Part shown: one piece after another, positions 1-36,281 of the stretch
Layout of the letters: each line of letters starts with the position of its first letter
Numbering within the stretch: position 1 is the first letter of the stretch
Translations under genes and position numbers: made by a program
Notes under the pieces: model-generated
The model's input: the letters and a program-made list of their open reading frames with translations, nothing else
The model's database searches: none
What the model was told of the DNA's origin: nothing
Source: Bacteroidales bacterium
Lineage (GTDB): Bacteria > Bacteroidota > Bacteroidia > Bacteroidales > NBLH01
DNA length: 36,281 nucleotides
Direction: 5' to 3'
NCBI GenBank assembly: GCA_016937695.1
Contig: JAFGWC010000085.1
Coordinates: 1-36,281, forward strand

Positions 1-663
1 AAAAGCCACAAAGATAATTTTTTGCACACAATCAAAGTTTTAGACAATATAGCACTGGCTACCAACGATTTATGGTTAAGATGGGCAGCTTTATTACATG
101 ATATTGCAAAACCAGAAACGAAAAGATTTACAGAACAAGGATGGACTTTTCATGGGCATGATAGTGTTGGAGCTAAAAGAGTTCCTCAGATTTTCAGAAA
201 AATGAAATTGCCCTTGAACAAAAAAATGAAATTAGTACAAAAATTAGTACTTCTTCATTTACGACCAATTGTTCTATCTCAAGAAATTGTTACAGATTCT
301 GCAATAAGGCGTTTGCTTTTTGAAGCTGGCGATGATATAGATAATTTAATGACACTTTGCGAAGCTGATATTACATCTAAAAATGAGAAAAAAACAAAGA
401 AGTATCTTGCTAATTTTAAGCTAGTTAGACAAAAAATTAAAGAAGTTGAAGAAAAGGATACAGTTCGAAATTTTCAACCTCCTATATCTGGTGAATTAAT
501 TATAGAAACGTTTAATTTAAACCCATCGAAACAAATTGGCGATATAAAAAACAAAATAAAAGAAGCAATACTTGAAGGTAAAATTAAAAACAATTTCGAC
601 GAAGCTTTCCAATTTATGCTAGAAGAAGGCCAAAAAATGGGACTTAAAGCTAAAAAAGGATAA
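1..663 (+). CDS. cca: CCA tRNA nucleotidyltransferase, C-terminal part (5' end outside window)
   Basis: This is the C-terminal part of a class II CCA-adding enzyme or poly(A)-polymerase-like nucleotidyltransferase, which adds or repairs the CCA end of tRNAs in the cytoplasm. The frame is open from base 1 and reads [16 protein letters not shown], the usual entry into the HD domain of Bacteroidota homologues, so the TTG at base 22 is internal and not the real start. The HD motif is in LHDIAKP, followed by HGHDSVGA and the helical RNA-binding tail. The nucleotidyltransferase head, with its GGxVRD and DxD motifs, lies before the window. About 220 codons remain of a protein usually near 470. It converges on xdhC with a 22-base gap and no clear terminator. 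The family call is good; the exact reaction (CCA addition or A addition only) cannot be judged without the head. Confidence 0.85.
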
Positions 664-685
664 ACATTGATTTAATTCTACCAAT

Positions 686-1642
686 TTATTTGTCAGAATT
701 TTTAATTTTTATAATTTCTGCTGCTATGCTTATTGCTATTTCTGCCGGAGTTTTACTGCTTATTTTGATTCCTATTGGTGCATACACCTCATTTAATTTA
801 TCTGATGTAACTCCCTCTTGTATAAGCTTTTGCTTAATAGTTTCAATTTTTTTTGTACTTCCCATCAAACCTAAATATGCATATTTATTATTAACCAATT
901 TGCCTAAAATCAACTTATCAAATGCATGACTAAAAGTCATAATAACCACATAAATATTATCGCCCTGTTTTACATATTCATTAATATCATTATAATTGAT
1001 AATTGCTTTTATATCAGCATAAGTATTTGATTCATAAGTATTTAAATTTTCTCTGTTATCTATTGCAATTACCTGAAAATCAAGCTGTTTCATTGTTTCA
1101 GATAATGCTAAACCAACGTGTCCCGCTCCTATTATGTAAACAATATTTTCGTATGCAATTTGTTCTTTATAAATCCAATTTTGCTCATCAAAAATTTCAT
1201 CGTAAAACTTAAAATCAGACAGTTCATTTTTTTCAATTTTAAAACTATCATTTGATATTGTTAAAACAGTTTTATTTCCTGATTTTAAATTATTTGCAAT
1301 TTCCTCAAAAATACTTAAGTGTTTGATATTTAATGGATAAAATGCAATATACTGATTTCCGGAGCAAATCATTCCCGAGCTTTTTTCTTCAGCATCGTCT
1401 TTATGTATTTGATGTTTTAAAAATGGCTTGAAATTTTCAGATTTTAAAAGTTTTTTTGATAACTCAACCATTTCAAACTCCATAACACCGCCGCCAATTG
1501 AGCCAAAAAGTTGATTATCAGAACTTACAGCCATTTTAAAACCTTGTCTGCCCGGACTACTGCCATTACTTTCGACAATAGCTAAAAACATAACATCCTT
1601 ATTATCAGCAAGTTTATTCAATACAAAATTCCAAATATTCAT
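686..1642 (-). CDS. xdhC: XdhC/CoxI-family xanthine dehydrogenase maturation protein
   Basis: A 318-residue XdhC/CoxI protein. Family members bind molybdenum cofactor and help insert the sulfurated cofactor into xanthine dehydrogenase; they are not part of the finished enzyme. The N-terminal XdhC domain shows SNGSSPGRQG (about residues 26-35) and SIGGGVMEFE. The C-terminal half is a Rossmann-like domain opening with YIIGAGHVGLALSE near residue 169, and ending with the typical GLMGS and PIGI segments. It is the last gene of the minus-strand xdhA-xdhB-xdhC cluster, starting 46 bases after the xdhB stop, so it is probably co-transcribed. Length and motif order match the family. The role in maturing the adjacent enzyme is inferred from family and position. 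Confidence 0.88.
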   Translation of the reverse strand: MNIWNFVLNKLADNKDVMFLAIVESNGSSPGRQGFKMAVSSDNQLFGSIGGGVMEFEMVELSKKLLKSENFKPFLKHQIHKDDAEEKSSGMICSGNQYIAFYPLNIKHLSIFEEIANNLKSGNKTVLTISNDSFKIEKNELSDFKFYDEIFDEQNWIYKEQIAYENIVYIIGAGHVGLALSETMKQLDFQVIAIDNRENLNTYESNTYADIKAIINYNDINEYVKQGDNIYVVIMTFSHAFDKLILGKLVNNKYAYLGLMGSTKKIETIKQKLIQEGVTSDKLNEVYAPIGIKISSKTPAEIAISIAAEIIKIKNSDK

Positions 1643-1688
1643 TATTTAATATATTTTTAATTTTTTAATAATTTCTAAATTTCTAATC

Positions 1689-3941
1689 CTATTTATTATA
1701 AAGTCCTAATAAAACTTTTTCAGGCGTAAAAGGTGCATCAAAATTTGCTTTATAATTTGGATTAAAAGCCTTTACAGCTTTTTGAATTGCGAAGTAAGTC
1801 CCTATTCCATACATAAATGGCGGTTCGCCAACTGCTTTTGATTTAAAAATTGCCATATCTTCGCCTTCTGTTTCAACAGGCTTAATATCAATAACTTTAG
1901 GCACAGAATAAATATCAGGAATTTTATAAGAAGATAAAGCATTTGAAAGATTTCTGCCTTTTTCATCATATTTCAACTCTTCCATAGTTATCCATCCAAT
2001 TCCTTGAACAACAGCGCCTTCAACTTGTCCTTTATCTAAAATTTCATTCATGCTTTTCCCAAAATCGTGTATAATTTTAACACTATCGATATCATAAATA
2101 CCTCTTATACAATCAATTGTAACGGTTGTAATTGCTGTTCCATAAACATGATATGCAAAAGGATGTCCTTTTTCCTTTGATTTATCAAAATGGATTTTAG
2201 GAGTAGCATAATATGCACTTTCGCTTAAATTAACTCTTTTTAAAAAAGCAGATTTAACTAATTCATTCCAGCCTAAATTTGATTTTTTACTATCAATATA
2301 AGCAAATTCATTTTTAAGATTAATTTTTTCAAAATCTGTATTTAAAATTTCGGAAGCAGTTTGTTTTAGCCTGATTAGCAATTTATTACAAGCTTTAAGT
2401 AAAGCTTTTCCATTTAAATCGGCTGTTGAACTTGCAGCAGTTGGCGATGAATTTGCAACTCGAGTTGTATTTGTAGTTTCGAGCTTTACTTTATTTTTAT
2501 CAATACTAAAAACATTTGCAGCAACTTGAAGCATTTTTGTATTTACGCCTTGTCCCATTTCAATTGCTCCTGTACTAACTCCAATGCTTCCATCCTGATA
2601 AATATGAACAAGAGCATTTGCATGATTCATTGGAGTATTTGTAAACGAAATACCAAAACAAATAGGCATAAAAGAAATGCCTTTTTTATGGTTGATATTT
2701 TTTGAATTAAAATCATCAACTTTTTTAAAATTATCATTTATATTGAACTGATTTTCAACACATTGCCATGATTTTAAAGCAAGTGAATTTTGAGCTATTT
2801 GCCCATATAAAAATTCATTATTATCGACAATTAAATTATTTTTTTGAATATCAGAAATATCAACATTTAATTCATAAGCAGCTTTTGCAATTGCTGATTC
2901 AATAACAAACATAGCTTGCGGACCACCAAATCCACGAAAAGCGGTATTAGGAGGCAAATTTGTTTTACAACTATATGCAGTTGAACGAACATTTGGCACA
3001 AAATAACTGTTAGTTGTATGAAAAAGAGTACGTTCCAAAATAGCAGGTGACAAATCGGCAGCTGCTCCGGCATTTTGTAAAAAATCAACTTCGTAGGCAA
3101 TTATTTTCAAATCTTTAGATAATCCAATTTTAAAAAATGATTTGTACGGATGCCTTTTCCCAGTCATTCTAATATCATCTAATCTGTGCAATGAAATTTT
3201 AACAGCCTTTTTTAAGTGATATGTAGCCAAAGCACACATTGCAGCCCAAGCAGTTGCCTGATCTTCTTTTCCGCCAAAAGCACCTCCAAGCCTTATTACA
3301 TCAACTTCAATTTTATGCATTGGCAATTTAAGTATTTCAGCAACAGCTTTTTGAACAGATGCTGGACCTTGAGTTGAAGATGATATTTTAATACAATCAT
3401 TTTCAGCAGGAGTGGAGTAAGCAGCCTGAGTTTCGAGATAAAGATGCTCTTGTCCGCCGGAAGAAGCTTCGCCTTCAAAAACATAATCGCATTTTTTAAA
3501 AGCAGTTTCAACATCGCCAAGCTTGAAAGTTCGTGGTGGAATAATAAAATGCTTTTTTTCTTTTGCTTCAACAACATCGGTTATTGCGGGTTTTTCATCA
3601 AATTCTAATTTTATAAGCTTTTTAGCCGCTTTTGCAATACTTTCTGTTTCGGCAACAATAAAAGCAATTGGCTGGCCAATATAGTGAAGTTCATTTTCGG
3701 CCAATAATGGTTCGTCTCTAATAATTGCTCCAATCTGGTTGTCGCCTGGAATATCTTTATGCGTAAAAATATGAACAACACCTTCAAGTTGCTCTGCATC
3801 AGCATAATCCAGATTTTTAATAATTCCTTTTGCAATTGGCGAATCGAATACATAACCGAATAAAGTGCCTGTTTGCGTGCTTATATCGTCGATATAAATA
3901 GATTCGCCTTTTACATGTCCTTTGGAATCAATATTTTTCAT
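1689..3941 (-). CDS. xdhB: Xanthine dehydrogenase, molybdopterin-binding subunit
   Basis: The 750-residue large subunit of a molybdenum hydroxylase, which oxidises hypoxanthine/xanthine towards urate in the cytoplasm. Molybdopterin-binding signatures appear in order: GGAFGGKEDQ at about 219-228, NTAFRGFGGPQ at about 332-342, GAIEMGQGVN around 460, and VGEPPFMYG at about 704-712. Glu226 in GGKE, Arg336 in AFRGFGG and Glu706 in GEPP correspond to the three active-site residues of xanthine dehydrogenases; aldehyde oxidases usually lack the first two, so the substrate call is better than generic. The length fits the Rhodobacter capsulatus-type XdhB (about 777). It follows xdhA after 135 bases and precedes xdhC by 46. 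No sign of disruption. A purine hydroxylase of slightly different specificity, such as one preferring hypoxanthine or nicotinate, cannot be excluded. Confidence 0.92.
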   Translation of the reverse strand: MKNIDSKGHVKGESIYIDDISTQTGTLFGYVFDSPIAKGIIKNLDYADAEQLEGVVHIFTHKDIPGDNQIGAIIRDEPLLAENELHYIGQPIAFIVAETESIAKAAKKLIKLEFDEKPAITDVVEAKEKKHFIIPPRTFKLGDVETAFKKCDYVFEGEASSGGQEHLYLETQAAYSTPAENDCIKISSSTQGPASVQKAVAEILKLPMHKIEVDVIRLGGAFGGKEDQATAWAAMCALATYHLKKAVKISLHRLDDIRMTGKRHPYKSFFKIGLSKDLKIIAYEVDFLQNAGAAADLSPAILERTLFHTTNSYFVPNVRSTAYSCKTNLPPNTAFRGFGGPQAMFVIESAIAKAAYELNVDISDIQKNNLIVDNNEFLYGQIAQNSLALKSWQCVENQFNINDNFKKVDDFNSKNINHKKGISFMPICFGISFTNTPMNHANALVHIYQDGSIGVSTGAIEMGQGVNTKMLQVAANVFSIDKNKVKLETTNTTRVANSSPTAASSTADLNGKALLKACNKLLIRLKQTASEILNTDFEKINLKNEFAYIDSKKSNLGWNELVKSAFLKRVNLSESAYYATPKIHFDKSKEKGHPFAYHVYGTAITTVTIDCIRGIYDIDSVKIIHDFGKSMNEILDKGQVEGAVVQGIGWITMEELKYDEKGRNLSNALSSYKIPDIYSVPKVIDIKPVETEGEDMAIFKSKAVGEPPFMYGIGTYFAIQKAVKAFNPNYKANFDAPFTPEKVLLGLYNK

Positions 3942-3988
3942 TTGGTTTTATTTTTATTCTTAATTGATATATAATTTTACGACATTTT

Positions 3989-4006
3989 TTCTCACGCAAA
4001 GACGCT
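3989..4006. repeat. Fragment resembling a dispersed CGCAAAGACGC-type repeat
   Basis: The xdhA-xdhB spacer contains CTCACGCAAAGACGCTAA. Strings of the form CGCAAAGACGC recur in intergenic DNA of many bacterial genomes. Only one copy is present here, so it cannot be shown to be a repeat in this genome. The rest of the 135-base spacer is AT-rich with no other visible signal. Confidence 0.25.
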
Positions 4007-4076
4007 AATAAAATAATCATCAAATGATTGATAAAAAAAGTTGTTGTGGTTATTTCATTTGTATATTATTTAAAAA

Positions 4077-5486
4077 CTAATCAATTTCAGATAATTTATT
4101 AATAGATATTTTTTCAGGAAATAATTTGATAAAGTGCGCGTATATTAACTGTCTGAATAACAATAATTTATATTCTTTACTTCCTCTAATATCACTAATC
4201 GGACTTACCTCATCAACAGCTATTTTTGCAGCATTTTTAATATTTTGGGATGATATTTTTTTATCTTTTAAAAATTCGCATGTTTTTTCAAAATATTTTG
4301 GAATTGCAGCTAAACCGCCTGCCGACAAATAAACTTTGGTAATCGCCTCATTATCAACACTTAGAGAAATAGCAGAATTAACGCTTGCGATATCTAAATG
4401 AGTTCTTTTACTTATTTTTTCGAAATTGAAAAGATGATTTTCGGAAGGTATTTCAAAACTTAATTTTTCAATTATTTCACCATTATTTAAATCAACTTTT
4501 TTATAATCTTCAAAAAAATCTTTAAGGTAAATTTCTCTTTTAATATTTTTATCAGAAACAATATGTAATTTAGAATTTAAAGCTAAAAAGAAAATTGTTA
4601 AATCGCCTATTGGTGAAGCATTTACAAAGTTTCCTGCCAAAGTTGCCATATTTCTTATTTGTAAAGACGATATTAGTTTAATATAATCTTTTAAATCAGG
4701 AAAAATTTTGTTTAGAATGTTAGATTCTTCAAGTTCGCTAATTGTAACAGCGGCTCCTATTTCACAAATATTTCCAAATTGTTCAATAGTTTTAAAATTG
4801 CTTTGTTTTGAGATGAAAGTATGTTCACTTTCCAGCATTTTTTCGGGTTTTTGAACGTAAAGATCTGTTCCTCCAGCAATTATACTTTTATTTTCAATAT
4901 TGGAATCATAAATTTTTAAATTTTTGATTTTTTCTGGAATATTTTTAAAATATTCAGGTACATATTTATTTTGGATAAGCCAATCGATTTTGTTGTTTAA
5001 ATCTCTGGTTTTTAGATTATTACTAATATCTTCGGCTGCTTTTTCAATAGATTTATAACCTGTGCATCTGCAAATATTTCCGGCAACAGAATTTATAGCT
5101 TCAGATTTTATTGGTTTTATATCAGATAATGCAAAATTACTGAAAGAAACTATAAAACCTGGCGTACAAAATCCGCATTGAGTTGCAGCTTGATCTACAA
5201 AAGCTTTTTGAATTGGAGTTAATTCGTTTTGATTTAAACCTTCGATTGTAACAATATGTTTTCCTTCGGCATTTGCTAAAGGCGTTAGGCAAGAAACAAT
5301 AGTTTTATAAACCATTTCGCCATTTTTATAAGTGCCTTCTAAAACAGTGCATGCGCCACAATCGCCTTCTTTACAGCCGGATTTTGTGCCTTTTAGGTTT
5401 TGCTCATTTCTGATGAAATCAAGCAAAACCATTGCGTTGTGTTTTTCAGTTTTTATTATCTTATCGTTTAAAATAAATTCAATCAT
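4077..5486 (-). CDS. xdhA: Xanthine dehydrogenase, fused FeS/FAD subunit
   Basis: A 469-residue small subunit carrying electrons from the molybdenum centre through two [2Fe-2S] clusters to FAD and then NAD+ or another acceptor. The plant-type ferredoxin domain has Cys38, Cys43 and Cys46 (CKEGDCGAC) plus Cys66. The second helical cluster domain has Cys104 and Cys107 (CGFC) and Cys139/Cys141 (CRCTGY). The FAD domain follows, with IIAGGTDLYV near residue 202 and ATLAGNFVNASPIGD near residue 282, then a CO-dehydrogenase-flavoprotein-like C-terminal domain. This fused FeS+FAD layout is that of R. capsulatus XdhA, not the split E. coli type. It is the first gene of the minus-strand xdh operon; the start is supported by the normal N-terminal beta strand MIEFILNDKI. 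No motif residue is missing. Confidence 0.93.
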   Translation of the reverse strand: MIEFILNDKIIKTEKHNAMVLLDFIRNEQNLKGTKSGCKEGDCGACTVLEGTYKNGEMVYKTIVSCLTPLANAEGKHIVTIEGLNQNELTPIQKAFVDQAATQCGFCTPGFIVSFSNFALSDIKPIKSEAINSVAGNICRCTGYKSIEKAAEDISNNLKTRDLNNKIDWLIQNKYVPEYFKNIPEKIKNLKIYDSNIENKSIIAGGTDLYVQKPEKMLESEHTFISKQSNFKTIEQFGNICEIGAAVTISELEESNILNKIFPDLKDYIKLISSLQIRNMATLAGNFVNASPIGDLTIFFLALNSKLHIVSDKNIKREIYLKDFFEDYKKVDLNNGEIIEKLSFEIPSENHLFNFEKISKRTHLDIASVNSAISLSVDNEAITKVYLSAGGLAAIPKYFEKTCEFLKDKKISSQNIKNAAKIAVDEVSPISDIRGSKEYKLLLFRQLIYAHFIKLFPEKISINKLSEID

Positions 5487-5640
5487 AAAATATAAATATG
5501 TTGTAAATTTTTATCAGGGAAATAATAAATCAAATAAATAAGTTGTAATAGTTTAATTAATAGAATCAAACATGTTTTTTTTTGAAAAGAAGATTATATA
5601 ATATTTTCCAAAAATAAAAGTAAAAAGAAAATATTTAAAA

Positions 5641-8600
5641 TTAACTTTCTTTATTTCCAAAAATTTTGATACTGGAAACAAAATCTACAAATTTCTTTAA
5701 TCCATTAAATATCAGCAATATATACATAAAAATAATACTCAACCAAATTATTGCAGTATTAAACCAAATTGTGTCTATTTCCTGTCCAAAAATAAATTTT
5801 TTAGATGCATAAAAATGTGCTCTACCGTAATTTGTTTCAGCATCTTTAAAAATTGGGTCTTTTAATTGAATTAACTTGTGCTTTTTAATTTCCACTATTT
5901 TTTTCACTTCGCTTTTATTCAATACAAATTCGGCTAATCTTTTGTTATAATTTTCATCTTTAAGTTGAATTACTGCATCGGTTCCACCAAGTTTATCAGC
6001 TATTGAATTAAATATTTTATCAAATTTTAAATTAGCAAAGTATTGCCTTTGTTTTAAATAGCTTTTCAATTCTTCTATATATGAAGTTGCTTGTTGAGAT
6101 GTCTTTTTATCGTATTTTTCAGTTGTCAAATTATCACTAAATTCAAATTTTATTTTAGGATATGATTTTGCCAATGTTTTAAATTCATTTCTTAAAAGTT
6201 GTAAATCATCTTTTAATTTCTCTTTATCTCCATTTTCTTTAGTATTTCTAAAACTTCTATCAATTCTTGATTGCAATTCAGGCAATAAAAACATTGATTT
6301 GAAGGATGATTTACTTAATTCTTTTTCGATATTGAAAAAGTGTTTTTCATAATTGTTATACTCAAACTGAGTAACAGCAATTGCTTCGTACGCCCATCGC
6401 GAAAGCATTAAATCGCCAATTACAGGAACATATTCAACAGAAGCAAAATCTTTATGCAATTTATTAAAATTAACCATTACTCCACTAAAAAGCAATTGAG
6501 GCACAATTATGAAAGGTATTGTAATATAGATAGTTACAACAGAATTAAGTGCAGACGAAATATTTAGGCCTACTAAATTTGCTGCTGCCATTGTAGAAAA
6601 CAGAATTATGAAAAAATAATATGTCATTCCATTAATTCCTAGAACAAAATTACCAACCAAAATAAAAGAAATACTTTGAATGGCAGATAGAATAAACAAA
6701 ACAACAATTTTTGAATTTAAATAACTAAGCCAACTTAAATTTAGAAATGATTCGCGTTTTAAAATCCGTCTGTCTTTAATAATTTCTTCGGCACTAACAG
6801 TTAAACCAATAAATAATGCAACAACCACAGCCATAAACAGATATGCAGGAATATTTTCATTTTCGCTGAATAAATAAAGGTTTGGATTATCAACTGTGCC
6901 GCTAATGTATTTTGTAAAATATGCCAAAATTAAAGCTAATAAGGGCGCTTCTAAAAAATTGATTAATAAATATTGTTTATTTGTGAGTTTAGAAAGAATA
7001 TTTCTAATGCTGAAAATTTTGAATTGCTTAAATTTATTTGGAATTTTAAATGCATTTTGAGGAATTGGAATTTTTTCTTCACTTTCGGGTATTTCTAATT
7101 TAGAATCAATTTTTTCTAAATATCTGTTATACCATTCTTTTGGGCTAACTTTTCGTGTACGCGTGTATTTACCGTATTCATTAACCATTTTTGCTTCTAA
7201 AATTTGTAAAGATTGCTCAGGATTAACATTACCACAAACTCCACATTCACTTTCGGAAGCATTTACATGATTACTTGCTGTTTTAAAATAAACAACAGCA
7301 TCTATCGGATTACCCAAATATACCGGATATCCGCCTTTATCTAAAACTAATAATCGATCAAACAATTTATAAATATCTGATGATGGCTGATGTATATTAA
7401 CAATTACCAGTTTCCCTTTTATTGTTTGTTCTTTAAGCAAGGTCATTACAGTTTCAGAATCCTGAGAAGATAATCCTGATGTTGGCTCATCAACAATTAA
7501 AATTGATGGTTCTCGAATTAATTCTAAAGCAATATTCAGCCTTTTTCTTTGTCCGCCACTAATAAATTTATTTAAAGGATCACCAACTTTAAGTTCTTTA
7601 GTTTCCTCTAAATCAAGGTTTAATAAAATATTTTTAATTAATTCTTCTATTTCCTCTTCGCTTGAATTACTAAAACATAATTTAGCATTATAATATAAAT
7701 TCTGATAAACAGTAAGCTCCTCTATCAACAAATCATCCTGAGGCACAAAGCCAATAACTCCTTCGATTTTTTCTTTATCTTCGTAAATATCATATCCATT
7801 TATTGTTATTTTTCCAGAGTTTAAAGGTAAACTTCCATTAAGTACGCTTAGAAGTGTTGATTTTCCAACACCACTTCCGCCCATAATTCCAATTAAATGG
7901 CCAGATTCTTCAGAAAAGCTAAATTTATGTATTCCGTTATCACTATTTTTAAATTTAAATTCTATATCAGTAGCTGAAAAAACAATTTTTGAATGAGTAG
8001 ATTCTTGAATATACTCATTTGCAACATCACTGTAATAAATTGGGCTAATTCTAGGGCCTTTTATTAAAGATCCAGTTTCAAATACATAAGCTCTACCGGG
8101 AATAATATTTTGAGAATTTAAATATATTGCTTCTTCACCAATATATTTTAAAATAAATGTATTTGTAGAAGCAAAATGAAGAATCGATATTTCTCCTGTG
8201 ATATTTTTATCATAAAAATGCTTATAAACATTAGCATCATCATTATTTTGTGATTTTTTATTTAAAATTTTATTGTTCTTTGTTTCCTTGCTGTTAATTT
8301 TAAGTAATTTTTTCTGGATTTTAATTTTATCATTATCTTCAATTATAAAAGCCTTAGCATCAAGGTATTCATCTTCAGAAACATTAAAAGTTTCAGCAAC
8401 AGTTTTAACAAAATCAAGTTCTTTATCTGTAATTGTATAATCTTCATGAATAAATTCTAATAAACGAATTAATACGATTAATTTTTCTACCTGTTGTAAT
8501 TGTTCGTTAATCTCATGACAAATAACTAGAACTTTTACAGAATTTAGAGAAGTTCTAACTCTTTCTCTTTTATCTCCTTTGCCTATATTTTTATGAAGTT

Positions 8601-8772
8601 TTACTAAAAACTCATCAAACATTAACAGATATTCTTGTACTAAACTTGCATTTAATTGCAGACCAAGATAAGATTCAACTATTCTCCTTGCATTTTGTGA
8701 AACATTATCTTTATCTACATTTGCGACAATCGCAAATAATTTCATTAAAGCCCTTAGTATAGATTCGTTCAT
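5641..8772 (-). CDS. TerB-like/ABC ATPase/ABC-2 permease fusion protein
   Basis: A 1043-residue half-transporter with ABCG-like order (ATPase before membrane domain). Residues 1-145 are an all-helical segment resembling TerB-like domains. Residues about 193-250 form a beta-rich segment similar to the FHA-like part of this family. The ABC ATPase follows with Walker A GGSGVGKS (298-305), signature ISGGQRKR (404-411), Walker B LIVDEP (425-430) and the switch His461. A CGVC pair at Cys510/Cys513 sits in the linker. Six hydrophobic segments between about 650 and 820 and a last one near 1010-1030 form the permease, separated by a long charged helical region (about 830-1000). It probably works as a dimer in the inner membrane; the substrate is unknown. 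It stands alone, with AT-rich flanks and no partner gene. Confidence 0.8.
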   Translation of the reverse strand: MNESILRALMKLFAIVANVDKDNVSQNARRIVESYLGLQLNASLVQEYLLMFDEFLVKLHKNIGKGDKRERVRTSLNSVKVLVICHEINEQLQQVEKLIVLIRLLEFIHEDYTITDKELDFVKTVAETFNVSEDEYLDAKAFIIEDNDKIKIQKKLLKINSKETKNNKILNKKSQNNDDANVYKHFYDKNITGEISILHFASTNTFILKYIGEEAIYLNSQNIIPGRAYVFETGSLIKGPRISPIYYSDVANEYIQESTHSKIVFSATDIEFKFKNSDNGIHKFSFSEESGHLIGIMGGSGVGKSTLLSVLNGSLPLNSGKITINGYDIYEDKEKIEGVIGFVPQDDLLIEELTVYQNLYYNAKLCFSNSSEEEIEELIKNILLNLDLEETKELKVGDPLNKFISGGQRKRLNIALELIREPSILIVDEPTSGLSSQDSETVMTLLKEQTIKGKLVIVNIHQPSSDIYKLFDRLLVLDKGGYPVYLGNPIDAVVYFKTASNHVNASESECGVCGNVNPEQSLQILEAKMVNEYGKYTRTRKVSPKEWYNRYLEKIDSKLEIPESEEKIPIPQNAFKIPNKFKQFKIFSIRNILSKLTNKQYLLINFLEAPLLALILAYFTKYISGTVDNPNLYLFSENENIPAYLFMAVVVALFIGLTVSAEEIIKDRRILKRESFLNLSWLSYLNSKIVVLFILSAIQSISFILVGNFVLGINGMTYYFFIILFSTMAAANLVGLNISSALNSVVTIYITIPFIIVPQLLFSGVMVNFNKLHKDFASVEYVPVIGDLMLSRWAYEAIAVTQFEYNNYEKHFFNIEKELSKSSFKSMFLLPELQSRIDRSFRNTKENGDKEKLKDDLQLLRNEFKTLAKSYPKIKFEFSDNLTTEKYDKKTSQQATSYIEELKSYLKQRQYFANLKFDKIFNSIADKLGGTDAVIQLKDENYNKRLAEFVLNKSEVKKIVEIKKHKLIQLKDPIFKDAETNYGRAHFYASKKFIFGQEIDTIWFNTAIIWLSIIFMYILLIFNGLKKFVDFVSSIKIFGNKES

Positions 8773-8888
8773 TTTTGATTTTTTAAAATAATAATCTGCA
8801 ATTTAATAAATATTAAATTATTATTAAATAAATATTTAATTGAATACAAAAATTAATATAATTAATCTTAAAATAGTTTTAAACAAAA

Positions 8889-8919
8889 AAAAGAGTGCAA
8901 ACTGTATTTACACTCTTTT
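8889..8919 (-). terminator. Rho-independent terminator of the 8942-9790 lipoprotein gene
   Basis: Inverted repeat AAAAGAGTG (8889-8897) / CACTCTTTT (8911-8919) with a 13-base loop. Read on the minus strand, the stem is followed by a run of eight T, just after the lipoprotein stop codon. Confidence 0.85.
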
Positions 8920-8941
8920 AATAAATATTTTCCAAGTATAA

Positions 8942-9790
8942 TTAGTGTGTTTCCACAACTTTTTTTCTTAATGATTTTATTTCTGAGCTGATATTATTAA
9001 ACTGCTCTTCAGTTAATTGGAGTTTTCCATCAATTTCATTAACTTCAGAAAATATCATTTCAATATCTTTTAAATCTGATAAAATACCGCTTACGTTTTC
9101 ACTACTTTCGTATGTTTTTAAAAGAGAAACAAGAGTTTTCAAAGCACTTTTTTGTTGTGCAATTCCTGCAATAATTTCTTTATTATTATCAGTAAGAGTT
9201 GCTAATTCTGTAGATAAGTACAAGCTTTCAATCCAACCACCAGATAAAATCATTACAGAAACAGCGCCTTTACCATTCTCATTTAAAAACTCAAAAGTAT
9301 CATGAAATGAAGTTGTTAATATTTCGTGTAAAACTTCAGCATTATCAATATTTTTTTCAATTTTTTCAGCTAATTCTTCATTAAATGGAGTTTGAACATT
9401 AAGCCCATCAAGTAACTTTTTGGTACAAACAAAATAATTAGTAGTTTCCTGAGTTTTGTTATAAGTACTTGCATAGCTTAAATCGGCTCCGTAAACGCCT
9501 AGATTTAAAGCTTTTCCCGCTTCAGTAAAATATTTATCAGCATTTTCAGTGCTGTTTGAAATATCTAAAATATAACTTGCACCAGCTTTAATAAGCATTT
9601 TTGTAACTTCAAGCGGAGTTGGTAATGGATAAATTAATTTTTTTGCTTGTTCAGTTACCATAGCAACGGTATCTTGAACTGTTTCATCCTGATTTTCGGT
9701 TTCATTGTTTCCGCAACTAACAATTAAAATAGAAAAAGCAGTTGCTAATAGCATAGTTTTAGCTAATGATAATAATTTAAGTTTATTCAT
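8942..9790 (-). CDS. Uncharacterised lipoprotein
   Basis: A 282-residue secreted lipoprotein of unknown function. The N-terminus has Lys residues, a hydrophobic stretch and the lipobox LIVSC with the lipidated Cys at 26, followed by an acidic linker (NNETENQDETVQD) usual for exported Bacteroidota lipoproteins. The mature part is mostly predicted helix with no cysteine-rich or catalytic signature that I recognise; it includes the segments NSTENADKYFTEAGKALNLG and GGWIESLYLSTEL. Similar helical lipoproteins occur widely in Bacteroidota without an assigned role. It is a single-gene unit: a strong terminator follows it, and a divergent gene (10058) lies upstream. No mutation is evident. Confidence 0.75.
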   Translation of the reverse strand: MNKLKLLSLAKTMLLATAFSILIVSCGNNETENQDETVQDTVAMVTEQAKKLIYPLPTPLEVTKMLIKAGASYILDISNSTENADKYFTEAGKALNLGVYGADLSYASTYNKTQETTNYFVCTKKLLDGLNVQTPFNEELAEKIEKNIDNAEVLHEILTTSFHDTFEFLNENGKGAVSVMILSGGWIESLYLSTELATLTDNNKEIIAGIAQQKSALKTLVSLLKTYESSENVSGILSDLKDIEMIFSEVNEIDGKLQLTEEQFNNISSEIKSLRKKVVETH

Positions 9791-9915
9791 CTTTACAAGT
9801 TTATGTTAAAAATTTTAAATTTGGTTAACCTTTTTTTGAGGAAATACAATATAATTATAGTTCCACAATAGGTTTCTTTATTTCAAAAAATTAATTTATT
9901 CAATAATATTTATTA

Positions 9916-9923
9916 CAAATATA
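9916..9923 (-). promoter_or_regulatory. Possible -7 box (TATATTTG) for the 8942-9790 lipoprotein gene
   Basis: The plus strand reads CAAATATA, the reverse complement of a TAnnTTTG box, 126 bases upstream of the start. No convincing -33 TTTG is seen, and chance matches are frequent in DNA this AT-rich. Confidence 0.25.
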
Positions 9924-10021
9924 TAATTTGCTTTAAAATAAAAAAAATATGAATTGTCTGTTTATCAAATAAGATATTAAATTTATAATTTTACTTTTCA
10001 CAAAAAAAATAAATATTCTTT

Positions 10022-10029
10022 TAACTTTG
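10022..10029 (+). promoter_or_regulatory. Bacteroidota-type -7 promoter box (TAACTTTG) before the 10058 gene
   Basis: TAACTTTG matches the TAnnTTTG consensus and lies 28 bases before the ATG at 10058, leaving a short leader. A weak TTTC at about 9996 could serve as the -33 element with slightly long spacing. Confidence 0.45.
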
Positions 10030-10057
10030 GGTTTCAAATATAAATATTTCTAAACAA

Positions 10058-11107
10058 ATGAAAATTTTAATAATAATATTACTACTATTTAATTTTAATA
10101 TAATTAATGCCCAAGAAGAAATCACAACAAAAATTATAAGTGATTCGTACATTAGAATTATGTTTTATAATGTTGAAAATTTATTTGATACAAAAAACGA
10201 CAGCATAAAAAATGATGACGAATTTTTACCTACAAATGACAAATTTTGGACATCAAAAAAATATTATGCAAAAGTAAATCAAATATCAAAAGTTATTGCT
10301 GCAATTGGAAAATGGAATCCGCCTGCCATTATTGGTTTATGCGAAATTGAAAATAGATATGCTTTAAACAGCTTAGTTAATTATTCGTCCTTAAAAAATC
10401 TGAATTATAAAATTATTCATAAAGAATCGCCTGATTTTAGAGGAATTGATGTTGCTTTAATTTATAAGGAAAACTTATTTAAAGTAATTTTTTACAAAGC
10501 AATTGAAATAAATTTTCCATTTTCACCAGAAAGCACAACTCGTGATATTTTATACGTTAAAGGAACAACAAAAACAAAAGATACACTTCATGTTTTTGTA
10601 AATCATTGGCCTTCGAGGTGGGGCGGGCAAATGCAGTCTGAAGAAAGAAGGATGTTTGTAGCTTCTGTATTAAAAAATACGACAGATTCAATTTTTATTA
10701 CTGATAAAAATGCAAGTATTGTAATAATGGGTGATTTTAATGATTATCCATATAATAAAAGCCTTACAGAAGTTTTAAAAGCTAACAGAGAATATTCTGA
10801 TATTCAGCCAGATAAGCTATATAATTTAAGTGCATATTTACAAGAAGCCAGCAATTTAGGAACTCACAAACACGAAGGTAAATGGGGAGTTTTAGATCAG
10901 ATTATTGTTTCCGGTTCTCTTTTAAATACAAAAAACAAAACATTTACTTCAAAAGAAAATGTTCATATTTTTGATGCTGACTTTTTATTGGTTGAAGATG
11001 AAGCTTATTCTGGCAAAAAACCTTACAGAACATATATTGGTTTTAGGTATATTGGTGGTTTTAGCGATCATTTACCAGTGTATTTAGATGTTTTTTTTAA
11101 TGATTAA
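10058..11107 (+). CDS. Secreted endonuclease/exonuclease/phosphatase-family protein
   Basis: A 349-residue protein with a signal peptide (hydrophobic residues 2-17, cleavage after about NAQ) and one EEP domain. The family's metal and phosphate-binding motifs are in order: MFYNVENLFD (Asn), GLCEIEN (metal-binding Glu), RGIDVALIY, VNHWPSR, IVIMGDFND (Asp/Asn) and the C-terminal SDHLPVYLDV (Asp-His). EEP members hydrolyse phosphodiesters in nucleic acids or phosphate esters in lipids and nucleotides. This branch, with NVENLFD and GDFND, is common in Bacteroidota as an exported endonuclease-like protein of unknown substrate. It starts a plus-strand run; the macro-domain gene begins 30 bases after its stop, so the two may be co-transcribed. 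All catalytic positions appear present. Confidence 0.85.
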   Translation: MKILIIILLLFNFNIINAQEEITTKIISDSYIRIMFYNVENLFDTKNDSIKNDDEFLPTNDKFWTSKKYYAKVNQISKVIAAIGKWNPPAIIGLCEIENRYALNSLVNYSSLKNLNYKIIHKESPDFRGIDVALIYKENLFKVIFYKAIEINFPFSPESTTRDILYVKGTTKTKDTLHVFVNHWPSRWGGQMQSEERRMFVASVLKNTTDSIFITDKNASIVIMGDFNDYPYNKSLTEVLKANREYSDIQPDKLYNLSAYLQEASNLGTHKHEGKWGVLDQIIVSGSLLNTKNKTFTSKENVHIFDADFLLVEDEAYSGKKPYRTYIGFRYIGGFSDHLPVYLDVFFND

Positions 11108-11137
11108 AATTTTTATTGCAATTATAAATTGACATAA

Positions 11138-11647
11138 ATGACTGTAATTAAATTATTTAGAGGCGATATTACAAAATTAGAAGTAGATGCTATTGTAAAT
11201 GCTGCAAATTCGACATTATTAGGCGGCGGAGGTGTTGATGGCGCAATACACAGAGCTGCAGGAATAGAACTTTTAAATGAATGCAAAACTTTAAATGGCT
11301 GTAAAACAGGAAGTTCTAAAATAACATCTGCATATAAACTGCCTTCAAAATTTGTAATTCATACTGTTGGTCCGGTTTGGCGAGGCGGAAACAGAAATGA
11401 AGAAGAATTGTTAAAATCTTGTTATTCTACAAGTTTAAAATTAGCTGTTGATAATAACATAAAAAGCATTGCATTTCCGAATATCAGCACAGGAGTATAT
11501 AAATTTCCTAAAGAGAAAGCAGCTGAAATAGCAATTAATGAAGTAAAAGATTTTATCAAATATAATGATAGCTTAGAAAAAATAATATTTGCAATTTTTG
11601 ATGTTGAAAATTACGAAATATATGAAAATATTTTAAAAAGAGAATAA
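11138..11647 (+). CDS. Macro-domain protein, probable O-acetyl-ADP-ribose deacetylase
   Basis: A 169-residue single macro domain of the YmdB/MacroD type. [19 protein letters not shown] at the start, [14 protein letters not shown] for the diphosphate-binding loop, and [12 protein letters not shown] for the second loop are all intact. Relatives bind ADP-ribose and remove it or O-acetyl groups from ADP-ribose and from mono-ADP-ribosylated proteins. It has no signal peptide, so it should be cytosolic, unlike the exported EEP protein 30 bases upstream. There is no ADP-ribosyltransferase or sirtuin gene in the window to suggest a specific partner. The function is assigned by family only; length and motifs fit well. 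Confidence 0.9.
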
Positions 11648-11703
11648 TCCCACACATCTCAAAAAAAACAGATAATTAGCTAATAATCAAAAACTTATAA
11701 TAA

Positions 11704-12564
11704 ATGAATAAAGAAACAATTAATTATATTTTACTAATATCAATAACAATTGCAATTGCAGTAACTATTGCAACTATTTTAAGAAAACTAATAGGCTTAT
11801 TTGTGTCAAAATATTCTGAAAAATTAAAAACAGATCCAACAAATTTTTCTTTTCTAAAAAACTCTGTCGGGTTTATAATTTATACAGCAGCAATAATCTT
11901 TATTTTTTTAAAAATACCATATTTAAAATCATTAGGAGCTGCATTATTTGCCGGAGCAGGAATTGTTGCAGTAGTTGTTGGTTTTGCATCGCAAAAAGCT
12001 TTTGCCAATATTATTAGCGGAATATTTATACTGATATTCAAACCATTTAAAATATCAGACATAATAGAAATAAGCAACGAAAAAAAAGGAGTTGTAGAAG
12101 AAATAACTTTAAGACACACAATTATTAAAGATTATGAAAACAGACGAATAATTATACCAAACAGCATTATAAGCGAAGAAACTATCACAAACAGTAATAT
12201 TCAGGATGAAAAAATAAGAAAACATATAGAGTTTTCGATAAGTTATGATTCGGATATTGATAAAGCAATTGAAATAATTCGCCAAGAAGCTATAAATCAC
12301 TCATTTACAATAGACAACAGAAATGAAGAAGATAAAAAAGATGATAAACCAATTGTTGATGTAAGATTAATTGCTCTTTCCGAATATTCTGTTGATTTAA
12401 AGGCATTTGTGTGGACAGAAAGTAATGATAATGCCTATAATTTAAAATGCGATTTACTAAAATCTGTTAAAGAAAAATTTGAAAATGAAGGAATTGAAAT
12501 TCCATTCCCTTATCGAACAATAGTTTATAAAAAAAAATTAAATTATGGCAAAAAAAACAATTAA
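11704..12564 (+). CDS. Small-conductance mechanosensitive channel, MscS family
   Basis: A 286-residue MscS-type channel that opens when the inner membrane is stretched and releases solutes on osmotic downshock. Two hydrophobic helices at about 5-27 and 48-70 are followed by the pore helix with the Gly/Ala pattern GAALFAGAGIVAVVVGFASQ, then the beta-domain signatures FKISDIIEI and RRIIIPNSII and the alpha/beta C-terminal domain. This is the compact three-helix form with no extra sensor domain. Its last 20 bases overlap the corA start in another frame, which suggests coupled translation and joint expression. It follows the macro-domain gene by 56 bases. Confidence 0.9.
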   Translation: MNKETINYILLISITIAIAVTIATILRKLIGLFVSKYSEKLKTDPTNFSFLKNSVGFIIYTAAIIFIFLKIPYLKSLGAALFAGAGIVAVVVGFASQKAFANIISGIFILIFKPFKISDIIEISNEKKGVVEEITLRHTIIKDYENRRIIIPNSIISEETITNSNIQDEKIRKHIEFSISYDSDIDKAIEIIRQEAINHSFTIDNRNEEDKKDDKPIVDVRLIALSEYSVDLKAFVWTESNDNAYNLKCDLLKSVKEKFENEGIEIPFPYRTIVYKKKLNYGKKNN

Positions 12565-13600
12565 CAGAAAAACAGTTTATCCAAATAATCCGGTTTTTAC
12601 AGGAAATATTTATGAAAAAGAAATAAGTATTCAATTATTCACATACAATAAAGACACATATACAGAAAAGTCAAAATTTTCGGAAAAAGAATTTAAAGGA
12701 TTTAATGATTTATCTGCTCAACATTGGCTTAATATTCATGGAATTCACGATACTGAAATTATATCTGAAATCTGTAATAAATTGAAAATACATAATTTGG
12801 TAATTCAGGATATTCTTGATGTAAATCAAAGACCAAAATTTCAGGAATATGAAAACTATTGCTTTTTTTCTATAAAATCGATGTTAACATCTGATAATCA
12901 AGAAATTGAATCAGAACAATTAAGCTTTATATTAGGAAAAAATTTTTTGGTTTCTTTTCAAGAAAGAAAAGCGGATTATTTTGATCATGTTAGAGAAAGG
13001 ATTAAAAATAAAGTAGGAATTTTAAGAGAAAGAACAACAGATTACTTATTATTTTTATTATTAGAATCTATTTTGGATAATTATTTTATGTCAATAGATA
13101 ATATTGAAAAGAATATTGAAAACTTTGAAATTTCAGATTTGAATTCAGACCCATCTCCCACTCTTTTAAAAGCAATAGAATTGTATAGAAGAGAAATACA
13201 TTTAATAAAAAAAACTATAATTCCAATTAAAGAATTTGTTGTAAAAATTGAAATTGAAAAATTCGAACCTATAGATATAGAGAACATTAAATATTTTCTA
13301 GAACTTAAAGATTTATGTCTAATGCTTATTGATAATTGCGATAAAATAGATTTACGACTAGAAAGTAGTATAAATTTATTTTTCTCTTTGCAAGGTCATC
13401 GTATGAATCAGGTAATGAAAACATTAACAGTAGTAGCAACAATTTTTATCCCACTAACTTTTATAGCAGGAGTTTATGGTATGAATTTTAAAAATATGCC
13501 GGAATTATCGTGGAAATGGGGATATTTTAGTGTTTGGATTATAATGCTTTCTGTACTCGCTGGAATGTTAGTTTATTTTAAACAGAAAAAATGGTTTTAA
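12545..13600 (+). CDS. corA: CorA-family magnesium/cobalt transporter
   Basis: A 351-residue CorA channel that brings Mg2+ (also Co2+/Ni2+) into the cell as a homopentamer. The cytoplasmic funnel covers about residues 1-285, including the long helix around IDNIEKNIENFEIS. Two C-terminal membrane helices follow, the first ending in the selectivity motif YGMNF (GMN at 312-314), then MPELSWKWG in the external loop, and the positively charged tail KQKKWF. Length and motif are standard. The start overlaps the mscS 3' end, so this pair is probably one translationally coupled unit for ion and osmotic homeostasis. Zn2+ export, seen in the related ZntB, cannot be excluded from sequence alone. Confidence 0.92.
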   Translation: MAKKTINRKTVYPNNPVFTGNIYEKEISIQLFTYNKDTYTEKSKFSEKEFKGFNDLSAQHWLNIHGIHDTEIISEICNKLKIHNLVIQDILDVNQRPKFQEYENYCFFSIKSMLTSDNQEIESEQLSFILGKNFLVSFQERKADYFDHVRERIKNKVGILRERTTDYLLFLLLESILDNYFMSIDNIEKNIENFEISDLNSDPSPTLLKAIELYRREIHLIKKTIIPIKEFVVKIEIEKFEPIDIENIKYFLELKDLCLMLIDNCDKIDLRLESSINLFFSLQGHRMNQVMKTLTVVATIFIPLTFIAGVYGMNFKNMPELSWKWGYFSVWIIMLSVLAGMLVYFKQKKWF

Positions 13601-13630
13601 AATATAAAAAAAACAAAGAATACAACGCTT

Positions 13631-13647
13631 TAAAATTCAGAATTTTA
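13631..13647. terminator. Weak AT-rich hairpin between the convergent corA and Na/Pi genes
   Basis: TAAAATTC and GAATTTTA form a short inverted repeat in the 72-base gap between convergent genes. It has little GC and no clear T tract, so it is at best a poor bidirectional terminator. Confidence 0.25.
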
Positions 13648-13672
13648 GCTTTACTTTCTTTGCTTAAAGATT

Positions 13673-14149
13673 TTACTTTTTGGCTTCTTGAATAGACTCG
13701 GTAACATTAATAATATAATCTGCTAATTTCTCAGCCGTAGAAAAAAGCTCGTTGTAAATAACGCCTGTTTTATAATTGTAAACTCCATCTTTTACGTTAA
13801 GTAAGTGTTCTTCACGCAATTGATTTCTGTAATTATTAATTTTCTCCTCCATTTCAATTGCTTTAGTAGAATTTATATCATTGTATTCAACAGTCAAATT
13901 TCTTTGCATTTCAGCTAAAGCTTCATCAACAAGAGCAAACATAGTAATCATATTTTGAATAATCTCTTCTGTAAACTCTATATTTCCATGCCTTTTCCTA
14001 TATAGGATTTTAGCTAAATTAAAACAAGAATCAGCAATACTTTCTATATCATCTATTAATTCAAACATAGCTCTAATACGCCTTGAGCTAATAACACTTA
14101 ATTCAGATTCAGAAACTTTAGTTAAATAATTAGCTATTTCAACTTCCAT
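13673..14149 (-). CDS. PhoU-like cytoplasmic tail of the disrupted Na/Pi cotransporter
   Basis: A 158-residue, all-helical open frame that matches the PhoU-like C-terminal domain fused to many Na/Pi cotransporters. Its segments SSRRIRAMFELIDDIESIAD and TSTAEKLADYIINV-like ending (residues about 137-150) are typical. It begins at MEVEIANYL, 14 codons after the in-frame TGA that separates it from the membrane part, and those 14 codons read YKKIEKYEDISDR as in intact homologues, so it is a gene fragment, not an independent phoU. PhoU-like domains usually regulate phosphate uptake; a free version could only do so if translation reinitiates here. Confidence 0.65.
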   Translation of the reverse strand: MEVEIANYLTKVSESELSVISSRRIRAMFELIDDIESIADSCFNLAKILYRKRHGNIEFTEEIIQNMITMFALVDEALAEMQRNLTVEYNDINSTKAIEMEEKINNYRNQLREEHLLNVKDGVYNYKTGVIYNELFSTAEKLADYIINVTESIQEAKK

Positions 14150-14188
14150 CCTATCACTTATATCTTCATATTTTTCAATCTTTTTATA

Positions 14189-15298
14189 TCATTTTTCAAA
14201 TTTTTTATCTTTTTCAGTTTCAAATAATTTTTTAACAAACTCAAACATATTAATTATTCGTTCGCCATAAACTCTGATTTCTTCTTGAGCCTGTAATATT
14301 GAAAGCTCAGAAGTAGAAAAAGTACCTACATTTATATATTTCAGTCTAAACTCTTCATCAGTATTTTTATCCGGAACAATTTTTTCTACAATCTTTACAA
14401 TAACCGGTGCAAACCATGCCAAAATCAAAACATTTGCAACATTAAAAATTGTATGAAAAAGCGATAAGGCTATTGGAATAGAGCTCGGATTTGTAAGCGG
14501 TGATTCTGCTCCCATTTCAATAACCAACCAATTAATTATATTAATAAATGGATGAAATAAAATCAAAATCCAAATTACACCAAAAGTGTTAAACAACAAA
14601 TGAGCTCTTGCCGCCCTTTTTGCAGATACATTAGCCACTAATGCTGCAAGGTTTGCAGTTATAGTTGTTCCGATATTTTCACCTAAAACCATAGCCGCTG
14701 CCATTTCAAAAGGAATTAATCCATTAAAGCACAGAACTAAAGTAAGAGCCATTGTAGCACTTGAAGACTGTATTACAATTGTTAATAAAGTACCAACAAA
14801 TAAAAATATTAATAAAGATAAATATCCCATATTAATATATTCGCCCAAAAAATTAAAAATCTCAGGATTGCTTTTTATATCAGGCACTGATTCTTTCAGA
14901 TATTGCAGGCCAATAAAAAGTAATGAAAACCCTATAATTAATTCACCTATAGATTTTCTTTTTGCATTTGTCGAAAATAAAAGTGGAAAACCTAATCCAA
15001 TTAATGGAATTGCAATTGCGCTCATTTTTACTTTAAAGCCAAGTATTGAAATTAACCATGCTGTAACTGTTGTTCCAATATTTGCACCCATAATAACACC
15101 AACAGACTCTGCAAGTGATAACAAGCCAGCATTTACAAAACTAATAACCATTACCGTTGTTGCTGATGATGATTGAATAACAGCTGTAATCAAGAAGCCA
15201 GTAAATATACCTTTTACTCTGTTAGATGTCATGGCAGCTAAAATGCTTCTCATCCTTTCACCGGCAACTTTTTGTAATGATTCACTCATCAGTTTCAT
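14189..15298 (-). CDS. Na+/phosphate cotransporter membrane core (fragment of the disrupted gene)
   Basis: This 369-residue open frame is the membrane part of a PNaS-family Na/Pi cotransporter. It contains both inverted Na_Pi_cotrans repeats, each with the QSSSAT signature (TAVIQSSSATTVM near residue 40 and TIVIQSSSATMAL near 175), and with GANIGTT and GENIGTT following them, which bind phosphate and sodium in the family. It starts at an internal methionine (MKLMSES) because the first helix is in another frame. The C-terminus ends at an in-frame TGA, directly before the PhoU-like part. If translated from 15298 it would lack most of its first membrane helix. The substrate would be inorganic phosphate, inferred from family. 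Confidence 0.7.
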   Translation of the reverse strand: MKLMSESLQKVAGERMRSILAAMTSNRVKGIFTGFLITAVIQSSSATTVMVISFVNAGLLSLAESVGVIMGANIGTTVTAWLISILGFKVKMSAIAIPLIGLGFPLLFSTNAKRKSIGELIIGFSLLFIGLQYLKESVPDIKSNPEIFNFLGEYINMGYLSLLIFLFVGTLLTIVIQSSSATMALTLVLCFNGLIPFEMAAAMVLGENIGTTITANLAALVANVSAKRAARAHLLFNTFGVIWILILFHPFINIINWLVIEMGAESPLTNPSSIPIALSLFHTIFNVANVLILAWFAPVIVKIVEKIVPDKNTDEEFRLKYINVGTFSTSELSILQAQEEIRVYGERIINMFEFVKKLFETEKDKKFEK

Positions 15299-15391
15299 CC
15301 CGAAAAGAAGCTTCCTAACGAACCTAAAAGAGTTAACACCTCAACAATTCCAAATTTCATTTGTTTTATTTTACTTTATTATTTTAGGCAT

Positions 15392-15399
15392 CAAAATTA
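15392..15399 (-). promoter_or_regulatory. Possible -7 box (TAATTTTG) for the Na/Pi gene
   Basis: The plus strand reads CAAAATTA, a minus-strand TAATTTTG, 32 bases upstream of the ATG at 15360. This position supports 15360 as the ancestral start. No clear -33 element. Confidence 0.35.
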
Positions 15400-15599
15400 T
15401 AATAATTCCTAAAAGAAAGAAATTTTGCATATATATTTTCGCATAATAATATCTCAAATATGTATATGTATTACTCTTAAAATGCAATAAATTAAATAAA
15501 ACACAATACTTTTTAACATAAATTATTGTTGTCTAGATTTTTATAAATTAGAAAAAGATTATATTGTTTTAATACAATTTCTGATTGAAAAAATAATTT

Positions 15600-15607
15600 T
15601 AACTTTG
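15600..15607 (+). promoter_or_regulatory. Bacteroidota-type promoter before the cation/proton antiporter gene
   Basis: TAACTTTG matches TAnnTTTG and lies 38 bases before the ATG at 15645. A TTTC at 15578-15581, 18 bases upstream, is a near match to the -33 TTTG. The remaining 15361-15590 stretch between the divergent genes is AT-rich with no other structure seen. Confidence 0.45.
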
Positions 15608-15644
15608 AATTTGAAGAAATCTTAATATAAATAAACTGTTTAAA

Positions 15645-17630
15645 ATGCATGAAATAGAAATAATTAAAGATCTAGTAATAATTTTTGGTCTTGCAAGTGT
15701 TGTTATTTTCTTATTTAATAAATTTAAGCTACCATCAGTTATTGGATTCCTAATAACAGGAATAATAGCCGGTCCGTATGGGCTTGGTTTAATAACAGAC
15801 AAGGAGAGTACAGACATATTAGCAGAAATAGGTGTCATACTTTTATTATTTACTATCGGTATTGAATTTTCATTTTCAAAACTAATTAGAATTAAAAGTA
15901 TAGTTCTAATTGGAGGTACTTTACAAATATTTATTACAATTTTTTCTGTTTTTGGATTACTTTCAATTATAGGAGTTTCATATAATATAGCAGTATTTAT
16001 AGGTTTTTTAGTTGCTTTAAGTAGCACAGCAATAATTCTTAAAGTGTTACAAGAAAAAGATCAAATTAACACACACCATGGAAAAATATCTTTAGGAATC
16101 CTCATTTTTCAGGATTTAATTATAGTTCCTATGATGCTATTTGTTCCTCTTTTATCTGGGAAATCGGACAATATAACATCCGAACTTATTGTAATGATAA
16201 TTAAGTCTTTAGTTTTAGTAGGAATTACTTTCGCTTTTGCCCGCTGGCTAGTACCATATTTGTTACATCAAATTGCTTTAAGCAAAAGTCAAGAGTTGTT
16301 TTTAATTACAATTATTGTTATTGGTTTTTCAATAGCAAATCTATCAGCAATGTTAGGTTTATCTTTAGCTTTAGGTGCATTTCTTGCAGGTTTGGCAATT
16401 TCAGAATCTGAATACAGTCATCATGCATTTGGAAATCTAGTTCCTTTTAGAGATATTTTCTCAGGTTTCTTTTTTGTTTCTATTGGTATGTTGCTGAATT
16501 TAAACTTTTTTATATCAAACATATTAATTATTCTGATTGTTACTTTTATACTGATAATTGTTAAATCAACAATTGTTGGATTTGTCAGCTTTGTGTTAGG
16601 ATATCCATTTAAAATAGCATTACGTTCGGGTTTTATTTTGGCTCAAATTGGTGAGTTTTCATTTATACTTGTGCAAATAGGACAACAAAATAAGCTAATT
16701 GACGGATTTTATTATCAACTTTTTTTAGCGGTTGCAATATTAAGTATGTCTGTAACTCCAATATTTATAATTTTTTCGGAAAAAATAACAAATCTATTAG
16801 CAAAAATCCCGATGCCTAAAGTTGTAAGAAAAGGATTTAAAAAATTACCCGAATCACATACTTACAATTTTACAAATCATACAATTTTGGTAGGCAATAA
16901 AATACAAGTTGACGGATTAATGAAATCATTAAAATTAGTAAATATTTCATTTGTAATTATTGATTTAGATGCTGACAGAGTTAGAGAATTGCAAACGCTT
17001 GGTATTAATGCTATTTATGGACATGCTCAATACGAATCTGTATTGGAGCATGCAAATATAAAAAATGCCAGAAATATGCTTCTATCTGTTAATGAAACAT
17101 ATGGAAATGCAAGCATTATAGGAGTTGCAAAATCATTAAATCCGAATATTAATATTATAGTAAGAACAAAATTTATTGAAGATTTAGAATATCTTTATCA
17201 AATTGGTGCCAATTATGTTATACCGATTGAATTTGAAACATCACTAGAGATGCTATCTAGAACTCTTAGTTACTATTTGGTTCCTCATGAAGAAATTGAA
17301 AAAACAATTGCTCAATTCCGCTCAGATGGATATAAAACTCTTAGAATTGAAGACGATAAACCTAATAAAAAAAAGGTTTATATTCCAAATTTTGAAATCT
17401 CTACCTTTATAGTTCATAAAAATTCAATTGCCATTAATAAAAGCATTAAAGAACTTGATTTACAAAACAAAACGGGCATTACTGTATTGGCCATAAAAAA
17501 GCAAGAAATTATTATTCCAAATCCTGATTCAGAAATAATTTTAGAATTTGGAGATACAATTTATACTTTAGGAAATTTTTATAATACTTCATGCTTTAAT
17601 GATATTCTTAATCAGGATTATGATAAATAA
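15645..17630 (+). CDS. CPA2-family monovalent cation:proton antiporter with RCK domains
   Basis: A 661-residue KefB/KefC-like transporter exchanging K+ or Na+ for protons across the inner membrane. Residues about 5-385 hold 12-13 hydrophobic helices with family signatures FLITGIIAGPYGLG, LLLFTIGIEF, GAFLAGLAISESEYSHH and LAQIGEFSFIL. A TrkA-N-like domain follows from about 410 (HTILVGNKIQVDG ... VIIDLDADRV ... GHAQYESVLEHA), then a TrkA-C domain near 575-655. The nucleotide-binding glycine motif, normally GxGxxG, reads GNKIQVDG and is degenerate, although the acidic residue at the end of the second strand (IIDLD) is kept. There is no KefF/KefG-type partner gene nearby. Cation preference is not resolved by sequence. 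Confidence 0.88.
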   Translation: MHEIEIIKDLVIIFGLASVVIFLFNKFKLPSVIGFLITGIIAGPYGLGLITDKESTDILAEIGVILLLFTIGIEFSFSKLIRIKSIVLIGGTLQIFITIFSVFGLLSIIGVSYNIAVFIGFLVALSSTAIILKVLQEKDQINTHHGKISLGILIFQDLIIVPMMLFVPLLSGKSDNITSELIVMIIKSLVLVGITFAFARWLVPYLLHQIALSKSQELFLITIIVIGFSIANLSAMLGLSLALGAFLAGLAISESEYSHHAFGNLVPFRDIFSGFFFVSIGMLLNLNFFISNILIILIVTFILIIVKSTIVGFVSFVLGYPFKIALRSGFILAQIGEFSFILVQIGQQNKLIDGFYYQLFLAVAILSMSVTPIFIIFSEKITNLLAKIPMPKVVRKGFKKLPESHTYNFTNHTILVGNKIQVDGLMKSLKLVNISFVIIDLDADRVRELQTLGINAIYGHAQYESVLEHANIKNARNMLLSVNETYGNASIIGVAKSLNPNINIIVRTKFIEDLEYLYQIGANYVIPIEFETSLEMLSRTLSYYLVPHEEIEKTIAQFRSDGYKTLRIEDDKPNKKKVYIPNFEISTFIVHKNSIAINKSIKELDLQNKTGITVLAIKKQEIIIPNPDSEIILEFGDTIYTLGNFYNTSCFNDILNQDYDK

Positions 17631-17719
17631 AATTAGTTATAATCAATTTTAGAATTCTTAATTATCAATATTTCATTAAAATCAATTAAAGAAAAAAAGA
17701 TATTTATAATTTAATTAAC

Positions 17720-17727
17720 TAAATTTG
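17720..17727 (+). promoter_or_regulatory. Possible -7 box (TAAATTTG) upstream of tnaA
   Basis: TAAATTTG matches TAnnTTTG, about 150 bases before the tnaA start, which would give a long leader. An eight-codon ORF (ATG at 17734, stop at 17760) lies in that leader but has no Trp codon, unlike E. coli TnaC. Confidence 0.35.
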
Positions 17728-17878
17728 CATAAAATGATTAAAATATTACATAATCTATGACTAAATATATACATGTTAATATTAAAGATAGAGATTCCTT
17801 CAGATAAGTAATTATACTTATAACACATTTTAATCAATCACTTACAATACAAATCAATAAATTTTAAAATATAATACT

Positions 17879-19255
17879 ATGGAATTTCCGTTTGCAGAAA
17901 GCTACAAAATAAAAATGGTTGAGCCCATTAAAAGAACAAGTATAGAAGAAAGAATTAAAATAATTAAAGAAGCGAAATACAACCTGTTTAATATAAGAAG
18001 CAAACATGTTTTTATCGATTTATTAACAGACTCTGGCACAGGTGCTATGAGCCACAATCAATGGTCTGAAATGATGCTTGGCGATGAAAGTTATGCTGGT
18101 GCTTCATCCTACTATAAAATGAAAAATGCGATAAAAACCATTTTAGGATTTGAGCATTTTTTACCAACACACCAAGGTAGAGCCGCCGAAAACGTGTTAT
18201 TTTCGGTACTTATAAAAGAAGGTGATTTAGTTCCCGGAAATTCTCATTTCGACACAACAAAAGGACATATCGAAATAAGAAAAGCAACTGCTGTTGATTG
18301 CACAATTGACGATGCAAATGATACAACAAAATATCATCCTTTTAAAGGAAATGTTGACATTAATAAACTAAAAAAAGTATTCGAAAATAATCCTGTTGAA
18401 AAAATTCCATTTATAATAGTTACAATTACAAATAACACATCAGGCGGACAACCAGTTTCGATGCAAAATATTAAAGAAGTAAAACAAATTGCTGATAAAT
18501 ATAAAGTTAAATTAGTTATAGATTCAGCCAGATTTGCCGAAAACGCATATTTTATCAAAACACGTGAAAAAGCTTATGAAAATAAATCTATTAAAGAAAT
18601 AGTGAAAGAAATATTTTCATATGCTGATGCAATGACAATGTCGAGCAAAAAAGATGCAATTGTAAATATGGGCGGTTTTATTGCAATGAAAGATGAAAAA
18701 CTTTTTAAAGAAGCATCTGTTTTTAATATATTGTTCGAAGGATTTATTACATATGGCGGAATGTCAGGTAGAGATATGAATGCTCTGGCTCAAGGACTTG
18801 ATGAAGCCACAGAATTTGATTATCTTGAAACCAGAATAAAACAAGTAGAATATTTAGGAAATTTATTATTAGAATATGGCGTGCCAATATTAGAACCAAT
18901 TGGTGGACACGCTATTTTCGTTGACGCACTTAAATTTCTACCAAATGTTTCTAGAGAAGAATTTCCGGCTCAAACACTTGCTATTGAGCTTTTTATAGAA
19001 GGCGGAGTAAGAGGAGTTGAAATTGGCGCAATTATGGCAGACAGAGATCCTATTTCAAGAGAAAATCGTTTTCCTGAACTTGAACTTGTTCGACTTGCTA
19101 TACCAAGACGTACATACACAAATAATCATATGCAATATGTAGCGGCTACAATAAAAAATGTTTATGATAGACGAAATGATATTAAAAAAGGTGTTAAAAT
19201 TGTAAATGAAGCTCCTGTATTAAGGCATTTCACTGTTGAACTTGAAAAATTATAA
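17879..19255 (+). CDS. tnaA: Tryptophanase (tryptophan indole-lyase)
   Basis: A 458-residue PLP enzyme that splits L-tryptophan into indole, pyruvate and ammonia in the cytoplasm. It belongs to the beta-eliminating lyase family, shared with tyrosine phenol-lyase, so discriminating positions matter. His450 in LRHFT matches TnaA His463, where phenol-lyase has Phe. Asp125 in HFDTT matches TnaA Asp137, where phenol-lyase has Thr. The segment GVRGVEIGAI has Ile where phenol-lyase has its substrate-binding Arg381. All three favour tryptophanase. Lys258 in SSKKDA should bind PLP; THQGR and DSARFAENAYF are the cofactor-site segments. The gene is followed by a strong terminator. No tryptophan permease (tnaB) follows; the next gene is an outer-membrane protein. 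Confidence 0.93.
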   Translation: MEFPFAESYKIKMVEPIKRTSIEERIKIIKEAKYNLFNIRSKHVFIDLLTDSGTGAMSHNQWSEMMLGDESYAGASSYYKMKNAIKTILGFEHFLPTHQGRAAENVLFSVLIKEGDLVPGNSHFDTTKGHIEIRKATAVDCTIDDANDTTKYHPFKGNVDINKLKKVFENNPVEKIPFIIVTITNNTSGGQPVSMQNIKEVKQIADKYKVKLVIDSARFAENAYFIKTREKAYENKSIKEIVKEIFSYADAMTMSSKKDAIVNMGGFIAMKDEKLFKEASVFNILFEGFITYGGMSGRDMNALAQGLDEATEFDYLETRIKQVEYLGNLLLEYGVPILEPIGGHAIFVDALKFLPNVSREEFPAQTLAIELFIEGGVRGVEIGAIMADRDPISRENRFPELELVRLAIPRRTYTNNHMQYVAATIKNVYDRRNDIKKGVKIVNEAPVLRHFTVELEKL

Positions 19256-19277
19256 TCCGAAAATTAAATTACCAAAT

Positions 19278-19322
19278 ATAAAATCCGAAGATATATTATA
19301 ACTTCGGATTTTATATTTTTTT
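19278..19322 (+). terminator. Rho-independent terminator after tnaA
   Basis: Perfect 13-bp stem, ATAAAATCCGAAG (19278-19290) with CTTCGGATTTTAT (19302-19314), 11-base loop, then a T run. It begins 23 bases after the tnaA stop. Confidence 0.92.
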
Positions 19323-19485
19323 TTAATAAATTTAAAGACGTATTATATTTTCTAATAATTATAGTTATTTTTATCCGTTAAATTATATTGAATTTTAATA
19401 ATCTTTTATTTTTTCGATTTGATTTAAATCTAAACAAGATTACCAATTAATTAATTAAAAACATTTTAAAATAAAATTTTAAAAA

Positions 19486-22400
19486 TTGAAACGCATAATA
19501 TTAATATTTATAATTATTTTAATTTTCTTCCCAAATAATCTAACTGCCCAGTTTTATAATGGTCATCAATTAAGATTTGGTAAAAACAGAGTGCAATACA
19601 ACGATTTTTATTGGGAATATTACAGATTTGACAGATTTGACACTTATTTCTATCTTGATGGTAAAAAATTATCAAAATATGCATCTAAAACCATAAATGA
19701 TGAAATAAAAAACGTAGAAGATTATTTTAGCACAAAATTACAAAGACGAATCATATTTTTAATTTTCAATAAACAATCTGAATTTAAACAAAGTAATATT
19801 GGATTAATAACCGGAAATGAATTAACAAATATTGGCGGTTCTCAAAAAATCATAAAAAATAAAGTTTTCATTTACTATGAAGGCGATCATCAAAAATTTG
19901 TAAAACAAATAAGATCCGCAATAATTGAACTGATGTTAAACGAGCTACTTTACGGTGGAAATTTTGTTCAACAACTAAGCACATCTACGCTTTTAAATAT
20001 TCCTGATTGGTATTTTAACGGTCTTGTTTCATATCTTACCGAAAAATGGAGCTTTGAACTAGACAACCAAACAAAAGATGCTTTAGATAAAAAAAGATTA
20101 AAAAAAATAAACCATTTAAACGGCGATAAAGCTAAATATGCAGGTCATGCAATTTGGTATTTCATTGCAGAAACATATGGAGATGCCGTAATTCCTAATA
20201 TTTTATACTTAACCAGAATTAACAAAAATATTGATGCCGGATTTTTATATGTTTTAGGTGCAAATATTAAATCCCTAACACCTTTATGGATAGACTTTTA
20301 TAAAACAAGATACGAATCAGACTCTGAAACTGCGTCTTTACCAGCAAACGAAAATATTCCGGTAAAATCAAAGAAAAACAGAGTTTACCAACAAATAAAA
20401 TTAAGTCCTGATAATAAATATATTGCATATACAAGTAACTACTACGGAAGACATAAAGTTTGGTTAATTAATCAGCTTACAGGAAAAAAGAAAAAATTAA
20501 TGCGCCTTGAACATCGGCTTGAACAAATTACTGATTATTCATATCCTGTTTTAGCTTGGCATCCTTCAGGAAAAATTTTGGCAATGATAGCTGAAGTTAA
20601 AGGCAGATTAACCATATATTTCTATATGTTAGAAAAAGATGAAATTGTTGAAAGATACTTGCCTTACTTTGATAAAATTTTAGACTTTTCATACTCAGAC
20701 AGAGGAATAGATATGATTTTTACAGCCGTTCTTAAAGGCCAAACAGACATTTTTGTTTATAATCTTTCTTCCGGCTCAAGTCAACAAATTACTAATGATG
20801 CTAGCGATAAAAAAAACTCAAAATTTATTGAAAATTCAACTAAAATTATTTTTTCATCTAATAGAATAAGTGATACATTAATTGTTGATAAAGATATTAA
20901 ACCAAACGTATCTGAAACATTCGATTTATTTATATATGATTTTAAAAACAAATCAGATATTTTAAAAAGAGTTACAAATACACCTTATATTAATGAATTT
21001 TCACCTGAAGGAATAAAAGAAAACACATTCACTTATTTAAGTGATGAAAATGGTATAAACAACAGAATATTAGCATCATACGATAGCACAATTAGTTATA
21101 TTGACACAATTACTCATTTTAGATATTATACTAATAAGTACCCTATTTCTAACTATAACAGAAACATCAACTATTATTCTTTAAATCCAATAGACAAATC
21201 AATTGCCGAGATTTTATATAATAAAGAAAGAGATAGAATCTATCTTACCAAAGATGATAAATTTGAAGATTTATCTAAAGATTTTAAGTCTACTTTATAC
21301 AGAAAAGAAAAAACAAAAGAACTGATAAAAAAAGAAGAAGTTATTGCAAATAAATTATTGCAAATACAAAAACAAATAGAATTCAGAGATAGCTTAGCTC
21401 TATATAAATTAATTCCTCATCCCGATAGTTTATTTATTGATGTAAATTACTATATTTTTGAAAAAGAAAAAGAAAATCCATATCATATAATTTACAAAAC
21501 AGATAGTCTGGATATAATAGCACAGGCTGATTCTGCAAAATGGCCGGAGCAAAAAATTTACCGCACATCATTTTACACAGATGAAATGGTAACTCAAATT
21601 GATTTTGGTTTTCTTAATGATAGCTACCAAATGTACTCTCCAGGTGCTTATTATTTCAATCCTGGAATGAACATATTAACTAAAATTGGAATTACTGATA
21701 TGTTTGAAGACTTTAAAATAACTGGAGGATTCAGATTTTCAGGTAATTTCGATAGCTTTGAATATTTATTAAGTGCCGAGGATTTAAAAAATCGGCTTGA
21801 CAAGCAATACATTTACCATAGATTATCAGTTATTAATTACTACGAAAATTTTATAGCAGTTAAATTTATAACAAACGAGGCAAAGTACAGACTCAGCTAT
21901 CCTTTTAATCAGGTAAGCTCAGTAAAAAGCACAACAAGCTTAAGGTCTGACAGAGCTGTTATTCTTTCAACAAGCCCAATCACACTTCCTGTTGAAGATT
22001 TTTATTATTATATGGGTGGTTTTAAACTCGAATATATTTTTGACAATACAATTAATGTAGGAATAAACTTATACAACGGGATAAGATTAAAAGTTTTTGG
22101 CGAATACTATCAGGAAATTCAAAAAAATGGCTTCAACACGTATGTTTTTGGTGCTGATTTCAGATATTATCTTCCAATTCACCGAACATTAATTTTTGCC
22201 GGTAGAATTGCAACAAGTGCTTCATACGGAAGCGGAAAATTACTTTATTATTTAGGCGGAGTTGATAACTGGTTAAATTTTTCATTAGATGTTCCAACTT
22301 TTGATCAATCTGTAAGAATTGACAACACCCAAAACTATGTATTTCAGGCAGTTGCAACAGATATGAGAGGATTTGTTCAAAATGCCAGAAACGGAACAAA

Positions 22401-22755
22401 ATTTTTCTTGATGAATGCCGAATTAAGATGGCCAATTGTTAGATATCTGGCAAACAGGCCTTTAAACTCTACTTTTTTCAATAATCTACAAGTAGTAAGT
22501 TTTGCTGATTTAGGTAGTGCTTGGTCAGGTTTTTCGCCTTGGGAAAAAGATAATGCATATAACACAGAAATTATTGAAGGCAATCCTGTTAGAGTAATTA
22601 TTGATAAACAAAGAAGTCCTTTTGTTATGGGTTACGGATTTGGTTTGCGCTCTCAACTATTTGGATATTTTGTAAGAGCCGATTGGGCTTGGGGAGTTGA
22701 CGGAAATGTTATACTCCCAAGAGTATTTTACTTTTCATTAAGTCTTGATTTTTAA
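19486..22755 (+). CDS. Large exported protein: peptidase-like domain, TolB-like propeller, outer-membrane barrel
   Basis: A 1089-residue protein beginning with a signal peptide (KRIILIFIIILIFFPNN, cleavage after TAQ). The start is TTG at 19486; no ATG stands near, and the signal peptide begins right there. Residues about 75-270 resemble peptidase-MA-like domains (IPDWYFNGLVSYL, AGHAIWYFIAETYG), but the zinc-binding HExxH position reads IIELMLNEL, so it is probably not an active protease. Residues about 300-560 hold propeller repeats of the TolB/PD40 kind (KLSPDNKYIAYTSN, AWHPSGKILAMIAE, NSKFIENSTKIIFSSNR). From about 720 the sequence turns into amphipathic strands ending in RVFYFSLSLDF, an outer-membrane barrel with terminal Phe. 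Similar multi-domain proteins occur in Bacteroidota; the role is unknown. The TauE/SafE gene starts 10 bases downstream. Confidence 0.75.
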   Translation: MKRIILIFIIILIFFPNNLTAQFYNGHQLRFGKNRVQYNDFYWEYYRFDRFDTYFYLDGKKLSKYASKTINDEIKNVEDYFSTKLQRRIIFLIFNKQSEFKQSNIGLITGNELTNIGGSQKIIKNKVFIYYEGDHQKFVKQIRSAIIELMLNELLYGGNFVQQLSTSTLLNIPDWYFNGLVSYLTEKWSFELDNQTKDALDKKRLKKINHLNGDKAKYAGHAIWYFIAETYGDAVIPNILYLTRINKNIDAGFLYVLGANIKSLTPLWIDFYKTRYESDSETASLPANENIPVKSKKNRVYQQIKLSPDNKYIAYTSNYYGRHKVWLINQLTGKKKKLMRLEHRLEQITDYSYPVLAWHPSGKILAMIAEVKGRLTIYFYMLEKDEIVERYLPYFDKILDFSYSDRGIDMIFTAVLKGQTDIFVYNLSSGSSQQITNDASDKKNSKFIENSTKIIFSSNRISDTLIVDKDIKPNVSETFDLFIYDFKNKSDILKRVTNTPYINEFSPEGIKENTFTYLSDENGINNRILASYDSTISYIDTITHFRYYTNKYPISNYNRNINYYSLNPIDKSIAEILYNKERDRIYLTKDDKFEDLSKDFKSTLYRKEKTKELIKKEEVIANKLLQIQKQIEFRDSLALYKLIPHPDSLFIDVNYYIFEKEKENPYHIIYKTDSLDIIAQADSAKWPEQKIYRTSFYTDEMVTQIDFGFLNDSYQMYSPGAYYFNPGMNILTKIGITDMFEDFKITGGFRFSGNFDSFEYLLSAEDLKNRLDKQYIYHRLSVINYYENFIAVKFITNEAKYRLSYPFNQVSSVKSTTSLRSDRAVILSTSPITLPVEDFYYYMGGFKLEYIFDNTINVGINLYNGIRLKVFGEYYQEIQKNGFNTYVFGADFRYYLPIHRTLIFAGRIATSASYGSGKLLYYLGGVDNWLNFSLDVPTFDQSVRIDNTQNYVFQAVATDMRGFVQNARNGTKFFLMNAELRWPIVRYLANRPLNSTFFNNLQVVSFADLGSAWSGFSPWEKDNAYNTEIIEGNPVRVIIDKQRSPFVMGYGFGLRSQLFGYFVRADWAWGVDGNVILPRVFYFSLSLDF

Positions 22756-22765
22756 ATCACTTTTT

Positions 22766-23134
22766 ATGAGTTTAAACGAATTAATTATAATTTTAATTAT
22801 AGGTTTTACTGCCGGAATTTTTAGCGGAAGCATGGGAGTTGGCGGCGGAATAGTTATTGTTCCGGCACTAGTTTTTTTTATGGGATTTTCTCTTCACAAA
22901 GCACAAGGCACAAGTCTGGCATTAATGACAATTCCTGTTATGCTAGTTGCCACATACAATTATCATAAAGATGGTTATGTAGATATTAAAGTTGCACTTA
23001 TTTTAGCTTTAACATTTATTATTGGTGGATATTTCGGCTCAAAATTATCAATTATGATTCCTGATAATATAATGAAAAAAGTTTTTGGTGCCTTTTTAAT
23101 TTTAGTAGCATTTAAAATGATTTTTTCCAAATAA
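22766..23134 (+). CDS. Half-size TauE/SafE-family membrane protein
   Basis: A 122-residue inner-membrane protein with one TauE/SafE repeat: GFTAGIFSGSMGVGGGIVIVPAL, QGTSLALMTIPVML and a C-terminal helix pair. Full members have about 250 residues and two repeats and export sulfite, sulfoacetate or other organic anions; half-size forms are common in Bacteroidota and would have to dimerise. I place the start at ATG 22766 (MSLNELI), 10 bases after the preceding stop; the TTG at 22745 would overlap that gene and add an atypical N-terminus. It is probably co-transcribed with the barrel gene upstream and the lipoprotein gene 17 bases downstream. The substrate is unknown. Confidence 0.82.
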   Translation: MSLNELIIILIIGFTAGIFSGSMGVGGGIVIVPALVFFMGFSLHKAQGTSLALMTIPVMLVATYNYHKDGYVDIKVALILALTFIIGGYFGSKLSIMIPDNIMKKVFGAFLILVAFKMIFSK

Positions 23135-23151
23135 TTTTTTCCAAATTACAG

Positions 23152-23760
23152 ATGATTTATTTTACTAAAATATCAGCCTTAATATTTATTATTTGCACTT
23201 TAATTTCATGCTCAAACAACAATGATGTTAAAAAAGAGAATAATTCTGAATCAGAAAATATTGTTTCTGATAATAATTATGAAAATTCTAGTGAAAATGA
23301 AAAAATATATATAATTGATAAAAAATCAGTAATATTTTTTATGCCTGGAAAAAAAGAATATGAAAGATTATATAAAGAAATTGGAGAAAGCTATAAATAT
23401 GAATTAGATTATTTATTTAATAATTTTAAAAATCAACAAACATATTTTTCGAAAGAACTGCAAAAAAATAATATTTATTCTACAATGAGATTCGAAACTA
23501 ATTTTCAAATTATAAAAAAAGACGGCTCTGCAAAAATTATAAGAATAAATAAAGAAGAACAAATTATGGGTGAAATTTTATTTGATGGAATAAAGGAAAC
23601 ACGCATTGAATATGGAATGTATACAAACAAAGAATTAGCCGAAATAATTCAAGACTATTTTAATCTCAATAATATTTCTTATTTTAATGAAGCCGATAGC
23701 AGCTCTTTAAATAATAATCAACAAATTGATAATGAAGAAGAAAACGATATTTCAGATTAA
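23152..23760 (+). CDS. Uncharacterised lipoprotein
   Basis: A 202-residue lipoprotein of unknown function. Hydrophobic residues 8-17 lead to the lipobox LISC with Cys20. A low-complexity linker rich in Asn, Glu and Ser (about 21-50) follows, then a compact domain at about 51-175 (KKSVIFFMPGKKEYERLYKE, TNFQIIKKDG, IEYGMYTNKELAEI), then another Asn/Glu/Asp-rich tail. I recognise no family. It starts 17 bases after the TauE/SafE gene on the same strand and ends two bases before the convergent CAP-domain gene, so no terminator fits between them. Confidence 0.7.
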   Translation: MIYFTKISALIFIICTLISCSNNNDVKKENNSESENIVSDNNYENSSENEKIYIIDKKSVIFFMPGKKEYERLYKEIGESYKYELDYLFNNFKNQQTYFSKELQKNNIYSTMRFETNFQIIKKDGSAKIIRINKEEQIMGEILFDGIKETRIEYGMYTNKELAEIIQDYFNLNNISYFNEADSSSLNNNQQIDNEEENDISD

Positions 23761-23762
23761 TA

Positions 23763-24419
23763 CTATTCAGAATAATCAATAACAGCACCATATCTTAATA
23801 TTTTATGCTTTTTTATTGAAACACCAACTCTTTTATATTCAGTTTCAGAACCAATTATATAATTTCTGTTTTCTAGTGTATATGAATCATTATCCAACAA
23901 AAGCTGACAAACTATATACAAAGGATTATCAAATCCAAAAGATAAACTTTCTACAATATCAAAATTATCGGCAAATATTTTTCCTCTTTTAGAAATTGTG
24001 TATCCATTCGAAGAACGATGACCTGTTCTACCCAAACTGCAAATATCTTCTGCATGAAAAGCAGCTGCTTTAGTTAATCCTGTATCAGGTTCAAATGGTA
24101 ATAATGGTTCTAAATCATACAAATCTTTTTTTAACGATTTTAAAAACTTATTTTTTTTATTGATAGGCGCACTTATATATGTGCTATTATACATTTTTAA
24201 AAAATCACTAAAAAAACTATCATAAAATTTTTTTCCGCTAATTCTTGCTAAATTCATATAATAAATTATCTGTTTTTCTTTCCAACTCAAATACGCAACA
24301 TTAGCCGCAGTATTTGCTTTATTTAATTCTTCGCCAGTCCATTTTTCTTGCGAAAAAGAAATTAAATTTGAAATAATAAATACTGAAATAAGCAATAATC
24401 TTAATTTAGTCAAATACAT
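23763..24419 (-). CDS. CAP-domain (SCP/PR-1-like) exported protein
   Basis: A 218-residue secreted protein with a signal peptide (hydrophobic residues 7-22, cleavage after FSQ) and a CAP domain. MNLAR near 55, LTKAAAFHAEDI with His122, GHRSSNG with His134, VESLSFG with Glu157 and RVGVSI near 197 follow the usual order. The place of the second conserved His (normally in a GHRxNIL-like segment) reads ENRNYII, so the four-residue site of the family appears incomplete. CAP proteins bind lipids or other small ligands or act in the envelope; no specific role can be given. It runs convergent to the lipoprotein gene with a two-base gap. The 265 bases upstream (24420-24684) show only AT-rich DNA. Confidence 0.75.
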   Translation of the reverse strand: MYLTKLRLLLISVFIISNLISFSQEKWTGEELNKANTAANVAYLSWKEKQIIYYMNLARISGKKFYDSFFSDFLKMYNSTYISAPINKKNKFLKSLKKDLYDLEPLLPFEPDTGLTKAAAFHAEDICSLGRTGHRSSNGYTISKRGKIFADNFDIVESLSFGFDNPLYIVCQLLLDNDSYTLENRNYIIGSETEYKRVGVSIKKHKILRYGAVIDYSE

Positions 24420-24684
24420 ATAACGATTTTTTATGTATTTTTAATAACGAGTAGTTTAGCTTATATATTTTTAAAAGAATTAATAATATTATCAAAACAA
24501 AAAACAAAAGCTATAATACTCTTATTTACAATAGATTACAACAAAATAATTTTTATTTAAAATCAAATTATATTTTTCAATAATAAATTTATGGAATTAA
24601 AAAAAAATCGCATCTACTATTTAAAAGCAATAGAAATTAAAATTTTAAGTTAAACATTTAAATATTAATTAAAAATAAATAATC

Positions 24685-25800
24685 ATGAAAACTAAAGTAT
24701 TGATATTAATTTCATTATTGATGATTTTTTCAATAAATCAAGCATTCAGTCCGCAAGTAAAAAAAACTAAAATCCAAATAGCATTATTATTAGACACAAG
24801 CAATAGTATGGACGGATTGATTGATCAAGCAAAATCGCAACTTTGGAAAATTGTTAATGAAATGGCAACAGCCAAATACGAAGGCGAAAATCCTGAACTA
24901 GAAATCGCACTTTACGAATACGGAAATGATAATCTTTCGGCTCAAGAAGGATATATAAGACAAGTTTCTCAATTTACTACCGATTTAGATAAAATTTCTG
25001 AAGATTTATTTGCTCTTAAAACAAATGGCGGAAGCGAATTTTGCGGACAAGTTATTGAAGTTTCGTTAAAACAACTTTTATGGACAAGTTCAAACGATGA
25101 TTTAAAATTAATTTTCATTGCCGGAAATGAACCTTTTAATCAAGGTCCTGTAAAATATCAGGAATCTTGTAAAAAATCAATAACTAAAGGTATCATTGTT
25201 AACACCATTTTCTGTGGTCCTTATCAAACAGGAATTGACACTTATTGGAAAGATGGTGCCGATTTAGCTGATGGAAAATACATGAATATCGACCAAGATA
25301 TAAAAGTTGTTCACATTCCTTCGCCTTACGATGACGACATTGTAAAACTTAACCAAAAATTAAATTCTACTTATGTAAATTATGGTTCAACAGGAAAAAA
25401 AATGAAAGAACGTCAAGCAGTTCAAGATGTTAACGCATCTTCGATGGGACAAGGAGCTTATATTAACAGAGCCGTTTCAAAAAGTTCAACCGTTTATAAA
25501 AACGAACAATGGGATTTGGTTGATGCAACTCAGGAAAATGAAGCAAAATTATCAGAAATTAAAAAAGAAGATTTACCTGAAGAATTAAAAGGAAAATCGA
25601 AAGATGAAATGAAAAAATATCTTGATAATAAAAGAAAAGAAAGAGAAAAAATACAAAAAGAAATTAAAGAATTAGATATTAAAAGAAACAAATATATTGC
25701 TGATAAACAAAAGCAAAATGCTAATGAAAATACTCTTGATAAAGTAATGATAAAAGCTGTAAAAGAACAAGCTGAAAGCAAAAACTATAAGTTTAAATAA
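24685..25800 (+). CDS. Exported von Willebrand factor A domain protein
   Basis: A 371-residue protein with a signal peptide (about 1-22) and a vWA domain from about 28 to 220. The metal-ion-dependent adhesion site is intact in DTSNS (Asp37, Ser39, Ser41), with the supporting TNGGSE segment near 113. After the domain there is a region with IPSPYDDDIVKLN and YINRAVSK, then a strongly charged Lys/Glu-rich helical tail (about 285-371) likely to form a coiled coil. There is no transmembrane anchor or lipobox, so it should be periplasmic or secreted. The next gene codes for a VIT/vWA protein 113 bases further on; the pair probably acts together, though a terminator-like hairpin lies between. The ligand is unknown. 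Confidence 0.8.
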   Translation: MKTKVLILISLLMIFSINQAFSPQVKKTKIQIALLLDTSNSMDGLIDQAKSQLWKIVNEMATAKYEGENPELEIALYEYGNDNLSAQEGYIRQVSQFTTDLDKISEDLFALKTNGGSEFCGQVIEVSLKQLLWTSSNDDLKLIFIAGNEPFNQGPVKYQESCKKSITKGIIVNTIFCGPYQTGIDTYWKDGADLADGKYMNIDQDIKVVHIPSPYDDDIVKLNQKLNSTYVNYGSTGKKMKERQAVQDVNASSMGQGAYINRAVSKSSTVYKNEQWDLVDATQENEAKLSEIKKEDLPEELKGKSKDEMKKYLDNKRKEREKIQKEIKELDIKRNKYIADKQKQNANENTLDKVMIKAVKEQAESKNYKFK

Positions 25801-25808
25801 CGAAAAAT

Positions 25809-25850
25809 AAAGACCTTCAAGCGTGCTTGAACCTTGAAGCGTCTTTTTTT
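25809..25850 (+). terminator. Terminator between the two vWA genes, with an alternative hairpin
   Basis: Outer stem AAAGAC-CTTCAAG (25809-25821) with CTTGAAG-C-GTCTTT (25833-25846), then seven T. An exclusive alternative, TTCAAGC (25816-25822) with GCTTGAA (25825-25831), uses the same left arm. The T run marks the outer form as a terminator. Confidence 0.85.
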
Positions 25851-25913
25851 GAATCAATTTACAGTTTAAAATATTTGTAATTAAATTTATTTAAACTATT
25901 AAATCAAAAAAAA

Positions 25914-28139
25914 ATGAAAAATACAAAATATATAATAACACTGTTGTTGATTTTTTTCATTAAAATATCTTATGCAGGAGGTTTTATAATAATAGATCCA
26001 AATTCACAAAATTCATCTGTTCCAAATCGGCTAAATCCTTACATAATAGAACATAAATCGTTAAATGTAAGTGTATTTATTAAAGACCAATACGCTCAAA
26101 CAACTGTAAATCAGGTATTTTACAATCCAACAAATTCAAATCTCGAAGGCTGGTTTTTATTTCCTGTTCCAAAAGGCGTTGTAATAAAAGACTTTTCGAT
26201 GGAAATAAACGGAAAAAAAATGCAAGCCGAATTACTTGATGCCACAAAAGCAAGAAAAATTTATGAAGATATTGTTAGAAAACTAAAAGATCCCGCTTTA
26301 CTTGAGTATTCTGAACAACAATTGTTTAAAGTTAGAATTTTCCCTATTGAAGCAAACAAAGAAAAAAGAATACAAATAACTTATACTCAGATACTTGAAA
26401 AAGACAATAATACCGAAGAATATATTTTTCCGTTAAACACAAAAAAATATTCGTCGCAAGAATTAAAAAATATCTCATTCAAAATTGATTTAGAATCAAG
26501 TTCAAAAATCAAAACAATTTATTCGCCAAGTCATAAAATGGAAATTATAAGAAAAACTGAAAATAAAGCAGTTATAGGATTTGAAGCAAACTCTTTAAGA
26601 GCAGATTTAGATTTAAAATTGTTTATCGGTTTTGATAAATCAAAAATAGGAATTTCGGTTTTAGACTATAAAGAAGCAAATGAAGACGGATTCTTTCTGC
26701 TAAATATAAGTCCTGGAAAATTATCGGAAAACCAAAAAATAATAAATAAAGATATAAGTTTTGTGCTTGATGTTTCGGGAAGTATGGTAGGCGAAAAGCT
26801 GGAACAAGCAAAAAAAGCACTTGAATTTTGTATAAATAATCTTAACGCAGGCGATAAATTTGAAATAATTAAATTTTCGACAGAAGCACAGGCTTTATTC
26901 GGCAAAAGAGTATTGGCAAATACCGAAAACATTAAAAAAGCTGATGATTTTATAAAAAACATTAAAGCAATTGGCGGAACAAATATCGACGAAGCTATAA
27001 ACTTAGCTTGTAACGAAAAAAAATCGGAAAACAGACCAAATATGATAGTTTTTATTACAGATGGAAAACCAACAATTGGCGAAACCGATGAAAATAAGTT
27101 AATTACACAAATAAAAAGCTCTAATGTTGAAAATACACGAATTTTTACTTTTGGAATTGGCGATGATATAAACACTCATTTGCTCGATAAAATAACAGAA
27201 GAAACAAATGCTTACAGAACGTATATTGCTGCAGATGAAGACATTGAAATAAAAATATCTAATTTTTTTAATAAAGTTAGCTCGCCAATTTTAACAGATA
27301 TTAAAATCGTTTTTGAAGGAAATATAAATGCAAAACAAATATATCCTAAAAAAATACCTGATATTTTTAAAGGCTCATCTATTACACTTTTAGGAAAATT
27401 TGAAAAAACAGGAAACACAAAAATTATCCTTCAAGGAAAAGTAAACGGAAAAGATGAAAAATATACTTATAATGCAGATTTTAATCAAAATACTGATAAT
27501 GAGTTTATTGCAGCACTTTGGGCTGCTCGTAAAATTGGTTACTTACTTGATGAAATAAGATTGCACGGCGAAAGTAATGAAGTTAAAGATGAAATAATTG
27601 TTCTTGCAAAAAAATACGGAATTATAACGCCTTATACAAGTTATTTAATTCTTGAAGACGAAGAAATTAATATCGCAAACAACAATATTCCTGTTTCAAA
27701 TTCAATATTTAAAGAAAGATTTGCAGATGAAGATGCATTTAAAACAAATTCCAAAGCTGAGTTTGAAAATATGAGTAAAAAAAGTGGTCGTTCGGGTGTA
27801 ATTTCCAGTAGCGAAGTTCAAAATTTAGGTCAGGCAAATACAATTTCTGACCAAAAACAAGGAATAAGCAGAATGGCATATTACGATAAAAACGGAAATA
27901 AACAAAATCTGAGTTCTCAGGTTAAAAATATTCAAGGCAGAGCAGTTTATCAAAAACAAGATCAATGGATTGATTTATATGTACAAAACACTAAATATCA
28001 AGATATTACAAAAATCAAATTTGCCACAAAAGAGTATTTTGAGCTTTTAAATAAATATCCTGAAACATCTCAATTTTTGGCACTTGGAAAAAACGTAAAA
28101 TTTGTATATAAAAATAAACAGTACGAAATTGTAGAATAA
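25914..28139 (+). CDS. VIT and von Willebrand A domain protein
   Basis: A 741-residue exported protein with a signal peptide (about 1-21, ending SYA). The VIT domain covers about 35-165 (KSLNVSVFIKDQYAQTTVNQ, LEGWFLFPVPKG, KARKIYEDIVRK, RIFPIEANKEKRIQI), as in inter-alpha-trypsin inhibitor heavy chains and bacterial relatives. The vWA domain runs from about 280 to 455, with the metal site DVSGS (Asp286, Ser288, Ser290), GGTNIDEA and FITDGKPT intact. A C-terminal part (about 520-741) includes YGIITPYTSYLILEDE and a tail around DQWIDLYVQN. No membrane anchor is evident. Such proteins are thought to mediate protein-protein contacts in the envelope. It follows the smaller vWA gene and is ended by its own terminator. 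Confidence 0.88.
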   Translation: MKNTKYIITLLLIFFIKISYAGGFIIIDPNSQNSSVPNRLNPYIIEHKSLNVSVFIKDQYAQTTVNQVFYNPTNSNLEGWFLFPVPKGVVIKDFSMEINGKKMQAELLDATKARKIYEDIVRKLKDPALLEYSEQQLFKVRIFPIEANKEKRIQITYTQILEKDNNTEEYIFPLNTKKYSSQELKNISFKIDLESSSKIKTIYSPSHKMEIIRKTENKAVIGFEANSLRADLDLKLFIGFDKSKIGISVLDYKEANEDGFFLLNISPGKLSENQKIINKDISFVLDVSGSMVGEKLEQAKKALEFCINNLNAGDKFEIIKFSTEAQALFGKRVLANTENIKKADDFIKNIKAIGGTNIDEAINLACNEKKSENRPNMIVFITDGKPTIGETDENKLITQIKSSNVENTRIFTFGIGDDINTHLLDKITEETNAYRTYIAADEDIEIKISNFFNKVSSPILTDIKIVFEGNINAKQIYPKKIPDIFKGSSITLLGKFEKTGNTKIILQGKVNGKDEKYTYNADFNQNTDNEFIAALWAARKIGYLLDEIRLHGESNEVKDEIIVLAKKYGIITPYTSYLILEDEEINIANNNIPVSNSIFKERFADEDAFKTNSKAEFENMSKKSGRSGVISSSEVQNLGQANTISDQKQGISRMAYYDKNGNKQNLSSQVKNIQGRAVYQKQDQWIDLYVQNTKYQDITKIKFATKEYFELLNKYPETSQFLALGKNVKFVYKNKQYEIVE

Positions 28140-28174
28140 CAATCATAGATTGAATTTATATTTTTTTTACAATA

Positions 28175-28215
28175 AAAAAATCACAAGTTTTTAAAGCTTG
28201 TGATTTTTTATATTA
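28175..28215 (+). terminator. Rho-independent terminator after the VIT/vWA gene
   Basis: AAAAAATCACAAG (28175-28187) pairs with CTTGTGATTTTTT (28197-28209), a 13-bp stem with a 9-base loop, 36 bases after the stop codon. Confidence 0.9.
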
Positions 28216-28521
28216 TATAAATAGAAAAATTACATTTTGACAAAATAAAAAAATAAAACATAAACAACTAATTTACTGATAGTTATAGCCGAAAAAATAT
28301 ATTACGCCTAAAATTTATTTGAATAATTATTAGGGTTTTTCGTTAATAAACTATCTTGTTTTAAAAGGAAAAATTTTAAAATCAAAGCTTAATAAAATCT
28401 TAAAATAGAGTTAAAAAAAGTTAATAATTGTAACTTTTTCAAAAAACATACGACTAATAATTATATAAGATATTAACTTTATGACAGATTTTATAAAACA
28501 AGCAAATTTATTCTGTATATA
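28216..28521. other. Gene-free AT-rich spacer
   Basis: No coding signal is visible. It holds a weak AT hairpin (AAAAAGTTA 28415-28423 / TAACTTTTT 28431-28439) and a near-consensus -7 box TAACTTTA at 28474-28481, 41 bases before the small gene at 28522. Confidence 0.4.
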
Positions 28522-28806
28522 ATGTGCAAATTTGACAATCATCACATAGTAGAAGAATTAAAAAATGAGCTTGGATTTGGCTGGCACGTCTATCCTGTAA
28601 ATATCCATTCAACAAAATTAAACTTTGAAAGCAAACAGCCTCAATATCAAGGAAATATATACTGCGTACATTGCAAAAGCAAAAAAATAATTGAAGTACA
28701 CACAGATTCCTACAAAACAATTTCAGGAAAAGCTACAGAATGGGTTTTTAAATGCTCCGATTGCAATAAATATATGACAGTAGAACATGAAATTATAAAT
28801 GAATAA
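28522..28806 (+). CDS. Small two-CxxC protein, possible zinc ribbon
   Basis: A 94-residue cytoplasmic protein of unknown function. Two CxxC pairs, CVHC (about residues 48-51) and CSDC (about 77-80), are about 26 residues apart, which fits a single zinc-ribbon fold. The second half reads YQGNIYCVHC ... WVFKCSDCNKY. The N-terminal 45 residues contain several His residues and no recognised domain. I do not recognise the family. It stands alone, with a near-consensus -7 box TAACTTTA at 28474-28481 upstream and a non-coding stretch downstream. The paired cysteines, the ordinary start and the absence of a competing gene make it likely real despite its size. Confidence 0.6.
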   Translation: MCKFDNHHIVEELKNELGFGWHVYPVNIHSTKLNFESKQPQYQGNIYCVHCKSKKIIEVHTDSYKTISGKATEWVFKCSDCNKYMTVEHEIINE

Positions 28807-29041
28807 TTTATTTCTGCTTCTCAATTAAATCATATCCAAAAAAATATCGTTAAGTTTAAATTCTGTTAATCAGGAGTTTAAGTTTGAAAATATGCAAAAA
28901 TTACAAGTTATTCAAATTCTGCCATCTGCATAATCCACATCATTCTCAAATAATGTGAGTTTGAAAGTTTATAAAGTTAAAAGTCATTTGAATTATTGAA
29001 ATACAACTAAATATCACATAACTTTATGAGCTTTAAACATT
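28807..29041. other. Gene-free spacer before the structured element
   Basis: No ORF of note. It is AT-rich, with repeated AAAGTT/AACTTT words that resemble decayed low-complexity repeats. I see no further structure. Confidence 0.35.
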
Positions 29042-29049
29042 TAACTTTG
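29042..29049 (+). promoter_or_regulatory. Possible -7 box (TAACTTTG) for the double-hairpin element
   Basis: TAACTTTG matches TAnnTTTG, and a transcript started a few bases downstream would begin at the first hairpin (29054). A TTTA at about 29021 is a weak -33 candidate. Confidence 0.4.
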
Positions 29050-29053
29050 TAAT

Positions 29054-29179
29054 ACTAAACCGCTAACAAAAAAGTGAAAACGAATTTTGTTAGTTTGGTT
29101 TAGTTTATGCCGATTGACTATCAATCTTAATTTTGAACGAAGTGAAAAAATTAAGCAACTTGATAGCAGTTCGGTATAA
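29054..29179 (+). ncRNA. Candidate structured RNA with two long hairpins
   Basis: Two adjacent hairpins. The first pairs ACTAAACC (29054-29061) with GGTTTAGT (29097-29104) and CTAACAAAA (29063-29071) with TTTTGTTAG (29085-29093). The second pairs TTATGCCGA (29105-29113) with TCGGTATAA (29171-29179, one mismatch), CTATCAA (29118-29124) with TTGATAG (29160-29166), and CTTAATTTT (29126-29134) with AAAATTAAG (29147-29155), leaving the loop GAACGAAGTGA. A -7 box lies just before and a terminator about 40 bases after, and no gene covers it. It may be a small RNA gene, or a miniature mobile or palindromic repeat; one sequence cannot decide. I do not recognise a known RNA family. Confidence 0.4.
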
Positions 29180-29220
29180 GTTCAGAATTATATGAATAAT
29201 TCGGGTAAAAAAAATAATAA

Positions 29221-29259
29221 AATTAAAAAAGCGGGATTAAATTTCTCGCTTTTAATTTA
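29221..29259. terminator. Bidirectional terminator between the hairpin element and trxB
   Basis: AATTAAAAAAGCG (29221-29233) pairs with CGCTTTTAATT (29247-29257), allowing a two-base bulge. Runs of A and T on both sides suit either strand; it lies 18 bases after the trxB stop on the minus strand. Confidence 0.7.
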
Positions 29260-29277
29260 TCTAATATCAAAAAATAT

Positions 29278-30204
29278 TTATAAACTATTAACAAACTCAA
29301 TTGCATTTAAAGCAGCAATTGTACCATCAGAAACAGCAGTAGTAATTTGTCTGTATTTTTTTGCAATAGAATCGCCTGCAGCAAAAACGCCTTTTATGTT
29401 TGTTTGTAAATTTTCATCAACAACAATTTCGCCTCTGTTATTTAAATCAACTAAACCTTCAAACATCTGTGTTTGAGGAACATAACCAATAAAAATAAAA
29501 ACTCCATCTATATTAAGTTCTGTAATTTCATGAGTTCTTTGATGTTCAATTTTAACTTTTTTCAAGCTTTCATCACCAAAAAATTCAATTATTTCTGATT
29601 CCATAATATAATTAATTTTTGGATTTTTTTTAGCTTCATCAATTGCATGCGGATATGCTTGAAAATTGTCGAATTGGTGAACAATAGTAACTTTTGAAGC
29701 ATATTGAGTTAAAGAAACAGCTTCTTCCAAAGCAGAATTTCCACCACCAACAACTATAATTTCTTTATCCTGAAAAAAATCGCCATCGCAAGTTGCACAA
29801 TAAGAAATTCCTTTTCCGGCAAATTCTTTTTCGCCAGGCACATTTAATGGTCTTGATTTTCCGCCGGTTGTTAAAATTACAGCATCAGAAATATATTTTT
29901 CTAAATCGTTAACTGTAACTTCTTTAATATCAGTATTTAAAACTAATGATGTAATTTTAATATTAGAGCGAATTTCGCAACCAAATTTTTTTGCTTGCTT
30001 TCTCATGTTTTTAGCCAATTGATATCCTGATATGCTCTCAATACCAGGATAATTTGCTATTTCATGAGTTAAAACAACTTGCCCGCCAATGGTTCCAGAA
30101 TCTAAAATTAAAGTTTTAACTTTTGCTCTTGATAAATATATACCGGCAGTTAGTCCTGCAGGACCGCCACCAATAATAATTACATCATATTTATTTTCTT
30201 CCAT
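29278..30204 (-). CDS. trxB: Thioredoxin reductase with altered NADPH motif
   Basis: A 308-residue flavoprotein of the low-molecular-weight thioredoxin reductase family, cytoplasmic, reducing a thioredoxin disulfide. The FAD site IIGGGPAGLTA (about 10-20), redox pair CATCDGD (Cys136, Cys139), dinucleotide motif VGGGNSALEEA (about 152-162) and C-terminal VFAAGDS are intact. The usual HRRDxFR motif, whose arginines hold the 2'-phosphate of NADPH, reads HQFDNFQ at about 176-182: both consecutive arginines and the third one are gone. This suggests NADH, ferredoxin or another donor. The upstream gene on the same strand codes for an unusual thioredoxin, 61 bases away across a hairpin, so the two are likely partners. 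The family call is firm; the donor is inference. Confidence 0.9.
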   Translation of the reverse strand: MEENKYDVIIIGGGPAGLTAGIYLSRAKVKTLILDSGTIGGQVVLTHEIANYPGIESISGYQLAKNMRKQAKKFGCEIRSNIKITSLVLNTDIKEVTVNDLEKYISDAVILTTGGKSRPLNVPGEKEFAGKGISYCATCDGDFFQDKEIIVVGGGNSALEEAVSLTQYASKVTIVHQFDNFQAYPHAIDEAKKNPKINYIMESEIIEFFGDESLKKVKIEHQRTHEITELNIDGVFIFIGYVPQTQMFEGLVDLNNRGEIVVDENLQTNIKGVFAAGDSIAKKYRQITTAVSDGTIAALNAIEFVNSL

Positions 30205-30218
30205 GTTTTTTAATTAAA

Positions 30219-30246
30219 AATGCCACCTAAAAAATAAGATGGCATT
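30219..30246 (-). terminator. Hairpin between the thioredoxin gene and trxB
   Basis: On the minus strand AATGCCATCT (30246-30237) pairs with AGGTGGCATT (30228-30219), one G-T pair, then a T run. It can end most transcripts after the thioredoxin gene and let a fraction into trxB, which starts 14 bases further on. Confidence 0.75.
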
Positions 30247-30265
30247 GAAAAATTATAATCATCAT

Positions 30266-30619
30266 TTATTTACCAAATTCGCTTTTAAGAATATCTGTAA
30301 TTTGATCTCTGTTTTGGATACTACTGGTAGCTTTAACAACTTTACCGTTTTTAAAATAAACTGTAAAAGGTAAACCCATAAATCCTTTACATTCTGAAAG
30401 ATTTCTAATAACTCCGGCATTTGGATTATCAAAAAGCATATCTCTGAATTCAACATGCTTATATTCTCCTTCATCAATAATATCTTCCATTATATCGTAA
30501 ACAGGAACACACATTGGTCCCATTCTACCGCAACTAACCATAACATTTTCGTTATTATTAATTAGTTCATTAAAATCTTCTACTGTAACTAAATGTTTTA
30601 AATCTGTTTGTAATGTCAT
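30266..30619 (-). CDS. Thioredoxin-fold protein with CX6C active site
   Basis: A 117-residue cytoplasmic thioredoxin-like protein. The position of the usual WCGPC motif reads VSCGRMGPMCVPVY: two cysteines (Cys30 and Cys37) six residues apart in place of two, with no preceding Trp. The downstream cis-proline segment GLPFTVYFKNG (Pro84) and the helix and strand order are normal. An additional Cys77 lies in the middle. Such spacing should alter the redox potential and the fit to reductase. It precedes trxB on the same strand, and that reductase also departs from the standard form. The pair is probably a dedicated thiol-redox system. Function by fold; partner by neighbourhood. Confidence 0.82.
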   Translation of the reverse strand: MTLQTDLKHLVTVEDFNELINNNENVMVSCGRMGPMCVPVYDIMEDIIDEGEYKHVEFRDMLFDNPNAGVIRNLSECKGFMGLPFTVYFKNGKVVKATSSIQNRDQITDILKSEFGK

Positions 30620-30665
30620 GTTTTTAATATTTTATTTCAAATCTAATTATTTACATATTTGGATG

Positions 30666-30673
30666 CAAATTTA
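30666..30673 (-). promoter_or_regulatory. Possible -7 box (TAAATTTG) for the thioredoxin gene
   Basis: The plus strand reads CAAATTTA, 47 bases upstream of the ATG at 30619. A second match, CAAATCTA at 30638-30645, lies closer to the start. The rest of 30674-30841 is AT-rich without other signals. Confidence 0.35.
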
Positions 30674-30841
30674 TTTTTTTTTTATCATCAAAAATAAGAA
30701 TTTGAAAAATATTAATGTTTTTTAACATAAATATTTTATTTCTGATTTTAAACTATTTTTTAGATTTTGATTTTTAAATAAACATTTATATTAAATCACT
30801 AACTATCAATTATTTACAAGCATAAATTCATAAATAAAAAA

Positions 30842-30881
30842 GTCTTTATGTAAATACATTTAAATGTATTTACATAAAGAC
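30842..30881 (-). terminator. Terminator of the DUF1573 gene: perfect 40-base palindrome
   Basis: The two 20-base arms (30842-30861 and 30862-30881) are exact reverse complements with no spacer. On the minus strand it is followed by a run of T, 35 bases after the stop codon of the DUF1573 gene. A folded RNA would open a few bases for the loop. Confidence 0.85.
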
Positions 30882-30915
30882 AATATGATTATTAAGTTTT
30901 GTATTTATTTAAGAA

Positions 30916-32031
30916 TTATTCTACAATAACTTCACCTTTAATTCTCAATATTACTTTATACTTATCAACTCCTTTTTCATCTTTACCAGGAATATTTGTA
31001 ATAATAGTAATGCTTTTATTTTGTCTTCCTTTTTTTCCTCTTGAATTAAAAGTTGCTTTAATTACAGAAGTTTCTCCTGGTTTAATCACTTTTTGGGTTT
31101 CAACTGCAGTACAACCGCAACTAGATTGAGTTTTTCGAATAAAAAGGTCTCTTTTGCCTGTATTTTTAAATTTAAATTCATGAGTTATAACATCGCCATG
31201 TTTTATTTTACCAAAATCAAATTCTTGGTGATCAAAAACCATTGTTGGCGCATTAGCTAATTCACTTTTTGAAAGAGCAGAAAAGTCTTCAAGAATAGAT
31301 GCGCTAACAGAAAGATTATTTCCTACAGGTTGTTCATTATTTACTGTCAGTCTTAATCTATCAGTGGTATTTCCCCAATCATTTTTCTTAGAAGCATCAA
31401 AAGTTATAATTATCTCGCCTTTTTGTTTAGGTTTTAAAGTTGACGGTTTTACCTCAACACTAAGATGGTTAGGAATTCTATCAGCAACAAATCCAACATC
31501 GATAGATTTTTCAGAATCGTTAATAATTTCAACAGACATTGATTTTTTTTCACTATTATACATTCTTGCAAAAGTAATATAGTTAGCTTTTGTTCTTAAA
31601 TCACCAATTTTATATCTGTAAATATCAGCAATAGACTTTTCTTTATTAATTACATCTCCTTTAATAACAAGCTTAATTGGTTCGGCTAAAACATTTGTAT
31701 AAACTAATACATGTTTATTAAAAGCTCCTGGTCTTTCATTCGGGTCAAATTCTGCACTAACAAAACCTTCTTCGCCCGGAACTATTGGCGAACGTGTCCA
31801 TTCCGGCGTTGTACATCCGCAACTTGATTGAACTCTTGTTATAACTACAGGCGATTTTCCGATATTTTTAAATTTAAATTTATAATTTACAGTTCCGCCA
31901 TCTTCTTTAATTCTTCCAAAATCATGTGTTTCTTTTTCAAATTTAATATCAGAAATACTATTTTGAGCAAATAAAGAGTTATTAGCGCCAAATAATAAAC
32001 TTAATGATAAAATAAATATTAAAGTCTTCAT
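30916..32031 (-). CDS. Exported protein with two DUF1573 domains
   Basis: A 371-residue protein with a signal peptide (about 1-23, ending LFAQ). Two DUF1573 domains, Ig-like and related to ASPM-SPD-2-Hydin domains, lie at about 28-125 and 265-371. Each begins with a HDFG or FDFG strand, has FKFKNIGK or FKFKNTGK, and contains the family's SSCGCT motif (Cys71/Cys73 and Cys305/Cys307). The middle part (about 130-260) is probably a further, diverged Ig-like repeat (EIINDSEKSIDVGF, KPKQKGEIIITFD). Such proteins are common in the Bacteroidota envelope and their role is unknown. It is a single-gene unit with a candidate -7 box upstream and a long palindromic terminator downstream. Confidence 0.85.
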   Translation of the reverse strand: MKTLIFILSLSLLFGANNSLFAQNSISDIKFEKETHDFGRIKEDGGTVNYKFKFKNIGKSPVVITRVQSSCGCTTPEWTRSPIVPGEEGFVSAEFDPNERPGAFNKHVLVYTNVLAEPIKLVIKGDVINKEKSIADIYRYKIGDLRTKANYITFARMYNSEKKSMSVEIINDSEKSIDVGFVADRIPNHLSVEVKPSTLKPKQKGEIIITFDASKKNDWGNTTDRLRLTVNNEQPVGNNLSVSASILEDFSALSKSELANAPTMVFDHQEFDFGKIKHGDVITHEFKFKNTGKRDLFIRKTQSSCGCTAVETQKVIKPGETSVIKATFNSRGKKGRQNKSITIITNIPGKDEKGVDKYKVILRIKGEVIVE

Positions 32032-32070
32032 TTTTTAAAATTTTATGTTTTATAATTCTAAGTTGAAATG

Positions 32071-32078
32071 CAAAATTA
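32071..32078 (-). promoter_or_regulatory. Possible -7 box (TAATTTTG) for the DUF1573 gene
   Basis: The plus strand reads CAAAATTA, 40 bases before the ATG at 32031. No convincing -33 element. Confidence 0.35.
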
Positions 32079-32114
32079 TCTTTTTTAACATTAATATAAA
32101 AAATAAAATTAATT

Positions 32115-32122
32115 ATCTTTGA
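32115..32122 (+). promoter_or_regulatory. Possible -7 box (TATCTTTG) for the 32213 barrel gene
   Basis: TATCTTTG matches TAnnTTTG about 90 bases before the ATG; the -33 position is only T-rich. Confidence 0.4.
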
Positions 32123-32212
32123 TATCAATCAAGCTTAAAACGTGATATATTTTTTAAAATTACATTTTTAATTAAATTTATAAACTATTTATTTATATTT
32201 AAAACTAAGATT

Positions 32213-32956
32213 ATGCAAAAAAAACATTTTTTTAAATCATTAATAATTTTATTAATGATTTCATTTACAAATACATACATTCAAGCGCAAGATAATGAAG
32301 AAACTTCATTATTTACAATTTCTGCTGATATGGTTAGTACATACATTTGGCGTGGTGCAACTGTTAGTTCAACTCCAAACATTCAACCATTAATTGCTGT
32401 TGGAGGTGGAAATTTCAGTTTTGGAATTTGGGGTTCTACCGACTTAGCATACAATTCGTTAGGCGCATATAAAGAATTAGATTTTTTTATTGGATATTCT
32501 GCTGGCGGATTTTCGGCTAATTTATATGATTATTATTGGAATCCAACAACAAAATATTTTAATTATGACAATGAAACAACCGGTCATATTTTCGAATTAG
32601 AACTTTCGTATGAAAATGAAAAAGTTCCTTTTAAAATTTCTGCAGCAACTATGCTATATGGTGATGATAAAAAATGGTATTATGATGCTGAAGAAACTGA
32701 TATGAAAAAGAATAATTATTCTACTTATTTTGAGCTTGGATACACATTTACATCAGGAAAAAATACACTTTACACATTTTTGGGTTTAACTCCTTTTACA
32801 GGAATGTATGGAGTTGATTTTAACGGAGTTAACTTAGGTTTTACTGCCAACAGAGAAATTCAAATTAATGAAAAATTTAGTTTGCCAATTTTTATAACAG
32901 CAGCAGCAAATCCTCAAACAGAGAATATTTTTCTAGTTTTTGGTTTTACATTATAA
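32213..32956 (+). CDS. Outer-membrane beta-barrel protein, Gcw_chp-like
   Basis: A 247-residue outer-membrane protein with a signal peptide (about 1-25, ending IQAQ). The first strand pair, SADMVSTYIWRGATVSSTPNIQP, resembles the Gcw_chp (TIGR02001) group, whose members share a conserved Y-x-RG start. Alternating hydrophobic strands continue to the end, which closes with IFLVFGFTL, an acceptable last strand. These barrels have no assigned transport function. It is monocistronic, with a candidate -7 box at 32115 and a strong terminator right after the gene. There are no cysteines and no sign of damage. Confidence 0.75.
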   Translation: MQKKHFFKSLIILLMISFTNTYIQAQDNEETSLFTISADMVSTYIWRGATVSSTPNIQPLIAVGGGNFSFGIWGSTDLAYNSLGAYKELDFFIGYSAGGFSANLYDYYWNPTTKYFNYDNETTGHIFELELSYENEKVPFKISAATMLYGDDKKWYYDAEETDMKKNNYSTYFELGYTFTSGKNTLYTFLGLTPFTGMYGVDFNGVNLGFTANREIQINEKFSLPIFITAAANPQTENIFLVFGFTL

Positions 32957-32971
32957 ATTTAGGATTTAAAT

Positions 32972-33008
32972 AAAAAAGAGACTTTTAAGTTTAAAAGTCT
33001 CTTTTTTT
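32972..33008 (+). terminator. Rho-independent terminator after the barrel gene
   Basis: AAAAAAGAGACTTTTAA (32972-32988) pairs with TTAAAAGTCTCTTTTTT (32991-33007), leaving a two-base gap in DNA, then T. It may act on both strands. Confidence 0.92.
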
Positions 33009-33027
33009 GTGCTCAGAACAAGAATAA

Positions 33028-33271
33028 AAAAAAAAAACTACAATTATTGCCAGTCAACTACCTGTGGCTAGCTGGTTTGATGTAATTGGCGAAGCGACTA
33101 TTGCTGATGCCATTTTAGACCGATTGGTACACACTTCATACAGGATAGAATTAAAAGGAGAAAGTCTAAGGAAAAAAATGTAATTTTGTCATGTTTGCGT
33201 TCTTTAACCTATAAAAAATCAGAGGGTTCAATATCACCGTTTTTTGGGGTCAGTATCACTGGAATTTCCAC
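33028..33271 (+). mobile_element. Remnant of an IS21-family element (istB 3' end and right terminus)
   Basis: An open segment from 33028 ends at a TAA at 33181-33183 and reads TTIIASQLPVASWFDVIGEA ... ADAILDRLVH ... RIELKGESLRKKM, the C-terminus of IstB, the ATPase helper of IS21-family transposition. Only about 52 of some 245 residues remain; a TAA stands directly upstream in the same frame. Downstream are two copies of a 16-base repeat, GGGTTCAATATCACCG (33224-33239) and GGGGTCAGTATCACTG (33246-33261), 13 of 16 matching, as expected of the transposase-binding repeats at an IS21 end. The outer end is probably near the CA at about 33271. The left part, with istA, is missing, so it cannot move by itself. 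Confidence 0.82.
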
Positions 33272-33332
33272 ATTAGCCCCAAAGAGGGCTACATAATACA
33301 ATAGGAGCAAGCAATTAGTTCAAATAAAAAAG
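33272..33332. other. Short spacer after the IS21 remnant
   Basis: It has a small inverted repeat AGCCCC-AAAG-AGGGCT near 33274-33289 and nothing else visible before the stop codon of the next minus-strand gene. Confidence 0.3.
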
Positions 33333-33806
33333 TTATGATGAACTAGGAGTTTTTGTAATTATTAAATCCTTTAGATATCTCAGCGCATCAAACTCATCAT
33401 CGTTTTTCGTATCTGGATTTAATGCTTTTATTTTCCTATAACATATTGTCCACGCATATCTTCCAATTTTTGTTTTATTTTTAAACTTAAATTCAATCAA
33501 CATCAAATTTTGTTCCCTAGATATCGTATTAATTTTTTCTATGTCATCAAATTTTACAGAAGTTTCTCCAAAATATCGCCAAAACCTTAATTCGGCACCA
33601 CTAATCTTACACGAATAGAACTTTCGCAATAAAAAAATAATCAAGGATAAAGTAAATATTAGAGCAGATAAAAGTAGCAATGCTTCTAGTCCGGCATATT
33701 TTCTTAATATAATTAATGCAATATGAATTGCCAAACCAACTGCAAGAGGTATTGCAATAAACTTAACAACAAATACATTCCCATTATTAAACACCTTATA
33801 ATTCAT
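33333..33806 (-). CDS. Small membrane protein with PH-like domain; candidate immunity protein
   Basis: A 157-residue protein with two hydrophobic helices (about 10-34 and 40-60) followed by a beta-rich cytoplasmic part (KISGAELRFWRYFGETSVKFDDIEKI, NLMLIEFKFKNK) that looks like bacterial PH-like domains, and a helical tail. It starts 12 bases after the stop of the RHS tip gene on the same strand, the normal place of an immunity gene in polymorphic-toxin cassettes. That role is an inference from position; I recognise no named immunity family. The TM plus PH layout also occurs in proteins with no toxin link. It is followed by the IS21 remnant. Confidence 0.6.
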   Translation of the reverse strand: MNYKVFNNGNVFVVKFIAIPLAVGLAIHIALIILRKYAGLEALLLLSALIFTLSLIIFLLRKFYSCKISGAELRFWRYFGETSVKFDDIEKINTISREQNLMLIEFKFKNKTKIGRYAWTICYRKIKALNPDTKNDDEFDALRYLKDLIITKTPSSS

Positions 33807-33818
33807 TTATTTTCACAA

Positions 33819-35039
33819 TTAAAAAGATACTTGAACATTGCTTTTTACAGAAACTTCAGGATTTGAATGTCCAGAAACTCCAATAAATATCATTTCTGGA
33901 GCGGTTGCAGACATTCTTTTCCTTGTTATAGTCAAACTTTCTAATGGAATCTCAACAAACCCTCCTACATAAGTCATTTGTCCTCCAACCTTAATATCCG
34001 CTCCACCTATATCACTTCTTGTAAATACTCTATTTTTATCGACTAAATACCAACCTGCGGCTATTGATCCCTCTACTTCTCCAAAATCCTTGTCTGTTGA
34101 AACTTCAGTTAAACCATAAATATATGCATTTTTAGCCCTAAAGTCTATCACACCACTGATTCCTCCTCTAAAGAAATAAATATTAACACCAATTTCCATT
34201 TTTACCATATCTGGAGGTCTAGCATCGTATTTACTTGTTGTAAACTCTTTATCTTTTATTTCTTCTTTTTTAAAAAACATACTATAGAATGCTTGGCTCA
34301 AATAATCAAAAATACCATTATAGCTTTTTGGTTTAGGATATTCAGACTTTTTACCATCCTTATCACCACCATCTCCTCCATCGTCTTCATCATCAGATGC
34401 CTGATAAACAGTTGTTCCATATGAACCATCAAGTACTGAGCTGCCTGTTGGTCCGCCGCGCCTTTCAATTATATTACCTTCTGCATCAGTCATATAAGAA
34501 TAATCATGTAATCCGTACCTTACTCTTTTTCCCGGCTCTAATCTTGTTGCTGTAACTGTTACTTCGCCAATTAAATTCATTTTACTTCCACCTCCTTCGT
34601 TTCCTTCCATTAGTCCTTCAATAAATGCTGTATTATTTATACCATTCTGCCAATCTCCTGGCGAAATCATATCCTCCGCACCATTTATCTCAAAATTATT
34701 TATCGGGTTATTACCTGCAAAATGATAAGGCGATTGTGTAGAGTAGTTTTCGGCTAATGGGTCGCGCACATGCCAGCGTGCAAGTTGTGCATCGTAATTT
34801 CTAAAACCAAACTCGTAATGACCTGTAAATGAGTCTTTTTTCCCGCAAAAGCGGGATCTTCGCTTTGCTACGACTTTACCACCAAATAAAAACTTATTTT
34901 GGCTGTCGTTATTTGTCTGGTATCTTTCCGAAAAACTTAGTCCATTCTGTGTCATCCCAAAAGGATAATAACTATCTTCTTGCAATACAAGTGTATCGGT
35001 GTTAAATGTTAGCCTTATATTTCCTAAATGGTCGCTCAT
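33819..35039 (-). CDS. 5'-truncated RHS-core protein with variable C-terminal tip (candidate orphan toxin)
   Basis: A 406-residue open frame. Residues 1-120 are the end of an RHS core: DHLGNIRLTF, YYPFGM, the segment ending DSFTGHYEFGFRNYDAQLARWHVRDPLAEN and SPYHFAGNNPINNFEINGAED. The RHS-like frame continues upstream of the ATG (NFERQYFMSDH, KLKYIFVSEG) to about 35140 without any usual start, so the gene lost its 5' end, secretion part included. After the core come a Gly/Asp-rich linker (about 195-250) and a strand-rich tail (about 283-406: VKMEIGVNIYFFRGGISGV ... PEVSVKSNVQVSF). I do not recognise this tip; it lacks an obvious nuclease motif, and pore formation is one possibility. The next gene, 12 bases on, may be its immunity partner. 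Confidence 0.7.
   Translation of the reverse strand: MSDHLGNIRLTFNTDTLVLQEDSYYPFGMTQNGLSFSERYQTNNDSQNKFLFGGKVVAKRRSRFCGKKDSFTGHYEFGFRNYDAQLARWHVRDPLAENYSTQSPYHFAGNNPINNFEINGAEDMISPGDWQNGINNTAFIEGLMEGNEGGGSKMNLIGEVTVTATRLEPGKRVRYGLHDYSYMTDAEGNIIERRGGPTGSSVLDGSYGTTVYQASDDEDDGGDGGDKDGKKSEYPKPKSYNGIFDYLSQAFYSMFFKKEEIKDKEFTTSKYDARPPDMVKMEIGVNIYFFRGGISGVIDFRAKNAYIYGLTEVSTDKDFGEVEGSIAAGWYLVDKNRVFTRSDIGGADIKVGGQMTYVGGFVEIPLESLTITRKRMSATAPEMIFIGVSGHSNPEVSVKSNVQVSF
34836..34874 (-). repeat. Palindromic insert inside the RHS core
   Basis: Where RHS cores usually read FxGKE-DSFTG, this one has about 13 extra residues (VVAKRRSRFCGKK). The DNA holds CCCGC-AAAA-GCGGG (34842-34855) flanked by T/A runs. The insert keeps the frame and is Arg/Lys-rich, unlike its surroundings. 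Confidence 0.5.
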
Positions 35040-35111
35040 AAAATATTGGCGTTCAAAATTTCTTTCTTCATCTACAAATATTCTGCCTTCTGATACAAAG
35101 ATATATTTTAA

Positions 35112-35174
35112 TTTGGTTGTTTTAGGTACAATCTTGCGGCAGCAGTGGTTTAGTAATTTTTGATATAAAATTAT
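35112..35174 (-). other. Junction where the RHS frame meets the stop of the upstream gene
   Basis: The RHS frame is open back to the TGA at 35177-35175 that ends the upstream membrane-protein gene in the same frame. RHS-like sequence (RKIV...KLKYIF) fades out near 35140, marking the probable break point. Confidence 0.45.
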
Positions 35175-35609
35175 TCAATCAAAAATACTCTGCGATTTTC
35201 TTAACTTTATTTGTCTTTCTGTCTTTATGATAATCAAGATTCCTAAAACAAAAGCTGTTACTGCAATCAGGATAAAACAAATTATAAATAAAATACCTAT
35301 TAGTTTATCACTTGTATTTATTGAAACTATATCAATTATGTATGAAAAATATCCAGAAATAAATCCTAAGATGGCAAGAATAGTTATCGGGTTATACTTA
35401 ATTAATGTCCAAGCTCCCACAAAATAATTCCACTTAAACTTTTTTTCATCAAGTGCTATATTAGCCGGTATAATAGTTAAAAGCCCAAGAATCATTGTGA
35501 AAAAATTTTGAAAAAGGAACACGAAAATAAAAATCTCAAGCAATCCCAGAATTATAAAAAACCTGTTTAACCTACGTAGTGTTTTTAAATTTTGTTTTAT
35601 TAAATCCAT
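35175..35609 (-). CDS. Small four-helix membrane protein, possible displaced immunity protein
   Basis: A 144-residue polytopic membrane protein. About four hydrophobic helices occur (16-36, 37-52, 75-95 and 105-130), with basic loops and tail (KTLRRLNR at the start; KTERQIKLRKSQ at the end). No family is recognised. It lies directly upstream of the truncated RHS core, and its stop codon is in the same frame as that core. Small membrane proteins of this kind often guard against RHS or other polymorphic toxins, and extra copies are left behind as tips are exchanged; this is an inference by position only. It could equally be an unrelated membrane protein. Confidence 0.55.
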   Translation of the reverse strand: MDLIKQNLKTLRRLNRFFIILGLLEIFIFVFLFQNFFTMILGLLTIIPANIALDEKKFKWNYFVGAWTLIKYNPITILAILGFISGYFSYIIDIVSINTSDKLIGILFIICFILIAVTAFVLGILIIIKTERQIKLRKSQSIFD

Positions 35610-35770
35610 AATTTTTTCTTAATAATTAAACATAAAAGATTTTACATCTATATAATCGCTACTTATAAAAGCAATGTTTTCTTTTAAAAATTATAAAATA
35701 CTTTCTTCAAATAATAATACAATATGTCTTTCCAAATTTAATGTTGAATTAGCTACTGTACTATTTGAAA

Positions 35771-36187
35771 CTAAGGATTATTTATATTATATTCCCGCAC
35801 TAATTCTACCATTATATATAAACAGACAGCAGATAGTATATAATAAAAAATACTTAAAATTCTGAAAACTTTTTTCTTATTATCTGGTATTATCTCATAA
35901 TATTTTAGAATTTTTAAATATCTTTTACCCTTATTTATATATAAAAATGTTAACCCAAATAAGAATATTCCAAAATATTTATAATACTCACTAATTGTTT
36001 TAATCTTACTAGGGAAGATGTTATAGGCAAAAATTTCTAATAATACAATAAGATTAATTGTAATTAAAATAGAGATTATCCCTCCTGCCCATGTTTGAGG
36101 GAATTCTTTTTCCTTAAAAACATTAATGCAAAAATAGTAGGCCGTGTAAAAAATATATCTAAAAAACATTATCATAAGAGACAACAC
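35771..36187 (-). CDS. Small polytopic membrane protein, possible immunity protein
   Basis: A 138-residue membrane protein with about four hydrophobic helices (7-22, 33-56, 70-84 and 108-130) and short charged loops (KGKRYLKILKYYEI, PDNKKKVF). The start may be the first Met or Met5/Met7 (MLSLMIM). No family recognised. It lies 161 bases upstream of the 144-residue membrane protein on the same strand, and a terminator on the same strand upstream (36240-36263) isolates this group from whatever precedes it. Its placement in the RHS zone suggests an immunity or accessory gene, without direct proof. The 161-base gap to the next gene is AT-rich and empty. Confidence 0.5.
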   Translation of the reverse strand: MLSLMIMFFRYIFYTAYYFCINVFKEKEFPQTWAGGIISILITINLIVLLEIFAYNIFPSKIKTISEYYKYFGIFLFGLTFLYINKGKRYLKILKYYEIIPDNKKKVFRILSIFYYILSAVCLYIMVELVREYNINNP

Positions 36188-36234
36188 TATCCTAAAAATT
36201 TATTGTTAGTTATTTTGTTATTAAATACAAAAAA

Positions 36235-36263
36235 CAAAAAAGCCTTACATTTCTGTAAGGCTT
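36235..36263 (-). terminator. Terminator of a minus-strand gene beyond the window
   Basis: AAGCCTTACA (36240-36249) pairs with TGTAAGGCTT (36254-36263), four-base loop. On the minus strand it is followed by a T run, so it closes a transcript that enters from the right. Confidence 0.88.
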
Positions 36264-36281
36264 AGATTTTAAATGTGCCCA

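Follow-up and report, generated by a model that had tools for sequence, protein, structure and literature searches.

The 36,281-nucleotide stretch of Bacteroidales DNA analysed here (hereafter the window) carries, on its minus strand, a gene for a small thioredoxin-like protein, followed 61 bp downstream by a gene for a thioredoxin reductase-like flavoprotein. The reading that we hold with slightly better than even confidence is that these two genes provide a dedicated thiol-redox relay in addition to the housekeeping thioredoxin system, probably fed by NADH, built on a relocated cysteine pair and directed to a target in anaerobic metabolism. In this relay, electrons would pass from a pyridine nucleotide, probably NADH, to the FAD and then to the CATC disulfide of the reductase, and from there to the thioredoxin-fold protein. 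In the latter, Gly34 takes the place of the exposed nucleophile Cys32 of thioredoxins and Cys37 keeps the buried Cys35 position, and the partner cysteine would now lie where the preceding strand ends, as Cys29, Cys30 or both (in the window, as Cys30). Once reduced, the protein would, we infer, serve a particular target of anaerobic metabolism, which may lie in Fe-S or sulfur handling. Thioredoxin chemistry is normally explained by the exposed N-terminal cysteine of the CxxC motif, and a deeply conserved thioredoxin-fold family that has its own reductase yet lacks this residue would mean that the fold can be operated differently; the family in question is common to many bacterial phyla and to methane-oxidising archaea, and has no Pfam or NCBIfam entry.

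The thioredoxin-like gene (30266..30619, minus strand) starts with ATG and encodes 117 amino acids with a thioredoxin fold and the signature (C/S/I)C-GRMGPM-C. Its open reading frame reads ...NVMVSCGRMGPMCVPVYDIME..., a segment containing C30 and C37, and further on ...ECKGFMGLPFTVYF..., containing P84. The earlier note had described Cys30-GRMGPM-Cys37 in place of CGPC, a normal cis-Pro84 and no tryptophan ahead of the active site, and all of this is borne out: the motif is encoded at 30509..30532 (minus strand); LPFTV with Pro84 (30359..30373, minus strand) aligns to the IPT of canonical thioredoxins at the cis-Pro position, P84 and F85 being invariant among 101 homologues, with the cis geometry itself not visible; and tryptophan is absent from the entire protein. 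The consensus of the family is C29-C30-GRMGPM-C37, the Ser at position 29 of the window being shared by just one other locus, and GRMGxMC is found in all of the 118 homologous loci, whose sequences are not all distinct. Its conservation in these 118 loci rules out a sequencing error, a frameshift or chance as the cause of the motif. A phage or plasmid gene was also rejected, no match having been found in the phage or plasmid collection.

Upstream of the gene, a possible promoter of the form TTTG-N20-TAnnTTTG (30638..30669, minus strand), which we take to be the Bacteroidetes-type consensus, is a pattern match only, one of four such matches in the window. Further upstream on the same strand lies a DUF1573 gene (30916-32031), which carries CGCT motifs and is hit as well by the NCBIfam model for OS_HP2 family (seleno)proteins. 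As a partner of the thioredoxin-like protein it was dropped, being 296 bp away and having a signal-peptide-like start, with a DUF1573 cluster near the thioredoxin-like gene in six loci only.

The family stays below the cut-off of every Pfam and NCBIfam model: the window protein scores 15.5 bits against TIGR01068 (cut-off 96.8) and has no match to PF00085, and the best of 64 members reaches an E-value of 0.0066. In addition, its motif string was found in none of the papers searched. The AlphaFold prediction made with 64 homologues (mean pLDDT 92.6) has the order of strands and helices of a thioredoxin, and structure searches rank thioredoxins first (Z 14.9, rmsd 2.4 over 109 residues; Foldseek E-value 3e-7), the matches listed being ordinary thioredoxins only and other families not being thereby excluded. 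Profile alignments with hhalign against canonical thioredoxins and with hmmsearch against PDB sequences agree on the register of the helix: relative to E. coli thioredoxin, Cys37 stands at Cys35, Met36 at Pro34, Pro35 at Gly33, Gly34 at Cys32 and Met33 at Trp31. The end of the strand is short by one residue, so that residue 29 falls at Asp26 and Cys30 at Phe27 or Trp28. From this register it follows that the classical exposed nucleophile is absent, and that an internal disulfide, if formed, must join Cys37 to Cys29 or Cys30, which would be placed on the neighbouring strand; in the window, this would be a putative Cys30-Cys37 disulfide. A reading in which MGPM replaces CGPC residue by residue, with the helix offset by one, had also been considered, as the helix of the model begins at Pro35. 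This was rejected, given that it would put Asp42 and Asp46 at buried helix positions and is against both profile alignments.

The reductase gene (29278..30204, minus strand) encodes a 308-amino-acid FAD/CATC enzyme of an altered H[QE]FDxFQA clade, which scores 355.8 bits against TIGR01292 (cut-off 343.45). The description of this neighbouring trxB as itself altered proved correct: HRRxxxR is missing, and in the alignment HQFDNFQA (29656..29679) replaces HRRDxFRA, the motif for the 2'-phosphate of NADPH; the redox-active CATC disulfide (29788..29799) and the pyrophosphate-binding GGGNSALEE (29722..29748) are intact. At the thioredoxin-binding site, the alignment of reductases places an Asp at the first Phe of the FF pair (CDGDFF, 29773..29790; all three stretches and this one on the minus strand). 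This FF is part of the thioredoxin-binding site, and its loss in TR3 has been linked to strict pairing with Trx3 (PMC5627308). The site reads CDG[DE]F[FY] in the linked clade, CDAK in most Trx-TrxB fusions and CDGFF(Y) in canonical enzymes; on the evidence of these aligned sequences, Asp or Glu at the first Phe is specific to the linked reductases.

In the tree, the altered linked reductases form one clade (support 100/95), whose sister clade consists of Trx-TrxB fusions of 422-446 amino acids from Bacteroidota, the two clades together being supported at 100/99. The fusions share the HQF at the nucleotide site yet carry an ordinary CPPC-type thioredoxin domain, which indicates that the HQF change predates, or is separate from, the pairing with the CX6C protein. 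Proteins of about 420-450 amino acids with an N-terminal CPPC-type thioredoxin and an HQF TrxB (loci L164, L165, L166, L194-L197, L199, L200, L205 and L228) were found in Bacteroidota and a few other groups, and several of them adjoin a protein resembling a radical SAM enzyme.

The two genes are genetically linked. Over the 118 loci (counts leaving out the window's second copy, L142), an altered reductase adjoins the thioredoxin-like gene in 77, an HRR-type TrxB in seven, a degenerate one in a single locus and none in 17, the contig being too short in the remaining 16. Among 345 Bacteroidota genomes, the 17 that have the thioredoxin-like gene are the same 17 that have the reductase at more than 400 bits, and the two genes are adjacent in all of them, one of the reductase copies being cut by a contig end; the chance of two identical 17-genome sets would be about 10^-28 if the genomes were independent, which they are not. 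In the same line, among 60 close relatives the reductase never occurs without the thioredoxin-like gene (18 of 18), and three of the 21 genomes with the latter lack a full-length reductase match, with a contig edge in one, a broken frame in another and no reductase in the third. In the seven HRR-type loci, from archaea, Planctomycetota, Fibrobacterota and Spirochaetota, the TrxB lies immediately upstream, in reversed gene order, and six of these seven reductases group with ordinary TrxBs in the tree. As to the 17 loci without an adjacent reductase, most of the genomes concerned have only ordinary HRR-type TrxBs, which counts against the favoured relay. Linkage to TrxBs of different clades in two orders, the altered ones downstream and the HRR-type ones upstream, argues that the thioredoxin-like protein needs a TrxB-type reductant.

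The earlier note had proposed a co-evolved pair, arising from a joint departure of both partners and distinct from the housekeeping system, with homologues expected beside HRRxxxR-lacking reductases. This check, once run, gave a divided answer, since 77 of the 118 loci agree with the expectation, whereas seven lie beside an HRR-type enzyme and 17 have no reductase. Accordingly, the genetic linkage of the pair stands, but its joint departure is borne out only in part, as the same motif occurs beside HRR-type, degenerate or no reductase and as HQF is shared with the CPPC fusions. That the pair is distinct from the housekeeping system is upheld: the genome of the window also encodes a thioredoxin with WCGPC and another TrxB, which has VRKGYLRAS, and the pair is therefore an additional system.

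Between trx and trxB, the 61-base intergenic region holds a terminator-like hairpin with a T run (30216..30246, minus strand; fold -14.3 kcal/mol), which may lower trxB expression relative to trx. Similar hairpins, with differing stem letters, lie between both genes in L014, L015 and L016, hence in four of four congeners including the window. The degenerate case is found in an Auribacterota genome (L092:5354-6259), where a TrxB-like protein that has CVEC, but in which no nucleotide motif can be recognised, follows the thioredoxin-like gene, between genes for a CoA-binding protein and a small DnaJ-domain protein.

Of 60 close relatives, 21 have a homologue of the thioredoxin-like protein; the 345 Bacteroidota genomes gave 17 carriers, and a species-level genome collection gave 103 loci (80 kept). 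The family is sharply bounded, the 345 Bacteroidota genomes giving either about 191-206 bits or no match at the limit used. Going by the titles of the records, its members come from about 19 phyla of bacteria and archaea, including Bacteroidota, Ignavibacteriota, Chlorobiota, Calditrichota, Spirochaetota, Myxococcota, Actinomycetota, Planctomycetota, Chloroflexota, Bacillota, Fibrobacterota, Omnitrophota and Elusimicrobiota among bacteria, and ANME-1/Methanophagales, Methanosarcinales and Thermoplasmatota among archaea; since nearly all hosts are metagenome assemblies, single odd placements could be binning errors. Phyla are intermingled in the tree of the family, where for instance a Spirochaetales member falls among Bacteroidales, and this hints at transfer from one lineage to another. 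One Spirochaetales genome (L065:4332-5345) has the protein joined, in a single open frame, to an Ala_racemase_N (YggS-like) domain ahead of it; the gene immediately before this frame encodes a ferredoxin and a thiamine-binding-type domain.

In loci without the reductase, the neighbours include an iron-transfer NTPase of the NUBPL/Mrp type, a MinD protein containing a ferredoxin, a NifX-type protein, and a DsrE or an ODP (flavodiiron-like) protein, and in two loci the gene adjoins what was read by eye as a probable pyruvate:ferredoxin oxidoreductase. These scattered neighbours fit Fe-S or sulfur metabolism. Those from the NTPase to DsrE also favour an alternative that we regard as unlikely, in which the protein would be no disulfide carrier at all: CC-GRMGPM-C, with its two to three cysteines and two invariant methionines, would serve to bind an Fe-S cluster, a persulfide or a soft metal, and the reductase would do no more than keep its thiols reduced. 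Over the 118 loci, neither GRMG nor Met36-Cys37 varies at all and 116 retain Pro35, so that the two methionines are as invariant as Cys37, and disulfide exchange needs no methionine. On the other hand, the role of Met33 and Met36 may be no more than to give the loop or the target surface its shape, each of the Fe-S neighbours is seen in few loci, and by far the most constant neighbour is a disulfide reductase. A broader view, to which we give a similarly low probability, would see in these proteins a widespread bacterial and archaeal family in which a strand-helix pair, and no longer the helix tip (Cys32-Cys35), supplies the catalytic disulfide, with the two invariant methionines framing it; this Cys/Met site would carry a metal, a cluster or a sulfur atom, and TrxB-type enzymes recruited from different origins would keep it reduced.

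The electron donor is the next point at which readings diverge. In the favoured relay, NADH rather than NADPH is suggested by an intact GGGxxAxE combined with the loss of the arginines for the 2'-phosphate, hence from motif loss only, and D. vulgaris TR3, which keeps GGGxxAxE, has lost HRR, prefers NADH and strictly pairs with a non-canonical thioredoxin, offers a precedent (PMC5627308). The same relay could be fed by ferredoxin or another low-potential carrier, like FFTR and TRi, which we consider rather improbable. The loss of HRRxxxR would be consistent with it, as would the nature of the hosts, which appear to be anaerobes as judged from the host groups, and clostridial FFTRs are indeed ferredoxin-linked (PMC10880999). 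However, FFTRs are without both NAD(P)H motifs (PMC10880999) and TRi has a degenerate one, whereas GGGN[ST]ALEE is intact through the whole altered-reductase clade.

Cys37, on whose conservation the proposed pair had been made to depend, is invariant (118 of 118 loci), and CxxC is absent throughout the family. Positions 29-30 read CC in 106 loci, IC in six, SC in two (the window being one) and CA, CL or CY in four, Cys29 being thus present in 110 and Cys30 in 114 of the 118; Cys77 is kept in only 76 of 101 homologues. Given that neither Cys29 nor Cys30 is invariant, and that adjacent strand residues face opposite sides, one fixed disulfide cannot hold for all members. The fact that no locus lacks both cysteines was set aside as evidence, only about 0.3 such loci being expected among the 118. 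In L022, L026, L028, L029 and L145, mostly one clade, the loss of Cys29 (Ile) accompanies that of Cys77 (Val), which hints weakly that these positions lie close together. That Cys37, as the sole invariant cysteine, would act on its own, in mixed disulfides, in persulfide transfer or in a redox-inert chaperone or adaptor for the reductase, is very doubtful, because the equivalent Cys35 is buried in thioredoxins and ill-suited to direct attack on a target, and because Cys30 and the CC pair persist in the large majority of loci.

Compared with known systems, the favoured relay finds its closest parallel in TR3/Trx3 of D. vulgaris, an anaerobe's second thioredoxin with its own TrxB, in which GGGxxAxE is kept, HRR is lost, thioredoxin-binding residues are altered and pairing is strict (PMC5627308). 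The comparison, made on the reductase signature (PMC5627308), nevertheless separates the two: TR3 has CxQ at G[R/K]G and mainly Pro at the Phe, whereas the window reductase has GKG and Asp (GKGISYCATCDGDFF). With the canonical low-Mr TrxA/TrxB (TR1 group), the pair shares the fold, the cis-Pro, CATC, GGGxxAxE and G[R/K]G, but its thioredoxin-like member lacks CxxC, a Cys32 equivalent and Trp, and its reductase lacks HRRxxxR and has Asp for Phe; the TR1 signature, VxxxHRRDx[F/L]R with Phe at the thioredoxin-binding site (PMC5627308), is replaced by HQFDNFQA and CDGDFF. FFTR and the D. vulgaris TRi are likewise TrxB-type flavoproteins of anaerobes without HRRxxxR, but FFTR has no pyrophosphate motif and TRi has a degenerate one together with TQ/NGK, where the window has an intact GGGNSALEE. 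The glycine-reductase TrxA3/TrxB3 of Clostridia also sets a dedicated thioredoxin with an atypical site beside its own TrxB, but this site is still a CxxC (GCEPC) and the TrxB is of HRR type (PMC10880999). Finally, the Bacteroidota fusions (L164 and others) have a reductase of the sister clade with the same HQF, and differ by their N-terminal, fused CPPC thioredoxin domain. By analogy with TR3/Trx3 and TrxA3/TrxB3, a dedicated thioredoxin system of anaerobes is thus of a known kind. What is new, as far as the motifs tell, is a thioredoxin-like protein that fails CxxC and a reductase whose motifs fit none of the sets that define TR1, TRi, FFTR and TR3, and the small protein and its reductase probably constitute a separate, hitherto unnamed thiol-redox system.

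What the first reader, a model, noticed from the sequence alone, without database searches (positions are those of the whole stretch)
33333..36187. Orphan RHS tip with possible immunity genes on both sides
Minus-strand order: two small membrane proteins, a truncated RHS core plus variable tip, then a TM/PH-like protein 12 bases after it. Orphan RHS tips with displaced immunity genes are a known pattern of polymorphic-toxin evolution. The tip and all three neighbours lack families I recognise, so this may be an undescribed toxin/immunity set.
Basis: partly seen in the sequence, partly recalled or inferred. Interest (0 to 1): 0.6.

Follow-up and report, generated by a model that had tools for sequence, protein, structure and literature searches.

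The report
Orphan RHS toxin-tip and immunity cluster
This is a broken-off end of a bacterial weapon gene with its probable antidote gene and two further antidote-type genes beside it, a spare-cartridge arrangement already known from other bacteria, although this particular tip has no recognisable relative.

Summary
On the minus strand lie two small membrane proteins, an RHS C-terminal fragment with a variable tip, and a membrane protein starting 12 bases after it. The RHS core is real (TIGR03696, 43 bits, cut-off 32.5).

The outermost membrane protein (35771-36187) is a distant, full-length relative of Bfi1 T6SS immunity proteins (E 8.8e-7, below the curated cut-off). Its relative in another genome (38% identity) sits directly behind an RHS tip; here a terminator stands upstream, so it looks stranded. 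The protein after the tip is modelled as two membrane helices plus a PH-like domain.

The same genome carries RHS remnants on three more contigs, one with a tip and lipoprotein gene; a congener has a four-core array. This is an orphan rhs-CT/immunity cluster, a known kind (PMC3150448, PMC3967940).

The tip matches nothing convincing in any collection searched and could not be modelled; its toxicity is inferred. Interest is modest: an ordinary arrangement with an unclassified tip.

The parts
33333..33806 (-). 157-aa protein, two membrane helices then PH-like domain; likely cognate immunity protein of the tip
   Evidence: ORF, 12 bases after the RHS stop; hydropathy; AlphaFold2 pLDDT 62.1, two helices plus strands and C-terminal helices; best VIA-align matches are PH domains, Z 9.0, 82 residues, rmsd 2.6. 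No clear relative in 295 order and 247 class genomes.
33819..34295 (-). variable C-terminal tip of the RHS fragment (about 158 aa; the boundary is my choice), presumed toxin domain
   Evidence: Downstream of the RHS core; no family at E up to 5 in Pfam or NCBIfam. First part shared with the tip on contig C34 (34% over 102 columns; 0 of 300 shuffles), the rest not (23 of 300 shuffles). Model useless, pLDDT 30.6.
34296..34679 (-). linker between RHS core and tip; a 25-base stretch at 34425-34449 is identical to the start of contig C34
34680..34916 (-). RHS repeat-associated core domain
   Evidence: TIGR03696 hit at this place in the own-genome search, 44.3 bits; 43 bits as protein, cut-off 32.5
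35040..35122 (-). remnant of RHS coding sequence upstream of the first ATG; similarity to the RHS fragment on C34 starts near 35122
   Evidence: frame read on upstream; DNA match from query position 1160; alignment
35175..35609 (-). 144-aa membrane protein, probable stranded immunity gene
   Evidence: ORF, hydropathy; no family above cut-off; weak partial matches only in 247 class genomes
35771..36187 (-). 138-aa membrane protein, distant relative of the Bfi1 immunity family
   Evidence: NF053699, E 8.8e-7, 28.9 bits (cut-off 100), residues 8-131 on profile 3-126 of 131; 38% identity over 133 aa to a protein directly behind an RHS tip in G407
36236..36263 (-). intrinsic terminator upstream of the Bfi1 relative
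   Evidence: 10-pair stem with T tail; -14 kcal/mol, z -2.58

Best explanation
An orphan rhs-CT/immunity cluster. A C-terminal piece of an RHS weapon gene (core remnant plus variable tip) was cut off from its delivery part and kept with its cognate immunity gene, the two-helix/PH-like membrane protein 12 bases behind it. The two membrane-protein genes in front are immunity genes left from other tips. In this state the tip is probably not delivered, perhaps not translated. Its likely uses are (a) standing immunity against neighbours that carry the matching tips and (b) a reserve cartridge that recombination through the shared RHS core could load onto a complete RHS gene. Because the presumed partner and both flanking immunity-type genes are membrane proteins, the tip most likely acts at or across the inner membrane or in the periplasm. 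Shown: anatomy, RHS core, Bfi1 relationship, further RHS remnants in the same genome, a tip array in a congener. Inferred: toxicity, pairing, membrane target, reloading.
For: RHS core above cut-off; truncated frame, and no RHS repeats found in the assembly. DNA-level copies of the same RHS segment elsewhere in the genome: C34 (69% identity), C26 (88% over 138 bases), C108 (83% over 69 bases). C34 holds a tip followed by a lipoprotein gene, then an RHS fragment with a decayed version of that tip and a homologous lipoprotein gene. A congener contig carries four RHS cores with small genes between them. Bfi1-family matches: 8 of 21 outside this genome follow a polymorphic-toxin gene (7 with RHS core, 1 with intein/HINT-type matches) directly or one gene away; one of these tips matches the Bfe1 T6SS effector family (E 1.5e-27). 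In G407 the order is RHS tip, Bfi1 relative, small membrane gene, next RHS core, much like this window.
Against: Nothing shows that the tip is toxic: no family, no relative, no usable model. 13 of 21 Bfi1-family matches had no polymorphic-toxin gene upstream (one of them has an RHS fragment downstream, one is cut by a contig end). The complete RHS gene and the tips belonging to the two upstream genes were not found in the assembly; the G407 tip has no match in this genome. No delivery system was searched for.
Confidence: 0.75

Rival explanations
1. Decaying debris: the RHS fragment and neighbours are remnants of former weapon loci with no present function.
For: No clear start for the RHS frame; a 70-base RHS fossil on C108 and a decayed tip on C34 show that such pieces do decay in this genome; no RHS repeats found in the assembly.
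Against: The 406-aa frame and all three neighbours are intact and open; the immunity-type genes have their own start codons.
Confidence: 0.3
2. The two upstream membrane genes protect against this same tip, so that all three small genes form one immunity set.
For: Same strand, close spacing, all membrane proteins.
Against: In the relatives read, immunity-type genes follow their tip; the Bfi1 relative in G407 follows a tip of different sequence, and the RHS remnant starts anew after the two genes.
Confidence: 0.1
3. The tip is a structural, nontoxic RHS end and the small genes are unrelated membrane proteins.
For: No toxin family matched; 13 of 21 Bfi1-family matches lie without an upstream polymorphic-toxin gene.
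Against: Tips vary between the RHS fragments of this genome while the core is shared; small genes follow the tips in C34 and in the congener.
Confidence: 0.1

Closest known systems
Orphan rhs-CT/rhsI and cdiA-CT/cdiI modules (PMC3967940, PMC3150448; passages seen)
   Same: C-terminal fragment of the weapon gene, without the delivery part and without a clear translation start, followed closely by a small gene; several such fragments in one genome.
   Different: Bacteroidota-type RHS; no main rhs gene found in the assembly; fragments seen on separate contigs; shared core DNA here 69-88%, against 95% over 522 bp in the Salmonella case.
Bfe1/Bfi1 T6SS effector-immunity pair (NF053698/NF053699; a table row of PMC7604300 and passages of PMC6692515 seen)
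   Same: 35771-36187 aligns over nearly the whole Bfi1 profile; another genome has an RHS protein whose tip matches Bfe1, followed by a Bfi1 family member.
   Different: 28.9 bits against a cut-off of 100; no Bfe1-type tip seen next to it here.
Bacterial toxin 23 / Ntox23 (all-beta, Bacteroidetes, RHS; table entry seen in PMC3482391)
   Same: RHS carrier; tip looks beta-rich and glycine-rich by reading the sequence.
   Different: No Pfam match at E up to 5; that Pfam holds this family is recalled.
Membrane proteins with two helices and a bacterial PH domain, such as YcxB-like proteins (recalled, from no call)
   Same: Modelled layout of 33333-33806.
   Different: No Pfam family above cut-off.

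Membership tests
RHS repeat-associated core proteins | TIGR03696 match above curated cut-off | tested here: met
   43 bits, cut-off 32.5
RHS repeat-associated core proteins | RHS/YD repeats forming the shell upstream of the core | tested here: not met
   fragment begins just upstream of the core; PF05593 not found in the assembly (0 of 1)
Orphan rhs-CT/immunity module | truncated rhs fragment with core remnant and variable C-terminus, no delivery part | tested here: met
Orphan rhs-CT/immunity module | small gene directly behind the tip | tested here: met
   12 bases
[quoted passage not shown]
   contig ends at 36281
Orphan rhs-CT/immunity module | tip toxic, neutralised by its neighbour | not testable with these tools
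   needs expression tests
Bfi1 immunity family NF053699 (35771-36187) | score above curated cut-off of 100 bits | tested here: not met
   28.9 bits; a distant relative, not a member
Bfi1 immunity family NF053699 (35771-36187) | full-length alignment to the profile | tested here: met
   profile 3-126 of 131
Bfi1 immunity family NF053699 (35771-36187) | adjacent Bfe1-type effector | tested here: inconclusive
   contig ends 94 bases upstream; no minus-strand frame of 50 aa or more lies there
Ntox23 / Bacterial toxin 23 (tip) | Pfam profile match | tested here: not met
   0 families for the tip at E up to 5
PH-like membrane proteins (33333-33806) | PH fold | tested here: inconclusive
   model pLDDT 62; Z up to 9.0, but no Foldseek match at E <= 0.001
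Polyimmunity locus | tandem immunity genes not interrupted by toxin cassettes | tested here: not met
   an RHS tip lies between them; definition from a passage of PMC3482391
Polyimmunity locus | recombinase gene nearby in several cases | not tested
   the rest of the window was not annotated

The most novel reading that the evidence does not exclude
The tip (33819-34295) is a new toxin family that attacks the cell envelope, neutralised by a new type of immunity protein, a membrane-anchored PH-like domain, and kept as a reserve cartridge in a scattered set of RHS tips.
Probability: 0.35. Interest if true: 0.45.

Novelty: new member of a known kind. Interest (0 to 1): 0.27.

Why it matters
It adds a Bacteroidota-type example of scattered orphan RHS tips with immunity genes, links a stranded gene to the Bfi1 family, and offers an unclassified tip/immunity pair for testing. 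The principle is already described.

Tried and rejected
Searches without a result for the tip: viral contigs (7 pattern hits, none confirmed), plasmids, genome contigs (50 pattern hits, none confirmed), solved structures, Pfam and NCBIfam up to E 5, PADLOC for the whole RHS protein. Genome searches for the tip gave only weak hits outside this genome: L005 and L067, L068 lie in frames that do not look like RHS tips and were dropped. The seven-genome family search hit only the own genome.

For 33333-33806, plasmids and solved structures gave nothing; the weak genome hits (four and three, E 0.005-0.01, most with stops inside) were dropped unread, as was a partial PADLOC match (PDC-M14B, E 0.0045, residues 55-111) and Pfam DUF5067 at E 0.063. 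For 35175-35609, the seven weak hits and a sub-threshold Pfam match (CYYR1, E 0.0032, 18.3 bits, cut-off 31) were dropped as membrane-composition matches. For 35771-36187, plasmids gave nothing.

A single-sequence model of the tip failed (pLDDT 30.6), so no fold search was made with it. That the congener protein at L036:7222-7608 is a relative of 35771-36187 was suspected by eye and not supported. That the two upstream membrane proteins are homologous to each other was not supported. Rfam: no match in 30000-36281. Promoter scan: no excess over shuffles.

Full report
The finding names four minus-strand genes at the end of a 36,281-base contig. All four are there. The RHS gene (33819-35039) carries an RHS-associated core above the curated cut-off. 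Its frame runs on upstream of the proposed start with RHS-like sequence, so the gene is a fragment with an arbitrary first ATG. Similarity to another RHS fragment of the same genome, on contig C34, begins near 35122. The next gene starts 12 bases after the stop.

The window is a whole contig of a 3.95 Mb, 159-contig assembly that is 99.6% complete. A search with TIGR03696 found three cores: this one, one at the end of C26, and a different type on C76. A DNA search added C34 and a 69-base match on C108. No RHS repeat (PF05593) was found in the assembly. C26 and C34 both break off inside RHS sequence, and C124 ends 94 bases upstream of 36187, so a complete RHS gene may be missing for technical reasons.

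C34 opens with a tip, then a 108-aa lipoprotein-like gene, then an RHS fragment with a decayed version of the same tip, then a 104-aa homologue of the lipoprotein (alignment score 352 against a shuffled mean of 28, 0 of 300 shuffles). The window's tip shares its first part with the C34 tip (34% over 102 columns; 0 of 300 shuffles) but the remainder is not clearly more alike than shuffles (23 of 300). So core and pre-tip are shared while the ends differ, as expected of polymorphic tips.

Among seven genomes of the genus, the own one included, four have the core. One congener contig (G002:C117, L036) carries four cores with small genes between them, and another contig of that genome a 1169-aa RHS protein. 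An array of this kind therefore exists close by.

Neighbour 35771-36187 matches the Bfi1 immunity family over nearly its whole length, but at 28.9 bits against a cut-off of 100. It is a distant relative, not a member. The family search over 395 class genomes rang in 20, with 22 places. Of the 21 places outside this genome, 8 have a polymorphic-toxin gene upstream on the same strand, directly or one gene away: L044, L046, L048, L050, L055, L058, L059, L064 (confirmed by family scan; L055 by intein-type matches, the others by the RHS core; L048 and L064 are from one genome). L061 has an RHS fragment downstream only. The other 12 show none in the roughly 1.5 kb read, judged by reading the frames, not by scan; L060 is cut by a contig end. 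In L044 the tip matches the Bfe1 T6SS effector family. L058 gave the one relative compared in full (38% over 133 aa) and sits directly behind an RHS tip, with another small membrane gene and a new RHS core after it. That tip has no match in the own genome. In passages of PMC6692515 Bfe1 kills Bacteroides when directed to the periplasm.

In this window a strong intrinsic terminator stands between the contig end and the Bfi1 relative, and no minus-strand frame of 50 aa or more runs into it from the contig end. I read it as a stranded immunity gene. Neighbour 35175-35609 is a membrane protein without a recognisable family.

Gene 33333-33806, behind the tip, was modelled from its single sequence with moderate confidence (pLDDT 62.1): two helices, then a beta-rich domain and C-terminal helices. 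Foldseek gave no match at E <= 0.001, but most leading rows are PH or PH-like domains, and the second look gave Z 9.0 over 82 residues. The tool warns that Z under 8 may mean only a common arrangement; three chains reached 8 or more, all Rtt106 PH domains.

The tip is the open point. It has no match in 393 order genomes or 395 class genomes beyond the own genome and weak, dropped hits, none in viral contigs, plasmids or the 84,980-genome collection, none among solved structures, and no family. The pattern-based scans find close relatives only. The model was useless.

Papers: I saw passages of PMC3967940, PMC3150448, PMC3482391, PMC7073777, PMC6692515 and PMC7604300, and the abstract and outline of PMC12247911. 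The first two describe orphan toxin/immunity modules as displaced fragments, usually without translation start, that can be toxic, with immunity genes that can be expressed, and, in Salmonella, loading of the orphan tip onto the main rhs gene by recombination. The window fits this description. I did not search for a paper on this particular tip.

Verdict: a real, ordinary orphan RHS tip/immunity cluster with one immunity-type gene related to the Bfi1 family and an unclassified tip.

Noticed in passing
34841-34856; L013:1261-1276 and 1399-1414: A palindrome (TCCCGC-loop-GCGGGA type) sits inside the RHS coding sequence in frame; two more copies occur in the C34 RHS fragment. Among 79 loci held it occurred only in loci covering these two places, as if a small repeat element invades RHS genes.
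   Followed up: partly
36230-36269: The terminator upstream of the Bfi1 relative resembles sequences at C85, C58 and C68 of the same genome (81-93% over 40-60 bases): a dispersed terminator-like repeat.
   Followed up: partly
L013:1-2008 (own genome C34): Tip plus lipoprotein gene, followed by an RHS fragment, a decayed copy of the same tip and a homologous lipoprotein gene: a duplicated tip/immunity pair in two states of decay.
   Followed up: partly
L024:6815-6885 (own genome C108): A short RHS fossil, about 70 bases, behind an unrelated gene.
   Followed up: partly
L036 (congener G002 contig C117): Four RHS cores in a row with different tips and small genes between them.
   Followed up: partly
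L044:3-1905 (G705 contig C10): An RHS protein whose tip matches the Bfe1 T6SS effector family, followed after a few bases by a Bfi1 family member above cut-off.
   Followed up: partly
34425-34449: 25 bases identical to the very start of contig C34, inside the core-tip linker; the assembly breaks there on C34 but not in the window.
   Followed up: no
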